From Emergencia sp. 1XD21-10 (lineage in GTDB: Bacteria > Bacillota > Clostridia > Peptostreptococcales > Anaerovoracaceae), in assembly GCF_009936045.1 (NCBI RefSeq), contig NZ_QWEQ01000025.1:1-55470 (forward strand): 55,470 nt of DNA. The letters are read 5' to 3'. A program made the translations under genes and the position numbers. The stretch's first letter is position 1. Every line of letters starts with the position of its first letter. The notes below the pieces were generated by a model. That model searched no databases and was not told the DNA's origin. It worked only from the letters and a program-made list of their open reading frames with translations. Shown here in pieces: positions 1 through 55,470 of the stretch.

Positions 1-200
1 CATAGCTTTTTACATCCTCCATTCTTGCGTACCTGACATTTACTTAGGCAAACTGGAATTCACCTTGGCAATTGACCATTTTCTCAAATTTATTATTCCT
101 TTTTATACCAAATTTCACAGTAATTTCTTGATAATAACTTGAATATACCACAGTGACTGATTAAACTATAAATGGAACTTGTGCGTCTTGTGAGGAAACC
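1..200. other. Left-edge intergenic region, possible start of a reverse gene
   Basis: This stretch holds no complete gene. On the minus strand an ATG (CAT at 1-3) is preceded by a GGAGGA ribosome-site-like sequence at 15-20, 11 nt away. A divergent gene may therefore begin at the edge and continue outside the window. The AT-rich remainder must contain the promoter of comEC, but I see no convincing -35/-10 pair. The sequence GAGGAAACC directly before position 201 is a plausible ribosome site for comEC. Confidence 0.3.
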
Positions 201-2417
201 ATGAGACGAAAACTATTATCAATGACGACAGCTGTTATCTGCGGTATTGTTTGCATGCAGTTTTTCGAAAAGATTCAGCTGCCTGCGGCAATTGTCTGTA
301 CGGCGGTGTGTGCATTCATCTGTGTAAAGAGCGATAGGGCGCGAAAAAAATTTTATTTACTTCTGCTGGTATCTTTTCTGGCAGGGGGACTTTTGCTGTC
401 TTTAGAAAAGATGGAAGCGGGCAGCAGTCTTTTTTCAAAAAGCTTGGAAAGCGCAGAGAACTTTTCAGCAGTGGTCACCGAGATTGATAAAATTAAAGAT
501 GACCAGTATCGCATTTACTGCCAAATCGGTAGGGAAAAGCTTTTGTGCCGCTATTATCAGAGGATAGAACATTACGAACAGCTTCTGGGCTGCACTGTTT
601 CTTTTGCGGCCCAGACAGAAATTCCCCGCAGTGCTTCTAATCCGAGAACCTTTGATTATCAGCTTTACTTAAAATCCAAGGGCATTCATTACATCACCAC
701 GCTGGATTCCTTTCGCATTGTACAAAAGCCGGATAGTCTGTTGAGTAAGGGGAAAAGCATAATATTTATAAAGAGGGAACAGCTGATTAAAAATCTTTCT
801 ATGTCAAAGTCCGGGGCAGCCGTTCTCAGAGGTATTCTTTTTGGTGACACGAAGGAGCTGGATGAGGAAACCTATGAAGAATTCAGAAAAAATGCAACCG
901 CTCATGTTCTTGCGGTCAGCGGTCTACATATCGGCATGCTATACAGTTTATATTGCGCCATAAATAAAAAGAGAAACAGCAGATTTCTGACAGCAGCTTT
1001 TATCGTATTACTTCTTATCTACGGCACAGCTGCCATGTGGTCGATTTCGGTGAACAGAGCGATTTTTCTCATTTTGCTTTCCATGGGAGCAAAATTTCTG
1101 CATAGACGGTATGACCTTCTGACTGCTCTTTCAGCAGCAGCTTTTTTTTCTATTCTGAAAAATCCGTATGTGATCTTTGGAGCGGGTTTTCAAATGTCGT
1201 TTCTTGCAGTTCTTTCTATGGCATTTTTTGCACCGATACTTCAGCGGTATATGAAAGAAAGTGCAGCGGCAGTCCTCAGCGTGCAGCTGGGGCTTTTGCC
1301 ATATATGGCATATACTTTCAATGTTTGTTCTCTCGCAGGATTTTTCTGTAATATTCCGGTGGTCTTTCTGGCATCCGTCATTGTACCTCTTGGAACCGGA
1401 GCGTTCTTTGTCTATCTATTTTCTGGTATGGTGTTTCCTGGCTGTGGGCAGGTGCTGGAAGGACTGGTACAGATGATGATAAAAGTGAATCATTTTTTTG
1501 GTGCAGGTGGAAAATTGGCTTTCGATACAGTTTCGCCGCCGCTCTGGCTGCTGGTGCTGTTTTACGGGTGCAGCTTTTTACTTGCCTCAGAATTTTTTGC
1601 AGTCTATTTGCGGAGAAAAAATTGGAAACTTCTGGGTAAAACGGCAAGTCTAATAGGTATAGCGGTGGCAATGACTGCAGTGATAAGTGTAAGCCCTTTT
1701 GACAAGGCGCAAGTAGTCTTTGTTGATGTGGGACAGGGCGACTGCATTCACTTAAAAGACGCAGGCGGCAGGCAGGTGCTGTTGGATGGGGGAGGAAGCA
1801 TTCGATACAATGTTGGCGAAAAGACGTTGAAACCTTATCTTCTAAAAAATGGGATTTCCTCTCTGGATATTGCGGCGGCAACCCATCTTCATACAGATCA
1901 CTATCTGGGGCTTTGCCAGCTGAAAGAGGTATATTCGGTTGCGCATATGCTGACCAAGGGAAGGGCTGGTCAGAAGATTCGTCTTGGTGACAAGGAATGG
2001 ATTGAAATCCTTTGGCCTGATAAAAGCTCGTCTTTGGATGAAAGTGATGAAAATCTGAACAGCCTGATTTTTAAAGTACATCTGGAAAATTTTACCGTAC
2101 TGGTTACGGGAGATATTACCGAGGAAGGAGAGAGGATGCTCCTTGAAAAATATCAGGGGACAGATAAGCTTTCGGCGGACGTTTTGAAGGTAGCGCACCA
2201 CGGCAGCGCCTATAGCAGCTGTGATGATTTTTTGACAGCAGTACGTCCCCGCATTGCCGTCATCGGTGTTGGGAAAAATAATTACGGACATCCAAGCCAG
2301 AAGGTCATTGAAAAATTAAGGAAATCTGATACAATGGTATATAGAACGGATTTAGATGGAGCCGTTGGAATTATAGATAAACGAGGTAAACTTTCAGTAT
2401 GTACAAAAAACCCGTAA
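201..2417 (+). CDS. comEC: DNA internalization competence protein ComEC/Rec2
   Basis: Polytopic membrane channel that brings single-stranded DNA into the cytoplasm during natural transformation. The 738 residues have the full family layout: an N-terminal membrane/OB-like part, a central hydrophobic competence domain (AVSGLHIGML near residue 238) and a C-terminal metallo-beta-lactamase-like domain. That last domain begins at VFVDVGQGDC near residue 506 and carries THLHTDH near 559 and HHGSAYSS near 666. The usual nuclease-like motifs are intact, so the gene looks functional. The ATG is preceded by GAGGAAA. It overlaps holA by 19 bp, the order seen in many Firmicutes. No other competence genes are visible here, so whether the cell is transformable cannot be judged. 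Confidence 0.93.
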   Translation: MRRKLLSMTTAVICGIVCMQFFEKIQLPAAIVCTAVCAFICVKSDRARKKFYLLLLVSFLAGGLLLSLEKMEAGSSLFSKSLESAENFSAVVTEIDKIKDDQYRIYCQIGREKLLCRYYQRIEHYEQLLGCTVSFAAQTEIPRSASNPRTFDYQLYLKSKGIHYITTLDSFRIVQKPDSLLSKGKSIIFIKREQLIKNLSMSKSGAAVLRGILFGDTKELDEETYEEFRKNATAHVLAVSGLHIGMLYSLYCAINKKRNSRFLTAAFIVLLLIYGTAAMWSISVNRAIFLILLSMGAKFLHRRYDLLTALSAAAFFSILKNPYVIFGAGFQMSFLAVLSMAFFAPILQRYMKESAAAVLSVQLGLLPYMAYTFNVCSLAGFFCNIPVVFLASVIVPLGTGAFFVYLFSGMVFPGCGQVLEGLVQMMIKVNHFFGAGGKLAFDTVSPPLWLLVLFYGCSFLLASEFFAVYLRRKNWKLLGKTASLIGIAVAMTAVISVSPFDKAQVVFVDVGQGDCIHLKDAGGRQVLLDGGGSIRYNVGEKTLKPYLLKNGISSLDIAAATHLHTDHYLGLCQLKEVYSVAHMLTKGRAGQKIRLGDKEWIEILWPDKSSSLDESDENLNSLIFKVHLENFTVLVTGDITEEGERMLLEKYQGTDKLSADVLKVAHHGSAYSSCDDFLTAVRPRIAVIGVGKNNYGHPSQKVIEKLRKSDTMVYRTDLDGAVGIIDKRGKLSVCTKNP

Positions 2418-3445
2418 AACACAGTTTTAAGGTCTTCTCAGAGCACTTAAAGAATGAAACTTTTGAGAAGGTTCTTTTGATGTATGGCGTAGAACAGTAT
2501 CTGGTAAAATGGGCAGTGGAGACACTGGTTAAGAAATATGTCAATCCGGCGACGACGTCTATGGACTATGTACTTCTCGAGGGCGAGGAGGCCTCCTGCA
2601 GCAGGATTATAGAAGCTGCTGAGACTTTTTCCATGTTTTCAGCACGCCGCATTGTCTGGGTCAGGAATTTTAAACCTTTGCTGAGCGACAGTGCCAGAGG
2701 TTTTTCCAAAGAGGAGATCAAAGAACTTGCAAATTATATTAAGGAAAGCAATGAACAGACTATTTTGATTTTTTCGGCAGAAGAGGTAAAGATGACTACG
2801 GTGCTCTCCGCGGCGCTGAAAAAGTCTGCGCAGTGCTATGACTTTGACAAAATAGATAAGGCGGAGTTTTCTTCCTTTGCAAAGAAGCGTTTTAAGCAGG
2901 CGGGGGTTGAGATTGGTCCTGCCGTGCTTTCTTTGCTTATCGAGGAAACGGGATATTTTAACAAGGAAAGTGATTACAGACTGTTTCACTTTGCCAATGA
3001 TATCCAGAAAGTCATCGCGCACAGCGATGGAGTTCGAATCACAGAAGAGGACATCTTGCGCACGGTCAGTGGTGATTTGGAAACTTTCGTCTTCGATATG
3101 CTGGATGCGATTACTGCCAACAAAAAGGACAAAGCTTTTCAGATTTTATATAACATTTTATACAGCGGCAAGGATGCGTTTTCTATCATTGGGGTCATTG
3201 TATCCCAGTTTGAACTGCTGCTTGCTGTTAAGGAACTGCGGGATGACGGGCTTGATGTTTCCGCTATGCACAAGAAACTGGGCGGCAGCGAATTTCGAAT
3301 TAAGAAACTGATGCCTTATGCGGGCAAGTATACGCAGAAAAAACTGAAGGAAACGCTGTCAGCGATTTATGAAGTGGACAGGCAGATTAAAATGGGGCTT
3401 TTAGACAGTCAGATGGCGTTAGAACTATTTATTGCAGGTATTTAA
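2399..3445 (+). CDS. holA: DNA polymerase III subunit delta
   Basis: Clamp-loader delta subunit, which opens the beta sliding clamp within the DNA polymerase III holoenzyme. At 348 residues it has the usual family length. It starts with the characteristic YGVEQYLVKWAVETL segment that corresponds to the clamp-binding N-terminal domain, and ends with the helical collar region (SQMALELFIAGI). Its start codon lies inside the end of comEC, so the two are translationally coupled. In many Firmicutes holA is followed by rpsT; here a drug/metabolite transporter follows instead. Recognition is by family resemblance and by the comEC-holA gene order. Confidence 0.9.
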   Translation: MYKKPVKHSFKVFSEHLKNETFEKVLLMYGVEQYLVKWAVETLVKKYVNPATTSMDYVLLEGEEASCSRIIEAAETFSMFSARRIVWVRNFKPLLSDSARGFSKEEIKELANYIKESNEQTILIFSAEEVKMTTVLSAALKKSAQCYDFDKIDKAEFSSFAKKRFKQAGVEIGPAVLSLLIEETGYFNKESDYRLFHFANDIQKVIAHSDGVRITEEDILRTVSGDLETFVFDMLDAITANKKDKAFQILYNILYSGKDAFSIIGVIVSQFELLLAVKELRDDGLDVSAMHKKLGGSEFRIKKLMPYAGKYTQKKLKETLSAIYEVDRQIKMGLLDSQMALELFIAGI

Positions 3446-3466
3446 TTTCGAGGAGATTTTGCGGAA

Positions 3467-4369
3467 ATGAACAAACAATTGCGGGCGGATATGATGCTGG
3501 TGCTGGTAACCCTTTGCTGGGGCGTATCTTATTATTTGATGGATGTTTCGCTGACAGATATGGGACCGTTTACGCTCAACGCATACCGGTTCTTGGGCGC
3601 CTTTGTTATCGGCGGGCTTTTGAGCTTGCGAAAACTGAAAGGTATCAATAAACAGACGCTGAAATACAGTCTTTTAATTGGGTCGGTACTGGTCTTTGTT
3701 TATATTGGTGCAACTTTTGGCGTCAAATATACGACTCTTTCAAATTCGGGATTTCTCTGCGCTCTGACGGTGATTTTCGTGCCGATTATAGAAATTCTGG
3801 TGCTCAGGAAAAAGCCGCAGAAAAAAATCATCTTTGCAGTGACCATGAGTCTTATCGGTATTATGATGCTGACTTTAAAGGACGATTTTTCTATCAATAT
3901 GGCAAATCTGCGAGGTGATCTTCTTTGTATTTTAGGTGCGACGGCTTATGCCATCGATCTGATACTGACGGAGAAAGCGGTTTCACATGAAGAGGTTGAC
4001 GCATTTCAGCTGGGGGTTTTCCAGCTTGGCGTAACCGGCGTTTATATGCTTGTTATGTCGTTTATCTTTGAACAGCCCCATTTGCCGACGACGCCGATGA
4101 TCTGGGGCAGTGTAATCTTTCTCTCCATATTTTGCACCGGTGTTGCCTTTATCGTGCAGGCAATTGCACAGCAGTATACTACGGCTGCTCACGTGGGCAT
4201 TATCTTCACCCTGGAACCGGTCTTTGCAGCGGTGGTGGCGTATTTCTTTGCAGGAGAGGTGCTGACTGTAAAATCCTATCTGGGCGCAGTGATTATGATG
4301 GCAGCACTTTTTGTAACGGAAATTGATTTTAGCGGAAAGAAGAGGGAGCACGATGAACCAAAGGCTTGA
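3467..4369 (+). CDS. DMT-superfamily (EamA) transporter
   Basis: Probable inner-membrane exporter of metabolites or amino acids, of the drug/metabolite transporter superfamily. The 300 residues contain about ten hydrophobic helices arranged as two EamA repeats (roughly 10-135 and 150-285). The first repeat opens with LVTLCWGVSYYLMD, and the second includes the typical TLEPVFAAVVAYFFAGE signature. AGGAG precedes the ATG by about 10 nt. The gene follows holA by 21 bp and overlaps the start of the sigma-54 activator, so it is probably co-transcribed with both. The substrate cannot be read from sequence. Confidence 0.88.
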   Translation: MNKQLRADMMLVLVTLCWGVSYYLMDVSLTDMGPFTLNAYRFLGAFVIGGLLSLRKLKGINKQTLKYSLLIGSVLVFVYIGATFGVKYTTLSNSGFLCALTVIFVPIIEILVLRKKPQKKIIFAVTMSLIGIMMLTLKDDFSINMANLRGDLLCILGATAYAIDLILTEKAVSHEEVDAFQLGVFQLGVTGVYMLVMSFIFEQPHLPTTPMIWGSVIFLSIFCTGVAFIVQAIAQQYTTAAHVGIIFTLEPVFAAVVAYFFAGEVLTVKSYLGAVIMMAALFVTEIDFSGKKREHDEPKA

Positions 4370-5618
4370 AGCATTGATTTTGCACAGCCACATGATTCTT
4401 GATGTGATGCAGAATGCAGTTTGTATTAAAGATACTAAGGGCAGAACTCTTTATACGAATCAGGCGTATGAAAAGATGATTCGGCGCAGCAGCACGGAGC
4501 TTGTAGCAGACGGTCAGGATATTTTTGAAAATAATGTCCCCATTGGAAAGGTCATTGTATATCATGATATATCCGATGTTAATCGGTTGAAGCGTGAACT
4601 TGATCGTGTGAATCAAAAGTTGCGCAAGGCGCAGACCAGATACACCTTTAAAGATATTATCGGTCAAAGTGCTTGCCTGCTTCATATCGTTGAAACAGCA
4701 AAGGTTGCCTCCATGACGCCAGCAACAATTATGCTTAGAGGGGAAAGCGGTACAGGTAAGGAAATTTTCGCCAATGCGATTCACAATAACAGTCCGAGAA
4801 GAAATGAAAAGTTTGTTAAAATTAATTGTTCTTCTTTACCGGAGGAGCTGCTTGAAAGTGAATTGTTCGGATACAAGGAAGGTGCATTTACAGGAGCCCT
4901 TAGAGGCGGACGCAAGGGGCTTTTTCAGGAGGCTGACAAGGGAACTCTCTTTCTGGATGAGGTTGGTGATGTTTCTCCCAGAATGCAGGTGAAACTGCTG
5001 CGGGCGCTGCAGGAAAAAGAAATCATGCCGGTAGGGGCAGTAGAACCAGTTAAAGTCGATGTGAGAATTATTTGCGCTACTAATAAGCCTCTGGAAAAGA
5101 TGATAGAAGACGGAAGTTTTAGAGAGGATCTCTATTATCGGCTCAATGTATTTCCTTTGCATATTCCGCCCCTTCGGGAAAGGAAGGAGGATATTCCGTT
5201 TATCGTTGAATACCTTCTACATCAGTATAATGAATTTTATGGAAGAGATGTTAAGTCGATATCGAGAGAAGCTGTGTCACTTTTGCAGCAGGAGGACTGG
5301 AACGGCAATGTCAGAGAACTAGAAAATGTTCTTTCAAGAGCGTTTATTAATCTTGATCCAAGTGCTTCATGTCTTGAGGCGCAAGGGATTGAACAAGCGC
5401 TTTTTGGGGAATACAGAGTCATGAAGAAAGTGGAAACGCCTGCTTGTGAAAAAGGCGCAGAGCTTCCCGTAAATTTGCATGAGGCTGTTGAAGAGACAGA
5501 GAAAAGGTGCATTTTGCAAGCGATACATGCTTACCATGGTGACAAAAATAAAGCAGCTGTAGCCTTAGGCCTTCCGATCAGAACGTTATATTATAAATGT
5601 AAAAAGTATGGAATTTGA
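4353..5618 (+). CDS. Sigma-54-dependent transcriptional activator (PAS-AAA+-Fis)
   Basis: Bacterial enhancer-binding protein that uses ATP hydrolysis to open promoters bound by RpoN holoenzyme. From the ATG at 4353 (AGAGGG upstream) it has 421 residues. A short PAS-like sensor with a following helix occupies about 10-100, and the AAA+ domain about 105-345. That domain has Walker A GESGTGKE near 130, the sigma-54 contact loop GAFTGA near 178 and Walker B LFLDEVGD near 200. A Fis-type helix-turn-helix ([20 protein letters not shown]) ends the protein. There is no phospho-receiver domain, so the signal is probably a small ligand or redox cue sensed by the PAS part. The gene just downstream has a perfect -24/-12 promoter and is the obvious target. 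Confidence 0.92.
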
Positions 5619-5665
5619 TTTTGCAATTTGTTGCAAAAACGCAATAATTTGCGGCAATTATTTGC
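5619..5665. promoter_or_regulatory. Putative upstream activating sites for the sigma-54 activator
   Basis: Two inverted repeats lie between the activator stop codon and the -24/-12 promoter. The first is perfect: TTTTGCAA, 4 nt, TTGCAAAA (5619-5638). The second is nearly perfect: GCAATAATT, 6 nt, AATTATTTGC (5641-5665). Both share a GCAA/TTGC core, and they end about 60 bp before the -24 element, a normal distance for enhancer sites. That they bind the adjacent Fis-type activator is inference from position and symmetry. Confidence 0.65.
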
Positions 5666-5727
5666 AAAACGGAGCTTGGGTCAGGAAAAATATAGGCTTA
5701 AATATTGGAAAACCTGGTAAAAACAAG

Positions 5728-5744
5728 TTGGCACAGTCCTTGCT
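5728..5744 (+). promoter_or_regulatory. Sigma-54 (-24/-12) promoter
   Basis: TTGGCACAGTCCTTGCT matches the RpoN consensus TGGCAC-N5-TTGCW at every conserved base. The GG is at 5730-5731 and the GC at 5742-5743, the required 12-bp offset. It lies 58 bp before the cysteine hydrolase start. With the upstream activator gene and the inverted repeats it forms a self-contained regulatory module. Confidence 0.9.
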
Positions 5745-5801
5745 ATAATATATTGCAAAGAAACTTAACAACTTGCATGATATGCACAAGGAGGAAATGA
5801 G

Positions 5802-6512
5802 ATGGATCATAACAAAGCTTTAAACGAATTTGCGGCGCAGTACTATGGACAGTTGTCAAGCGCAGTGTATAACACACCTGTAGAAATCAACCCTCAGGAT
5901 ACAGCGCTGGTTATTATTGATGCGCAAAAGTGTGTAACAAAGGAATATTTTGTAGAAGGCTATCGTGCCATGGGAATTGACACAGAACCTCTGATGCCGA
6001 TTTTGGATCAGCTGGAAGAGAATACAAATAAGGCGCTTTCAAATATTGAGCGTATTCTTACAGCCTGCAGAGAAAAAGGGATTCGCCCGATTCATGTACG
6101 TATTCAATCGCTGCTTCCTGATGGTAAGGACACCGGTAGACTGCACGCATCTGCTGGCATGTATTATCCGCCGGGCGGCATGGCATCGGAGTTTTGCGAG
6201 GAAGCAAAACCTCTTGATGGAGAAATTGTTTTGAATAAAACCTGTTCCGGCATCTGTGTGGGAACCCCGATCGACAGGGTAATGCGCAATTTGGGCATTA
6301 AAAAAGTAATCGTGGTGGGATTTTATACAGATCAGTGTGTCAGCACTTCTATTCGTGACCTGGCAGACCTTGGGTATGAAGTGGATATGATCGAAGATGC
6401 GATGACTGCCATGAGTCAGGAACGTCATGACAGAGCGCTGCAGGGGATCAAATTTATTTATGCAAATTGTGAAACTGCGCAGCAGCTTTTGGAAAGAATT
6501 CACAGTTTATAA
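5802..6512 (+). CDS. Cysteine hydrolase, isochorismatase/N-carbamoylsarcosine amidase family
   Basis: Cytosolic hydrolase of the isochorismatase-like fold that uses an Asp-Lys-Cys triad on amide or carbamoyl bonds. In its 236 residues the triad is visible: Asp in LVIIDAQK near residue 40, Lys in LNKTCSG near 145, and Cys in TDQCVSTSIRDLADLGYEV near 179. AGGAGG sits 9 nt before the ATG. It is the first gene behind a sigma-54 promoter and is followed 17 bp later by an M20 amidohydrolase, so the pair probably opens and then deacylates an amide, ureide or N-acyl amino compound. The exact substrate is unknown. Confidence 0.85.
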   Translation: MDHNKALNEFAAQYYGQLSSAVYNTPVEINPQDTALVIIDAQKCVTKEYFVEGYRAMGIDTEPLMPILDQLEENTNKALSNIERILTACREKGIRPIHVRIQSLLPDGKDTGRLHASAGMYYPPGGMASEFCEEAKPLDGEIVLNKTCSGICVGTPIDRVMRNLGIKKVIVVGFYTDQCVSTSIRDLADLGYEVDMIEDAMTAMSQERHDRALQGIKFIYANCETAQQLLERIHSL

Positions 6513-6529
6513 GATACGGGGCGAAACGG

Positions 6530-7717
6530 ATGAGGCATTTAAAAGAAATAGAAAAACTTGCAAAAGAAAATCATGAAAAGGTGGTTGCTTGGAGACGGAA
6601 TTTTCACCGCCATCCTGAGCTTTCCTTTGAAGAGTTTGATACATCTGATTATATTGCGGCAGCACTTTCCGATATGGGATACCAAGTGCGCAGGAATATT
6701 GGTGGAACAGGGATTATTGCAGATTTGCAAGGCGCAGGGCAAGGCGCAGCAATTGCATTTCGTGCGGATATGGATGCACTTCCAATATTGGAGGAAACAG
6801 GACTTCCTTTTGAATCAGAGAAGGCAGGGCTGATGCATGGCTGCGGTCATGACGGACATATGGCTGTTCTTCTGGGTACAGCGCTATTGCTCTCTCAGAT
6901 GAAGTCGGAGCTAAATGGAACCATCAGATTTATATTCCAACCAGGCGAAGAAGCAAATGGCGGCGCCAAGTGTGTAATTAATGATGGAGGGCTTAAGCAT
7001 CCGGATATAGAGGGGATCTTTGGACTTCATATGATGCCTGATCTGCCTTGTGGAACCATCGGCATCAAACCGGGACATTTATCTGCGACAGATGATGAGT
7101 TTTTAATCAGGGTTCATGGCAAGAGTGCCCATTCATCAGAGCCCGAAATGGGAGTAAATGCAGTAGTTGTGGCTTCTCATGTAGTGACTGCACTGGATTC
7201 GATTCTTAGCAGCAATGTGGGGCCTTTTCAGGTTGCAACCTTTTCTATTTGTCAAATACAGGGCGGAGAAGCGATCAATGTAATTCCTGATACTGTAGAA
7301 ATGAAGGGCATGATTCGCTGTGTGGAAAAAGGCGATAAGATGAAAATTCGTGCTCGTATGCAAGAACTTGTGGAACACACGGCGAGGGCTTTTGGCGGAC
7401 AAGGTGAAGTTGAATTTATACCGGGATTTCCTTCGGTGAATAATGATGGAATGCTTACGAAACTGGTGATTGATGCAGCAGAACAGGTTTTAGAAAAGAA
7501 AGAAGATGTCTATCAAATTGAAAGACCGCATTTGGGTTCAGAGGATTTTGCCTATTATCAGGAAGAGATACCCGGCGTAATGTTTATGCTTGGCTGTGCG
7601 CAGGAGGGACAGGAAACGGGGACACTGCACAGCCCGATTCTAAATATCAATGAAGATGCGCTTCTTTATGGAGTGGAAATCTTTGCTGCTGTTGCGATGT
7701 CCATGTGCGGAAAATAA
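6530..7717 (+). CDS. M20-family metal-dependent amidohydrolase
   Basis: Zinc or manganese hydrolase of the M20D group, which includes IAA-amino acid, hippurate and N-acyl-L-amino acid hydrolases. The 395 residues show the expected ligands: RADMDALPI near 80, HGCGHDGHMA near 102, FQPGEEANGG near 137, GLHMMPDLP near 163, and LGSEDFAYY near 336. A dimerization (lid) domain lies between about 180 and 295. It is the second gene of the sigma-54-controlled operon and is followed by a strong terminator, so the operon seems to contain only these two genes. The likely action is removal of an acyl or aryl group from an amino acid. Confidence 0.88.
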   Translation: MRHLKEIEKLAKENHEKVVAWRRNFHRHPELSFEEFDTSDYIAAALSDMGYQVRRNIGGTGIIADLQGAGQGAAIAFRADMDALPILEETGLPFESEKAGLMHGCGHDGHMAVLLGTALLLSQMKSELNGTIRFIFQPGEEANGGAKCVINDGGLKHPDIEGIFGLHMMPDLPCGTIGIKPGHLSATDDEFLIRVHGKSAHSSEPEMGVNAVVVASHVVTALDSILSSNVGPFQVATFSICQIQGGEAINVIPDTVEMKGMIRCVEKGDKMKIRARMQELVEHTARAFGGQGEVEFIPGFPSVNNDGMLTKLVIDAAEQVLEKKEDVYQIERPHLGSEDFAYYQEEIPGVMFMLGCAQEGQETGTLHSPILNINEDALLYGVEIFAAVAMSMCGK

Positions 7718-7740
7718 TCATAGCTTTGCAGGAAAAGAGA

Positions 7741-7797
7741 AAAAACCTACATTTCATATTTTACAGAAACTGTTTAATATGAAGCGTAGGTTTTTTT
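7741..7797 (+). terminator. Rho-independent terminator after the amidohydrolase
   Basis: AAAAACCTAC at 7741 pairs with GTAGGTTTTTTT ending at 7797, and TTCATATT pairs with AATATGAA inside. The long stem with a T-run ends the sigma-54 operon. The A-run on the left arm would also let it act on the opposite-strand gene at 7826-8296. Confidence 0.8.
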
Positions 7798-7825
7798 ATC
7801 TGAAATAGGCAGCCGCCTCGGCCTC

Positions 7826-8296
7826 TTATAAAGCAGGGCTCACTCTTGCATTGACGATCAATATGACAGAGAGGAGCAAAGACAGCATTTCTAGTGGTAT
7901 TAGCGTCATCGGCAGGATGCAGTGCGTTACATAAAAGTTCATCAGCAAAGCAGGTATAATGAGTGCCAAAATTGAAATTAGAAAGAGCAGCACCTTAATG
8001 CATAACCCGATTTTGCAGGCTTTGATATGAAAAGCATTGAATATCCACATGGTCAGGGTCAAATACGGTCTAAAAGCGCATATTTGAAGCAGTGTAGAAT
8101 CGTAGATATTTGTACTTGGCTGTGCAACATACCAGTTCCACTCTGCGTATGAAATTCTGCGAAGCTGCGGTTCTGGCAGGACATACTCATTCCCATAAAA
8201 ATACAGCACGCTGAAAAACAGAATTTGTACTAAAAGTATGCTGATTGTTGCAACAATGAACGAAGCAGAAAGTGTCTTGTGTTTTACTTTTTTCAT
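7826..8296 (-). CDS. Hypothetical membrane protein, four helices
   Basis: Unrecognised protein of 156 residues. It has a lysine-rich N-terminus (MKKVKHK), a first hydrophobic helix at about 10-33, a polar extracytoplasmic-looking loop with tryptophans and tyrosines (about 38-70), and three further hydrophobic stretches (about 75-90, 98-122 and 126-150). It stands alone on the minus strand, convergent with the amidohydrolase operon. The minus-strand sequence before its ATG is AT-rich with TATAAT-like words but no clear ribosome site. It may be a small integral membrane protein of an orphan family; no function can be assigned. Confidence 0.6.
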   Translation of the reverse strand: MKKVKHKTLSASFIVATISILLVQILFFSVLYFYGNEYVLPEPQLRRISYAEWNWYVAQPSTNIYDSTLLQICAFRPYLTLTMWIFNAFHIKACKIGLCIKVLLFLISILALIIPALLMNFYVTHCILPMTLIPLEMLSLLLSVILIVNARVSPAL

Positions 8297-8623
8297 AGAA
8301 AAATTATAACATATTTTTGAATAATATGAAAATTAATAGAAGTTATGATGCCATTACTAAAAATGATAATGTTTCATAAGATAGAGAAGATGGCTGAATG
8401 TACCCATGAATCAATCTATTAGCAGGACCTGCTGCTTGTTTGTGAAAATACAAACAATTTTCTGTTAATTAATAAATAAATTCTGAACCCATTGCATTCC
8501 ACTCAAAAAAAAAGTATAATTAAAGCTATAGTTTCAAAATGGGGAAACCACCTTTGTGGACACATCATTTACCACGGAGGTATGCTTGTTTTAACAATTC
8601 ATGGAAACAGGAGGAAACACAAA
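8297..8623 (+). promoter_or_regulatory. Promoter and structured leader of the Stn-like operon
   Basis: This gene-free stretch holds a strong sigma-A promoter: TTGCAT at 8492-8497, 17 nt, TATAAT at 8515-8520. Transcription should start near 8527, leaving a leader of about 97 nt. The leader contains a small hairpin (CCAC-CTTT-GTGG near 8551-8562) and later ACCACGGAGG, a decoy-like GGAGG one base before an in-frame ATG at 8582. The true ribosome site CAGGAGGA precedes the ATG at 8624. The leader matches no riboswitch I recognise. The 5' half (8297-8480) is AT-rich and featureless apart from the start region of the reverse gene. Confidence 0.65.
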
Positions 8624-9136
8624 ATGAGTGAAAAATGTTGTTGCTGCGGCGGAAGTCGAAACGAGCAGTTTAAAGAACTGCAGCCGGTTTTAGACAAGTA
8701 CGCCAAAGTTCCTGGCAGTCTGATTACGATTTTACAGAAGACCCAGGATATTTATGGATATCTTTCCATCGATGCAATTAATCACATTTCAGAGGCGACC
8801 GGCATTAAACCGGCAAAGATTTACGGCGTAGCTACATTCTACGCACAGTTCAGATTACAGCCGATTGGCAAGAATCTGATTATGCTGTGCCAAGGTACAG
8901 CTTGCCACGTAAACGGTTCTGAAATGATTGAAGAAGCAGTTTGCGAATATTTAGGCATTCAGGATGGAGAAACTACCGAAGACGGTATCTTCACTCTGAA
9001 CAATGTAGCCTGTCTTGGCTGCTGCTCTTTAGCACCGGTCATGATGATTCAGAGCGCTGACGGAGATGAAACCTACGGAAATCTTACCAAGGATAAAGTA
9101 GTGCAGATTCTGGCTGAAATCAAAGAAAGAGCTTAG
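8624..9136 (+). CDS. NuoE/HydC-like [2Fe-2S] subunit of a bifurcating oxidoreductase
   Basis: Thioredoxin-like [2Fe-2S] subunit that normally partners a NuoF-type flavoprotein (as in HydC, NuoE or StnA). From the ATG at 8624 it has 170 residues. Four cluster-binding cysteines are present: CQGTAC in the first pair and CLGCC in the second, near residues 91-96 and 131-135. The helical N-terminal domain (VLDKYAKVPGSLITILQKTQDIYGYL) is typical. An odd feature is the extreme N-terminus MSEKCCCCGG, four consecutive cysteines that the family does not normally need. AGGAGG at its end starts translation of the next gene. Upstream in-frame codons are rejected as starts because AGGAGGA lies 7 nt before this ATG. 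Confidence 0.9.
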   Translation: MSEKCCCCGGSRNEQFKELQPVLDKYAKVPGSLITILQKTQDIYGYLSIDAINHISEATGIKPAKIYGVATFYAQFRLQPIGKNLIMLCQGTACHVNGSEMIEEAVCEYLGIQDGETTEDGIFTLNNVACLGCCSLAPVMMIQSADGDETYGNLTKDKVVQILAEIKERA

Positions 9137-9147
9137 GAGGTGCGAGT

Positions 9148-10896
9148 GTGAAAGTAATTATTGGACAGGGCAGCTGCGGTATTGCCACAGGTGCAAAGAA
9201 AACCCAAGCTGAATTTGAAGCCCAGATTGCAAAGCAGGGCGTAAACGTAGATATCGATTTTACTGGCTGCGTTGGTACTTGTTATCTGGAACCGATTGTA
9301 GATGTTTATGATGATGCTGGTAAAATGACCAGATATGTCAAGGTACAGCCTGAGAAAGTCGAAAAGATTGTAGAAGAGCATTTAAAAGGTGGAAAGCCTG
9401 TTGAAGAATACGCTATTTCTGCTGAGGATGAACAGTTCCTCGAAAAACAGAAGAGAGTCGTTCTCAGACACTGTGGTCTCATCAATCCTGAAAAGATTGA
9501 CGAATATCTGGCAGTGGGCGGCTACGAAGCAACAAAAAAGGTTGTTACTTCCATGACCCAGGATGAAGTTATTGAAGAAATCAAGGTTTCCGGTCTCAGA
9601 GGCAGAGGCGGCGCAGGATTCCCAACTTGGTTCAAGTGGAATGCGGCAAAAGGAAACCCTGGAAAGAACAAATACATCGTATGTAATGCTGACGAAGGTG
9701 ATCCAGGTGCATTCATGGACAGATCTGTCCTGGAAGGCGACCCGCACGCACTGATTGAAGGTATGATTATCGGCGGTTTTGCTATGGGCGCTACCGAGGG
9801 TATTATCTACTGTCGTGCTGAGTATCCGCTGGCGATTAAGAGACTGGAAAACGCCATGGAACAGGCAAGAGAAAAGGGATTCCTGGGTAAGGATATCTTT
9901 GGATCTGGCTATGACTTTGACCTCAGAATCAAAGCTGGCGCCGGCGCATTTGTCTGTGGTGAAGAAACTGCGCTAATCGCCTCCCTGGAAGGTGAGAGAG
10001 GTATGCCTAGACTGAAACCTCCTTTCCCTGCAGCAAAGGGGTACTGGCAGCAGCCGACCAACATCAACAATGTAGAAACCTTCGCTAACGTGCCATGGAT
10101 TATCGCAAACGGCGGAGCAGCCTTTGGAGCAATGGGTACAGAGCAGTCCAAGGGAACTAAGGTATTCGCTCTTGCTGGTAAGATTAAGAAGGGCGGACTT
10201 GTGGAAGTTCCAATGGGTCTTCCTCTGAAAGACGTTATCTTTGGTATCGGCGGCGGTATCAAACAGGATAAGCAGTTTAAGGCTGTTCAGATGGGCGGAC
10301 CTTCCGGCGGCTGTATTCCGGCTGATTTGATTGACACTCCGGTTACATACGAAGACATCAACAAGACCGGCGCCATCGTAGGTTCCGGCGGTATGATCGT
10401 TATGGACGAAGACACCTGCATGGTAGACATGGCAAGATACTTCCTCGACTTTACAAAGAAAGAATCCTGCGGAAAATGTAATTACTGCAGAATCGGTACC
10501 AAGAGAATGCTGGAAATCTTAGAAAGAATCACTGTCGGCGAAGGTAAAGACGGCGATATCGAGCTGCTTGAAGAGCTGGCGGCTAAGATTAAGGACGGCG
10601 CAATGTGCGGTCTGGGTCAGACAGCGCCGAACCCAGTTCTGACTACCATCAAATATTTCAGAAACGAATATGAAGACCATATTTACAATAAAAAGTGTAC
10701 CGCTAAAGCATGTAAGGAACTGATTTCTTTCGAAATCACTGACGCATGTAAGGGATGTACCCTCTGCTCAAAGAAGTGTCCTGTCGGCGCGATTAGCGGA
10801 GAAGTAAAGGGTCAGCATGTTATTGACCAGACTAAGTGTATCAAGTGCGGCAAGTGTGCAGAATCCTGTAAGTTTGGCGCTATTGAGAAAAAGTAG
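9148..10896 (+). CDS. NuoF/HydB-like NADH-binding FMN subunit
   Basis: NAD(H)- and FMN-binding electron-entry subunit. The GTG start at 9148 is set by AGGAGG at 9135-9140. In its 582 residues, an N-terminal thioredoxin-like [2Fe-2S] domain (about 1-95) comes first. The NuoF core follows, with the FMN/NADH motifs GRGGAGFPTWFKW near 150, NADEGDPGAFMDR near 178 and GAGAFVCGEETALIASLEG near 265. Then come the [4Fe-4S] motif SCGKCNYCRIG near 445 and a C-terminal bacterial ferredoxin domain (CKGCTLCSKKCPVGAI and CIKCGKCAESCKFGAI). This is the HydB/StnB layout known for electron bifurcation. It sits between the NuoE-like gene and the NfnB/NuoG-like fusion gene, spaced 11 and 15 bp from them. Confidence 0.93.
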   Translation: MKVIIGQGSCGIATGAKKTQAEFEAQIAKQGVNVDIDFTGCVGTCYLEPIVDVYDDAGKMTRYVKVQPEKVEKIVEEHLKGGKPVEEYAISAEDEQFLEKQKRVVLRHCGLINPEKIDEYLAVGGYEATKKVVTSMTQDEVIEEIKVSGLRGRGGAGFPTWFKWNAAKGNPGKNKYIVCNADEGDPGAFMDRSVLEGDPHALIEGMIIGGFAMGATEGIIYCRAEYPLAIKRLENAMEQAREKGFLGKDIFGSGYDFDLRIKAGAGAFVCGEETALIASLEGERGMPRLKPPFPAAKGYWQQPTNINNVETFANVPWIIANGGAAFGAMGTEQSKGTKVFALAGKIKKGGLVEVPMGLPLKDVIFGIGGGIKQDKQFKAVQMGGPSGGCIPADLIDTPVTYEDINKTGAIVGSGGMIVMDEDTCMVDMARYFLDFTKKESCGKCNYCRIGTKRMLEILERITVGEGKDGDIELLEELAAKIKDGAMCGLGQTAPNPVLTTIKYFRNEYEDHIYNKKCTAKACKELISFEITDACKGCTLCSKKCPVGAISGEVKGQHVIDQTKCIKCGKCAESCKFGAIEKK

Positions 10897-10911
10897 GGAG
10901 GAGGAATACAC

Positions 10912-13900
10912 ATGAATAAATTCAGAATGAATATTGATGGCAAAGAAGTATTTGGACTTCCTGGACAGACCATTTTAGAAGTGGCCAGAGATAATGATAT
11001 TTTTATCCCTACTCTTTGCTATGATGAAAGAACTACCATTTACGGAGCTTGCGGACTTTGTGTTGTAGAAGTAGAAGGAAACCCTAAACTCTGCAAGGCT
11101 TGCGCAACTACAGTTGCTCCTGGCATGGTAGTAATGACAAATACAGACAGAGTCGTAGAGTCCAGAAAGACTAACCTGGAGCTTTTGATTTCCAACCATA
11201 ACGGTGACTGCAAAGCGCCTTGTGCACAGGCATGTCCTGCAGGAACTGATTGTCAGGGGTATGTGGGTCTGATTGCAAACGGCGAATTTGAAGCTGCAAA
11301 CGAGCTGATTAAGGATAGAATTCCGCTTCCTGCTTCCATCGGCCGTGTATGTCCGCACCCTTGTGAAGACGCTTGCAGAAGGGGTCTTGTAGATGAACCG
11401 ATCAGCATTGCTGCCCTGAAGCGCTTTGCTGCTGATTACGACATGATGGAGGATGTTGTATTTGTTCCTGAAATCGAAGATGAAACTGGCAAATCCGTAG
11501 CCATTATCGGCGGCGGCCCGATGGGTCTTTCCGCAGCATATTTCCTGAGACAGAAGGGGCACGAAGTAACTATCTTCGACGCAATGCCGAAGCTGGGTGG
11601 TATGCTTCGCTACGGTATTCCTGAATACAGACTGCCGAAGGAAGTACTAGATGCAGAAATTGAAATCATCGAATCCATGGGCGTTGAAATCGTACCGAAC
11701 TGCAAAGTCGGTGAAGATTTATCCTTTGATACAATCAGAGAAGACTACGATGCAGTGCTTCTTGGTATCGGCGCATGGGTATCCACCGGCGTTGGCTGTC
11801 CGGGAGAAGACGCTGACGGCGTCATCGGCGGTATCGACTTCCTGAGAAAGGTTGTTAGAAATCAGCACATCGACTTCGGTGAAAAGGTTGCCATCGTCGG
11901 CGGCGGTAACACTGCAATGGACGCTTGCAGAACTGCTGTAAGACTGGGTGCTAAAGAAGTTTATAACATTTACAGAAGAACCAAGGACGAAATGCCTGCT
12001 GACAGAATTGAGATTGAAGAGGGTGAAGAGGAAGGCGTAATCTTTAAGAACCTGACCAACCCACTGGAAATCATCAAAGATGAAAAGGGTCATGTAAAAC
12101 AGATGGTACTGCAGGTAATGGAACTGGGTGAGCCTGACGCTTCCGGCAGAAGAAAGCCGATTCCGGTAGAGGGCAAAACGGAAACCATCGATGTAGATAC
12201 TGTAATTCTGGCAATTGGTCAGGCAGTAGATGCGAGCGCTTTCGATGTAGATAAGACTAGAAAGAATGCTATCGCATACGATCCTGACACCTTCATGACC
12301 AGCATTCCTGGCGTATTTGCAGGCGGTGACTGCGGTAATGACAAGATCTCCATCGCAGTAGAAGCTATTGCTGATGCTGGTAAAGCTGCAGTTGTTATCG
12401 ACTCCTACTTGAACGGCGAAGCTGTAAGCTATGAAAAACCGTTCTTTGTAGAAAGAGATGATATAACTGAAGAGACTTTTGAAGATAGGGAAAGACTCTG
12501 TAGAGAGAAAGCTGATCAGCTTTCTGCCGCAGAAAGAAAGGATAACTTCTCAGAAGTAATCTTTGACGGATTAACTGAAGATCAAGCGCTGGCAGAGGCT
12601 TCCAGATGTCTGGAATGCGGCTGTCACGACTACTTCGAATGTAAGCTGATTGACTACGCAAACGAATACGATGTAGAACCTGAAAGATTTGCAGGAGACA
12701 AGAACATGATCGAGTTTACCGATGATCATCCGTTCATCGTGAGAGACCCGAACAAGTGTATCCTTTGCGGACTTTGCGTAAGAGTCTGCGACGAGGTAAT
12801 GGGCGTAGGCGCACTGGGTCTTGTACAGCGTGGTTTTGATACTGTTGTAAAACCGAACTTGGAAAAACCGCTGGCAGAGTCCGGATGCGAATCCTGCGGT
12901 CAGTGTGTCAGCGTTTGCCCAGTAGGCGCACTACAGGAAAGACAGACTGTACAGAAGGAAGTTCCTCTTGATGCTGAAATTACAGAAACAACTTGTGCAT
13001 TCTGCTCTGTTGGCTGTACTTTAGATTTAGAATCCTATGGCGATATGTTGATTAAGGCAAATCCTTCTAAAGAAGGTTATGTCAATGCCGGCATCTGCTG
13101 CGGAAAAGGCAAGTGGGGCTTTGATGTGGCTGTATTAGAAGATAAAGAAGTGGATCCGCTTGTAAAAGACGGTGGTGACTTCCGCATGACCGATTATCAT
13201 GAGGCTATCGTGATGGCGGCCAAGAAACTGGAAGCAGTAAAAGTTAGAAATGGAGCTGATTCTATCGCAGTTGCGATTTCTGACAGATACACCAACGAAG
13301 AAGCATACGCAATGAAGAAGTTTGCTCGCATTGCAGGCGCTAAGACTTTCTGTTTCAACACCAGAAAGAATGCGCTGGATGATGTACTTGGGCTGGATGC
13401 TTCTCCAAATACCATCGATGAACTTCTGTCCACAGAAGTGATTCTGGTACCTGGTTTCATCAAGAAGAACAATCCTGTAATCTGGAACAAGATCAAGCAG
13501 GCTGCTGAAGCAGGCGCTAAGGTAGTTGCCATCAATACACCGGAAGCGCAGACTTCTTATGCTTTTGCAGAAAAGGTTATCGATACAGACAATAGCACTG
13601 CTTTCTTAAAGGGTCTGGCAAAAGCTCTGATTGACATGGGCAAGAAGAGCGATGCTGAAGGCTTTGACGCATTTGCAGCTTCCGTTGCAGACGCTGTAGT
13701 TTGCGATGAAATTAAGGCAGTTGCTGAAATGTACGCAAAAGCAAAGAAGGCTATGATTGTCTTCCAGCAGAACGTGCTGTCCTATGAAGCAGCAGCCCTG
13801 GTTGCTGAAATTGCGCAGCTGTCCGGTCACATCGGAAAACCTAGAGACGGTATCTTAGCAGTGAAGCCAAAGAATAACTCTCAGGGGCTTGTGGACATGG

Positions 13901-14427
13901 GCATTCGTGCAGGAGCCGAAGCTATGGAAGGCGTAAAAGGTCTTGTTATCTTCGGTGAAGATCCTGCAGCAGCTGGATTTGACCTGGCTGGACTGGAATT
14001 CCTGATGGTTTCCGATATTTACATGACTGAAACTGCAAAGAAAGCAGATGTATTTATTCCGGGAACTGGTGCAGCAAGCACTGACGGCACTTTCACCAAT
14101 ACTGAAAGAAGACTGCTGCCGGTTGAAGCCGCAATTGTGGAAGATGTTGACTTAAGCAACTGGGAAATTGCGGCAGAACTCGCAAATGTATTCGAAGAAG
14201 AATTTGGCTTCGAAGACGAATCAGATATTTCTCTGGAAATGGATGATACACTGCCGCTGTATAAGTATGCTGAAATCGGTGAAGTACTGGGCGGCGTACT
14301 GGCACCTGTAAATCCTGTGTTTATCCCTGCGGCTGATGCAAAGATGGTAGATGAATTGCCATCAACTGACGCCCTGATGAACATCATGAATGAAAGATTA
14401 CCTGAAGTCGTATCCCCAACCGCGTAA
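10912..14427 (+). CDS. NfnB/NuoG-like fusion subunit of a Stn-type transhydrogenase
   Basis: Large 1171-residue redox protein. In order it has a [2Fe-2S] ferredoxin domain (about 1-85, CYDERTTIYGACGLC) and a His/Cys-rich cluster segment (HNGDCKAPC near 97). An NfnB/GltD-like flavoprotein part follows, with FAD site AIIGGGPMGLSAAYFL near 198 and NADPH site AIVGGGNTAMDACR near 327. Two [4Fe-4S] clusters come next (CILCGLCVRVC near 615 and CESCGQCVSVCPVGAL near 662). Last is a molybdopterin-oxidoreductase-like domain from CAFCSVGC near 696. The part of that domain that carries Sec or Cys in formate dehydrogenases shows no such residue, so it is probably structural, as in NuoG. The three-gene set matches the StnABC idea of NADPH/NADH/ferredoxin exchange, by inference. 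Confidence 0.85.
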   Translation: MNKFRMNIDGKEVFGLPGQTILEVARDNDIFIPTLCYDERTTIYGACGLCVVEVEGNPKLCKACATTVAPGMVVMTNTDRVVESRKTNLELLISNHNGDCKAPCAQACPAGTDCQGYVGLIANGEFEAANELIKDRIPLPASIGRVCPHPCEDACRRGLVDEPISIAALKRFAADYDMMEDVVFVPEIEDETGKSVAIIGGGPMGLSAAYFLRQKGHEVTIFDAMPKLGGMLRYGIPEYRLPKEVLDAEIEIIESMGVEIVPNCKVGEDLSFDTIREDYDAVLLGIGAWVSTGVGCPGEDADGVIGGIDFLRKVVRNQHIDFGEKVAIVGGGNTAMDACRTAVRLGAKEVYNIYRRTKDEMPADRIEIEEGEEEGVIFKNLTNPLEIIKDEKGHVKQMVLQVMELGEPDASGRRKPIPVEGKTETIDVDTVILAIGQAVDASAFDVDKTRKNAIAYDPDTFMTSIPGVFAGGDCGNDKISIAVEAIADAGKAAVVIDSYLNGEAVSYEKPFFVERDDITEETFEDRERLCREKADQLSAAERKDNFSEVIFDGLTEDQALAEASRCLECGCHDYFECKLIDYANEYDVEPERFAGDKNMIEFTDDHPFIVRDPNKCILCGLCVRVCDEVMGVGALGLVQRGFDTVVKPNLEKPLAESGCESCGQCVSVCPVGALQERQTVQKEVPLDAEITETTCAFCSVGCTLDLESYGDMLIKANPSKEGYVNAGICCGKGKWGFDVAVLEDKEVDPLVKDGGDFRMTDYHEAIVMAAKKLEAVKVRNGADSIAVAISDRYTNEEAYAMKKFARIAGAKTFCFNTRKNALDDVLGLDASPNTIDELLSTEVILVPGFIKKNNPVIWNKIKQAAEAGAKVVAINTPEAQTSYAFAEKVIDTDNSTAFLKGLAKALIDMGKKSDAEGFDAFAASVADAVVCDEIKAVAEMYAKAKKAMIVFQQNVLSYEAAALVAEIAQLSGHIGKPRDGILAVKPKNNSQGLVDMGIRAGAEAMEGVKGLVIFGEDPAAAGFDLAGLEFLMVSDIYMTETAKKADVFIPGTGAASTDGTFTNTERRLLPVEAAIVEDVDLSNWEIAAELANVFEEEFGFEDESDISLEMDDTLPLYKYAEIGEVLGGVLAPVNPVFIPAADAKMVDELPSTDALMNIMNERLPEVVSPTA

Positions 14428-14579
14428 GAGGTTGGCGGAACGTCTCATGCGAGGTGCGACCAAGAAAACAAGCGAAAGCGAAGTTTGATTGGAATCGCAC
14501 TACTGCGGAAGCCGTGCCTGCAACGCGCTAACGAAAGTTAGATGCGGCGCCAGGCAGCGAAGGTTGTTTCGGCAACTTT
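14416..14579 (+). ncRNA. Candidate structured RNA with GAAA-capped hairpins
   Basis: No ORF explains this GC-rich stretch, but it folds by eye into a chain of hairpins. CCAACC/GGTTGG (14416-14435) holds the stop codon of the fusion gene in its loop. GTGCGA-CCAA/TTGG-TCGCAC (14454-14500) encloses AAAC/GTTT and GC-GAAA-GC with tandem G-A mismatches. GCCTG/CAGGC (14516-14555) encloses CTAAC-GAAA-GTTAG. AAGGTTG/CAACTTT (14560-14579) ends the chain. A Rho-independent terminator follows. It could be a 3' UTR-derived small RNA, a regulatory RNA or a remnant of a mobile RNA element; I recognise no known family. Confidence 0.5.
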
Positions 14580-14599
14580 TGAAAGAAAATAGTAAGATA

Positions 14600-14644
14600 A
14601 AAACACTGCTGTCTCAAAGAAGAACGCTGGGACAGCAGTGTTTT
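14600..14644 (+). terminator. Bidirectional terminator between Stn-like operon and Rpn nuclease
   Basis: AAAACACTGCTGTC (14600-14613) pairs perfectly with GACAGCAGTGTTTT (14631-14644) around a 17-nt loop. The A- and T-runs make it usable from both strands, which suits the convergent genes on either side. Confidence 0.88.
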
Positions 14645-14652
14645 ATTGTTCA

Positions 14653-15582
14653 TTAGTTATTCAGTTCCTCAAATAGTTGCTCTTTATAGACAGGATCCTT
14701 TAGTGCCTTTCTAAGGTCTTCGATCCGATCTTGGTTCAGAAGGTATTCTATCAGTTTCTTCTCAGATTCGGCTTGCATTTTTTCAGCTTCAGCCTGTTTT
14801 TTCTCGACTTCAGCCTGCTGCCTTTTAGCTTCAACAACCTGCAGAGCCTTTTCAGATTCTTCCAGCATTTGCTTGCATTTTTCAAATGCGGTGGCGGTTC
14901 GTACCCATTCATCGTAAAGTGTCATTCTGCTCCGCACCTCCTTTTCGTTTTCCATGGTTTTCACTGCGCTTTGCAGGCGCAGCAGCCATGAATCTGACTT
15001 TGGCACAATATCTTCTTCCAGATACTGAAATAGATTTTTTAATTGGCAAGGAATATCGTCTTTGCTGCACTTACTGTTTAGAAATATTGTAACTTGACCG
15101 TCATCTAAATGCAAGTGATTTTTATCGTCAATCATTTGAAATGAGTAGATGGGCTCATCTTGCCCAAGCAAATCAAATAAACAGATAAAGATGACATATC
15201 CCGGTCTAAGCTCCCTATATTCCTGACCACGCGCAAGAGAATCGACCGCTGCAACAGCGTGATAGTAGCGACTGCGCTGAGGAAGTTCTTTGGTATCGGC
15301 AGCTTGACATTCCACATCAAACCAGGTGTCGTCATCTTCAAACAAGACGTCGAAACGAACTGATTTTGCGTATGGATTAATCATAATGGAATGCTCAGTG
15401 TGGAGAATCGTCTCCGCTGAAAAGATTTGAATTTCATCTTCGTAGTCGTGAAGATGAAGCCTGCGAACCCTTTTTTTCGGCAAGATGCGGGCGAGAAGAC
15501 CTCGGAATAGCTCCTCATCTTTCATGACCGTGCTGAACATAACCGGATTACAAAGGGCGCTGGGTGTTTTTTTCTTTGTCAT
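14653..15582 (-). CDS. Rpn-family PD-(D/E)XK nuclease / putative transposase
   Basis: Rpn-type (recombination-promoting nuclease) protein of the PD-(D/E)XK superfamily, often annotated as a nuclease family transposase. From the ATG at 15582 (GAGGT six nt upstream) it has 309 residues. The N-terminal half carries the nuclease-like core, with RFDVLFEDDDTWFDVECQ near residues 82-100 giving the D...ExQ signature. The C-terminal third is a charged coiled coil with repeated KKQAEAEK-type heptads. It is inserted in reverse orientation between two redox operons and is the only gene there with no metabolic role. A terminator-like hairpin stands just before its start. Rpn proteins are linked to recombination and phage defence in other bacteria; the role here is unknown. 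Confidence 0.8.
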   Translation of the reverse strand: MTKKKTPSALCNPVMFSTVMKDEELFRGLLARILPKKRVRRLHLHDYEDEIQIFSAETILHTEHSIMINPYAKSVRFDVLFEDDDTWFDVECQAADTKELPQRSRYYHAVAAVDSLARGQEYRELRPGYVIFICLFDLLGQDEPIYSFQMIDDKNHLHLDDGQVTIFLNSKCSKDDIPCQLKNLFQYLEEDIVPKSDSWLLRLQSAVKTMENEKEVRSRMTLYDEWVRTATAFEKCKQMLEESEKALQVVEAKRQQAEVEKKQAEAEKMQAESEKKLIEYLLNQDRIEDLRKALKDPVYKEQLFEELNN

Positions 15583-15595
15583 AATTGACCTCGTT

Positions 15596-15626
15596 ACATA
15601 AAAAGAACGGCTGGTAAAGCCGTTCT
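15596..15626 (-). terminator. Terminator-like hairpin in the 5' leader of the Rpn gene
   Basis: Read on the minus strand, AGAACGGCT (15618-15626), a 5-nt loop and AGCCGTTCT (15604-15612) form a perfect 9-bp stem followed by a T-run. It ends only about 14 nt before the ATG at 15582, with the ribosome site between. This is where an attenuator, or a terminator protecting the gene from read-through, would lie. Confidence 0.6.
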
Positions 15627-15714
15627 CATCAAAAAATATAAAATGTAGAAATAGAAAAAGGCAAGAGGGCAGATGCGAAAATCGCAGAAGGTCCAACTCG
15701 CCTTGTACCATAAT

Positions 15715-15745
15715 ATTATATCACAGATTCCCGGCTTTGTTCCAA
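15715..15745 (-). promoter_or_regulatory. Weak candidate promoter of the Rpn gene
   Basis: On the minus strand TTGGAA (15740-15745) and TATAAT (15715-15720) are separated by 19 nt, which is longer than ideal. A leader of about 125 nt carrying the terminator-like hairpin would follow. Confidence 0.4.
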
Positions 15746-15809
15746 AAAATATCTGACAAGTTAGGAGCGGCGGGTAGAAGCAACCTGCAGCGGGATAAAG
15801 AACAAAATA

Positions 15810-15984
15810 TGTGGATAACTTCCTTGTTGACAAATTTTAAAAAACGTGAAATGATTGAAATCACTAATGTACAAGCTGTAAAGTTTTCCACATGAATAAG
15901 TTGAAAAAATTGTATACGATTTGGAAATAATTGTGCATAAGGTGTTTGGTGGTGTATTTTCTGCCAGATTTTTGGTGTGGAAAA
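15810..15984. promoter_or_regulatory. Cluster of four DnaA-box-like 9-mers
   Basis: The AT-rich region between the Rpn gene and the hydrogenase operon contains one perfect DnaA box (TGTGGATAA, 15810-15818) and three one-mismatch versions: TTTTCCACA at 15884-15892, TGTGCATAA at 15932-15940 and TGTGGAAAA at 15976-15984. Four boxes in 175 bp is more than expected by eye, though AT-rich DNA favours such words. No replication gene is nearby, so this is not an obvious origin. Confidence 0.4.
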
Positions 15985-16114
15985 TTCCTTTAGCAAATGA
16001 AAGAAGAAAGGGGATTTTGTCCGGTTTTCGAAAAAAGATATTTCTGAATTTATGTTAGATTATAAAACTAAACTTGTGTTAAAAAATAAACTTTTCGAAT
16101 ATTTTTTGTATACT

Positions 16115-16143
16115 TTGACAAAAAATGAGCTGGATGCTATAAT
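16115..16143 (+). promoter_or_regulatory. Strong sigma-A promoter of the hydrogenase operon
   Basis: TTGACA (16115-16120), 17 nt, TATAAT (16138-16143) is a perfect consensus promoter. It gives a leader of about 55 nt that ends in GGAGG before the ATG at 16205. The rest of the 15712-16204 gap holds the DnaA-like boxes and the Rpn promoter candidate. Confidence 0.92.
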
Positions 16144-16204
16144 ATAACATGTAATATTTTGGAGCATTTAGGTTTCAGAAGGAAATGAATGGAGGTTAGT
16201 TTGA

Positions 16205-18058
16205 ATGGATAGACTTTACGTGAAGTCGAAGGACCGTGCCCAAAGAGCGGTAGAAGGGCTTTACAAAGATTTGGAGCGCAGAATTGCAGCAAGTCCGGCA
16301 GGGCAGTGCCCTGTAGATATGGCGGCAGCGTTTTTAAAGCTATGCCATGCACAGAGCTGCGGCAAATGCGTTCCATGCAGGACAGGACTTGGACAGCTGC
16401 AGAATATGCTGGAAGATATTCTGTCCATGGACACGAATTTGGATTTGAGCATTTTAGACACGCTTGAGAGAACTGCAAAGGCCATCAAGGTGTCTGCGGA
16501 TTGCGCCATTGGCTTTGAAGCAGCGTCTATGGTACTGCGCGGTTTGGAAGGCTTTAGAGAAGACTACGAGTCTCATATTCTCAACCACGCCTGTGCAGAT
16601 AATGTAATCAATCATAGAGAATCCGTACCATGCAGAGGAGCCTGTCCGGCGGGTGTAGATGTTCCCGGCTATACAGCGCTTGTTCATGCGGGAAGATATG
16701 ACGATGCGGTACGCCTTATCAGAAAAGATAATCCGTTCCCAACGGTATGCGCGCTGATTTGTGAACACCCTTGTGAGGACAAGTGCAGAAGAAATATCAT
16801 TGATGCGCCGATTAATATCAGAGGCCTGAAGCGCTTTGCAGTGGACAACTGCTCCAAAAGCGTACCGGTTCCGGAGAAAATGGATCACACAGGAAAGAAG
16901 ATTGCAGTAGTTGGCGGCGGTCCGTCAGGACTTTCCGCAGCATATTTTTTATCCATCATGGGTCACGATGTAACAGTATTTGAAAAAAGAGCCCAGCTTG
17001 GAGGTATGCTTCGTTACGGGATTCCAAGCTATCGCTTGCCGAGAGAAAGACTGCAGTGGGATATTGACGCCATCGCGTCCACTGGCGTAGAATTCCGCAC
17101 AGACTCTGACGTGGAGTCCGAGGAAGCCATCAGGGAGATCAAAGAAAACTACGATGCTATGTATTTGTCCATCGGTTCCCACAACCATAAGAACCTGGGC
17201 ATTCCGGGCGAATACGCAAAGGGCGTAGTGCCTGCTGTGGAGATGCTCCGAGGTATTGGCGATGATGCAATGCCGGACTTCAATGGAAAATCTGTTATCA
17301 TTGTCGGCGGCGGAAATGTTGCCATGGATGTAGCCAGAACAGCCAAGAGGTTGGGTGCCAGTGAGGTATGCATCGTTTACAGAAGGAGACGGGACGACAT
17401 GACGGCACTGCCTGATGAAATCGGCGGTGCAGTAGCTGAAGGCTGTCAGTTGATGGAATTAATGGCACCGTCTGAAATTATTGTAGATAAGAACGGCAAT
17501 GTTAAGGGGCTTTATGTGCAGCCGCAGATTGCAGGTGAGGCAGATAAGTCCGGAAGACCAAGACCCGTGGCAGCGGATCTGCCAAGAGTAAAAATGCGGT
17601 GCGATATTGTTATTTCTGCCATCGGACAAGCTACAGACTTTACATTCTTTGAACAGTATGGGGTGCCGGTATTCAGAGGAAATATCAAAACAGAGAAATC
17701 CAGCGTTGTAGACAAAGTGCAGGGCATTTATGCTGGAGGAGATTGCGTAACTGGTCCGTCGACCGTAATCAATGCTGTAGCTGCTGGTAAGGTTGCAGCA
17801 GCCAATATTGACAATTACCTCGGATATAATCATGAGATTACAGTAGATATAGACATTCCTGTACCGCCAGTGCAGGATCAGAAGGCAAGAGGCAGAATTG
17901 AATTAAAAGAACGATATGCTTCAGAACGAGGTGGCGACTTTGGCGCAGTAGAACTTCCAATGACCAGAGAGGAATCTCTGGCAGAATCATCAAGATGTCT
18001 GCGCTGCGACGCCTGCGGATTTGGTTCATTTAGAGGAGGCAGAATAGAAAAATGGTAA
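16205..18058 (+). CDS. NfnB/GltD-like flavoprotein with NuoF-type iron-sulfur domain
   Basis: Probable NADPH-linked electron-input subunit of the adjacent hydrogenase. In its 617 residues, about 1-130 resemble only the C-terminal iron-sulfur part of NuoF/HydB (SCGKCVPCRTGLGQLQNML near 53-71). The FMN/NADH domain that normally precedes it is absent. An NfnB/GltD-type part follows, with Cys-rich CRGACPAGVDVPGY near 140, FAD site AVVGGGPSGLSAAYFL near 235, NADPH site IIVGGGNVAMDVARTA near 363 and a second FAD segment GIYAGGDCVTGPSTV near 508. It is not glutamate synthase itself: no large subunit is present. The stop overlaps the hydrogenase start by 7 bp, indicating coupled translation. This pairing resembles the glutamate-synthase-linked [FeFe] hydrogenases of group A2, by inference. 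Confidence 0.87.
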   Translation: MDRLYVKSKDRAQRAVEGLYKDLERRIAASPAGQCPVDMAAAFLKLCHAQSCGKCVPCRTGLGQLQNMLEDILSMDTNLDLSILDTLERTAKAIKVSADCAIGFEAASMVLRGLEGFREDYESHILNHACADNVINHRESVPCRGACPAGVDVPGYTALVHAGRYDDAVRLIRKDNPFPTVCALICEHPCEDKCRRNIIDAPINIRGLKRFAVDNCSKSVPVPEKMDHTGKKIAVVGGGPSGLSAAYFLSIMGHDVTVFEKRAQLGGMLRYGIPSYRLPRERLQWDIDAIASTGVEFRTDSDVESEEAIREIKENYDAMYLSIGSHNHKNLGIPGEYAKGVVPAVEMLRGIGDDAMPDFNGKSVIIVGGGNVAMDVARTAKRLGASEVCIVYRRRRDDMTALPDEIGGAVAEGCQLMELMAPSEIIVDKNGNVKGLYVQPQIAGEADKSGRPRPVAADLPRVKMRCDIVISAIGQATDFTFFEQYGVPVFRGNIKTEKSSVVDKVQGIYAGGDCVTGPSTVINAVAAGKVAAANIDNYLGYNHEITVDIDIPVPPVQDQKARGRIELKERYASERGGDFGAVELPMTREESLAESSRCLRCDACGFGSFRGGRIEKW

Positions 18059-19785
18059 AGTTAAAAATTGATGGGCAGCAAATTGCAGTACCTGCTGGTA
18101 CTACAATTTTAGATGCTGCTGCAAGAGTAGGAATTAAAATTCCACATCTCTGTTATTTAAAAGATATCAATGAAATCGGCGCCTGCAGAGTCTGTCTGGT
18201 CGAGAAAGTCGGCATGGAAAAGCTGGTCACCGCTTGTAATACAGAAGTAGAAGAGGGTGTTGAGATTCTGACTAACAGCCCAAAGGTCAGAGAGGTTAGA
18301 CGAATTAATGTAGAATTGATTCTTTCAGATCATGACTGTAAATGTGTCCAGTGCGTCAAGAGCGGAAACTGTACCTTGCAGAAGATTGCCAATGACCTTG
18401 GCATTATTGAACAGCCTTATAAAGATGTACATGAAAAGACAAGATGGGATTTTGAATTGCCGCTGATTCGTGAAGCATCCAAGTGTGTGAAATGTATGCG
18501 ATGTGTACAGATTTGTGATAAAGTGCAGGGATTGAATGTCTGGGACATTAATGGTTCTGGCTATAGAGCTTCTGTGGGGGTATCCAATAATCGCAAGATA
18601 ACAGAAGCGGATTGTGCTCTTTGCGGACAGTGCATTACCCATTGCCCGGTAGGTGCGCTTAGAGAAAGAGATGATTTGCGTCTTCTCAGAGACGCTCTTG
18701 CAGATCCTGAGAAAATCACCATGGTACAGATTGCGCCAGCGGTGAGAACTGCCTGGGGCGAGGGAATCGGTATTTCCAAGACAGAGGCGACCACCGGAAA
18801 AATGGTCAGCGCATTGCGCAGAATTGGATTTGATTATATCTTTGACACTACATACAGCGCGGACCTTACAATTATGGAAGAGGGCAGCGAATTTATCGAG
18901 AGATTTACCCACAAGGAGCAGTATAGCTGGCCGATGTTTACTTCTTGCTGTCCGGGGTGGGTTCGGTTTGTCAAAACCCAGTATCCGGAATATGTGAAGA
19001 ATCTGTCTACGGCAAAATCACCGCAGCAGATGTTTGGGGCGATGGCAAAGACTTATATCGCCCAGAAGCTGGGCATTAATCCGGATAAAATTTTCTCCGT
19101 CTCCATCATGCCGTGTCTTTCCAAGAAATATGAAAAGGGCGTGTCGCAGGTAGATGATGCAGGTCATGGAAAAGATGTGGATTTAGTACTGACCACCAGA
19201 GAGATGGACAGACTGATTCGTGCTGATAATATCCAGGCTCATGACCTGAAAGAGGAAGAGTTTGACGAAATCTTTGGAGAAGGATCTGGAGCAGGGGTTA
19301 TCTTCGGCGCTACAGGCGGCGTCATGGAAGCGGCTCTTCGAAGTGCATATTTCCTTATAACAGGTGAAAATCCGGAAGTCGACAGCTTTAAGAGCGTTCG
19401 CGGGATGGACGGCTGGAAGGAAGCCACCTTTGAAATCAAAGGCATGAAGGTAAAAGTGGCAGTTGCCAGCGGTCTAGGCAATACCGGTAAACTGATGGAG
19501 GCGATAAAGCGGGGAGAAGTTGATTATGACTTTGTTGAGATCATGGCATGTCCCGGTGGCTGTGTCGGTGGAGGCGGACAGCCGGTCAAAGATGGCTATG
19601 AGTTTGCAGAAGCCAGAGGAGAAATCCTCTATGGACTGGACAAATTCTCAAATCTCAGATTTTCTCATGAAAATTCAGCTGTGCAGCTTACCTATGAGGA
19701 GTTCCTGGGAGAGCCCAATTCCCATAGAGCACATCAGCTGCTGCATACCAATTTAGAAGATTGGGATTTAGAGATGAACAGATAA
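18052..19785 (+). CDS. [FeFe] hydrogenase, M3-type catalytic subunit
   Basis: H2-evolving or H2-oxidising [FeFe] hydrogenase of 577 residues, close to the length of the clostridial enzyme CpI. Domains in order: [2Fe-2S] ferredoxin (CYLKDINEIGACRVC near 36-50), His-ligated [4Fe-4S] (HDCKCVQCVKSGNC near 95-108), two [4Fe-4S] clusters (CVKCMRCVQICD near 144 and CALCGQCITHCPVGAL near 188), then the H-cluster domain. All three H-cluster signatures are intact: TSCCPGWV near 299, MPCLSKKYEK near 355 and ACPGGCVGGGGQP near 500. The enzyme should therefore be active. It is cytosolic: no Tat or Sec signal is seen. Maturases HydEFG are not in the window. Confidence 0.96.
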   Translation: MVKLKIDGQQIAVPAGTTILDAAARVGIKIPHLCYLKDINEIGACRVCLVEKVGMEKLVTACNTEVEEGVEILTNSPKVREVRRINVELILSDHDCKCVQCVKSGNCTLQKIANDLGIIEQPYKDVHEKTRWDFELPLIREASKCVKCMRCVQICDKVQGLNVWDINGSGYRASVGVSNNRKITEADCALCGQCITHCPVGALRERDDLRLLRDALADPEKITMVQIAPAVRTAWGEGIGISKTEATTGKMVSALRRIGFDYIFDTTYSADLTIMEEGSEFIERFTHKEQYSWPMFTSCCPGWVRFVKTQYPEYVKNLSTAKSPQQMFGAMAKTYIAQKLGINPDKIFSVSIMPCLSKKYEKGVSQVDDAGHGKDVDLVLTTREMDRLIRADNIQAHDLKEEEFDEIFGEGSGAGVIFGATGGVMEAALRSAYFLITGENPEVDSFKSVRGMDGWKEATFEIKGMKVKVAVASGLGNTGKLMEAIKRGEVDYDFVEIMACPGGCVGGGGQPVKDGYEFAEARGEILYGLDKFSNLRFSHENSAVQLTYEEFLGEPNSHRAHQLLHTNLEDWDLEMNR

Positions 19786-19792
19786 TTAAAGT

Positions 19793-19821
19793 AGGCTGCC
19801 TTGATATTATTAGGGCAGCCT
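19793..19821 (+). terminator. Hairpin after the hydrogenase gene
   Basis: AGGCTGCC (19793-19800) and GGGCAGCCT (19813-19821) form a GC-rich stem around 12 nt. The T-tract after it is weak (TCGCTGTTTC), so it may be only a partial terminator. A stronger one follows within the repeat array. Confidence 0.6.
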
Positions 19822-19823
19822 CG

Positions 19824-20174
19824 CTGTTTCTACACCATTTTGGGATAAAATTGCGATTATGGTGCACTTTGATTTTTGGCGATTATAAAATCTGCACCAT
19901 TTTTTCTTAAATCGATAGAAATGGTGCGGGAAAAAGATGCGATATTGCCGTGCAATTACAGATTCGTAAGATATTGGAAATATATCACATTTGTATGCGC
20001 ACTTGAAATTCCATAATATACCAGTAAATTTCAAAAATGGAATTAGTAAAGAATCCCAACCTAGAAAAACTGCACCATGACATGGCCTTTTAGTCAAAAT
20101 GGTGCAGTTTTTTATTCGGACTGATTTCAACTCCCACCATTGGTTAGTTTTCAAAGAAAATGGTGCGGAAACAG
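19824..20174. repeat. Hairpin array 1: CACCAT-N20-ATGGTG units
   Basis: The whole space between the convergent hydrogenase and MATE genes is filled by short palindromes with one arm sequence. Clear units are CACCAT/ATGGTG at 19833-19864, 19895-19926, 20073-20104 and 20135-20165, with loops of 20, 20, 20 and 19 nt and unrelated loop sequences. A diverged unit AATTCCAT/ATGGAATT lies at 20007-20044, and a decayed one near 19941-19977. Right arms recur at 19859, 19921, about 19975, 20037, 20099 and 20160, mostly 62 bp apart. The edges form 16-of-18 inverted repeats: CTGTTTCTACACCATTTT at 19824-19841 and AAAATGGTGCGGAAACAG at 20157-20174. No target duplication is seen. There is no plausible ORF. 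Confidence 0.8.
20065..20113. terminator. Bidirectional terminator inside array 1
   Basis: One unit of the array is extended to AAAAACTGCACCAT (20065-20078) and ATGGTGCAGTTTTTT (20099-20113), with an added GAC/GTC pair in the loop. With A- and T-runs on its flanks it should terminate both the hydrogenase and the MATE transcripts. Confidence 0.75.
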
Positions 20175-20176
20175 AT

Positions 20177-21508
20177 TTATAGATAATGATATTTTTTTCG
20201 ATTGAGAACCAGGCAGGTGACAGTAACTGCCAGCGTTAATATTTCTGCGGTAATTCCGGAAAGCCAGATGCCTGTAAGTCCCAGAAGCAGTGGCAGAGTC
20301 AGGATGATGGATACCTGGAATACCAGCGTTCTAAGGAATGAAATCAGCGCAGAGAGCGGGCCATTGTTCAGCGCAGTAAAGAAGGAAGAACCGAAAATAT
20401 TCATTCCGCAAATCAGGAATGACATGGCGCAGATACGGAATCCTTGGCAGGTCATTTCAAAGAGAGTCTTGTCGTAGCCGACAAAGATGGTAGCAAGCGG
20501 CACAGCTAGAAGCTCTGCCAGACATACCAGTACAATGCCGCAGCAGATGATGGCGCGGGTGCTTTTTTTAAACAGATTTTTTAGTTCTGCATGATTTTCT
20601 GCGCCGTAATTATAGCTGACAATCGGTGCGCAGCCCATACTATAGCCCAGATAGATAGCAGCAAAGATGAAGTTTACGTACATGATTGTGCCGTAGGCAG
20701 CAACACCGTTTTCTCCTGCAAAACGCAGCAGCTGCAGATTGTAAAGGGCACCGACAAGGGAGGAGGAAAAACTGCTTAAAAGCTCTGAAGAACCGTTGGT
20801 GCAGGCTTTTAACAGTGCCTTTGGATAGAATTTAGTTCGAGTCAGTGCAAGCAGGCTGTTGTTCTTCCTTGCAAAGTAAACGATTGGGAAAATGCCTCCA
20901 AAGATTTCTCCGATGGCAGTAGCGATTGCCGCGCCTGCAATACCCCAGTGAAATACCGCAATGAACAGAAAGTCAAACAACATGTTGAGGACGCCGGAAA
21001 TAATGGAGACGTAAAGTCCCAGCTTCTGTTTTTCAGCAGCGACAAAAAAGGTCTGAAAGGCGCACTGCAGCATAAAGCAGGGCAGTGAAATCAGCATAAT
21101 GCGGCAATAAAGCACGCAGTATTCCAGCAGTTCACCTTCTGCGCCCAGCAGAATGGATATGGGGCGGACAAAAATCTGTGCCACTAGGGAAATGGTGACG
21201 CCGCCGATGATTAAAGCGTAAATCAGCATGGAAAAATACTGATTGGCAAGATCCTGTTTCTTTTCTCCTAAGGTTTTCGCAACGATGGCGCTGCCGCCGG
21301 TACCCAGCATAAAACCAATGGCGCTGAGCGCTCCGAAAATTGGCATAATCAGGTTGACTGCAGCGAAAGCTGTTTTGCCCACAAAGTTGGACACGAAAAG
21401 ACCATCGATAATTGAGTAAATGGATGTAAAAATCATCATGACGATAGATGGCAGGACAAAGAGAAAGAGTTTTTTATATGTGAAATGTTCTGATAGTTGT
21501 ATTCGCAT
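20177..21508 (-). CDS. MATE-family efflux transporter
   Basis: Multidrug and toxin extrusion transporter that exports cationic compounds using a Na+ or H+ gradient. Starting from the ATG at 21508, which has AGGAGGG seven nt upstream, it has 443 residues and about twelve hydrophobic helices in two MatE halves. Family-typical segments include PSIVMMIFTSIYSIIDGLFV near residue 22 and MLGTGGSAIVAKTLGEKK near 72. It is transcribed away from the MarR gene in the same direction, 33 bp downstream, so the regulator probably controls it. The last codon lies 2 bp from the edge of hairpin array 1. Confidence 0.92.
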   Translation of the reverse strand: MRIQLSEHFTYKKLFLFVLPSIVMMIFTSIYSIIDGLFVSNFVGKTAFAAVNLIMPIFGALSAIGFMLGTGGSAIVAKTLGEKKQDLANQYFSMLIYALIIGGVTISLVAQIFVRPISILLGAEGELLEYCVLYCRIMLISLPCFMLQCAFQTFFVAAEKQKLGLYVSIISGVLNMLFDFLFIAVFHWGIAGAAIATAIGEIFGGIFPIVYFARKNNSLLALTRTKFYPKALLKACTNGSSELLSSFSSSLVGALYNLQLLRFAGENGVAAYGTIMYVNFIFAAIYLGYSMGCAPIVSYNYGAENHAELKNLFKKSTRAIICCGIVLVCLAELLAVPLATIFVGYDKTLFEMTCQGFRICAMSFLICGMNIFGSSFFTALNNGPLSALISFLRTLVFQVSIILTLPLLLGLTGIWLSGITAEILTLAVTVTCLVLNRKKYHYL

Positions 21509-21541
21509 GTAGAATCCCTCCTTTTGCAATTTAGGTATATG

Positions 21542-21979
21542 TTATTTCAAGGATGCAACTTCCTGACGCAAGTTGCCAAGATACCTGCGCATGAGCTGCA
21601 GCAGTACCTCGCCGCTATCACCCAGCGCAGAAAACGCACGCATTTCCATACCCATGACAGGGAGAATTTTCTCTTCAACAATCTTATGCCCGCTGTCTGT
21701 CAGATAGATTTGCAAATTACGGCCTTTGCCTTTTTCCAAATAAATATAGCCGTTTGATTCCAGTTTGCGGATGGAGGAATTGACGGTCTGCTTACTGAGA
21801 TAGGAATTGTCGCAGATGTCTTTCTGCGTGCAGCCTTCTCCCAGACAGCACAAATCGTAGAGAATGCTGATTGCGCTGTTGCAGGAGCCAAGACGCATGG
21901 CGACTTCCCTGTAAATATCGCTTTCTTCCTTATATAGACGGTTGAACTCCAAAAATTCTGGACTTAAAACTGTTTTCAT
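21542..21979 (-). CDS. MarR-family transcriptional regulator
   Basis: Winged-helix repressor of 145 residues. The recognition region is TQKDICDNSYLSKQTVNSSIRKLESNGYI near 50-78, and the wing is EKGKGRNLQIYLTDSGHKI. The ATG at 21979 is chosen over the TTG directly before it because AGGAGG sits 8 nt upstream. It lies just before the MATE gene and just after a promoter with two identical palindromes. It therefore very likely represses its own operon and is released by a MATE substrate. It carries a cysteine pair (DLCCLGEGC near 43-49) that could sense redox or electrophiles, which is speculation. Confidence 0.92.
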   Translation of the reverse strand: MKTVLSPEFLEFNRLYKEESDIYREVAMRLGSCNSAISILYDLCCLGEGCTQKDICDNSYLSKQTVNSSIRKLESNGYIYLEKGKGRNLQIYLTDSGHKIVEEKILPVMGMEMRAFSALGDSGEVLLQLMRRYLGNLRQEVASLK

Positions 21980-22034
21980 CAAAAAAACCTCCTGTATGAA
22001 CTGTCGCTTGCCGTAAGCAGCGAAAACTGAGACA

Positions 22035-22095
22035 AGTCCGAAATCGGACTTTTGACAACAATATATAGTATAGTCCGAAGTCGGACTCGTGTCAA
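22035..22095 (-). promoter_or_regulatory. MarR-controlled promoter with two 16-bp palindromic operators
   Basis: On the minus strand TTGACA (22090-22095), 17 nt, TATACT (22067-22072) is a near-consensus promoter. A palindrome AGTCCGAAGTCGGACT (22072-22087) fills its spacer, and a second copy, AGTCCGAAATCGGACT (22035-22050), lies downstream of the -10. This is classic repressor geometry for the MarR gene that follows. The 22096-22169 stretch upstream holds nothing recognisable. Confidence 0.88.
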
Positions 22096-22179
22096 GAGGA
22101 ATTTTACCGTGTATAATCGCGCAAGAAGACTACAAGATAGAAATTTGTATTTTATAACAAAAGAAAAGGCATTTTACAA

Positions 22180-22580
22180 CACGGCAAACGCATGAAAACT
22201 TTCGCGGCTTTGTTCGTGAACTTTGCACGCCATGTAGATGTACTTTTTTCTTTAATATGGCGCTGACCATGGATGAAACGCCACATTTAATCCTATTTTA
22301 AAACGTAGCGGCGCGGTGTGAAAGAAATGCGCCATGTTCCGCTTTTATTCCTTGAAACATGGCGGTAATTACCCCTTCGCCTGCTCAACAGCGCCATAAC
22401 TATGGAAAAAGTTTTAAAATATGGCGTTCCAGAGGTGTCTTACGCCAGAGTTACGGGAAAAGCTTTAGAATATGGCGTTTTTGAAGTACCTCACGCCATA
22501 ATTTTGAAAAAAGCTTTAGAATATGGCGTGCTATTCGGCAAGGAACCTGTTCAGCTTTCAGATTTCATGCGTTTGCCGTG
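22180..22580. mobile_element. Hairpin array 2: TIR-bounded MITE-like element
   Basis: A 401-bp element with perfect 18-bp terminal inverted repeats: CACGGCAAACGCATGAAA at 22180-22197 and its complement at 22563-22580. It is flanked by 10-bp direct repeats with one mismatch (CATTTTACAA 22170-22179, CTTTTTACAA 22581-22590). Inside are six hairpin units whose left arms start at 22228, 22279, 22330, 22392, 22443 and 22494. Each is CGCCAT-N23-ATGGCG; the second unit is diverged to CGCCAC/GCGGCG, and the fifth has CGCCAG. Every loop is exactly 23 nt, and units repeat every 51 bp except one 62-bp step. Loop sequences differ except in the last three units. No transposase gene is present, so it would depend on an enzyme acting in trans. 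Confidence 0.8.
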
Positions 22581-22599
22581 CTTTTTACAAGAAATCCTA

Positions 22600-22627
22600 T
22601 TGACAGCACTAAAAGCCATGATAGAAT
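22600..22627 (+). promoter_or_regulatory. Promoter of the dipeptidase gene
   Basis: TTGACA (22600-22605), 16 nt, TAGAAT (22622-22627) lies 10 bp beyond the right direct repeat of the hairpin element. It gives a short leader with AAGGTTAGGA before the ATG at 22663. The element therefore sits immediately upstream of this promoter. Confidence 0.75.
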
Positions 22628-22662
22628 GATACTGTAAACACAAGAGAAAGAAGGTTAGGAAA

Positions 22663-24075
22663 ATGGAACAGAGGATACTGGATACTATGCCGCAGGTAAA
22701 GGCTTATTTTGAAGCGCATCGTGCAGAGTTTCTGCAGGATTTAGCAGCGTTAATCGCTATAGATAGCCAAAGAACAGAGGCGAAAGAGGGTATGCCTTAC
22801 GGGGAAGGTCCGGCGCAGGCGCTGGCAAAAACGCTGGAAATTGCCGCAGGCTATGGACTTTACACGGAAAACTGGGAGAATTATGTAGGCATAATTCAGC
22901 TGGACGACAGCAAAGAGCGGAAATTGGAAATCCTGGCGCACTTGGACGTCGTGCCGGAGGGTAAAGGCTGGACAGTAACAGAGCCTTTTGTGATGAAAGA
23001 AGTGGACGGAAAAGTATACGGCAGAGGAACCGCTGATGATAAGGGACCAGCGCTTGCTGCCATTTACGCACTTCGCGCGATTAAGGAACTGGGAATTTCT
23101 CTGCAGCAAGGGGTCCGGGTTGTAGTCGGCTGCGACGAAGAATGCGGCAGTTCTGATTTGGACTACTATTGGACAAAGACAAGCCCTGCGGAGATGACAT
23201 TCTCACCAGATGCGGATTATCCTTTGATTAACTTGGAAAAAGGGCATTTCGGTGTGAAAATTAATGGAATTCTGCCAAAACAGACAGGCGTTGTAAAGAT
23301 TCAATCGGTGCAGTGCGGTACCAAGAGCAATGTGATTCCGGCAGACGCGGAGGCTGTGATTTCTGGTGTTTGTGAAGAAGAGATGCGAAAGCTCCTTGCG
23401 CAGCTGGCGGAAGAAACCGGTGTAGAAACTGCGCTTGCATCTGAGGGCACACAGCTTCACGTTGCCTTAAAAGGCACTGCCGCCCATGCAGCAGATCCTG
23501 ACGCAGGCAACAATGCGGCGACAGCAATGTTGCAGCTACTAGCGAAACTGCCGGAGGCAGATTTTGCAATGCTTAAGGCGCTGCACGAAATCTTTCCCCA
23601 TGGCGATGGTCACGGCAGATCTGCAGGCATTTACGGACAGGATGAGGAATCCGGTGAAATCAGTGTGTCCTTTAATATTTTGAACATCGATGAAACGGGA
23701 AATCTCTTTGCAGAGGTGGACAGCCGGACGCCGATTTCCATGAGCGAACCTGATTTTGCGCCGTTGCCTGAGAAACTGAAGTCAGCCGGTTATGCAGCAG
23801 AGACCAGTATTAGCGCGCCGCATTATGTATCGCCGGATACACCGCTTGTCAAGACACTGCTTGCGCATTATGAAACATGGTTCGGTGAGAAGGGAGAATG
23901 TATCGCCATCGGCGGCGGTACTTATGTGCACGGACTTCCGGGCGGCGTTGCTTTTGGCTGCGCTAAGCTGGGTGTGGATAACAAAATGCATGGACCGGAT
24001 GAGTTTGCGGAAATTGATCAGCTACTGGTAAGCGGAATGCTGTTTGCGACCGCGATTTATGATTTGTGTAAATAA
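22663..24075 (+). CDS. pepV: M20 dipeptidase, PepV/Sapep family
   Basis: Cytosolic metal-dependent dipeptidase that cleaves dipeptides with broad specificity. At 470 residues it matches PepV/Sapep length. Metal-site motifs are visible: HLDVVPEGKGW near 93, YGRGTADDKGP near 119, GCDEECGSSDLDYYW near 157, SPDADYPLINLEKG near 185, and the C-terminal GGGTYVHGLPGGVAFG near 417. It is a single-gene unit with its own promoter and terminator. It fits the peptide-catabolic theme of the window, completing breakdown of peptides inside the cell. The symbol is given by family resemblance. Confidence 0.9.
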   Translation: MEQRILDTMPQVKAYFEAHRAEFLQDLAALIAIDSQRTEAKEGMPYGEGPAQALAKTLEIAAGYGLYTENWENYVGIIQLDDSKERKLEILAHLDVVPEGKGWTVTEPFVMKEVDGKVYGRGTADDKGPALAAIYALRAIKELGISLQQGVRVVVGCDEECGSSDLDYYWTKTSPAEMTFSPDADYPLINLEKGHFGVKINGILPKQTGVVKIQSVQCGTKSNVIPADAEAVISGVCEEEMRKLLAQLAEETGVETALASEGTQLHVALKGTAAHAADPDAGNNAATAMLQLLAKLPEADFAMLKALHEIFPHGDGHGRSAGIYGQDEESGEISVSFNILNIDETGNLFAEVDSRTPISMSEPDFAPLPEKLKSAGYAAETSISAPHYVSPDTPLVKTLLAHYETWFGEKGECIAIGGGTYVHGLPGGVAFGCAKLGVDNKMHGPDEFAEIDQLLVSGMLFATAIYDLCK

Positions 24076-24093
24076 GGATGTAATGACTTAGTG

Positions 24094-24134
24094 CAAAAAA
24101 CGGGAAATCTTTTCTGAGATTTTCCCGTTTTTTT
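24094..24134. terminator. Terminator between dipeptidase and LysR genes
   Basis: AAAAAACGGGAAATC and GATTTTCCCGTTTTTTT form a stem with A/T flanks, usable in both directions for the convergent genes. Very similar stems recur at 28948-28982 and 55395-55429. Confidence 0.85.
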
Positions 24135-24136
24135 CT

Positions 24137-25042
24137 TTAATATGCTTTCTTGTTTTCATAGTAATCTATTACAAATCGATAGAATGGGTGAGCTTCAATC
24201 TTGGGACGATTTGCGCTGTAAACCAAATAAAAAGTCAGCTGATGGTTGTTTGCAGGAGCTTGAAAGGGCAGTGCACAGAGATGAGGATACTGGTTCAGAA
24301 TAGGAGCACAACGACTCTGAGGCGCAAGAGAGAAGTCTCCCGGTTTTGTAATCATGGACGGAAGGAAATTGCTATTGCAGACACTGGAGGAAATCTTTAG
24401 AGACGCCGGAAAAATTTCAATCTGATCAGCAGAGTAGGTAATCAGATGACCGTCAGCAAGATCCTCCGCATGGATGATCTCTTTTTTTGAAAGAGGGTCC
24501 GTACGGAACAGCAGGATGGATAAGGAGTCAGAAAACAGCGGGGCGAAGCCTATTTGCTGTAAATTGTTTAACGCACCTGTAGTTGCATGAAGGAAATAAA
24601 AATCAATTTCTTCTGAAAGAAGTTTGCTGAACGCAACATTATTTACCATGGTGTCATTTATAAAATTGACTGTCCAGTGAGGATTTGAAGACATAAAAGC
24701 GGAGACTACCTGCGGCAACTCTGAATAGATTGCCAGCGAAAGCAGGGCAATATTAATACTACCGCCCTCTTGGTGGGTCGAAGAAAAGCTTTCCATTTTG
24801 TGGAGAAATCCTTTCCATTGTGCAATTAGCACGCTGGCATTTTCTACAAAGTGGTGTCCGGCATCGGTTAGTTCTACACTGCGGTTGTTTCTCAGGAAGA
24901 GTACCATGCCTAGTTCTTTTTCGACTCTGGTAATTCTTTGGGATACGGCAGACTGGGTTAGGAATAGTTTTGCTGCCGCTTTAGTGATGCTCTTTTCTTC
25001 CGCCACTGACAAGACGCAGAGAATATCCTGCATATCGATCAT
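24137..25042 (-). CDS. LysR-family regulator, module 1
   Basis: LysR-type transcription factor of 301 residues. The N-terminal helix-turn-helix (EKSITKAAAKLFLTQSAVSQRITRVEKEL near 14-42) is followed by a periplasmic-binding-protein-like effector domain. The ATG at 25042 is preferred over the upstream TTG. It gives the start MIDMQDILCVL, shared with the LysR proteins at 28986 and 38618, and AAAGGA lies at a good distance. It diverges from an operon of two amidohydrolases and an S10 protein across a 170-bp region that is closely repeated at the other two LysR genes. It probably activates that operon in response to a peptide- or amide-like inducer. Confidence 0.9.
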   Translation of the reverse strand: MIDMQDILCVLSVAEEKSITKAAAKLFLTQSAVSQRITRVEKELGMVLFLRNNRSVELTDAGHHFVENASVLIAQWKGFLHKMESFSSTHQEGGSINIALLSLAIYSELPQVVSAFMSSNPHWTVNFINDTMVNNVAFSKLLSEEIDFYFLHATTGALNNLQQIGFAPLFSDSLSILLFRTDPLSKKEIIHAEDLADGHLITYSADQIEIFPASLKISSSVCNSNFLPSMITKPGDFSLAPQSRCAPILNQYPHLCALPFQAPANNHQLTFYLVYSANRPKIEAHPFYRFVIDYYENKKAY

Positions 25043-25083
25043 TTCAGACAATCCTTTCTTATCATTAATCTATTTTACGATGC

Positions 25084-25161
25084 CATTATAAATGATAAAT
25101 TTACAAAAGGCAAGGAAAGACGTAAACTTTACTTAAAACAACATGTTATTGAACACATCAG
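25084..25161. promoter_or_regulatory. Divergent LysR control region, copy 1
   Basis: On the minus strand TTGCCT, 17 nt, TATAAT gives the LysR promoter. The plus strand has no good -35/-10, as expected for an activator-dependent promoter, and ends in TTATTGAACACATCAG (25146-25161). About 75 bp here can be aligned by eye with 29914-29990 and 39544-39622; all share GATAAATTTACAAA and CGTANAATTTA-like words. The shared blocks are probably the binding sites of the paralogous LysR proteins. Confidence 0.7.
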
Positions 25162-25214
25162 TCGTCGCCAGCGAGATTGATAGAGTCAAAACTTTGAAAC
25201 GAAAGGAAGCTTAG

Positions 25215-26360
25215 ATGGAAAAGAAATTAGCAATTCAGTGCGGTAGACTGCTGCAGCCAGACGGTACTTATAAGGATAGGCAGACCGTGATTGTAGAAAA
25301 GAATAAAATAAGAGAAGTGCGGGATGGTTTTATCGCCTCTGCAGACTGTCAGATTATAGACGCAAAGGATAAGTGGGTGACACCAGGGCTTATTGAATCC
25401 CACGGTCACCTGGCAACAGGGAATGACACCAATGAGATGGCAACAAATCCAGTTAGACCATTTTTTTCGGTTAGAGAAGCAATCAGCCCAATAGATCCCG
25501 CCATCGCAAAGGTGCGCGGCGGCGGTTTTACTACATACTGCATTTTACCGGGTTCAGAAGCTTTAATCAATGGCACCGGTGTGACGATAAAACTAAAAGA
25601 TGCGGCAGTCGTCGATGAGATAGAATTGGCAGAGTGTCAGCCACTGAAGCTGGCGCTGGGAGACAATCCTAAAATGTTTATGGGGAAAAAAGGTATTTCA
25701 CCAGCTAGCCGCATGGGAAACGCTGCAGTACTGCGGCAGGCATTTTATAGTGTAAAGGCGCAGCTTGACGCGGGCAATTTTGATTTTGAAAGCGCAGCAA
25801 ACTGGCAGAACATTCCTGTAGCAGAGGCGCTGCAGGGAAAGAGACTGGTGAAAATTCATTGTCATGATCCGCGGGATATCGTTACGGCCGTCAAAATTTC
25901 TGAGGAGTTTGGTCTCGATTATACGTTGGAGCATGTGACCGGCGGCAGATTAGTTGCAGAATTTTTGAGGCAACATAATGTTCGCTGCTGCCTGGGACCG
26001 CTTTTGATGAATCCGCTGAAATATGAACTTGAAACAATTGATCCGGTCAATCCTGGTATGCTGGAGCAGGAAGGCGTAAAGTTTTCCCTAATTCAGGATG
26101 CGGCCTGGGATACGGATACTTTGATGCTGCCATCGCTTGCAGGGGTCTGTACCGCTTATGGACTGTCACAGGAGGCAGCGATGCGGGGGCTTACGATAGA
26201 GGCGGCAAGAAACCTGCATTTGGAACATAGAATCGGTGCAGTGGAAGTAGGTAAGGACGCAGACCTTGCGGTATTTAATGGAAATCCGCTTTTAAATACG
26301 ACGAACTGTGAAATGACGATGATAGACGGAATGATTTACAATTATAAAAAGGAGGCGTAG
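25215..26360 (+). CDS. Amidohydrolase, intact metal site
   Basis: TIM-barrel amidohydrolase of 381 residues, related to the imidazolonepropionase/dihydroorotase-like branch. Metal-site residues are seen at ESHGHL near 60 (HxH), KIHCHDPRDI near 213 (HxH), EHVTGG near 240 and the Asp of QDAAWDTD near 295. The C-terminal composite domain ends in GKDADLAVFNGNPL. It is the first gene of module 1, with AAAGGAAG upstream of its ATG. Its stop is 2 bp before a paralogous gene that lacks these ligands, so the two may form a heteromer. A cyclic amide or peptide-like substrate is likely; the exact one is unknown. Confidence 0.85.
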   Translation: MEKKLAIQCGRLLQPDGTYKDRQTVIVEKNKIREVRDGFIASADCQIIDAKDKWVTPGLIESHGHLATGNDTNEMATNPVRPFFSVREAISPIDPAIAKVRGGGFTTYCILPGSEALINGTGVTIKLKDAAVVDEIELAECQPLKLALGDNPKMFMGKKGISPASRMGNAAVLRQAFYSVKAQLDAGNFDFESAANWQNIPVAEALQGKRLVKIHCHDPRDIVTAVKISEEFGLDYTLEHVTGGRLVAEFLRQHNVRCCLGPLLMNPLKYELETIDPVNPGMLEQEGVKFSLIQDAAWDTDTLMLPSLAGVCTAYGLSQEAAMRGLTIEAARNLHLEHRIGAVEVGKDADLAVFNGNPLLNTTNCEMTMIDGMIYNYKKEA

Positions 26361-26362
26361 CT

Positions 26363-27541
26363 ATGAGCATGACAGTAATGAAAGCAAAGACAATCATTGT
26401 ATCTCCTGACAGGGTTCTAACGCCGGGTATTATGATCATTGAAGATGGAAAAATAAAATCAATTGGCAGGAGTACGCAATACCCTGAAACAGCAGAGGTA
26501 GTGGACGCAGGGGAATATGCGATTTATCCTGGATTTATCGATGCGTCCAGCCATCTTGGTATCAACAAAGAACCATTCAACTATATGGAAGACACTTGGG
26601 ACGGCTGTGATTTAGGCGCAGCAATGCAGCCACAGTTAACTACGGCAGATGGATTTAATCCGTTTTCACAGGCGATTGAAAGAGCCAGGGAGGTCGGTAT
26701 TACGACAGCTTATGCTGCAGCTGGCCACGGTGCGATTATAGATGGACAGGGAATTGCGTTTAAGCTAAAGAAAAGTGAAACGGCAGATGAAATGTTTCTG
26801 CCAGGTACGCAGCAGCTGCATTTGTGTGTTGGTGATTACCCGCTGACGGGTTTTAAACAGAAAGGGCAGCCGCCAATGACCCGCATGGCGCTGATGGATA
26901 TGCTCTACAGTGAACTTTGCCGTGTAAAGGATGTGGTGGAAAGCGGTGAAAAACCAGCTGATCCGAAAACCGTAGTATTGGCAAAGGCGTTGAAGCGGGA
27001 AATAAAGGTGAGGGTTTACGTCTTGGCAGCCCAGGATATTCCTCCTGCCGTAAAGCTTTGTGAGGAATTTGGACTGGACTATATTCTGGATGGTCTTTAC
27101 GAAGCGTGGAAGCTTCCTGAATTCTGGACAGCACATGCCCAAACAGTGCTGCTGAACGGTGTGCCGTTTGGACCGATGCAGAACTCAATGGCAGGCAAAT
27201 ATGATATGTCTATGGAATGCTTTTCCGTACTAGAAAAGGCTGGGTGCGATATTGTGCTGACTGCGGATGGTGTGACAACAACAAGGATGCTACCGTATAT
27301 GGCGGGCTTTGCGATGGGTCATGGCTTATCCGAAAAACATGCGCTGGCATCCATCACTACTTTGCCTGCGGAACTGCTAGGCTTGTCAGAACATATCGGC
27401 ACGTTAGAAGAAGGAAAGGATGCAGATTTCTCAATTTATACAGGAAACGCGCTGCTGTCTACCTCAAAGTGTGTTGCGACATATGTGGATGGAAAGCAGG
27501 TGTACGCGGATGTAGAATTTGGAGGGAGAAAACATGAATAA
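26363..27541 (+). CDS. Amidohydrolase paralog lacking metal ligands (probable pseudoenzyme)
   Basis: Protein of 392 residues with the same fold and length as the gene before it (PGFIDASSHLGI near 57, GTLEEGKDADFSIYTGNAL near the end). The residues that should bind metal have changed, however. The first HxH is SSH, the second motif reads LAAQDIPPA where the partner has IHCHDPRDI, EH becomes DG (YILDGLYEA), and the catalytic Asp segment reads LTADGVTT. The frame is open and the ribosome site GGAGG lies before the ATG, so it is not a decayed pseudogene. It probably acts as a structural or regulatory partner of the intact amidohydrolase. It overlaps the S10 gene by 8 bp. Confidence 0.8.
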   Translation: MSMTVMKAKTIIVSPDRVLTPGIMIIEDGKIKSIGRSTQYPETAEVVDAGEYAIYPGFIDASSHLGINKEPFNYMEDTWDGCDLGAAMQPQLTTADGFNPFSQAIERAREVGITTAYAAAGHGAIIDGQGIAFKLKKSETADEMFLPGTQQLHLCVGDYPLTGFKQKGQPPMTRMALMDMLYSELCRVKDVVESGEKPADPKTVVLAKALKREIKVRVYVLAAQDIPPAVKLCEEFGLDYILDGLYEAWKLPEFWTAHAQTVLLNGVPFGPMQNSMAGKYDMSMECFSVLEKAGCDIVLTADGVTTTRMLPYMAGFAMGHGLSEKHALASITTLPAELLGLSEHIGTLEEGKDADFSIYTGNALLSTSKCVATYVDGKQVYADVEFGGRKHE

Positions 27542-28940
27542 AATTCATCCATATACGACAGAAACTTTTCAGCCGCTTCACGCTGCGCAGAAATTAGAAG
27601 CACCATTGCGTGACGGCAAGATTGCATTTGAAGCGGTGACAGAGGATCACAGCTTTTATGATGAGGAAGGCAGAATAGAAGCTGTAATTTCAACAATTTC
27701 TTATCTCAGAACGGATGATGAAAACAGCCAGCGTCCGGTTATGTTTTTGTGGAATGGGGGACCTGGCAGTGCGGTCTCCGTGCTACAGCTGGAATGCTTT
27801 GGTCCTTACTGTATTGCTAGAGACGAAGAAGAAAATCCAATCTTTGGGATGGAAATAGAAGCGGACACGATTTTGGACCTTTGTGACCTTGTATATATGG
27901 ATCCGGTGGGAGTAGGATATTCCAGACTCTTTCGGGAGGAAGCAGCAAAACATTACTTTTCGGTGGATGGGGATGCACGCAGTATTGCTTTTGCTATTGT
28001 CAGCTGGCTGAAAAAGCATCAAAGATGGAACAGCCCAGTATATTTATGCGGAGAGAGCTACGGCACAATCAGAGCCTGCAGGGTACTGGATGAATTGGGA
28101 AGAAATCCGTTCTATGGAAATCGGATGATGCTCGGAGTGCCGGTAGCCGGTGTCATTTTAATTGGTTCGGCGCTCTCTGTGGGAAAGTCGGGAAACGAAT
28201 TGATTGACCCTGCCCTGGAACTCGTTACGGCGGCACTTCCATCTATGGCGGCAGTTAACTGGTATCATAATCATCAGGAAGACGAGGAAAGAATCGCTTT
28301 TGTGGAGGCAGCCTGGACATTTGGAAGAACACGGCTTTTGCCGGCGCTCTTTGCAGGAGATGACTGCAGTCTGGAGGAAATAAAGGAGCTTGCGGCGGAA
28401 CTTGCCAAATATACAGGAATGGACGCTGCGTATTTTGAAAATAGCAGATTAAAACTGCGGACTCTGGATGATTTTATGACCCAGGTGGTTCGTCATAAAG
28501 AACGCCGTGTTGATTTATATGACGGGCGCATGACGTCACCTCTTGCGGGAGCCTATAATATGGTTGGCGATAGAAATATACCTCTTTCGGTTATGAATGG
28601 TATTCTGATGCCGAAGCTAGGTGTGGATACGCAGCGAATATATTATACTGGTAATCTGAATGTATATCCTGACTGGAACTACACTGCGGAAAATGGAAAA
28701 TCCCACATGGACTGTCTGCGAGAGGCAGCAGAACGGATGCCAGATATGAAAATTTTCATGGCAAGCGGGCTATACGATCTCTGCACATTAGCTGGAAATA
28801 CCAGATATCAGTTTAGCCACAGCGGAATTGCCTATGGGAGGGTTGTGACAAAGGAATATCCCGGCGGACATGGCGTTTACTCCAGCAAAGAAGGAAAAGC
28901 CGCGTTTTTACAGGATGTGAGATCGCTGATAAAGGAATGA
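27534..28940 (+). CDS. S10 serine carboxypeptidase-like protein, module 1
   Basis: Alpha/beta-hydrolase of peptidase family S10, 468 residues from the ATG at 27534 (GGAGGG upstream). Catalytic elements: oxyanion-hole segment WNGGPGSA near 72, nucleophile GESYGTIRA with Ser near 175, Asp in GLYDLC near 413 and His in GGHGVYS near 445. There is no signal peptide, so it should work in the cytoplasm, unlike the secreted eukaryotic S10 enzymes. It is the third gene of the LysR module-1 operon. Its closest paralog by eye is the protein at 47974-49440, with long identical stretches such as LQLECFGPYCI. Activity would be C-terminal peptide or amide cleavage, but acyl transfer is also possible in this family. 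Confidence 0.88.
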   Translation: MNKIHPYTTETFQPLHAAQKLEAPLRDGKIAFEAVTEDHSFYDEEGRIEAVISTISYLRTDDENSQRPVMFLWNGGPGSAVSVLQLECFGPYCIARDEEENPIFGMEIEADTILDLCDLVYMDPVGVGYSRLFREEAAKHYFSVDGDARSIAFAIVSWLKKHQRWNSPVYLCGESYGTIRACRVLDELGRNPFYGNRMMLGVPVAGVILIGSALSVGKSGNELIDPALELVTAALPSMAAVNWYHNHQEDEERIAFVEAAWTFGRTRLLPALFAGDDCSLEEIKELAAELAKYTGMDAAYFENSRLKLRTLDDFMTQVVRHKERRVDLYDGRMTSPLAGAYNMVGDRNIPLSVMNGILMPKLGVDTQRIYYTGNLNVYPDWNYTAENGKSHMDCLREAAERMPDMKIFMASGLYDLCTLAGNTRYQFSHSGIAYGRVVTKEYPGGHGVYSSKEGKAAFLQDVRSLIKE

Positions 28941-28947
28941 TGAATGG

Positions 28948-28982
28948 ACGGGAAAATCCTACTCGTGATTTTCCCGTTTTTT
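28948..28982. terminator. Terminator between module 1 and LysR of module 2
   Basis: ACGGGAAAATC (28948-28958) and GATTTTCCCGT (28967-28977) with a T-run form a stem for the convergent genes. It is nearly the same hairpin as at 24094 and 55395. Confidence 0.88.
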
Positions 28983-28985
28983 CAT

Positions 28986-29873
28986 CTAGCGTTCTTGTTG
29001 TTGTTTGTAATAGTCTACTGTATACTGCAGGAAGGGATGGGTTTCGACAAGGGGGTTATTAGGATTGTATACCAGGTAAAGGGTGAGGATAGGGATTATT
29101 CCTTTTGATTTAAACGGAATCGCACGTATATTTTCATATTGTCGCATAATTTTTTCGCATCGGCTTTTTGGTGTCAGGGTAAAGCTGCCCGGTTTTGTGA
29201 TTAAAGATGGCAGAAAACTGTCTTCACATACAGTGAGGGTGATGCCCAGATTTTCTGGAAAAGATTCCATTAATTCAGTGTTCCAGGAAATGAGCTGATA
29301 TCCGGCCAAGTCTTCTGCTTCGACAATCTCTTTGCTGGTAAGGGAATCTGCTTTATGGAGGAGAATGCATAAAGTATCTTCCTTTAGAGGAATCTGTGAG
29401 AGGGCATACTCCTCAGCCAGGTTTTCCATATTTGTAAAGATAAAGAAAAAATCAATTTTACCGCCCTGCACGCTTTTGAAACTATCATTATGGGTGGAGA
29501 GGTTTACTTTCCAGTTTGGATGCGCAGTCGTAAAGCCGGCAATTAATTCTGGTAAATCGGAGTAGATGGATAGCGCATGCATGCCAATCGTTAAAAACTG
29601 CGCTTTTTTTTCTGCGCGTTTTTTCATTTCGGCAAGAAAAGATTCCCATTCTTCTACCAAATGTGAACCCTGTTTTGCAAAGGCAATTCCGTCTTCTGTC
29701 AGTTCCACACTGCGATTGGTTCTGTCAAAGAGGGTCACGCCCAGTTCTTTTTCTGTTCTGGCAATTTTCTGTGAAACGGCAGACTGCGTGATAAACATAT
29801 TCGCCGCGGCATTGGTAATGCTCTTTTCCTTTGCAACCTCCAGCACACAGAGGATATCCTGTATATCAATCAT
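28986..29873 (-). CDS. LysR-family regulator, module 2
   Basis: LysR-type regulator of 295 residues starting MIDIQDILCVLEVAKEKSITNAAANMF, with GGAGA before the ATG. The helix-turn-helix AANMFITQSAVSQKIARTEKEL lies near 20-42, followed by the effector-binding domain. It is clearly paralogous to the regulators at 24137 and 38618. Like them it faces a divergent operon across a conserved control region; here the operon encodes S10, GPH transporter, S10, M20 and amidohydrolase. The effector is not known. The shared DNA-binding sequence suggests that the three regulators may recognise similar operators and cross-talk. Confidence 0.9.
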   Translation of the reverse strand: MIDIQDILCVLEVAKEKSITNAAANMFITQSAVSQKIARTEKELGVTLFDRTNRSVELTEDGIAFAKQGSHLVEEWESFLAEMKKRAEKKAQFLTIGMHALSIYSDLPELIAGFTTAHPNWKVNLSTHNDSFKSVQGGKIDFFFIFTNMENLAEEYALSQIPLKEDTLCILLHKADSLTSKEIVEAEDLAGYQLISWNTELMESFPENLGITLTVCEDSFLPSLITKPGSFTLTPKSRCEKIMRQYENIRAIPFKSKGIIPILTLYLVYNPNNPLVETHPFLQYTVDYYKQQQER

Positions 29874-29913
29874 AGAAGGGTCTCCTTTCTGCCATTAATT
29901 TATTTAATGAAAT

Positions 29914-29990
29914 CATTATAAACGATAAATTTACAAAAGGCAAGAAAAGTCGTACAATTTACTTAAAGTAACATGTTATTGAACATATCA
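29914..29990. promoter_or_regulatory. Divergent LysR control region, copy 2
   Basis: This is the closest match to copy 1: GATAAATTTACAAAAGGCAA is identical in both, followed by ACATGTTATTGAACAT. The minus-strand LysR promoter is TTGCCT, 17 nt, TATAAT. The shared 16-mer appears here as TTATTGAACATATCAC (29976-29991). Confidence 0.7.
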
Positions 29991-30080
29991 CAGAAATGTG
30001 CTATGGAAACCTGTGTGGCATAGCTGGTAAAATGCTGCACAGTATTGATTCGCTATTATTGTAATGGATGGAGGAAGAAA

Positions 30081-31523
30081 ATGTTGAAGATGCAGCAAAA
30101 ACCATTCGAACCGGTGTCTTTTGTAAGAGAAGGCACGGTGACGGTGGGAGAAACAGAAATTCCGTATCAAGTAGTTTCAGAAGACAATGTGCTGACTGAT
30201 GAAGCAGGTGCTCCAAAAGGCTCTGTATTTACATACTCCTATTTTAGAACAGATGTGACAGAAGAGGACGCGAAGAGACGACCGGTTCTGCTCGCCTTTA
30301 ACGGCGGACCGGGATCTTCCGCCCTGTGGCTTCACTGGGGGCTTCTGTCGCCGAAAAAAATAGATTTTGAAAACCCGACGGATCCGCAGCAAAATGGTCC
30401 GTATACGCTGGTAAACAATGACAGATGTCTGTTAGATGTTTGCGATATCGTGGTGATGGATCCGGTTACCTGCGGCTACGGCGTCTTAATCGATCCGTCC
30501 GCTGCGCCGGAGTTCTTTGGCATCGATCAGGATGCGGCAGCGATGGCACTAGTCATTGAAAGATGGCTTATAAGGTATAACCGCATGAACGCGCCGAAAT
30601 ATATTATGGGCGAAAGCTATGGCACGCTGCGCGCGTCCGTTCTTGTTAATGCCCTGATGGGCGGGCCGACCTTTCCAAATCGGACTTGCACCGGCATTGC
30701 CGTAGATGGGATTATCCTTATGGGTACTGTTTTGACCGCAGATTCTTCTTTGAATCCAATGGCGGAAGGCAGTATGGAAAACAGCGTTTTGAATCTGCCG
30801 ACTTTGGCAGCAACACGGTATTATCACCAGCCTGTATCTGGTATCACGCTGGAAGCATTCATAGAAGAAAGCTATACTTTTGCGGCAGATACTTATCTGC
30901 GCGCTTTATATCTTGGAAATCGCCTGCCGGAAGCAGAGATGACAGCCTGTATCGAAAAATTATCCTACTTTACAGGCGTGCCAAAAAGCTGGTTCATTGC
31001 AAACGGAATCAGACTGACCGCCTCAGAATTTCCGAAGATCTATGGGGAAACCGCGCTGGGCAAGGTAGTCGGTGTTTATGACGGTCGTTATACGATGGAC
31101 TTATATCACGGTCTTGCAATTCCAGATCCTGTGGCGGACGATGGCGCTATGGGCAAGTACACCGCTTATTACGCCGGTATTATGAACGGCGAAGGAAGAG
31201 AACTTCTGGGCATCGAACTTGACAGAGCATACAAGGCGATTAATTTTGATACCAATATGAAATGGGATTATAAAGCTGTGCGTTCGCCATTTATTTCTTT
31301 GCAGGAAGCGCTGCGGAGAAATCCGAACCTGAAGGTGCTGGTTGCCAACGGTTACTATGACCTCTGTACGCCGATGGGCAACGCCCGCTACAGTTTTTCA
31401 CAGATGGCACAGCAGCCTGGACAGGTGATTATCAAAGATTATCCGTCAGGCCATATGGCATACGTAGGCGAAGAATCCTATGCGATGCTGACAAAGGATT
31501 TACATGAATTGATTGAAAAATAA
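30081..31523 (+). CDS. S10 serine carboxypeptidase-like protein, module 2, first copy
   Basis: S10-family alpha/beta-hydrolase, 480 residues from the ATG at 30081, chosen because GGAGGAAG precedes it by 5 nt. Catalytic elements: FNGGPGSSALW near 72, MGESYGTLRAS with Ser near 178, Asp in YYDLCTP near 425 and His in SGHMAYVG near 457. A variable cap region lies between about 230 and 330. It has no signal peptide. It heads the LysR module-2 operon, 14 bp before a GPH-type transporter gene, which suggests the transporter brings in its substrate. Confidence 0.87.
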   Translation: MLKMQQKPFEPVSFVREGTVTVGETEIPYQVVSEDNVLTDEAGAPKGSVFTYSYFRTDVTEEDAKRRPVLLAFNGGPGSSALWLHWGLLSPKKIDFENPTDPQQNGPYTLVNNDRCLLDVCDIVVMDPVTCGYGVLIDPSAAPEFFGIDQDAAAMALVIERWLIRYNRMNAPKYIMGESYGTLRASVLVNALMGGPTFPNRTCTGIAVDGIILMGTVLTADSSLNPMAEGSMENSVLNLPTLAATRYYHQPVSGITLEAFIEESYTFAADTYLRALYLGNRLPEAEMTACIEKLSYFTGVPKSWFIANGIRLTASEFPKIYGETALGKVVGVYDGRYTMDLYHGLAIPDPVADDGAMGKYTAYYAGIMNGEGRELLGIELDRAYKAINFDTNMKWDYKAVRSPFISLQEALRRNPNLKVLVANGYYDLCTPMGNARYSFSQMAQQPGQVIIKDYPSGHMAYVGEESYAMLTKDLHELIEK

Positions 31524-31537
31524 GAGAGGACAAGAAA

Positions 31538-32959
31538 ATGGAACAGAAAATTTTAACAAAGATTGAACCTGTAAAACTTCCATGGAAAGTGAAAATCCTG
31601 TATTGCATGGGTGAATTTTCCAAAACCACGACTATCATTATGCTCATGGCATTTGGGATGTATTTTTATACGGAAGTGTGCGGCATCCCAAGCGGTGTCG
31701 CATCCACCATCATACTCGTCGCAAAAATCTGGGATATCATCAACGACCCGATGATGGGCGCGCTGGTGGACAGAACCAAGTCAAAGGAAGGAAAATGCAG
31801 AATTTGGCTGAAATATATGACTTTGCCGGGGGCAATTATATTTGCTCTTGCGTTCATGATGCCGGAACTGACTGCAACCGGTAAAATTGTCTGGGTTGCG
31901 ATTACCTATACTCTGCAGGGCATGACTGCTACTGCGCTGATGATTCCACTGAATACGCTGATGGGAAGACTGACCAGTGACCCTGTTGAAAGAGCTTCCT
32001 TGAACCAGATTAAGGGAATTATCAATCTGATTCCAAACCTGGTCGTGCCTGCAGCAACTATGCCGATGGTAATCTATTTCGGCAAAGGCGGGGCTGACAT
32101 GCAGAGAGGCTTCCTGGTTGTAGGTATCATCTACGCAGTCGTATTCCTGCTGTCCAATCTCCTTGCCTATATCGGAACCAGAGGCTATGAGCCGCTGGAA
32201 CATCTGGCAGAGGAAAACAGTGGACAGGAAACAGCGAAAGTCGAGCAGCCGTCCATGGGCAGCGTACTCAAAGCGCTGGTAAAGAACACACCATGGCTCT
32301 TCTGCATCGCTTTATATCTGGTAGATATGCTGGCATCCTCTATTTCTTCTACCGTTATGACGTGGTACTTCCAGTACAATATCGGAAGCATTCCGCTCAT
32401 GTCCTTAGTATCTACTGTTTCCCTGGGGGCATCCCTGGTGGTATATATTTTTCTGGGCGTCTTTATTAAAAAATTCGGAAATGCGGGAACTGCTGCCATC
32501 GGCTGCGTGCTCAGCGTCATCGGATTCGCACTCAGATTTATCCTTCATGATAGTTCCACCGCGGTGCTGCTGGCAGGCAATATCATTTCGAACCTGGGAA
32601 CTGGTCTGGTTGGATGTACCATTCTTCTGTGCATCTTTGACGCGAAGGTTTACGGTGAATGGAAGACCGGCGTGGACAACGAGGCGATTCTGATGAGCGG
32701 TTTCTCCGTATCCTATAAGACGGGGCAGGCGCTTGGCGGTCCTGTTGCAGGCTATCTTCTGATGACGGTTCCTTATGTAGCGCAGGCAGCGGCACAGGAG
32801 CAGAGCGTTTTAAACCTGTGGTTCTATGAGTCCACGTTAATGCCGGCTGTAGGCTTTGCTATCGCACTGGTATTCGCACTACTTTTGATGAAATATGAGA
32901 AGAAAGTGCCGCAGATGCAGGCAGAGATTGAAGCAAGAAAAGTAGGCAAAGAAGCTTAA
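31538..32959 (+). CDS. GPH-family cation symporter (MFS), module 2
   Basis: Twelve-helix transporter of the glycoside-pentoside-hexuronide:cation symporter family, 473 residues. The family signature is clear: KIWDIINDPMMGALVDRTKS near 64-83, followed by GKCRIWLKYM. It lies between two S10 peptidase genes in the module-2 operon, so its cargo is probably the substrate of those enzymes and not a plain sugar; a glycosylated or otherwise conjugated peptide or amide would reconcile both families. AGAGGA precedes the ATG. A second member at 45147-46562 occupies the same position in module 3. Confidence 0.88.
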   Translation: MEQKILTKIEPVKLPWKVKILYCMGEFSKTTTIIMLMAFGMYFYTEVCGIPSGVASTIILVAKIWDIINDPMMGALVDRTKSKEGKCRIWLKYMTLPGAIIFALAFMMPELTATGKIVWVAITYTLQGMTATALMIPLNTLMGRLTSDPVERASLNQIKGIINLIPNLVVPAATMPMVIYFGKGGADMQRGFLVVGIIYAVVFLLSNLLAYIGTRGYEPLEHLAEENSGQETAKVEQPSMGSVLKALVKNTPWLFCIALYLVDMLASSISSTVMTWYFQYNIGSIPLMSLVSTVSLGASLVVYIFLGVFIKKFGNAGTAAIGCVLSVIGFALRFILHDSSTAVLLAGNIISNLGTGLVGCTILLCIFDAKVYGEWKTGVDNEAILMSGFSVSYKTGQALGGPVAGYLLMTVPYVAQAAAQEQSVLNLWFYESTLMPAVGFAIALVFALLLMKYEKKVPQMQAEIEARKVGKEA

Positions 32960-33005
32960 TCGTGCTAGAAACAATGGTTGAAAATTCTTAATTGGAGGGG
33001 CGCAA

Positions 33006-34403
33006 ATGTGTGATTTTAAACCTTTTTCCTGGGAGCAGGAGAAAAAAACGGCGGCAGGAGATTCCTATCTGATGCGGCTGAAAGATTTTGTATTAAAAGG
33101 TGATGGGGCAGAGGCCGAGGCTGTCATGTTCAGCTATAGTTACATAGGCCTGCCTGAGAAGAAAGAGAAACCCGTTGTATTCGCATACAACGGGGGACCG
33201 GGTTCGGCAAGTGAGTGGCTGCACATGGGACTTCTGGGACCGAAAATCATGGAGATTCCGGGATATCCGAAGGTTGACAGACCGGCAAAGTATGTGTTCA
33301 CTGAGAACAAGAACTTTTTGCTGGACTGCTGTGATTTGGTACTAATCGATCCGGTGGGAACCGGATACGCGCCTCTTTTGAAAGAAGAAGCGGCGGGAAA
33401 GTATTATGAAACCCAGGGAGACGCGGTTTCCTTTGCAAAATTTATCGTAAACTGGCTGACAGAAAATGAAAGAATGCATGCGCCGGTATATTTGCTGGGA
33501 GAAAGCTACGGCACAATCCGCAATGTTGTTTTGGCAGATGAACTGCCGGAGGATGTGAATCTGAGGGGCATTATCAGCGTGGGCACCTCGCTCAATGTGG
33601 GCGCGAAAGGAACGCTTTTGATAGAACCCAATGTGCGCAGACTGGGAGTCAACGCCGCGGTATGCCGTTATCATTATCATCCGGAGCTGGATGAAACCGA
33701 TTTTATTCGGGACGCCATGGAGTTTGCTTATGGTGATTACGCCCATGCGCTAATGATGGGAAATCGCCTACCGGAAGAAAAGCGGGAGGCTGTACTGGAT
33801 AAGCTGGTATATTACTCGGGGCTTGACAAGACGCTTCTGGATCGACAGAATCTGCGTTTCAGCGAGCAGGACTTTATGACAAAGCTTTGTCCGGGAGAAT
33901 TTGTTAGCATGTACGATGCAAGAATGAAACTGGATTTGCAGGGTGATGGCACCATGACAAGCCTGGAAAATGCAGATATTGTCGAAGTGGATATGGATCA
34001 GGAACCGTTTATCAGTTGCATTGGATCATCTATCGGTGACTGCATCAGAGCCTACTATGACGCGGAACTGAACAGACCGGAAGGAAGGGTTTATCAGGAT
34101 GATACTCTTGCTGTCGCTATGAATTGGGATTACCGGTCTTATGAGAAGGATACGCTGCAGCTGCCGGTAGACCTGATGAAAGAAAACGAAAATTTGCGCT
34201 TTCTTTTCGTCAACGGCAGATACGATTTGTCCTCCACCTTTGATTTTATGACTTATTATCTGTCGCAGTACGACCTTCCGAAGGATCGTATCTCCTGTGA
34301 AGTACTGGAATCCGGGCATGCCTCCTATATCGGAGATGGCAATGCCAAGGCGCTTAGCAGCGCTGTTCGGGCATTTATTGAAGGTGATCGGAATGAACTT
34401 TGA
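33006..34403 (+). CDS. S10 serine carboxypeptidase-like protein, module 2, second copy
   Basis: S10-family hydrolase of 465 residues, with GGAGGGG before the ATG. Catalytic elements: YNGGPGSASEW near 61, GESYGTIRN with Ser near 167, Asp in GRYDLSS near 405 and His in SGHASYIGD near 437. No signal peptide is seen. It follows the GPH transporter gene by 46 bp and overlaps the M20 gene by 11 bp. It is more divergent from the other paralogs in its cap region, so the several S10 copies probably differ in specificity. Confidence 0.87.
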   Translation: MCDFKPFSWEQEKKTAAGDSYLMRLKDFVLKGDGAEAEAVMFSYSYIGLPEKKEKPVVFAYNGGPGSASEWLHMGLLGPKIMEIPGYPKVDRPAKYVFTENKNFLLDCCDLVLIDPVGTGYAPLLKEEAAGKYYETQGDAVSFAKFIVNWLTENERMHAPVYLLGESYGTIRNVVLADELPEDVNLRGIISVGTSLNVGAKGTLLIEPNVRRLGVNAAVCRYHYHPELDETDFIRDAMEFAYGDYAHALMMGNRLPEEKREAVLDKLVYYSGLDKTLLDRQNLRFSEQDFMTKLCPGEFVSMYDARMKLDLQGDGTMTSLENADIVEVDMDQEPFISCIGSSIGDCIRAYYDAELNRPEGRVYQDDTLAVAMNWDYRSYEKDTLQLPVDLMKENENLRFLFVNGRYDLSSTFDFMTYYLSQYDLPKDRISCEVLESGHASYIGDGNAKALSSAVRAFIEGDRNEL

Positions 34404-35541
34404 AAAAGAAGCACAGGCACTGCAGCAGCAGATTACAGCGGATAGAAGATATCTGCACGCCCATGCGGAATTCGGCATGGAGCTGCCGGAAACAGCAGCT
34501 TATGTAACAAAGAGACTAAAGGAGATGGGCTGTGCGCCTGTCTCCTTGGGTGGCGGCATCATCTGTGATATCGGAAGCGGTGACCATACGGTACTGCTTC
34601 GGGCGGATATGGATGCGTTGAAGGTCATAGAGGATAACGATTTGTCATTTCGCTCGCAGACAGAGATTTCTCACATGTGCGGTCATGATCTGCATACTGC
34701 TATGCTGCTTGGTGCTGCAAAGCTTTTGAAGGAATATGAGCCTAAGCTAAAGGGCAGAGTCAGACTTATGTTTCAGCCGGGTGAGGAAGTAATGGCAGGT
34801 GCAAAATCTATGCTGGATGCAGGTGTTCTGGAGAATCCAGGCGTGGAAGCTGCGTTCAGTCTGCATGTGTTCACTACACTTGAAAACGGCGTTCTTTCGT
34901 ATAAAGTGGGAAATGCATTTTCTTCTATAGATATATTCAAGATTCGGATAGAAGGAAAGGGTGGTCATGGCTCTGCCCTTGAGTATACCGTCGATCCAAT
35001 CAAGGCAGCAATGCTGATTTATCAGGGAATAGAAGGGGTTGTGGCGAGAGAAACCAGTATGTTTCACTCGGCAACCTGTTCCATCGGACATTTTGAAGCA
35101 GGAACGATGTACAATGTAATTCCTGAGAGCGCTCTGCTGGAAGGAACGCTGCGCTGCTTTGATGACGATGACAGGGAAAGGATTCTGGAACGGATACAGC
35201 ATATTCTGGATGGTATTTCTCAGGCAACTGGGACGATTTGTACACTGAAAACTATGTCTACACCTTCTCTAAAGAATGACCCAGTACTTTGTGAGAGCAT
35301 TGCGCCATATCTTTCTGAGATACAGGGCTTACAGGTAATGGAAACGACAGAACCGGCTAGCGGTTCCGAGGATTTTGCTTTTATCTCCGAAAAAGTACCG
35401 ACGATGTATATGATTTTAGGTGTAGGAAATCAGAATGCTGCACCAAATCACAACGCGAGGGCAATCTTTGCTGAAGATAAGATGTATCTGGGAAGCGCAG
35501 CAATGGCGCTTGCAGCAGTAAAGTATCTGGAGAACTGTTAA
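34393..35541 (+). CDS. M20D-type amidohydrolase/peptidase, module 2
   Basis: Metal-dependent hydrolase of 382 residues from the ATG at 34393, inside the end of the S10 gene. AAGGTGA upstream and homology (a usual HAHAEFGMELPETA start region) support this start over an upstream in-frame ATG. Motifs: RADMDALKV near 75, HMCGHDLHTAM near 95, FQPGEEVMAG near 127, the lid domain at about 175-290, and GSEDFAFI near 327. M20D enzymes split N-acyl or aryl conjugates of amino acids. It is fourth in the LysR module-2 operon and would act after or beside the S10 enzymes. Confidence 0.88.
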   Translation: MNFEKEAQALQQQITADRRYLHAHAEFGMELPETAAYVTKRLKEMGCAPVSLGGGIICDIGSGDHTVLLRADMDALKVIEDNDLSFRSQTEISHMCGHDLHTAMLLGAAKLLKEYEPKLKGRVRLMFQPGEEVMAGAKSMLDAGVLENPGVEAAFSLHVFTTLENGVLSYKVGNAFSSIDIFKIRIEGKGGHGSALEYTVDPIKAAMLIYQGIEGVVARETSMFHSATCSIGHFEAGTMYNVIPESALLEGTLRCFDDDDRERILERIQHILDGISQATGTICTLKTMSTPSLKNDPVLCESIAPYLSEIQGLQVMETTEPASGSEDFAFISEKVPTMYMILGVGNQNAAPNHNARAIFAEDKMYLGSAAMALAAVKYLENC

Positions 35542-35558
35542 AAAAAGGAGATGAGATT

Positions 35559-36731
35559 ATGATTTTAAATAACTGCAGATTGATTCCGCAGCTGTCGGGA
35601 GGCGTTGCCTCAGACTGCGGCAGTGTTTGTATAGAAGATGGAAAAATTGTTCGTGTGAGCGCAGCTTCTGTTTCTGATGCGGGAGAGGATGTCTTTGACT
35701 GCGGCGGCAAAACGTTGCTGCCGGGACTCATCGACTTGCATACACATATTACGCTTCTGGGCGGGGCTGGCGTTGATTGCGTCAACGATCCGATGAAGCT
35801 TTTGATTGCGGCAGTAGAGCAGGCGCAGAAATGCCTGCCTTATGGATATACAACCATTCGGGACTGCGGCAGCTTTGCAGGCGTTGCGATTTACGCGAGA
35901 GATATGATTCAAAAAGGCATTGCGCCGGGACCTCGTATTTTGGCGAACGGGGAAACGCTGACTTCCAGCATTATGTGGAAGCCGGGCGGAAGTGAAGCCG
36001 GCGTCAGACTCAGTGACGGTGCAGAGGAGTATCGCAGGCATGTACGCATGGAAGCGGCAATGGGAGCGGACTTTATTAAAATTTATGCCTCCGGTTCGGC
36101 CTATGACCCTTCCGGCGTTCCAAAGCACCCGATTATGACCAGAGATGAAATTCGCACGGCAGTGGAAACCGCTCACATGCATGGGCTTTATGTGGCGTCG
36201 CACTGTCATGCGGACAGCGCCATCAGAGACTGTATTGAATGCGGTGTGAAGACCATCGAGCACGCGACGTACATCAGTGATGAAACGATTGCGCTGCTGC
36301 AGAAGACGCAAGACTGCTATCTGGTACCGACCTTTGCTGCTATGTATGTGAGTCAGACAGAGCCTGCGGCTCGTGAATTCTGGCTAGCGCGGCTGACGCC
36401 GATGCTGGAAGCTTGTGCCAGACAGATTGAAAAGGCGTACAAAGCAGGCGAGAAAATGGGATTTGGTACAGACAGCGCGCCGGGCTCTCCTCAGTACGAG
36501 AAAGGCGTAGAGTTCCAGATGAGAAAAGATTACTGCCATATGGAAAACGTGGACATCTTGCTGCAGGCGACCAAGTATAATGCGGAAATCGCAGGGATTG
36601 ACCATATGGTCGGCGAAATCCGAGAAGGTCTGATGGCAGATTTGATTCTGGTAGAAGGAAATCCAGCGGAGGATATCTCCGTGATGTATCATAGACCGGC
36701 ATGCGTATGGCAGGCTGGAAAGCGGATATAG
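35559..36731 (+). CDS. Amidohydrolase, imidazolonepropionase-like, module 2
   Basis: TIM-barrel amidohydrolase of 390 residues. All ligands appear intact: DLHTHITLLGG near 60 (HxH), a Lys in KIYASGS near 171 that may be carboxylated, SHCHAD near 213, EHATYI near 235 and GTDSAPG near 305. The family includes prolidase-like and Xaa-Arg dipeptidases acting in the cytoplasm, so a dipeptidase role is possible. AAAGGAG precedes the ATG 17 bp after the M20 gene. It is the last gene of module 2, followed by a strong terminator. Confidence 0.85.
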   Translation: MILNNCRLIPQLSGGVASDCGSVCIEDGKIVRVSAASVSDAGEDVFDCGGKTLLPGLIDLHTHITLLGGAGVDCVNDPMKLLIAAVEQAQKCLPYGYTTIRDCGSFAGVAIYARDMIQKGIAPGPRILANGETLTSSIMWKPGGSEAGVRLSDGAEEYRRHVRMEAAMGADFIKIYASGSAYDPSGVPKHPIMTRDEIRTAVETAHMHGLYVASHCHADSAIRDCIECGVKTIEHATYISDETIALLQKTQDCYLVPTFAAMYVSQTEPAAREFWLARLTPMLEACARQIEKAYKAGEKMGFGTDSAPGSPQYEKGVEFQMRKDYCHMENVDILLQATKYNAEIAGIDHMVGEIREGLMADLILVEGNPAEDISVMYHRPACVWQAGKRI

Positions 36732-36747
36732 AATTGTTTACATCGTG

Positions 36748-36787
36748 CAGGACAAAGGAAACGCTTTGTCCTGTATTTCTTTTTTGT
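36748..36787 (+). terminator. Terminator of module 2
   Basis: CAGGACAAAG (36748-36757) and CTTTGTCCTG (36764-36773) form a perfect 10-bp stem with a short loop, followed by a T-rich tail. This closes the module-2 operon. Confidence 0.9.
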
Positions 36788-36795
36788 TCTGCTAC

Positions 36796-36824
36796 TTGTG
36801 ATTTTTCTGTTTTTCACGTATACT
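36796..36824 (+). promoter_or_regulatory. Promoter of the DUF1703-type gene
   Basis: TTGTGA (36796-36801), 17 nt, TATACT (36819-36824) is a good sigma-A promoter. The same sequence with its flanks, about 45 bp, recurs at the right end of the window (55410-55438). Confidence 0.8.
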
Positions 36825-36850
36825 ATAGGTACGAAGAAAGGAGACGGCTG

Positions 36851-38545
36851 ATGGAGAAGAAGAAAATTCCAATCGGATATGAGGACTTTAAGATATTCAA
36901 AAAAGAACACCTGTATTTGGTCGATAAAACGTCGATGATACAAGAACTTCTAGATGCCGGGACGCAGACCACCCTGATCACAAGACCGCGCCGATTCGGA
37001 AAAACCCTGAATCTTTCCATGCTTCGCCGCTTCTTTGAAGATGAAAGAACGCCGGAAGGCAAGAAAATAGACAATCGCCATCTCTTTGACGGACTTGCCA
37101 TCATGGAGATGGGAGAGAAGTATCTGGCCCATATGGGACAGTATCCAGTAATCAGCTTGTCACTGAAATCAGCCAAGCAGGCGACCTTTGCGATGGCACA
37201 CGCCAGCCTGATTGATGACATCATCAAAGAATTTGAACGCCATGCTTATGTACTTTCTGGTGAGATGACTGAGAGAAACAGGGAGCAATTTACTGCTGTC
37301 ATGCATGGCAAAGCAGAGGATATCGCTTATGCGAAAGCGTTGAAATTTCTCTCCGAGTGCCTGTACAAATACCACGGAAAAGAGGCCATTATCCTCATCG
37401 ACGAATACGACGTACCGCTGGAGAATGCGTATTTCAGCGGCTTTTACGATGAAATGATTGGATTTATCCGTTCTCTCTTTGAGTCCGCCCTGAAGACCAA
37501 TCCCTATCTGAAACTGGGTGTGATAACAGGGTGTCTTCGAATCAGCAAAGAAAGCATCTTCACGGGTCTGAACAATCTGGAGATTCATTCCATCATCAGT
37601 CCCAAATACAGCAGCTGTTTTGGCTTTACCGAAGCAGAAGTGAAGGCACTGCTGCAGTATTACAATCAGGAAGAGCGATACGAAGAAGCAAAGTCCTGGT
37701 ACGATGGATATCTCTTTGGAAATACAGAAATCTATAATCCGTGGAGCATCCTAAGCTATGCGAGCAACGTAAGAGCAGGCGCGCAGATTGCGACCAGACC
37801 GTACTGGTCCAACACCTCAGGAAACGACATCGTAAAAACCATGATAGAAGACGCAGATGATACCACCCGGGAAGAACTGGAAACCCTGATGGATGGAGGC
37901 ACCATCCAAAAGCCGGTTCACGAGGAAATCACCTATGGCGACATTCATGCGTCCAAAGACAGCCTGTGGAACTTTCTGTTCTTTACAGGGTATCTGAAGA
38001 TGAAAAGCCAGCGAATTGAAAACAGGGATATCTATATTGAAATGGCGATACCAAACGAAGAAATTGCAGCCATTTATGAGCGCAGCATTAAAGAGTGGTT
38101 CAACCGCAAAGCAGAAGCACTGGACAAAAGTCCGTTGATTAAAGCGTTGGAAGAGGGAGATTGCGAGGCGGCAGAGAACTTCATCAGCAAGCAGCTGATG
38201 GATACCATCAGTTACTTCGACTACGCGGAGAGCTATTATCACGGATTCCTCAGCGGGCTTCTGACAAACAACGGGCGCTATTCGGTGCATTCCAACAGGG
38301 AGAGCGGAAACGGCAGACCGGACATCGTGCTGAAAACGCAGGCAATCCGCAAGGGGAATGTTATCATTTTAGAACTGAAAGCTGCAGGCAGCATTGCGGA
38401 GATGGAAGACGCATGCGAAAAAGCCCTACAGCAGATCGAGAAGCAGCAGTATGCGCAGGGCTTCCTCGCAGAAGGATACCCTAAGGTGAGCAAATACGCC
38501 ATCGCATTTTATCGGAAAGAATGTATGGTGGAGAGAGAAAGCTAA
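36851..38545 (+). CDS. AAA-ATPase-like / PD-(D/E)XK nuclease protein (DUF1703 type)
   Basis: Two-domain protein of 564 residues from the ATG at 36851 (GAAAGGAGA upstream). The N-terminal AAA-ATPase-like domain opens with IPIGYEDFKIF and VDKTSMI. It has a Walker-A-like RPRRFGKTLNLSM near 45 and Walker B ILIDEYDVPL near 182. The C-terminal domain ends in a PD-(D/E)XK nuclease core: GRPDIVLK near 488 and VIILELKAAG near 503. Such proteins occur in many paralogous copies in gut anaerobes, and their function is not established; mobile or defence roles are proposed. It stands alone between LysR modules 2 and 3, with its own promoter and terminator, so it looks like an insertion. Confidence 0.85.
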   Translation: MEKKKIPIGYEDFKIFKKEHLYLVDKTSMIQELLDAGTQTTLITRPRRFGKTLNLSMLRRFFEDERTPEGKKIDNRHLFDGLAIMEMGEKYLAHMGQYPVISLSLKSAKQATFAMAHASLIDDIIKEFERHAYVLSGEMTERNREQFTAVMHGKAEDIAYAKALKFLSECLYKYHGKEAIILIDEYDVPLENAYFSGFYDEMIGFIRSLFESALKTNPYLKLGVITGCLRISKESIFTGLNNLEIHSIISPKYSSCFGFTEAEVKALLQYYNQEERYEEAKSWYDGYLFGNTEIYNPWSILSYASNVRAGAQIATRPYWSNTSGNDIVKTMIEDADDTTREELETLMDGGTIQKPVHEEITYGDIHASKDSLWNFLFFTGYLKMKSQRIENRDIYIEMAIPNEEIAAIYERSIKEWFNRKAEALDKSPLIKALEEGDCEAAENFISKQLMDTISYFDYAESYYHGFLSGLLTNNGRYSVHSNRESGNGRPDIVLKTQAIRKGNVIILELKAAGSIAEMEDACEKALQQIEKQQYAQGFLAEGYPKVSKYAIAFYRKECMVERES

Positions 38546-38584
38546 AATTGCAAATTTCCTATTGCGATTAATCCAGGAGAAACC

Positions 38585-38618
38585 AAAAACGTCACTTCTA
38601 AGGAAGTGGCGTTTTTTT
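38585..38618. terminator. Terminator between DUF1703-type and LysR genes
   Basis: AAAAACGTCACTTC and GGAAGTGGCGTTTTTTT pair around 2 nt with one mismatch. It serves the convergent genes and touches the last codon of the LysR gene. Confidence 0.85.
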
Positions 38619-39502
38619 CATTCCTGCTGGGTTTGATAATAGTTCAATACATAGCGGTAAAATGGGTGATTTTCTATGTTTTGCCTGTCAGTTCGGTAAA
38701 GCAGGGAAAGGCTAATCGGCATATCGTCTTCAAAGGCGACAGCTCGAAGGTGCGGGGATTGCGCAAGGATTCTTGTACAGACACTTTGCGGGAGGGGTAT
38801 AAAAATGCCCGGTTTTGTAATCATGCTGGGAGAAGCACTGTCATGACAGACGCTATAGGTAATCTGTGCTGCCTTCTCAACATCGTGGGTATTGTGTGGG
38901 GCATTAATCAGCATGTGATACCCTGTGAGATCAGAGGAACGGACAGGTGAGCTTTTTTTTGTTAAAGGATCATCTTTATGGAGCAGAAGGCTCAGTGTGT
39001 CGTTTCGCAGGGGAACCGCTGTAATATATTTTGGTGTTTTAGGTGCATTGACAGAACCTCTGTCAAAACAAAAGTCCAATTTTCCGTTTAGTAAATTTTT
39101 ATATTTGCTGTCTTCAAATTCCGGAAAGGTCGTTAACTGATAGTTTGGACACGCCATAGTAAAGCCTGCTAAAAGATCAGGAATTTCCGTAAAGTTGATT
39201 AGGGCTGGAAGTCCCACAGAACATTGATTTTTATCCATAGAGGAAAATTGCTCCATGGAAAGAAAAAAGTCCTCCCAAGAAGAATTCAGTGCAGAAGCTT
39301 TTGTGACAAAGAATACGCCGGCATCGGTCAGTTCGACAGAGCGGTTGGTTCTGATAAAGAGAGCAAGTCCCAGTTCCTTTTCAACTTTTGTTACCTTCTG
39401 TGATACGGCGGACTGAGTTAGAAACAGTTTATTTGCAGCTGCCGTAATACTTTTTTCTTCTGCGACTTTCAGTACGCAGAGGATATCCTGCATATCGATC
39501 AT
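38618..39502 (-). CDS. LysR-family regulator, module 3
   Basis: LysR-type regulator of 294 residues from the ATG at 39502, giving MIDMQDILCVLKVAEEKSIT as in the two paralogs. An upstream in-frame ATG at 39526 has no ribosome site, whereas AGGAAGG lies between the two. Helix-turn-helix near 18-42 (AANKLFLTQSAVSQKVTKVEKEL), then the effector domain. It faces the module-3 operon (S10, M14, unknown, S9, GPH, S10, S10) across the third copy of the conserved control region and is the likely activator of that operon. Confidence 0.9.
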   Translation of the reverse strand: MIDMQDILCVLKVAEEKSITAAANKLFLTQSAVSQKVTKVEKELGLALFIRTNRSVELTDAGVFFVTKASALNSSWEDFFLSMEQFSSMDKNQCSVGLPALINFTEIPDLLAGFTMACPNYQLTTFPEFEDSKYKNLLNGKLDFCFDRGSVNAPKTPKYITAVPLRNDTLSLLLHKDDPLTKKSSPVRSSDLTGYHMLINAPHNTHDVEKAAQITYSVCHDSASPSMITKPGIFIPLPQSVCTRILAQSPHLRAVAFEDDMPISLSLLYRTDRQNIENHPFYRYVLNYYQTQQE

Positions 39503-39543
39503 GTAACTTGCTTCCTTCCTTATCATTAATTTTTTTGTATTGT

Positions 39544-39622
39544 CATTATAATCGATAAATTTACAAAGTGCAAGAGAAGTCGTAAAATTTAATTAAATAA
39601 AACATTTTATTGAACATATCAG
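39544..39622. promoter_or_regulatory. Divergent LysR control region, copy 3
   Basis: Aligned with copies 1 and 2, though more diverged. The minus-strand LysR promoter is TTGCAC, 17 nt, TATAAT. The plus side ends in TTATTGAACATATCAG at 39607-39622. The GATAAATTTACAAA block is unchanged. Confidence 0.7.
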
Positions 39623-39649
39623 ATTAGAAAGCGAGAAAGGATAAACAAA

Positions 39650-41056
39650 GTGAGAGAATATACCACTACAGCAAATCAGTTGATGCTGCAAGGAAAGCCG
39701 CTTACCTATCGTACCAGGTGCAAAGCATATGCTGTAAAAGACATCGATGGGCGGGAAATCGGCGACATGTTTTTCTATGAATATATGCGTACGGATGTTG
39801 TATGTTCGGAGAAGAGACCGGTTCTCTTTGCCTATAACGGCGGACCGGGGGCTTCCTGTTTTTGGCTACATATTGGATGCTTTGCGCCGAAGAGAGTGAA
39901 AATGGAATGGATTTTTAATGGAGAAGAGGAACCGAAGGAAACCCTTCTGGAAGAAAATCCGAATTGTCCCTTAGATATTTGCGATATTGTACTGATTGAT
40001 CCGCTGGGAACTGGCTATGGATCCTTTGCAGGAGAGCAGGAAGTGAAGGCGTTTTGTTATCCGGAGGCTGATGCAGGCGTGATTGCAGACTTTATTGCTG
40101 ACTGGCTGATTGAACACCAAAGAACGGATAGTCCTGTTTATCTGGCCGCAGAAAGTTATGGAACCATTCGTTCTGTATTGGTGGCAAGCGCGCTGACGGG
40201 AGGTCCACTCCTTCCGTCTGCAAAGGCAAAGGGCATCCGTGTTTCCGGCATGATTATGATGGGCTCTTCCATCATCGCCGAACCGACAAATAGTTTTTTC
40301 TCGGAAAAAGGACTGCCGTTTAGTGTGCAAATTCTACCGACTGCAGCGGCAGCAAATTGGTATCACAGCAAAGAGAAAAGCTGTACGCTGGAAGAACGCA
40401 TGGATGAGACACAGCAATTTATTGAAAATACCTATCTGCGGGCCTTATATCTTGGAAGCAGGCTGCCAGAAGAAGAACAGACAGCGGCAGCAGAACAGCT
40501 GTCTGCGCTGACCGGCCTTTCTGCGGGGTGGCTGAAAGTCCATGGACTGCAGTTTGACAGTACATACTTTAGAAGCCAGCGGTTGTCTGAGCAGGGGATG
40601 ATAATGAGTCTGTATGACGCAAGATTTGTGCGCAGGCAGGGTACAGAAATTGACCCGGCAGCAGACGATGCAGCGCTCGGTAAATTAGCGCCATATTTTC
40701 TGAAGGGTCTTCGAGCATATGGAAAAGAACTGGGCATAGAGGAGATGAAGCCATTTATTTATACAGATTTTCATCAGGCAATGAATTGGACGTTTCGTGC
40801 GGACAGTACGCCTTTTGCCCATCTGCAGGCGGCTTTGGACAGGGATAAAAACATGCGGGTGTTCTTTGCAAACGGGGTTTATGATTTCTGCTCTGAAGCA
40901 GGGCAGGCGGCTTACGCGGCGGCGAAGCTGCGCACTGACGAAGGTCAGGTATTGGTAAAGAATTATCCATCAGGACATATGCCGTATATTGGAACGGAAA
41001 GCGCGGCCCTGCTTGGGAAAGATTTGCGGGCATTTCTGCAGAAAGGAATCTACTGA
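39650..41056 (+). CDS. S10 serine carboxypeptidase-like protein, module 3, first copy
   Basis: S10-family hydrolase of 468 residues starting with GTG at 39650, with GAAAGG nine nt upstream. Catalytic elements: YNGGPGASCFW near 62, nucleophile motif AAESYGTIRS with Ser near 168, Asp in VYDFCSE near 411 and His in SGHMPYIG near 442. The nucleophile elbow has Ala where the other five paralogs have Gly before ESYG, a change that may affect activity. It is the first gene of module 3; its stop overlaps the start of the M14 carboxypeptidase gene by one base (TGATG). Confidence 0.87.
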   Translation: MREYTTTANQLMLQGKPLTYRTRCKAYAVKDIDGREIGDMFFYEYMRTDVVCSEKRPVLFAYNGGPGASCFWLHIGCFAPKRVKMEWIFNGEEEPKETLLEENPNCPLDICDIVLIDPLGTGYGSFAGEQEVKAFCYPEADAGVIADFIADWLIEHQRTDSPVYLAAESYGTIRSVLVASALTGGPLLPSAKAKGIRVSGMIMMGSSIIAEPTNSFFSEKGLPFSVQILPTAAAANWYHSKEKSCTLEERMDETQQFIENTYLRALYLGSRLPEEEQTAAAEQLSALTGLSAGWLKVHGLQFDSTYFRSQRLSEQGMIMSLYDARFVRRQGTEIDPAADDAALGKLAPYFLKGLRAYGKELGIEEMKPFIYTDFHQAMNWTFRADSTPFAHLQAALDRDKNMRVFFANGVYDFCSEAGQAAYAAAKLRTDEGQVLVKNYPSGHMPYIGTESAALLGKDLRAFLQKGIY

Positions 41057-42672
41057 TGCTTTACAGAAAAGATCACTACTATACATATGAGGAAATAAAG
41101 ATGCTACTGTCAGCGTGGCAGCAAGGCTATCCATCGCTTTTGAAAGTAAGTTCCATCGGCAAGACTTACGAGGGTAGAGAAATTTTTGCCGCAGAAATGA
41201 CAGCCGGCGGAAATCCAGAAAGAAAACCGGGCATTCTGATCAACGGAAATTTGCACAGCAAAGAACTGATCGGATCAAATGCAGTGCTTTATGCCATGGA
41301 GTATTTTCTGTCCGGCTATGGAGAAGATTCATCTGTGACGAAGCTTTTAGAAGCGAAAACCCTGTATTTTATTCCAAGAATCAACGCAGACGGTGCAGAG
41401 ATTTCGGTGGCAACGCCTTATACGCGCAGAGGTTCAAAGCGAATGTTTCACGAGGAAGAAGAGGGTGTTTATCCTGCTGATATCAACGGAGATGGAGAAA
41501 TTGTGAAGATGCGGATTCCATCAGGCAGCGGTCAGTGGAAATGCGACGAAATAGACAGCAGACTGATGGTGCCGCGAACGGAAGATGATAAAGAAAGCGT
41601 CTTTTATGATCTTGTAACGGAGGGTCTGGTTTGCGGAGAAGTCACGAGACCGTTAAAAGACGCAAGAGATCCTTACGATTTAGATCCTAATAGAGAGTTT
41701 CCTTTTGACTGGAGCAAGGATACCATCGGATATACCCGCAGGGAATGCAGCGGTAAGTATCCGCTGTATGAATGCGAAGTACGGCATTTGGCGGATTTTA
41801 TCTTTGCCCATGAAAATATCAATATGGTAGTCGATGAGCATTCCTGCGGCGGCGCCTATATTGCGCCGATGACATTCTGTCAGGAACACGGCGGTCCTGA
41901 AAAAGATGTAGAGATTTTTGTACGAGAAGGCGTGAAAGCGACAGAGCGAACCGGCTATGTTTCAAACGGTGCGTTTCCGCCGGGTCTTGTTGGTGTAGCA
42001 AAAGGCAGTTATACGACTTGGCTGTATTATGAGAGAGGCATTGCGGCATGGTGCAACGAGAACTGGAACAGCAGACAGCTTGTGGAACCGGTCGACGCCG
42101 ACCATCCGCTCCCATATATGACGGCATTGACGCCGCCGGAGGATGCGTTGGCGCTGGAACGAAAGCTCCTTGCATGGGACGACACGCAGAAGGAATCTTA
42201 TTTCTGCCCATGGACGGAATTTGAACACCCACAGCTGGGAAAGGTTGAAGTCGGAGGATGGAAGGAAAAATGGATTATGGACAATCCACCGACTTTTTTG
42301 ATGGAGCAGGAATGTGAAAAGGCGCTGCAGTTTATCCTGCAATGCATCGAAGCATCACCGCAGCTATCGATGGGAATACCAGCGGAAGTTTTGCATGAAG
42401 GAAAAAGATACATAGAAGTTCGGATAGAAAATACAGGGAAATATCCTGTCAGCGGAACTTATCAGGCGGAAAAATTGGGAATTTCTGCAGAAATTACAGC
42501 GGATATCTACTTTGAAGCGGACTGCTGTTCAGCGGAAAATTTACCTGAAAATTTGGCAGGAGGAGAAGTGGTCGTACTACGGTTTGCGGTACCGGAAACT
42601 GTATCAGGTCCGTATCGTATTGAACTTTGCAGCAGATGCAGTGGAACAGTCAGTGTATCAGGTCGGATATAG
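41056..42672 (+). CDS. M14-family zinc carboxypeptidase
   Basis: Zinc carboxypeptidase-like protein of 538 residues. The zinc site starts with HSKE (NLHSKELIGSN near 66, the HxxE form). It continues with RINADGAE near 113 (the usual NPDG region), DPNREFPFDW near 210 and the His of DEHSCGG near 260. A C-terminal beta-rich extension of about 130 residues (from about 410) has no catalytic motif. No signal peptide is visible, so it should be cytosolic, which is uncommon for M14 enzymes. Coupled to the upstream S10 gene, it adds a metal carboxypeptidase to the serine ones in module 3. Confidence 0.85.
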   Translation: MLYRKDHYYTYEEIKMLLSAWQQGYPSLLKVSSIGKTYEGREIFAAEMTAGGNPERKPGILINGNLHSKELIGSNAVLYAMEYFLSGYGEDSSVTKLLEAKTLYFIPRINADGAEISVATPYTRRGSKRMFHEEEEGVYPADINGDGEIVKMRIPSGSGQWKCDEIDSRLMVPRTEDDKESVFYDLVTEGLVCGEVTRPLKDARDPYDLDPNREFPFDWSKDTIGYTRRECSGKYPLYECEVRHLADFIFAHENINMVVDEHSCGGAYIAPMTFCQEHGGPEKDVEIFVREGVKATERTGYVSNGAFPPGLVGVAKGSYTTWLYYERGIAAWCNENWNSRQLVEPVDADHPLPYMTALTPPEDALALERKLLAWDDTQKESYFCPWTEFEHPQLGKVEVGGWKEKWIMDNPPTFLMEQECEKALQFILQCIEASPQLSMGIPAEVLHEGKRYIEVRIENTGKYPVSGTYQAEKLGISAEITADIYFEADCCSAENLPENLAGGEVVVLRFAVPETVSGPYRIELCSRCSGTVSVSGRI

Positions 42673-42699
42673 AGAAACAGCAATAAGTAGGTAGATAAA

Positions 42700-43113
42700 A
42701 TGAGATATGATGAAAATATTTTAATTGCGGAAGAAAAAGAAACATGCGTTTTTTTTGAGAAGCTAGAGAATGATGATAGTGCAGTGTATGGAATTTTGAT
42801 GAATCCATGGATAGGATCATTTTTCGATTATGGAGATAGCATTTATTTTGACGCAGAAAAGGATAAGGATTTCTGTTTGTTTCTGGAAAAATTGATAAAA
42901 GAAAGTGTTTTTCTGGATGAAATGGAGATTACCAAACCTCTCGTAATTTTGCAGGAAGAAGGGAAATCTCCGTTTAGTACAATCCATGGGGAAGTTTTAT
43001 TTACAATAATAAAAGCAAAATGCCCTGATGTACGATGTTGCATGATTATGTACCCAAAAGAGAGAAAATTAATTGCGAAATTGAGAGCTGAAAAATGGCT
43101 CAAGGAGGGCTGA
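42700..43113 (+). CDS. Unrecognised 137-residue protein in module 3
   Basis: I do not recognise this protein. It has 137 residues, is acidic at the N-terminus (ILIAEEKETCVFFEKLENDD) and more basic at the C-terminus (MYPKERKLIAKLRAEKWLKEG). It has several aromatic residues and no membrane segment or known motif. It begins the visibly AT-richer part of module 3, 27 bp after the M14 gene, and ends 4 bp before the S9 peptidase gene; AAGGAGG near its end serves that gene. The tight spacing implies translation together with the S9 peptidase, perhaps as a small partner or immunity-like protein. No function is claimed. Confidence 0.6.
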   Translation: MRYDENILIAEEKETCVFFEKLENDDSAVYGILMNPWIGSFFDYGDSIYFDAEKDKDFCLFLEKLIKESVFLDEMEITKPLVILQEEGKSPFSTIHGEVLFTIIKAKCPDVRCCMIMYPKERKLIAKLRAEKWLKEG

Positions 43114-43117
43114 AACT

Positions 43118-45046
43118 ATGCAGAAAAAATTACTGTCTGTAAACAATTTTAAGGATATGGTCTATATTACGGAGCCTTCTTCAAATGGCAGGGGAGATTA
43201 TAGCTATAGCCAGCAATTTTGGTCTGAAAGGAGTAATTCTTATTTAGGAAAATGCAGATTCCAGGGAAGAGAGCAAGGCTTTTGGGCTGAAGAAGAAGGT
43301 TGCAACTTGAATTGCCCGCAAATTTCGCCTAATGGACAAATGGCTGCTTGTATTGCACAGATGCCAGATGGTAGCAAGGCGCTATGGATTTATGATTTAC
43401 TGCAGCAAAAAAGAACAAATATTATCAATATCAATGATGTGGAAGAATTTGTTTGGTCTGCGGATAGTAGTTCTATATGCATGATTATCGTAGAAAAAGA
43501 GCCAGATAAAGATGGAATTCGTATGGTTGATTCTGTCGGATATAGATCGAATGAAGATAAAGGAATACGCCCGGAAAAAAGATATATTCTTATGATTGCT
43601 GATATTCAAAACGGAAAGTTAAAAAGCCTTCTATGTGAGAGAAAACCTTTAAAAAAGGTGATTTGGATGAAAACGGAGGATGCTGTAATTGTTTTTTCTG
43701 GTGAAACGCAAAGCTATTTGAAAGTAAATGTGCAAAGTAAGATTCGAACGGTTCTTTGCAGTGGATTAATTATGGCGTCCAAGTGGAGCCATGCTGTTCT
43801 GACGCAGAATGAAAAATATCTTTTTGTGCCTACTTCCAACTTTGATAATGGCAGTGGGCAATGCAGCAGACTGACCTGTGTAGAAACAGATGGAACAGGC
43901 ATTGTTTCGGTTAAACACAGCGGACAGATACCAGAGGAATGGGTTCCTGCATATAGTGACGGAGATATTCTGGAAACAAAGAACGATTATATGGGTACAA
44001 GTTTAGAAAGCGAAGCGTTTTTCGCGGTCGGAGAGCGAGACGGCGTAAGCGGCATTTATTGTGGAACTTATTATAATGGGGAAATTCTTTGGAAAAGGAT
44101 ATGCGAAGGCGGTGTTTTTACAGCGTTGACAGTGGTAGATAAGGATACATTGCTTACAGTTTGGAGTGATGCAGATATGCCGCCGGAACTTTATAAGGTT
44201 GGTATTTCCTGTGGAGAAATGAAAAAAGTCACTGACGCAAACGCTTGGACTGAGAAATATGCATTAGCATCCCAAACGCGCATTTGTGTTGAGGTTGGTA
44301 CAGCAACGAAATTATATGGATATTATATGCTGCCACCGATGTGTCTAAGGAATCAGGTGCATGATAAGCTGCCAGTAGTGCTGACAGTACATGGAGGACC
44401 GGCATCAAGCTATTGCGGTGGATTTTTTATGGAACGCCAGCTTTTAGCAGCACAAGGGTATTGCGTAGTTTATGGAGATCCAAGAGGAAGTACAGGATAT
44501 GGTGAGGATTTTGCGCGGGCAGATTATGCTTTTGATGGAACTGCAGCGAGTGATTTGATGGTACTGTTAGATTATGTCCTTGAAAAAATTGATATGCTAG
44601 ATAAGAGCAGGCAGGCTGTAATTGGCGGAAGCTATGGAGGCTATATGACAGTTTGGCTGGCGGCTCATGAGAAACGATTTAAAACAGCCTGTGCGCTGCG
44701 CGGTTTATTTAGCTATCTTGATTTGACGTTACTTTCTGAAGGGGCAGGGCAGGTACCATTTGGAGCGGATACAAGTAGCGTGCTGGGAGAGTTTATTAGA
44801 GACTCTGTTTTTCTGGAGGGGAGAAAAATAACAATTCCTCTGCTTATTTGTCATGGGGAGAAGGATATGGTTTGCCCAGTAGAGGGTGCCTATAGGCTTT
44901 ATGCAGCAGTACGGGACAATCAACCGCAAGTTCCGGTTGAGCTTAATATTTTCAAGGACTGCAAGCATGCGATTGATCCACAAAGCGCAGAAAATAGTAT
45001 AAAGTTTTATGATGCAGTATTATCATGGTTAATAAAATACCTATGA
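43118..45046 (+). CDS. S9-family prolyl oligopeptidase-like peptidase
   Basis: Serine peptidase of the prolyl oligopeptidase/acylaminoacyl-peptidase group, 642 residues. The N-terminal two-thirds (about 30-390) is the beta-propeller. The hydrolase domain has TVHGGPASSYCGG near 423, nucleophile GGSYGGYMT near 507, Asp in HGEKDMVCPV near 580 and His in CKHAID near 615. No signal peptide is seen. Base composition is more AT-rich than in the neighbouring S10 and M14 genes, so this gene and its flanks may have arrived separately. It would trim oligopeptides or N-acyl peptides imported into the cell. Confidence 0.88.
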   Translation: MQKKLLSVNNFKDMVYITEPSSNGRGDYSYSQQFWSERSNSYLGKCRFQGREQGFWAEEEGCNLNCPQISPNGQMAACIAQMPDGSKALWIYDLLQQKRTNIININDVEEFVWSADSSSICMIIVEKEPDKDGIRMVDSVGYRSNEDKGIRPEKRYILMIADIQNGKLKSLLCERKPLKKVIWMKTEDAVIVFSGETQSYLKVNVQSKIRTVLCSGLIMASKWSHAVLTQNEKYLFVPTSNFDNGSGQCSRLTCVETDGTGIVSVKHSGQIPEEWVPAYSDGDILETKNDYMGTSLESEAFFAVGERDGVSGIYCGTYYNGEILWKRICEGGVFTALTVVDKDTLLTVWSDADMPPELYKVGISCGEMKKVTDANAWTEKYALASQTRICVEVGTATKLYGYYMLPPMCLRNQVHDKLPVVLTVHGGPASSYCGGFFMERQLLAAQGYCVVYGDPRGSTGYGEDFARADYAFDGTAASDLMVLLDYVLEKIDMLDKSRQAVIGGSYGGYMTVWLAAHEKRFKTACALRGLFSYLDLTLLSEGAGQVPFGADTSSVLGEFIRDSVFLEGRKITIPLLICHGEKDMVCPVEGAYRLYAAVRDNQPQVPVELNIFKDCKHAIDPQSAENSIKFYDAVLSWLIKYL

Positions 45047-45146
45047 TTAATAAATGAGAGAGAAGCAGGGAAGGGAAGTGATATAAAGAGGGAGAAAGAT
45101 GAAACCGATATTCGCTTTAAGAAAAAAGAAGTAAGGAGAAACTAAA

Positions 45147-46562
45147 ATGGGAAAGAACACGACAACTTTACCAAATCAGAAGAAATTGCCGAAAAAACTG
45201 GTTTTACTGTATGGTGCATCAAGTTTTGGTGTGTCAAGTTTAACAATCATGAATGCGGCATTTTTGGTATTTTTTTACACACAGGTATTAGGTATAAAAA
45301 TTGAAATTGCCAGCACAATCATACTGATTGCTAAAATATGGGACATCATCAATGACCCTATGATGGGTGGCATAATTGATATGACCAGGTCTAAAGAAGG
45401 AAAATGCCGTGTATGGCTAAAATATTTTACGGCACCTGCAGGCATTCTGTTTGCGTTAACTTTTATGTGCCCGAGCCTATCGGGAACCGGTCGGATTGTG
45501 TGGGCAGCGGTTATTTACATTTTGCAGGGAATGTTGAGTACTGCATTATTTATTCCTTCTAAAACATTATGTGGTCGAATCACGACAGATAAAACACAAA
45601 GGGCTTTATTACAACAGTCAGGCAGCGTGTATAGCGTATTGGCAAATTTGTTTGTTGGATCGGCAACAATGCCACTGGTTGGTATGATTGGCAAAGGGGA
45701 TATGCAAAAGGGATTTATGTTTGTAGGGATCCTTTATGGAATTCTATTTATGATTTCATATTTCATTACCTTTTGGGTAACGAAGGGATATGAGCCAGTA
45801 GAAGAAGTGGAAGTATTAAGTGGAGAGAGACTAGGTGAAAGAATTCCGCTTTCGGTTAGTTTGAAGGCACTATTTTCAAACAAAATGTTCCTTATTCTTG
45901 TAGTAGGAATTTTTATGCTGTACTTTGCGAACTCACTTCCGAGTGCGACCAATGCGTATTATATACAATATAATTTGAATAACAATATGCTTGTATATTC
46001 TATCATATCGTTTTCTGGAATAGGAGGCGCTATGTTCGTTGCGATTACCCTGAGTTTTTTTGTAAAGCGATTGGGAAATAACGGAACTGCTATTTTGGGA
46101 TGTGTTGCTGCTATTTTAGGATTGCTCATCAGATTTATTGCACACGACTGCAATATGACCATTCTTGCAATCGGAAATGTCGGATTAGGATTTGGTGAGG
46201 CATTGGCAGCTGGAACCATGGTTTTGAATATGTTTGATGCTGGAACATATGGTCAGTGGAAAGCTCCAAACAGCGCATGTAATGAAGCAATTTTGCTTTC
46301 TGGTCATTCTATGGCATATAAAATTGGAATGGCGCTTGGCGGTCCGTTGGGAGGATACATGCTTTTAATGGTGCCATTTGTAGAAGGAGCGGCAGTGCAG
46401 GAGGAAAGTGTTATAAATTTATTCTTCTATATGGAAACCATCATACCATGCCTGATGTTTATTATTCCGTTAGCAATCTTCTTATATTTGAGAAGATTTG
46501 AGAAACAAATTCCACTGATGAGGAAAGAAATCGCAGAACGCGAACAGAAGGAAAACGCATAA
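45147..46562 (+). CDS. GPH-family cation symporter (MFS), module 3
   Basis: Twelve-helix GPH-type symporter of 471 residues, paralogous to the one at 31538. The signature KIWDIINDPMMGGIIDMTRS lies near 64-83, followed by GKCRVWLKYF. AAGGAGA precedes the ATG. The 100-bp gap before it holds only a possible 11-codon reading frame at 45099 and no clear promoter, so the gene is probably still in the module-3 transcript. It precedes two S10 genes, repeating the transporter-S10 order of module 2. It shares the lower GC content of the S9 gene. Confidence 0.88.
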   Translation: MGKNTTTLPNQKKLPKKLVLLYGASSFGVSSLTIMNAAFLVFFYTQVLGIKIEIASTIILIAKIWDIINDPMMGGIIDMTRSKEGKCRVWLKYFTAPAGILFALTFMCPSLSGTGRIVWAAVIYILQGMLSTALFIPSKTLCGRITTDKTQRALLQQSGSVYSVLANLFVGSATMPLVGMIGKGDMQKGFMFVGILYGILFMISYFITFWVTKGYEPVEEVEVLSGERLGERIPLSVSLKALFSNKMFLILVVGIFMLYFANSLPSATNAYYIQYNLNNNMLVYSIISFSGIGGAMFVAITLSFFVKRLGNNGTAILGCVAAILGLLIRFIAHDCNMTILAIGNVGLGFGEALAAGTMVLNMFDAGTYGQWKAPNSACNEAILLSGHSMAYKIGMALGGPLGGYMLLMVPFVEGAAVQEESVINLFFYMETIIPCLMFIIPLAIFLYLRRFEKQIPLMRKEIAEREQKENA

Positions 46563-46575
46563 GGAGAATCAAGAT

Positions 46576-47964
46576 ATGTTTGCAGAAAAGAAATTTGTGA
46601 CGGAACATACCTGTGAAGTAAAAGGACAGAAAATTTCGTATCGCGCAACAGTAGAAAATTTTTTCCTCTATGATAGAGAGGGAGAAAAAGAGGCGAGCAT
46701 GTACACGTTTGCTTACGAGAGATGTGATATCGAGAGAAAGCCGCAGCGTCCCGTGCTGTTTGCCTATAATGGAGGACCCGGCGGCGCCAGCGCCATGATC
46801 AATTTTGCCGCGCTTGCGCCAGAGCGGGTTAAAGTCGGAGAGGCAACCTCGCTTTCTATGACGCCGCCTTATGAGGTAGAAGAAAATACGGAATGTATTT
46901 TGGATATCTGTGATATTGTTACAATCGATCCCATCGAAACTGGCTATTCCAGACTGCTGAAAGCAGAGGCAGGCGCGAAATACTTTAATACGGAAAGCGA
47001 CTGCCGCTCTTTTGTAAAAATCATTGCAAAGTGGCTTGATGCACATGAGCGTTGGAACAGCCCGGTATATCTGATGGGAGAAAGCTATGGAACGATTCGA
47101 AATGCTATGCTGGCAGGCATGCTCAGCGTGGATTTAAAAGCAGGATGCAACTATGTCAATCTCAGTGGGATTATCATGCTGGGCAGCGCCTTTGATCATG
47201 GTCAAAAGGCTTATCCAATCGACACGCCGATTCTGAATTTTACGGCTGTAGCAGCGACTTACTGGTATCATCATCAAAGCATGCTGCCGGCACGGGATGT
47301 TTTTTTGAAAGAAGCGGATCGTTTCGCTTATGAGGAATATCTGCCGGCATTAGCATTAGGACGGCGACTTCGTGAGGAAAAAAGAACGCATATCAAGGAG
47401 CGGCTGACTTATTTCACCGGACTTGATGAGGAAACCCTGGAAGATTTGAATCTTCGCGTGGATACTTACAATTATCCTGCCTATGGTTTGCGGAAAGAAG
47501 GGAAGATACTGGGTCGTTATGATGGTAGATTTACCATGGAAGCGCCGAAGGGCAGCTGGGATGATCTGGAGGAAGAAGATATGGCAAGCAGCGGACTGAT
47601 GAGCGCTGTGCAGCAGTGCTTTAACAGCATCTGGAAGAAAAAACTGCATATCGATCTGGAAGATGCGTACAGACCGCTGTGCTTCGATATTTGTGCTGAT
47701 TGGGATTTTTCTACAAGTACAGCACCGATTAAGAGTTTGGCACAGGCAATGAAACGGATTCCAAATATGAAACTGATGTTGGGCTGTGGTTACTACGACT
47801 TGCTGACTACGATGGGTTTTTCTCAATATACGCTGGATCAGTTCAACCTGCCGGCAGAAAGAGTGCGGATGGAATATTTTGAAACTGGGCATATGCCATA
47901 TCTGGGCAGCAAAGAGTGTGATGCTTTTGGAAGAGCGGTCAGAGCATTTATCGAATGGAACTAG
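46576..47964 (+). CDS. S10 serine carboxypeptidase-like protein, module 3, second copy
   Basis: S10-family hydrolase of 462 residues; AAGGAGA precedes the ATG 13 bp after the transporter gene. Catalytic elements: YNGGPGGASAM near 63, GESYGTIRN with Ser near 171, Asp in YYDLLTT near 407 and His in TGHMPYLG near 438. It returns to the higher GC content of the other S10 genes. By eye it resembles the second module-2 copy (33006) in its YNGGPG and GESYGTIRN segments. Confidence 0.87.
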   Translation: MFAEKKFVTEHTCEVKGQKISYRATVENFFLYDREGEKEASMYTFAYERCDIERKPQRPVLFAYNGGPGGASAMINFAALAPERVKVGEATSLSMTPPYEVEENTECILDICDIVTIDPIETGYSRLLKAEAGAKYFNTESDCRSFVKIIAKWLDAHERWNSPVYLMGESYGTIRNAMLAGMLSVDLKAGCNYVNLSGIIMLGSAFDHGQKAYPIDTPILNFTAVAATYWYHHQSMLPARDVFLKEADRFAYEEYLPALALGRRLREEKRTHIKERLTYFTGLDEETLEDLNLRVDTYNYPAYGLRKEGKILGRYDGRFTMEAPKGSWDDLEEEDMASSGLMSAVQQCFNSIWKKKLHIDLEDAYRPLCFDICADWDFSTSTAPIKSLAQAMKRIPNMKLMLGCGYYDLLTTMGFSQYTLDQFNLPAERVRMEYFETGHMPYLGSKECDAFGRAVRAFIEWN

Positions 47965-47973
47965 GAGAACGAA

Positions 47974-49440
47974 ATGAGAAAATTTCAACCTTATATGACA
48001 GAGTCATTTGAACGGCTTAATGGGACGGCATCCCTTGAAATGTTACTGCGCCATGGGAAGATTCGTGCAGAAGCGGTGAGCGAGGATCACGTGTTTTATG
48101 ATGAGAGCGGTGCGCCGGAGGCGATCATTTCGACGATTTCTTATCTCAGGATAGACGATGAGAATTCGCAGCGTCCGGTCATGTTTATCTGGAACGGCGG
48201 TCCGGGAAGCGCCACTTCTATGCTGCAGCTGGAATGTTTTGGACCTTACTGCATCAGCAAAGATGCGGAGGAAAAGCTTACCTATGGTCTTGCAATTGAG
48301 TCGGACACCATTTTGGATGTATGCGATCTTGTCTATGTAGACCCGGTGGGTGTGGGGTATTCCAGATTGCTCCAAGAAAAAGCGGCACCTGATTATTTTT
48401 CCGTTGATGGCGATGCGAGAAGCACTGCTTTTGCGATTGCATCTTGGCTGAAGAATCACAATCGCTGGAACAGTCCGCTTTATCTATGCGGAGAAAGTTA
48501 TGGCACAATCAGGGCTTGCCGCGTGCTTTCTGAGCTGGGCAGGGATGTAATGTATGGGAACCGGATGATGCTGGGAATTCCTGTTGCAGGCGTGATTTTA
48601 ATTGGCTCAGCCCTTTCTCTGGATGCGGGAAACGGACGCATTTTTGAACCCGCGTTGGAACTTTTGACTGCAGCGCTTCCGTCTATGGCAGCGACGCATT
48701 GGTATCACAATCGAAAGGGGCAGTGTGACCGAGAAGTCTTTTTGAAGAACGTGTGGGAGTTTGAGAAAAGAAAGCTAATTCCGGCGCTGTTTGAGGGGGA
48801 TGATTGCCCGGCTGAAACGGTGCAGTCGCTTGCGAGAGAACTTGCAAACTATACGGGCATGGAGGCAGCTTATTTTGAAAAAACAAGACTGCACCTGCGG
48901 GATGTAGAAGACTTCATGACCCAAGTCGTTTCCCATAAGAAAAAACGGGTCGATTTATTTGACGGTCGCATGACATCACCTCTTGCCGGTACGTATAACG
49001 CAGCAGGAGATGACAATATGCCACTTTCTGTGATGAACGGACTGCTTGCAGCGCAGCTGGGGATAGAGACGGATAGAATTTACTACACCGGAAATCTGAA
49101 TATAAATGCTGCCTGGGATTATACTGTAGAAGATGGGAAGTCTCATATGGACTGCCTCAAAAATGCCGCAGCGAGAATGCCGGAGATGAAAATTTTGGTT
49201 GCCAGCGGACTTTATGACTTGTGCACTCTGGTGGGAAATACCAGATATCAGTTTTCGCACAGCGGCATTGATCCGAGGCAGATGATACTAAAAGAGTATC
49301 CGGGCGGTCATGGCGTCTATTCCAGCAAAGAGGGCAAAACGACCTTTTTAAAAGACGTGAGAGCGTTGATCTGTAAACAGAAGGAAATTTTTTCTGAAAA
49401 AGATGCGCTGCCCCTTGACGAATCGAGAAAAAACCTGTAA
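47974..49440 (+). CDS. S10 serine carboxypeptidase-like protein, module 3, third copy
   Basis: S10-family hydrolase of 488 residues; AGGAGAACGAA precedes the ATG. Catalytic elements: WNGGPGSATSM near 72, GESYGTIRACR with Ser near 175, Asp in GLYDLCTL near 412 and His in GGHGVYSS near 446. It is the close paralog of the module-1 protein at 27534; large blocks are identical by eye, so one probably arose by duplication of the other. Its last 20 or so residues are an extra charged tail. The -35 of the gntR promoter lies inside the end of this gene. Confidence 0.88.
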   Translation: MRKFQPYMTESFERLNGTASLEMLLRHGKIRAEAVSEDHVFYDESGAPEAIISTISYLRIDDENSQRPVMFIWNGGPGSATSMLQLECFGPYCISKDAEEKLTYGLAIESDTILDVCDLVYVDPVGVGYSRLLQEKAAPDYFSVDGDARSTAFAIASWLKNHNRWNSPLYLCGESYGTIRACRVLSELGRDVMYGNRMMLGIPVAGVILIGSALSLDAGNGRIFEPALELLTAALPSMAATHWYHNRKGQCDREVFLKNVWEFEKRKLIPALFEGDDCPAETVQSLARELANYTGMEAAYFEKTRLHLRDVEDFMTQVVSHKKKRVDLFDGRMTSPLAGTYNAAGDDNMPLSVMNGLLAAQLGIETDRIYYTGNLNINAAWDYTVEDGKSHMDCLKNAAARMPEMKILVASGLYDLCTLVGNTRYQFSHSGIDPRQMILKEYPGGHGVYSSKEGKTTFLKDVRALICKQKEIFSEKDALPLDESRKNL

Positions 49441-49461
49441 AATAGTTATTGAACATATCAG
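49415..49461 (+). promoter_or_regulatory. gntR promoter with overlapping 16-bp motif
   Basis: TTGACG (49415-49420), 17 nt, TAAAAT (49438-49443) is a good promoter lying in the end of the S10 gene. TTATTGAACATATCAG (49446-49461) follows two bases later, covering the expected transcription start. This position fits an operator for autoregulation. Confidence 0.75.
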
Positions 49462-49492
49462 TGAAAATGGAAATGATAATGGGAGTAATGAT

Positions 49493-50065
49493 ATGGCAGA
49501 AAAACTATCGGAGAAGGTTTATCACAGTATCAAGGCAGATATCGACAGCGGTGTCATCGACGGCAGATCCTTTCTAAGTGAGGCACAGCTGGCGAAGCAG
49601 TTTGGCGTTAGTAAAGCGCCGGTTAGAGATGCGCTGCATCTTCTTTGCAGCCAAGGATATCTCATTAGCTATCCAAGAAAAGGGTATATGCTGAATTTAT
49701 ATTCTTCTGATGAAATCAATCAGATACAGGTGATTCGCCGCCAGGTTGAGAAGCTATGTGTGAAACTTGCCATAGAAAATGCTTCTGATGAAGAAATCCT
49801 TTCTTTAAAGGCATTTACAGAGCAACAAATGGGCAGCAGTGATCCAAGCAAAACTAATAACACTATGTTCCATCTGCGGCTTGCAGAGATTACGGGAAAT
49901 CAGTATTTGCCGGGTATTTTGCAGGATATGCTTTATAAGGCTTCTATGGCAGCAATAAAGAGCAGTTCGGACTTAGAAAAACATCAGCATATTGTAAATG
50001 CGCTTTTAGAACGGGACTTAGAAAAAGCAGAACTGTATCTGGAAGAGGATATCATGATGCTGTAA
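49493..50065 (+). CDS. GntR-family (FadR/FCD type) regulator
   Basis: GntR-type transcription factor of 190 residues from the ATG at 49493, with GGGAG seven nt upstream. The winged helix (SEAQLAKQFGVSKAPVRDALHLLCSQGYL near 22-50) is followed by an all-helical FCD-like ligand domain with MFHLRLAEITGN near 122 and HQHIVNALLERDLEKAE near 163, whose His residues could bind metal. This domain is shorter than in classic FadR-group members. Copies of TTATTGAACATATCAG flank it, before its own start and before the PLP enzyme gene. Three more copies precede the LysR-module operons. It is a candidate master regulator of this region, by inference. Confidence 0.87.
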   Translation: MAEKLSEKVYHSIKADIDSGVIDGRSFLSEAQLAKQFGVSKAPVRDALHLLCSQGYLISYPRKGYMLNLYSSDEINQIQVIRRQVEKLCVKLAIENASDEEILSLKAFTEQQMGSSDPSKTNNTMFHLRLAEITGNQYLPGILQDMLYKASMAAIKSSSDLEKHQHIVNALLERDLEKAELYLEEDIMML

Positions 50066-50099
50066 TAACTTTAAAATCATAATTTATGCCTTGTAGCTT

Positions 50100-50148
50100 T
50101 TGCAGAAAATCTGCAGGGCATCTTCTAAAAGGTTATTGAACATATTAG
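50100..50148 (+). promoter_or_regulatory. Promoter of the PLP-enzyme operon with 16-bp motif
   Basis: TTGCAG (50100-50105), 18 nt, TCTAAA (50124-50129) is an acceptable promoter. TTATTGAACATATTAG (50133-50148) follows, placed as in the gntR promoter. The rest of the 50066-50195 gap contains the ribosome site AGGAGG at 50177-50182. Confidence 0.65.
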
Positions 50149-50195
50149 AGAACCTTTTAATAGATATGTGAGTGCAAGGAGGACGATAAATAGAG

Positions 50196-51383
50196 ATGTA
50201 CGAAACTGATAATATGGATAAATTTGCAGAATTTCGCACCCACGTGCCGGTGCTTTCCCATACAGCATATCTGGATACCAGCTCCACAGGTCTTGTTCCG
50301 GACTTTGTACATGATGGAGTAGCAAGGTATCAGGAGGATCGCTATCTAAAGGGCGGCGATTCTGTTTGGAGGCTGCCCGGCGGCGAAGAGACTGGAACCA
50401 TCGGCATGATGGACTGGGCAAAGACACAGATTGCACAGATGATTGGAGCAAAGAAGGAAAACATTGTCTTTGGCAATAATTCTTCTCATATTTATACTTT
50501 GTTTACCTCCGGCATGTATTTTGAACCGGGAGACAACGTAGTACTGGTGGAAAACAGCTGGATTGCAAATCGCTTTGCATGGCAGGTAAGAAAGCAGGAC
50601 GGCCTTGAGGTGAGATATGCCAAGGCAAGAAACGGCGTGATTCTGCCGAAGGATTTGTTTGCACTGTGCGATGAAAAAACCAGAGCAATCTGTATCTCTT
50701 TGGTGGAAAGCTTTACTGGATTTCGCATGGATGCGGCAGCCATTGGCGCCTACTGCAGAGAAAAGGGCATTTGGTTTGCAGTAGACGGCGTGCAGGCGCT
50801 GGGGGTCATGCCGGTGGATGTGAAGGCCATGAAAATTGACTTTCTCATCGGCAATGACTATAAATGGATGATGAACTACTGCGGTACCGGATACGGCTAT
50901 ATCAGTCCGGCGCTGCAAAAAAGCTTAAAGCAGTTTGGCGCCGGATGGATGAGTGACGACGAGCGTTTTAATACTGGTAAACAGGTTCTTTGCCTGCGAG
51001 ATGACGCAGGACGTTTTGAGCTTGGCTTTCCTACGGTTTCCGGCATTTATGGGCTGGGACTTGCGGCGGAAAAGTATCTGGCATTTTCTGGAGCGGATAT
51101 TTCCGAATATGTGATGGGGCTGACTGAGTATTTGCGGGAAAGGCTGTCAGAGACAGAAGGCGTGCAACTTACTTATGATTTTGCACGGAAAAACAGGTCT
51201 GGAATTGAGGTGCTGCGTCTTGCGTCAGAAACTGGTGTGACCAACGAGATGCTGCGGGAAGCCGGTGTTGGCGCGCATGTCAGCGGCGTCGATGTAAACG
51301 GCTTTATGGAAATGCGCCTGGCATTTCATTATTATAACAACAAAGAGGATATCAATCGTCTCATGGACGTGATAGGAAAATGA
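50196..51383 (+). CDS. Class-V aminotransferase-fold PLP enzyme
   Basis: Pyridoxal-phosphate enzyme of the NifS/IscS-like class-V fold, 395 residues. The PLP site is visible: FGNNSSHIYTLF near 91 (phosphate contact), AVDGVQALGVMPVD near 195 (Asp contacting the pyridine nitrogen) and the Schiff-base Lys in GNDYKWMM near 222. No cysteine-desulfurase active-site loop is recognised, so a transaminase, lyase or racemase role is more likely. It is followed by a RidA-family gene, which fits an enzyme that releases reactive enamine or imine intermediates. The start codon lies 13 nt from AGGAGG, a little far; a second in-frame ATG is at 50214. Confidence 0.85.
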   Translation: MYETDNMDKFAEFRTHVPVLSHTAYLDTSSTGLVPDFVHDGVARYQEDRYLKGGDSVWRLPGGEETGTIGMMDWAKTQIAQMIGAKKENIVFGNNSSHIYTLFTSGMYFEPGDNVVLVENSWIANRFAWQVRKQDGLEVRYAKARNGVILPKDLFALCDEKTRAICISLVESFTGFRMDAAAIGAYCREKGIWFAVDGVQALGVMPVDVKAMKIDFLIGNDYKWMMNYCGTGYGYISPALQKSLKQFGAGWMSDDERFNTGKQVLCLRDDAGRFELGFPTVSGIYGLGLAAEKYLAFSGADISEYVMGLTEYLRERLSETEGVQLTYDFARKNRSGIEVLRLASETGVTNEMLREAGVGAHVSGVDVNGFMEMRLAFHYYNNKEDINRLMDVIGK

Positions 51384-51407
51384 ATGCATGAAGGGAAGGT
51401 ATGAAAC

Positions 51408-51872
51408 ATGGATGTAGAAAAGAAATTAGCGGAGCTGGGAATTGATTTATCAGCAGGACCGGAGCCAATGGCAAACTATGTAAGCGTACAGAAGGCCGGT
51501 GGTTTTTGGTTTTTTTCAGGTGCAGGTCCTTTTGAAAACGGAAAGCCGGTAGTCTTCGGCAGACTGGGAGAGAACCTGACAACGAAGGAAGGCTATGATG
51601 CAGCAAGACTTGCGGGTATCAATCTTCTCGCTGTTTTGAAAAGAGAACTTGGCGGCGACTGGGATAGGCTGGAACAGATTGTCAAAGTGCAGGGTTTTGT
51701 AAACAGCACTACGGACTATTTTGAACAGCCTCTGGTAATCAATGGCGTGTCCGATCTGTTCGGTGAAGTTTTAGGTGAACGCGGCAGACACGCGAGAACA
51801 GCAGTAGGTACCAACGTGCTACCGTTCCGTATTCCACTGGAAGTGGAAATGATTGTAAAAGTAAAAGAATAA
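51408..51872 (+). CDS. RidA-family (YjgF/YER057c/UK114) protein
   Basis: RidA-like enamine/imine deaminase family member, 154 residues, of the longer subfamily. Typical segments are YVSVQKAGGFWFFSGAGPF near 24-42, GRLGENLTTKEGYDAARLAG near 51-70, and the C-terminal GRHARTAVGTNVLPFRIPLEVEMIVKV. The catalytic Arg of RidA proteins is probably the one in GRHARTAVG near 127. AAGGTATGAAAC separates it from the PLP-enzyme gene, with which it forms an operon. It would detoxify 2-aminoacrylate-like products of that enzyme. Confidence 0.9.
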   Translation: MDVEKKLAELGIDLSAGPEPMANYVSVQKAGGFWFFSGAGPFENGKPVVFGRLGENLTTKEGYDAARLAGINLLAVLKRELGGDWDRLEQIVKVQGFVNSTTDYFEQPLVINGVSDLFGEVLGERGRHARTAVGTNVLPFRIPLEVEMIVKVKE

Positions 51873-51888
51873 CCTATAATCATACAGA

Positions 51889-51922
51889 CAGGCGGCCGAG
51901 TAATCTTGGCTGCTTGTTTTTC
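51889..51922 (+). terminator. Terminator after ridA-like gene
   Basis: CAGGCGGCCGAG and CTTGGCTGCTTG pair imperfectly around TAAT and are followed by TTTTT. It closes the PLP-enzyme/RidA operon just before the MATE gene. Confidence 0.7.
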
Positions 51923-51941
51923 TGGAAAGGGGGGCGAAATT

Positions 51942-53291
51942 TTGAACGATGAGAAGAAAGGGCTGTCTCTCATGACAGAAGGAGTTATCTGGAAGAAACT
52001 CATCGGCTTTGCAGTTCCGGTATTTTGCTGTTCGGTATTTCAGCAGCTTTATTCTACCGTTGATGCGGTTATAGTGGGGCGTTTTGTAGGAACAGAGGGC
52101 CTTGCTGCTATCGGCGTGACAGGGCAGATTATCATGCTTGCAGTCAGTATTGGTCTGGGACTGATGATGGGCATCAGCACGGCAGTCAGCGAGTATTGCG
52201 GCGAGGGACGTTTTGATAAGGTGCGTCAGGTTATTGTGATTTCTATCTTTGTGGTAATTGCAACATGGATTCTGAAGCTGATTACAGGGCTTTTTCTGGC
52301 TGAGCCTATTTTGCGGGCTGTGAATACACCACCGGAGGTGCTCGCCAGTGCGGTGCTTTATCTGAAGATTGTCTTCGTAGGAGGGCTTTTTACTTATGCA
52401 TACAGCATGTGCATTTTTATTATGCGAGCCTGTGGAGACGGCAGCAGACCTCTGTTTTTTCTGGCATTTTCCTGTATCTGTAATATTGTCCTCGACTTGC
52501 TCTTTGTCAAGGGGCTATCTATGGGTGTTGCAGGTGCCGCGATTGGCACAGTCATTGCGGAGAGTCTGGCGGTGCTGATGTGTCTTGTCTATATGAAGAA
52601 AAAGATGCCTATGCTTTGGGTCAGCCGGGAGGATTTTCGCAATACGAAAAAATCAAGGGTGGCTTACGTGCTGAAGTTGTCTGTACCGACCAGTCTGCAG
52701 GTGAGTATTGTCAGCCTGGTGGCGATTTTTGTGCAGGCGGTTATCAACGAGTATGGTGCAGTGGTGGTAGCAGGCTATGCCGCGGCACAAAAGATTGAGC
52801 AGATTGTCATCATGTTTGTCAATGCACTTTCCGGTGCTCTGAATACGTTCACGGCGCAGAACCGGGGTGCGGCACGCTTTGATCGGATTAAAGAAGGAAG
52901 ACATATAACGGTGCTCATCAGTGTAGGCTTTATGGCAGTGATGACGGTATTTGTTTTCTTTGCCGGAAAACCGCTGCTGGGCATTTTTGTAGATGATGCA
53001 AACAGTGCTGCCGTGGTGGAGGAAGGATACCTGTATCTTAAAATTACTTGTGGTTTTTACATCATTTTGGGTCTGTGGCAGGCATATATGGCAGTGCTGC
53101 GGGGTATGGCGGATGTACTGATGCCGCTGGTGATCGGCGGGATTCAGATTTTAGCGAATCTGTCTGCAATCTGGGTTCTTGAACCGCTTTTCGGCAAAGG
53201 TGGAATCTGGCTTGCTGTGGGCGTCAGCTGGAGTTTATGCTTTTTGGCGGCGCTTGTGAGGATGCGGAAATATCGTTTAGAGAAAGGATGA
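51942..53291 (+). CDS. MATE-family efflux transporter, second copy
   Basis: Multidrug and toxin extrusion transporter of 449 residues with about twelve helices in two MatE halves. Characteristic parts are FQQLYSTVDAVIVGRFVGTEGL near 33-54 and MGISTAVSEYCGEGRFDKV near 79. I place the start at the TTG at 51942 because GGGGGG lies seven nt upstream. The earlier in-frame codons overlap the terminator of the operon before it, which would make an N-terminus without family resemblance. It is only moderately similar to the MATE protein at 20177. Substrate unknown. Confidence 0.85.
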   Translation: MNDEKKGLSLMTEGVIWKKLIGFAVPVFCCSVFQQLYSTVDAVIVGRFVGTEGLAAIGVTGQIIMLAVSIGLGLMMGISTAVSEYCGEGRFDKVRQVIVISIFVVIATWILKLITGLFLAEPILRAVNTPPEVLASAVLYLKIVFVGGLFTYAYSMCIFIMRACGDGSRPLFFLAFSCICNIVLDLLFVKGLSMGVAGAAIGTVIAESLAVLMCLVYMKKKMPMLWVSREDFRNTKKSRVAYVLKLSVPTSLQVSIVSLVAIFVQAVINEYGAVVVAGYAAAQKIEQIVIMFVNALSGALNTFTAQNRGAARFDRIKEGRHITVLISVGFMAVMTVFVFFAGKPLLGIFVDDANSAAVVEEGYLYLKITCGFYIILGLWQAYMAVLRGMADVLMPLVIGGIQILANLSAIWVLEPLFGKGGIWLAVGVSWSLCFLAALVRMRKYRLEKG

Positions 53292-53330
53292 AGGTATCTG
53301 TGCGGCTGCGGTTGTGTTTTTGCGGCTTCG

Positions 53331-53643
53331 ATTGTGCAAAAGTGAGAAAACAGGGGCGGTTTGCACAACCAGCTGCGGATTGGAGCGCTAAAAGTTGTGC
53401 GAATTCTTTCTTTTTAGGGTGATATGCACAACCAGATAGGCGATGCGTATGCAGTAGTTGTGTAAAGTAGGTTAAATTGCAGAGTAATTGCACAACCAGA
53501 GAAATACAAATGTGATTAAAGTTGTGCAAATAGGCACGAAAAAGTGCATCTTGCAAAACATCTACTGCTAAAGTTGTGCAGATTTGCAAATCGGTAAGAT
53601 GATTTGCACAACACATGCTTTAGGAATGAGAGCAAAGTTGTAC
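53331..53643. repeat. Hairpin array 3: GCACAAC-N24-GTTGTGC units
   Basis: Right arms GTTGTGC (or one-base variants) start at 53331, 53394, 53457, 53521, 53573 and 53637; the steps are 63, 63, 64, 52 and 64 bp. Left arms GCACAAC are intact at 53363, 53426, 53490 and 53606, each exactly 24 nt from its right arm. The left arms of the first and fifth units are decayed (a GCAAAAC lies at 53553). Loops are different except for a CAG next to three left arms. I find no terminal inverted repeats or target duplication. The array fills the gap after the MATE gene and has no credible ORF. Confidence 0.78.
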
Positions 53644-53785
53644 ATTGGATGTAGGAGGAAATGCAATCTGTAATTTAGGTGGCGAATCCCCGTGTGTTTT
53701 CTCGCCGCCCTTGTGCTTCTTTGAAAAAAGGAGTAAAATAATGGTGAAATCCTAGGGAACATGTTTAAATGGGAAAGGCACGCAT
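53644..53785 (+). other. Intergenic sequence before the LysR gene
   Basis: It contains GGCGA/TCGCC (53681-53685, 53702-53706), a small hairpin without a good T-run, and an AAAAAAGGAG purine-rich stretch near 53725. I see no convincing promoter, although the LysR gene needs one here. GGAAAGG precedes the LysR start by 8 nt. Confidence 0.4.
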
Positions 53786-54688
53786 ATGACTTTACAAAAA
53801 TTGAAATACTTGATTACGATTGCGGAAAAAGGTTCTATTACGGAGGCCGCAAAGGCTTTGTATATTTCGCAGCCCAGTCTTTCTCAAATGGTAAAAGAAA
53901 TCGAGAAGGAATTGAATTTTACCATTTTTACTCGCTGCCGCACAGGTGCTAAGTTGACAACGGAGGGTATGGAGTTTTTAGGTTACGCAAGGCAGGTTGT
54001 GCAGCAGATGGAGCTTCTAGAGGGAAGATATTTTGGCAGCGAGGCAGGAAAACAGCGCTTTTGTGTATCTTCACAGCATTACACCTTCGGAGCGAATGCT
54101 TTTGTTGAGTTGGTGAAACAGTTTGGACAGCAGCGGTATGAGTTTATTTTAAATGAAACACAGACGTACCAGGTAATTGCTGATGTTCGAAATCGGTTCA
54201 GTGACCTTGGGATTCTTTATCTAAGTGACAGCAACAGACAGGTGATGCATAAAACCCTGGAGGAAAACAATCTGAAGTTTTACGAATTATTTACCGCAAA
54301 ACCTCACGTGTTTTTATGGAGAAAGCATCCTTTGGCAAAGAGAGAAAAACTTAGCTTGGAAGATTTGAAACCATATCCGAGACTCAGCTTTGTACAGGGT
54401 GTATATGAGTCTTCCAATTATGCGGAGGAGCTGTTCAGTAGCGAGGATGTGGAAAAGAGTATCAAGATTAGTGATCGGGCTGCAATTGTCAATTTCATGA
54501 TAGGGTTAAACGGATATACCATTTCAAGTGGAATTTTTCCAAAGGATTTGCACGGAGATGAGATTCATTCGATTCCACTGGACGCAGAGGAAACGATTCA
54601 TATTGGCTATATTTTAAATAAGGACAGGGAGCTATCTGAACTGGGAAAAATCTATGTTGAAGCAATCAGACAGTATCAGTCTGAATAA
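53786..54688 (+). CDS. LysR-family regulator, separate lineage
   Basis: LysR-type regulator of 300 residues. The N-terminal helix-turn-helix is SITEAAKALYISQPSLSQMVKEIEKEL near 16-42, followed by an effector domain with QHYTFGANAFVELVKQF near 94. It differs from the three MIDxQD regulators in sequence (it starts MTLQKLKYLITIAEKG), so it belongs to another branch. It is oriented toward the LysE-type exporter gene 94 bp downstream. LysR-LysE pairs are a common arrangement for amino-acid export, so it may control that gene, although LysR regulators more often control divergent genes. Confidence 0.88.
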   Translation: MTLQKLKYLITIAEKGSITEAAKALYISQPSLSQMVKEIEKELNFTIFTRCRTGAKLTTEGMEFLGYARQVVQQMELLEGRYFGSEAGKQRFCVSSQHYTFGANAFVELVKQFGQQRYEFILNETQTYQVIADVRNRFSDLGILYLSDSNRQVMHKTLEENNLKFYELFTAKPHVFLWRKHPLAKREKLSLEDLKPYPRLSFVQGVYESSNYAEELFSSEDVEKSIKISDRAAIVNFMIGLNGYTISSGIFPKDLHGDEIHSIPLDAEETIHIGYILNKDRELSELGKIYVEAIRQYQSE

Positions 54689-54744
54689 ACATAGGGACAG
54701 TTTATGGATTAGCATAATAATTAGATATTACCTATTGATAACTG

Positions 54745-54770
54745 TTTCGTGGTATGATGATACCACGAAA
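54745..54770. promoter_or_regulatory. Perfect 11-bp inverted repeat before the exporter gene
   Basis: TTTCGTGGTAT (54745-54755), GATG, ATACCACGAAA (54760-54770) is a perfect palindrome ending next to AGGAGG (54770-54775) of the exporter gene. It could be an operator or an RNA hairpin that controls access to the ribosome site. A TATGAT within it could be the -10 of a promoter, but no good -35 is seen. Confidence 0.6.
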
Positions 54771-54782
54771 GGAGGCGTAATT

Positions 54783-55367
54783 ATGCCAGGTTATGTAATA
54801 GGTAATTTTTTTATTTATGCAATGATTAACGCATTTACACCGGGACCGGGGAATGTGCTAGCGCTTAATACGGTGACAAACTATGGATGGAAAAGGGGAA
54901 AGCCTTTATTCTTCGGGATTTTTACAGGGTATTTTGTCGTTGAGATTTTGTGTGCAATTTTCGTGTTCGGTGTTAGCACAGTGCTGCCTTCTATGCTTGG
55001 GGTAATGAAATATATAGGTGCAGCTTATATTCTGTGGCTTGCAATCCATATGGCAATCAGTAAGCCTACAGAAAGCAGTGATGGTAAATCGGCATCCTTT
55101 ATGAAAGGCTTTTTACTCCAGTTTGTAAATGTGAAAATTTATTTGTTTGGTATTACAGCGTTGACAGGCTATGTTACAAATTATAGTACTGAATTTGGAA
55201 CTTTGATTCTTTTTGAGCTTATTATTGCAACGATAGGAACGATTGCAACATCAACTTGGGTTGGAGTAGGGCTGTTAATTCAGAGAGTTTATCAGCAGCA
55301 TTACAGAGTGATTAATATCGTGCTGGCAGCGACTCTGATGGAATGTGTGTATAGTATGCTGAAGTAA
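54783..55367 (+). CDS. LysE/RhtB-family exporter
   Basis: Amino-acid exporter-like membrane protein of 194 residues from the ATG at 54783, which has AGGAGG seven nt upstream. The family signature is NAFTPGPGNVLALNTV near 15-30. About six hydrophobic helices are present. It is the last complete gene. In a peptide-consuming cell it would export excess amino acids released by the peptidases; this is inference from context. Substrate unknown. Confidence 0.9.
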   Translation: MPGYVIGNFFIYAMINAFTPGPGNVLALNTVTNYGWKRGKPLFFGIFTGYFVVEILCAIFVFGVSTVLPSMLGVMKYIGAAYILWLAIHMAISKPTESSDGKSASFMKGFLLQFVNVKIYLFGITALTGYVTNYSTEFGTLILFELIIATIGTIATSTWVGVGLLIQRVYQQHYRVINIVLAATLMECVYSMLK

Positions 55368-55394
55368 CCGAAAAATGTTTTGCGTTGAAAGCGA

Positions 55395-55429
55395 ACGGGA
55401 AAATCTTACTTGTGATTTTCCCGTTTTTC
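55395..55429. terminator. Terminator after exporter gene
   Basis: ACGGGAAAATC (55395-55405) and GATTTTCCCGT (55414-55424) with a T-run. It is almost identical to the hairpin at 28948-28982 and overlaps the -35 of the promoter that follows. Confidence 0.85.
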
Positions 55430-55470
55430 ACGTATACTATAGGTACGAAGGAAAAGAGGTGAGTCGAAGA
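55410..55470 (+). promoter_or_regulatory. Promoter for a gene beyond the right edge
   Basis: TTGTGA (55410-55415), 17 nt, TATACT (55433-55438), followed by ATAGGTACGAAG, nearly duplicates 36796-36840, the promoter of the DUF1703-type gene. AAAAGAGGTGAG near the edge could be a ribosome site. A second DUF1703-type paralog probably begins just outside the window. Confidence 0.65.

Follow-up and report, generated by a model that had tools for sequence, protein, structure and literature searches.

The 401-bp element at positions 22180–22580 of the window (the whole 55,470-nt stretch of contig NZ_QWEQ01000025.1 of Emergencia sp. 1XD21-10 analysed here) is, with a probability that we place at about three in four, a gene-less mini-transposon with ISAs1-type ends, whose insertion is directed to promoters and whose interior is a mirrored array of putative protein-binding sites. 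The dispersed copies, the ends, the target duplication, the fixed distance to predicted promoters and the occurrence of the promoter at sites that lack the element can be read directly from the sequences compared. An ISAs1-like transposase, absent from those genomes of the genus that were searched, would have served as helper and moved the element with a 10-bp stagger. Insertion would target sigma70-type promoters at their upstream edge, placing the element end 19 (18–20) bp before the -35 hexamer, at about position -54. This position would most likely arise because RNA polymerase at the promoter, or a place beside it, serves as the docking site of the transposition complex. The interior 35-bp sites, with paired CGCCA arms, a central T-tract and helical phase, most likely serve a multimeric DNA-binding protein that contacts one face of the DNA, and the bound array may either aid transposition or shield or tune the adjoining promoter.

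The left terminal inverted repeat (TIR), CACGGCAAACGCATGAAA, lies at 22180–22197 on the plus strand and is the perfect 18-bp inverse of the right TIR at 22563–22580 on the minus strand, as an earlier sequence-only reading of this DNA had described. The pair is matched at 18/18 bp and, when extended to 21 bp, at 20/21; the same repeat bounds other elements too. The element is flanked by the left (CATTTTACAA, 22170–22179) and right (CTTTTTACAA, 22581–22590) copies of a 10-bp target site duplication (TSD), which agree at 9/10 positions. Six CGCCA-type units lie inside, and the window ORF search found no ORF of 80 aa or more overlapping 22180–22580. The -35 box of a predicted host promoter, TTGACA-N16-TAGAAT (22600–22627, plus strand), starts 19 bp from the right end of the element. 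A further 35 bp separate this promoter from the ATG of the gene downstream, which encodes an M20-family peptidase (22663–24075, plus strand; PF01546, 1.7e-25). On the other side of the element, the promoter region of a MarR-like gene (window 22035–22087) carries two near-identical 16-bp palindromes, AGTCCGAAATCGGACT and AGTCCGAAGTCGGACT. A similar pair is seen in the homologous locus L012, and the palindromes are probably the MarR-like gene's own operator.

The sequence-only reading had made mobility depend on copies of the 18-bp repeat elsewhere, and further copies are present both in this genome and in its relatives. At up to three mismatches, CACGGCAAACGCATGAAA has 42 matches in the genome versus 3 for a reversed control. 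At up to two mismatches it is found in 8 of 13 genomes of the genus, in three of these once only. The set of elements studied here comprises 47 rows (29 complete elements and 18 one-ended remnants, giving 76 ends) from genomes G000, G004, G005, G007 and G008, most genomes being drafts; duplicate loci of one element, such as L112 (the same element as L061), were dropped before promoters were counted. The complete elements are 64–401 bp long. A 10-bp TSD with at least 7/10 identity flanks 15 of the 29 (six perfect, four at 9, three at 8 and two at 7) versus 0.6% of cross-pairs, and a convincing TSD is missing in the remaining 14. Among registers 8–12 only 10 stands out, with a mean identity of 0.59 versus 0.26–0.39, which bears out the 10-bp duplication proposed for the window copy. 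The elements are thus short, gene-less, dispersed and bounded by TIRs and a TSD, as is expected of miniature inverted-repeat transposable elements (MITEs).

The only transposase found bounded by these ends is of the ISAs1 type. It lies in a genome of another genus (G177), within a 1673-bp element that has CACGGCATACGCATGAAA at one end and a sequence with three mismatches to CACGGCATACGCATGAAA at the other; CACGGCATACGCATGAAA itself is the window-type TIR with one change. These TIRs enclose the coding sequence, uninterrupted by stops, of a 378-aa ISAs1 transposase (PF13808, 1.7e-30; NCBIfam ISAs1, 5.6e-109). The contig stops at the second TIR, so the TSD is not readable there. A transposase with matching ends, which had been put forward as a check, therefore exists, but it was found only in another genus. 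ISAs1 loci of other hosts have similar ends, for example CAGGGCAATCGCATGA. Nine such loci were compared, of which five have credible ends and four yielded none, and perfect 10-bp TSDs are present in 4/9. The ISAs1 family is known for duplications in the range of 8–10 bp. Window-type elements resemble this family in having ends of the CACGGCATACGCATGAAA / CAGGGCAATCGCATGA type and a 10-bp duplication, and they differ from ISAs1 elements in having no transposase gene and an interior made of a site array. Of the family traits, the TIR type and the 10-bp duplication are thus found here, and a transposase in the same genome is not. The ISAs1-associated domain PF13808 is present in 0/13 genomes of the genus (3/14 control genomes are positive), and a protein search for ISAs1 transposases across 349 genomes of the bacterial family found three, none of them in the genus. 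With no PF13808 in any of the 13 genomes, the elements are non-autonomous, and their helper may have been lost, may be unsampled or unassembled, or may be of another kind. Judged by its sequence, the window element is a non-autonomous ISAs1-type mini-transposon and not a wholly unknown mobile type. The earlier description of a new non-autonomous element thus holds for its mobility and its lack of autonomy, but not for a wholly new type, given that the ends and the duplication belong to the ISAs1 family.

The clearest feature of the element is its 19-bp distance to the host -35 box, which falls outside the stretch that the sequence-only reading had covered. Reading outward from the 76 ends, the TTG that starts a -35 box is found at offset 19 in 23 of them (background 1.6% per position, P about 7e-23), at offset 18 in nine and at offset 20 in one. 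A -10-like TANNNT is found at offset 42 in 24/76 ends. A -10 box usually follows the TTG at offset 19, but some of the 23 ends lack one, including the left end of the window element, and the sequence of the 19-bp gap shows little conservation. All promoters described here are predicted, as consensus matches and not as mapped starts. Within 60 bp of the ends there are 37 full promoter matches (at least 4/6 in both boxes): 18 at offset 19, four at offset 18 and no more than three at each of the remaining offsets up to 59. As a control, the flanks on the opposite strand have 14 full matches, with at most two at any offset. Promoters that score at least 9 in our own scheme lie outward of 32/76 ends versus inward of 5/76. 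By genome, the position rule is followed by 17/19 rows of G000, 2/2 of G004, 4/6 of G007, 8/15 of G005 and 1/5 of G008. Truncation was observed in four of the six first-set elements of G007 (L078, L082, L086 and L094), all of which retain the same (left) end; two of these, L082 and L094, have TTG at 18–19.

A held-out set, consisting of the remaining TIR matches, was scored in the same manner. TTG is at offset 19 in 5/32 of these ends (P 4e-5), or in 4/30 once the ends already used are subtracted (L080 and L073, which are the already-used ends L114 and L111). None of the seven held-out matches in G005 fits the rule. Most of the other held-out matches, which are single, carry 2–3 mismatches and are putative ends, are also off the rule. 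There are three complete held-out pairs: L183 fits and has a TSD of 9/10, L182 has TGGACA at 19, and L199 is off the rule.

Could the fixed distance be a product of selection and not of targeting? Insertion might be broad across upstream regions, with the survivors being those whose end at about -54 acts as an upstream promoter element or an activator site. In keeping with this, the promoter position is also kept by 11 of the 18 one-ended remnants, and a distance of 19 or 18 bp persists at bare ends, for example L054 and L070. However, the retention of bare ends is also explained by the removal of deletions that run into the promoter, which would be purged anyway. A regulatory site should moreover tolerate shifts by whole helical turns, to about 29 or 40 bp, and such offsets hold no more than the three full matches noted above. 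We therefore regard selection alone as an unlikely source of the fixed distance and favor directed insertion.

Related sites without the element also carry the promoter. The empty site in a relative that the sequence-only reading had proposed to compare is represented by L012 of Emergencia sp. SUG182, where the MATE-MarR-peptidase block can be aligned to either side and the promoter is present. The L012 intergenic region contains no TIR (the best match has eight mismatches) and no CGCCA unit; its DNA is too diverged for the exact joint to be read. A second case is the element at L059, where the promoter belongs to a tRNA gene. G008 has the homologous promoter and the initial portion of this tRNA gene but no element between or beside them. 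In G011, G002 and G012 the tRNA gene comes with a promoter-like sequence of its own, and no TIR lies near it in these three genomes (best matches of 5–7 mismatches in 3 kb).

Insertion at a set distance from promoters is known from other mobile elements. According to the published work, TnGBS/ISLre2 elements (p-MULT 3) and some elements of the ISKra4 group (p-MULT 4) encode Mutator-like transposases, insert 15–17 bp upstream of sigmaA promoters and generate duplications of 8 or 9 bp. The window-type family resembles TnGBS/ISLre2 in its insertion at a fixed distance upstream of promoters and differs in its distance of 18–20 bp, its 10-bp duplication and its ISAs1-type ends. Promoter-distance insertion itself is thus already published, and what is new here, relative to that work, is the combination of a distance of 19, a duplication of 10 and ISAs1-type ends. 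The fixed distance is a property of the window-type family and is absent in the ISAs1 elements compared from elsewhere: of the five with credible ends, none has a -35 box at 18–20. TTGACA lies at 15 in one ISAs1 copy from the same bacterial family and at 8 in the other. The occurrence of fixed-distance insertion together with ISAs1 ends suggests either that docking at promoters arose repeatedly in evolution or that the position is set by a host factor and not by the transposase. The dozens of natural insertions, with their promoters, make this question testable. A search of titles and abstracts in one literature library found neither this family nor promoter-distance insertion by ISAs1.

Modular intergenic repeats are also known. 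The BOX elements of Streptococcus pneumoniae contain a variable number of inner modules of about 45 bp. We know of no promoter-distance rule for BOX elements, and their ends and sequence differ from those of the window element. BrickBuilt of Porphyromonas gingivalis is, by its abstract, an intergenic MITE with an internal tandem array of 23-nt repeats (PMC4596501). The window element is likewise an intergenic MITE with an inner array; unlike it, BrickBuilt has repeats without spacers, and its abstract mentions no fixed promoter distance (PMC4596501).

The array of the window element is mirrored: its three left units carry the T-tract on the plus strand, its three right units on the minus strand. 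The left half consists of unit 1 (22228–22262, 35 bp, exact arms), unit 2 (22279–22313), which is degenerate with three arm mismatches (CGCCAC...AGCGGCG) and was oriented by inspection of its T-tract, and unit 3 (22330–22364, exact arms). The right half consists of unit 4 (22392–22426, exact arms), unit 5 (22443–22477, one arm mismatch, CGCCAG) and unit 6 (22494–22528, exact arms). The unit-to-unit steps are 51, 51, 62, 51 and 51 bp. The six units and their spacing are therefore as first reported, but the arms are identical in only four of the six. Exact CGCCAT-N23-ATGGCG motifs occur 21 times in the 3.39-Mb draft genome versus 0 for the reversed pattern. Among these 21, L020 was rejected as an apparent chance match, as it lies inside a 424-aa ORF with no array. 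Within the window and 20 loci, a loop length of 23 is found at 34, 35 and 28 places at 0, 1 and 2 arm mismatches, and the other loop lengths of 15–31 reach maxima of 2, 4 and 26 places, respectively. Across 73 units, the conserved loop positions are T at 18–21, TT at 8–9 and A at 26. A sequence-only model was built from 71 units and up to 150 candidates were scored per genome. At E<=1 it matched at least 77 sites in this genome, at least 73 in G008 and at least 13 in G007; ten other genomes of the genus had 1–9 matches each among the candidates scored, which is near chance.

The units were originally described as hairpins, and each CGCCAT-N23-ATGGCG could in principle fold once it is transcribed or exposed as single-stranded DNA. 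The arms are indeed inverted, and the RNA fold of the whole element is better than that of shuffles (z -6.5), but the TIRs and the mirror symmetry would yield such a fold too. The arms themselves do not behave as a stem. In 71 aligned units, 0/426 cells are changed on both sides, and arm pairing is 88.7% versus 89.6% in shuffles. With no two-sided changes and pairing slightly below that of shuffles, the arms resemble two half-sites. A 6-bp stem with a 23-base loop also speaks against folding, as does the helical phasing of the units. Rfam contains no family above cut-off in the element, and only tRNAs were found across 19 related loci. Without covariation or an Rfam family, the hairpin reading was set aside as very improbable.

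A protein bound to one face of the DNA, which the sequence-only reading had suggested from the helical spacing, agrees better with the steps between units. At a period of 10.45 bp, 22 steps other than 51 bp, hand-picked as one representative per family, stay in phase with R=0.77, and 0/5000 jitter controls are as high. The result is unchanged when five left-out steps (40, 52, 52, 52 and 54) are added to give 27 values, and 4/5000 controls reach the phasing value when CGCCA steps alone are used. Such phasing favors a protein complex on one DNA face, and an array of protein-binding sites appears likelier than one of RNA hairpins on the strength of these patterns. The phase between unit dyads and the promoter gives an R of 0.75 for 43 TGACA dyads and 0.14 for 17 CGCCA dyads, of which the former may merely mirror the internal phasing and the copies of one family.

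The array may also be functionless, the debris of a 51-bp segment that was tandemly duplicated within a decaying MITE. Duplication could give rise to both the 51-bp steps and the mirrored halves, and in the homologous locus L025/L034 the arms are changed as well as the loops. What makes this account improbable, although we give it some weight, is that the loops vary in sequence and yet keep a constant length of 23 and a constant T-tract, and that the non-51 steps mentioned above remain in phase. CGCCA arrays are, moreover, present in many loci without a pair of these TIRs. The motif sought by the sequence-only reading is not tied to these ends, and a binding array remains our preferred interpretation.

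Conversely, most elements with these ends hold arrays other than CGCCA. TGACA...TGTCA units are found within same-TIR elements such as L047, L048, L068 and L072, GTACT units within L042 and L049, CGCCTTCAT...ACTTGCG units within L096 and L100, and GCACCAT units within L156. Two elements of G005, L099 1069–1157 (89 bp) and L103 1541–1604 (64 bp), have no room for an array, and both lack a target duplication as well as a promoter at 18–20. When inverted 6-mers were counted without bias, the maximum was at a span of 35, with 17 versus 3.1 expected, though most spans of 26–46 are also raised and the signal comes mainly from 7 of 19 representatives (TGACA-type, CGCCAT and GCACCAT). For the GTACT, CGCCTT, TGCC and CGCMA classes, likeness of geometry was judged by eye only.

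These overlaid features allow a more tentative proposal, which we consider rather doubtful: the ends and the landing position would be constant across a mini-transposon family with exchangeable docking arrays, and the helically phased arrays would be swapped, each matched to its own DNA-binding protein. At L013, the same peptidase promoter as in the window has a same-TIR element 18 bp before its -35 box, but with a TGACA array; L013 is identical to L090 of G007 over 3018 bp. If arrays are exchangeable, the CGCCA array of one species and the TGACA array of another at this promoter would represent a swap, and the elements would scatter ready-made upstream control regions over host promoters. Different arrays were also observed in the same intergenic region of two species at L028 (CGCCA, no TIR pair) and L055 (TIR element), and at L029 (CGCCA) and L094 (TIR element, truncated). 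Sites with different arrays may be either hot spots or places where arrays were exchanged. Phased arrays with differing arms, located just upstream of peptidase, tRNA and other promoters, are a possible further source of regulation.

CGCCA arrays without the TIRs have outward promoters at scattered distances and no fixed one (35, 40, 40, 47, 48, 66, 68, 136, 144, 156 and 160), counted from the outermost unit and not from an element end. Beyond the bacterial genomes, the CGCCA pattern was matched in 31 viral contigs by pattern match alone, and blastn against plasmids and phages gave no match to the element. Matches to the TIR pattern in two viral contigs (L115 and L116), which overlap ORFs, and in G151 (L149), which lies inside a 417-aa ORF, were judged to be due to chance. 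At L108 1000–1350 of G005, palindromic GTAACG...CGTTACGC units are arranged in tandem and adjoin an ISAs1-type end. The window genome also contains similar elements of several hundred bp with CGCCA arrays and no ISAs1-type TIR pair (L018, L019, L021, L022, L023, L024 and L027), and terminator-like hairpins of the GAGACAG type border several of these copies.
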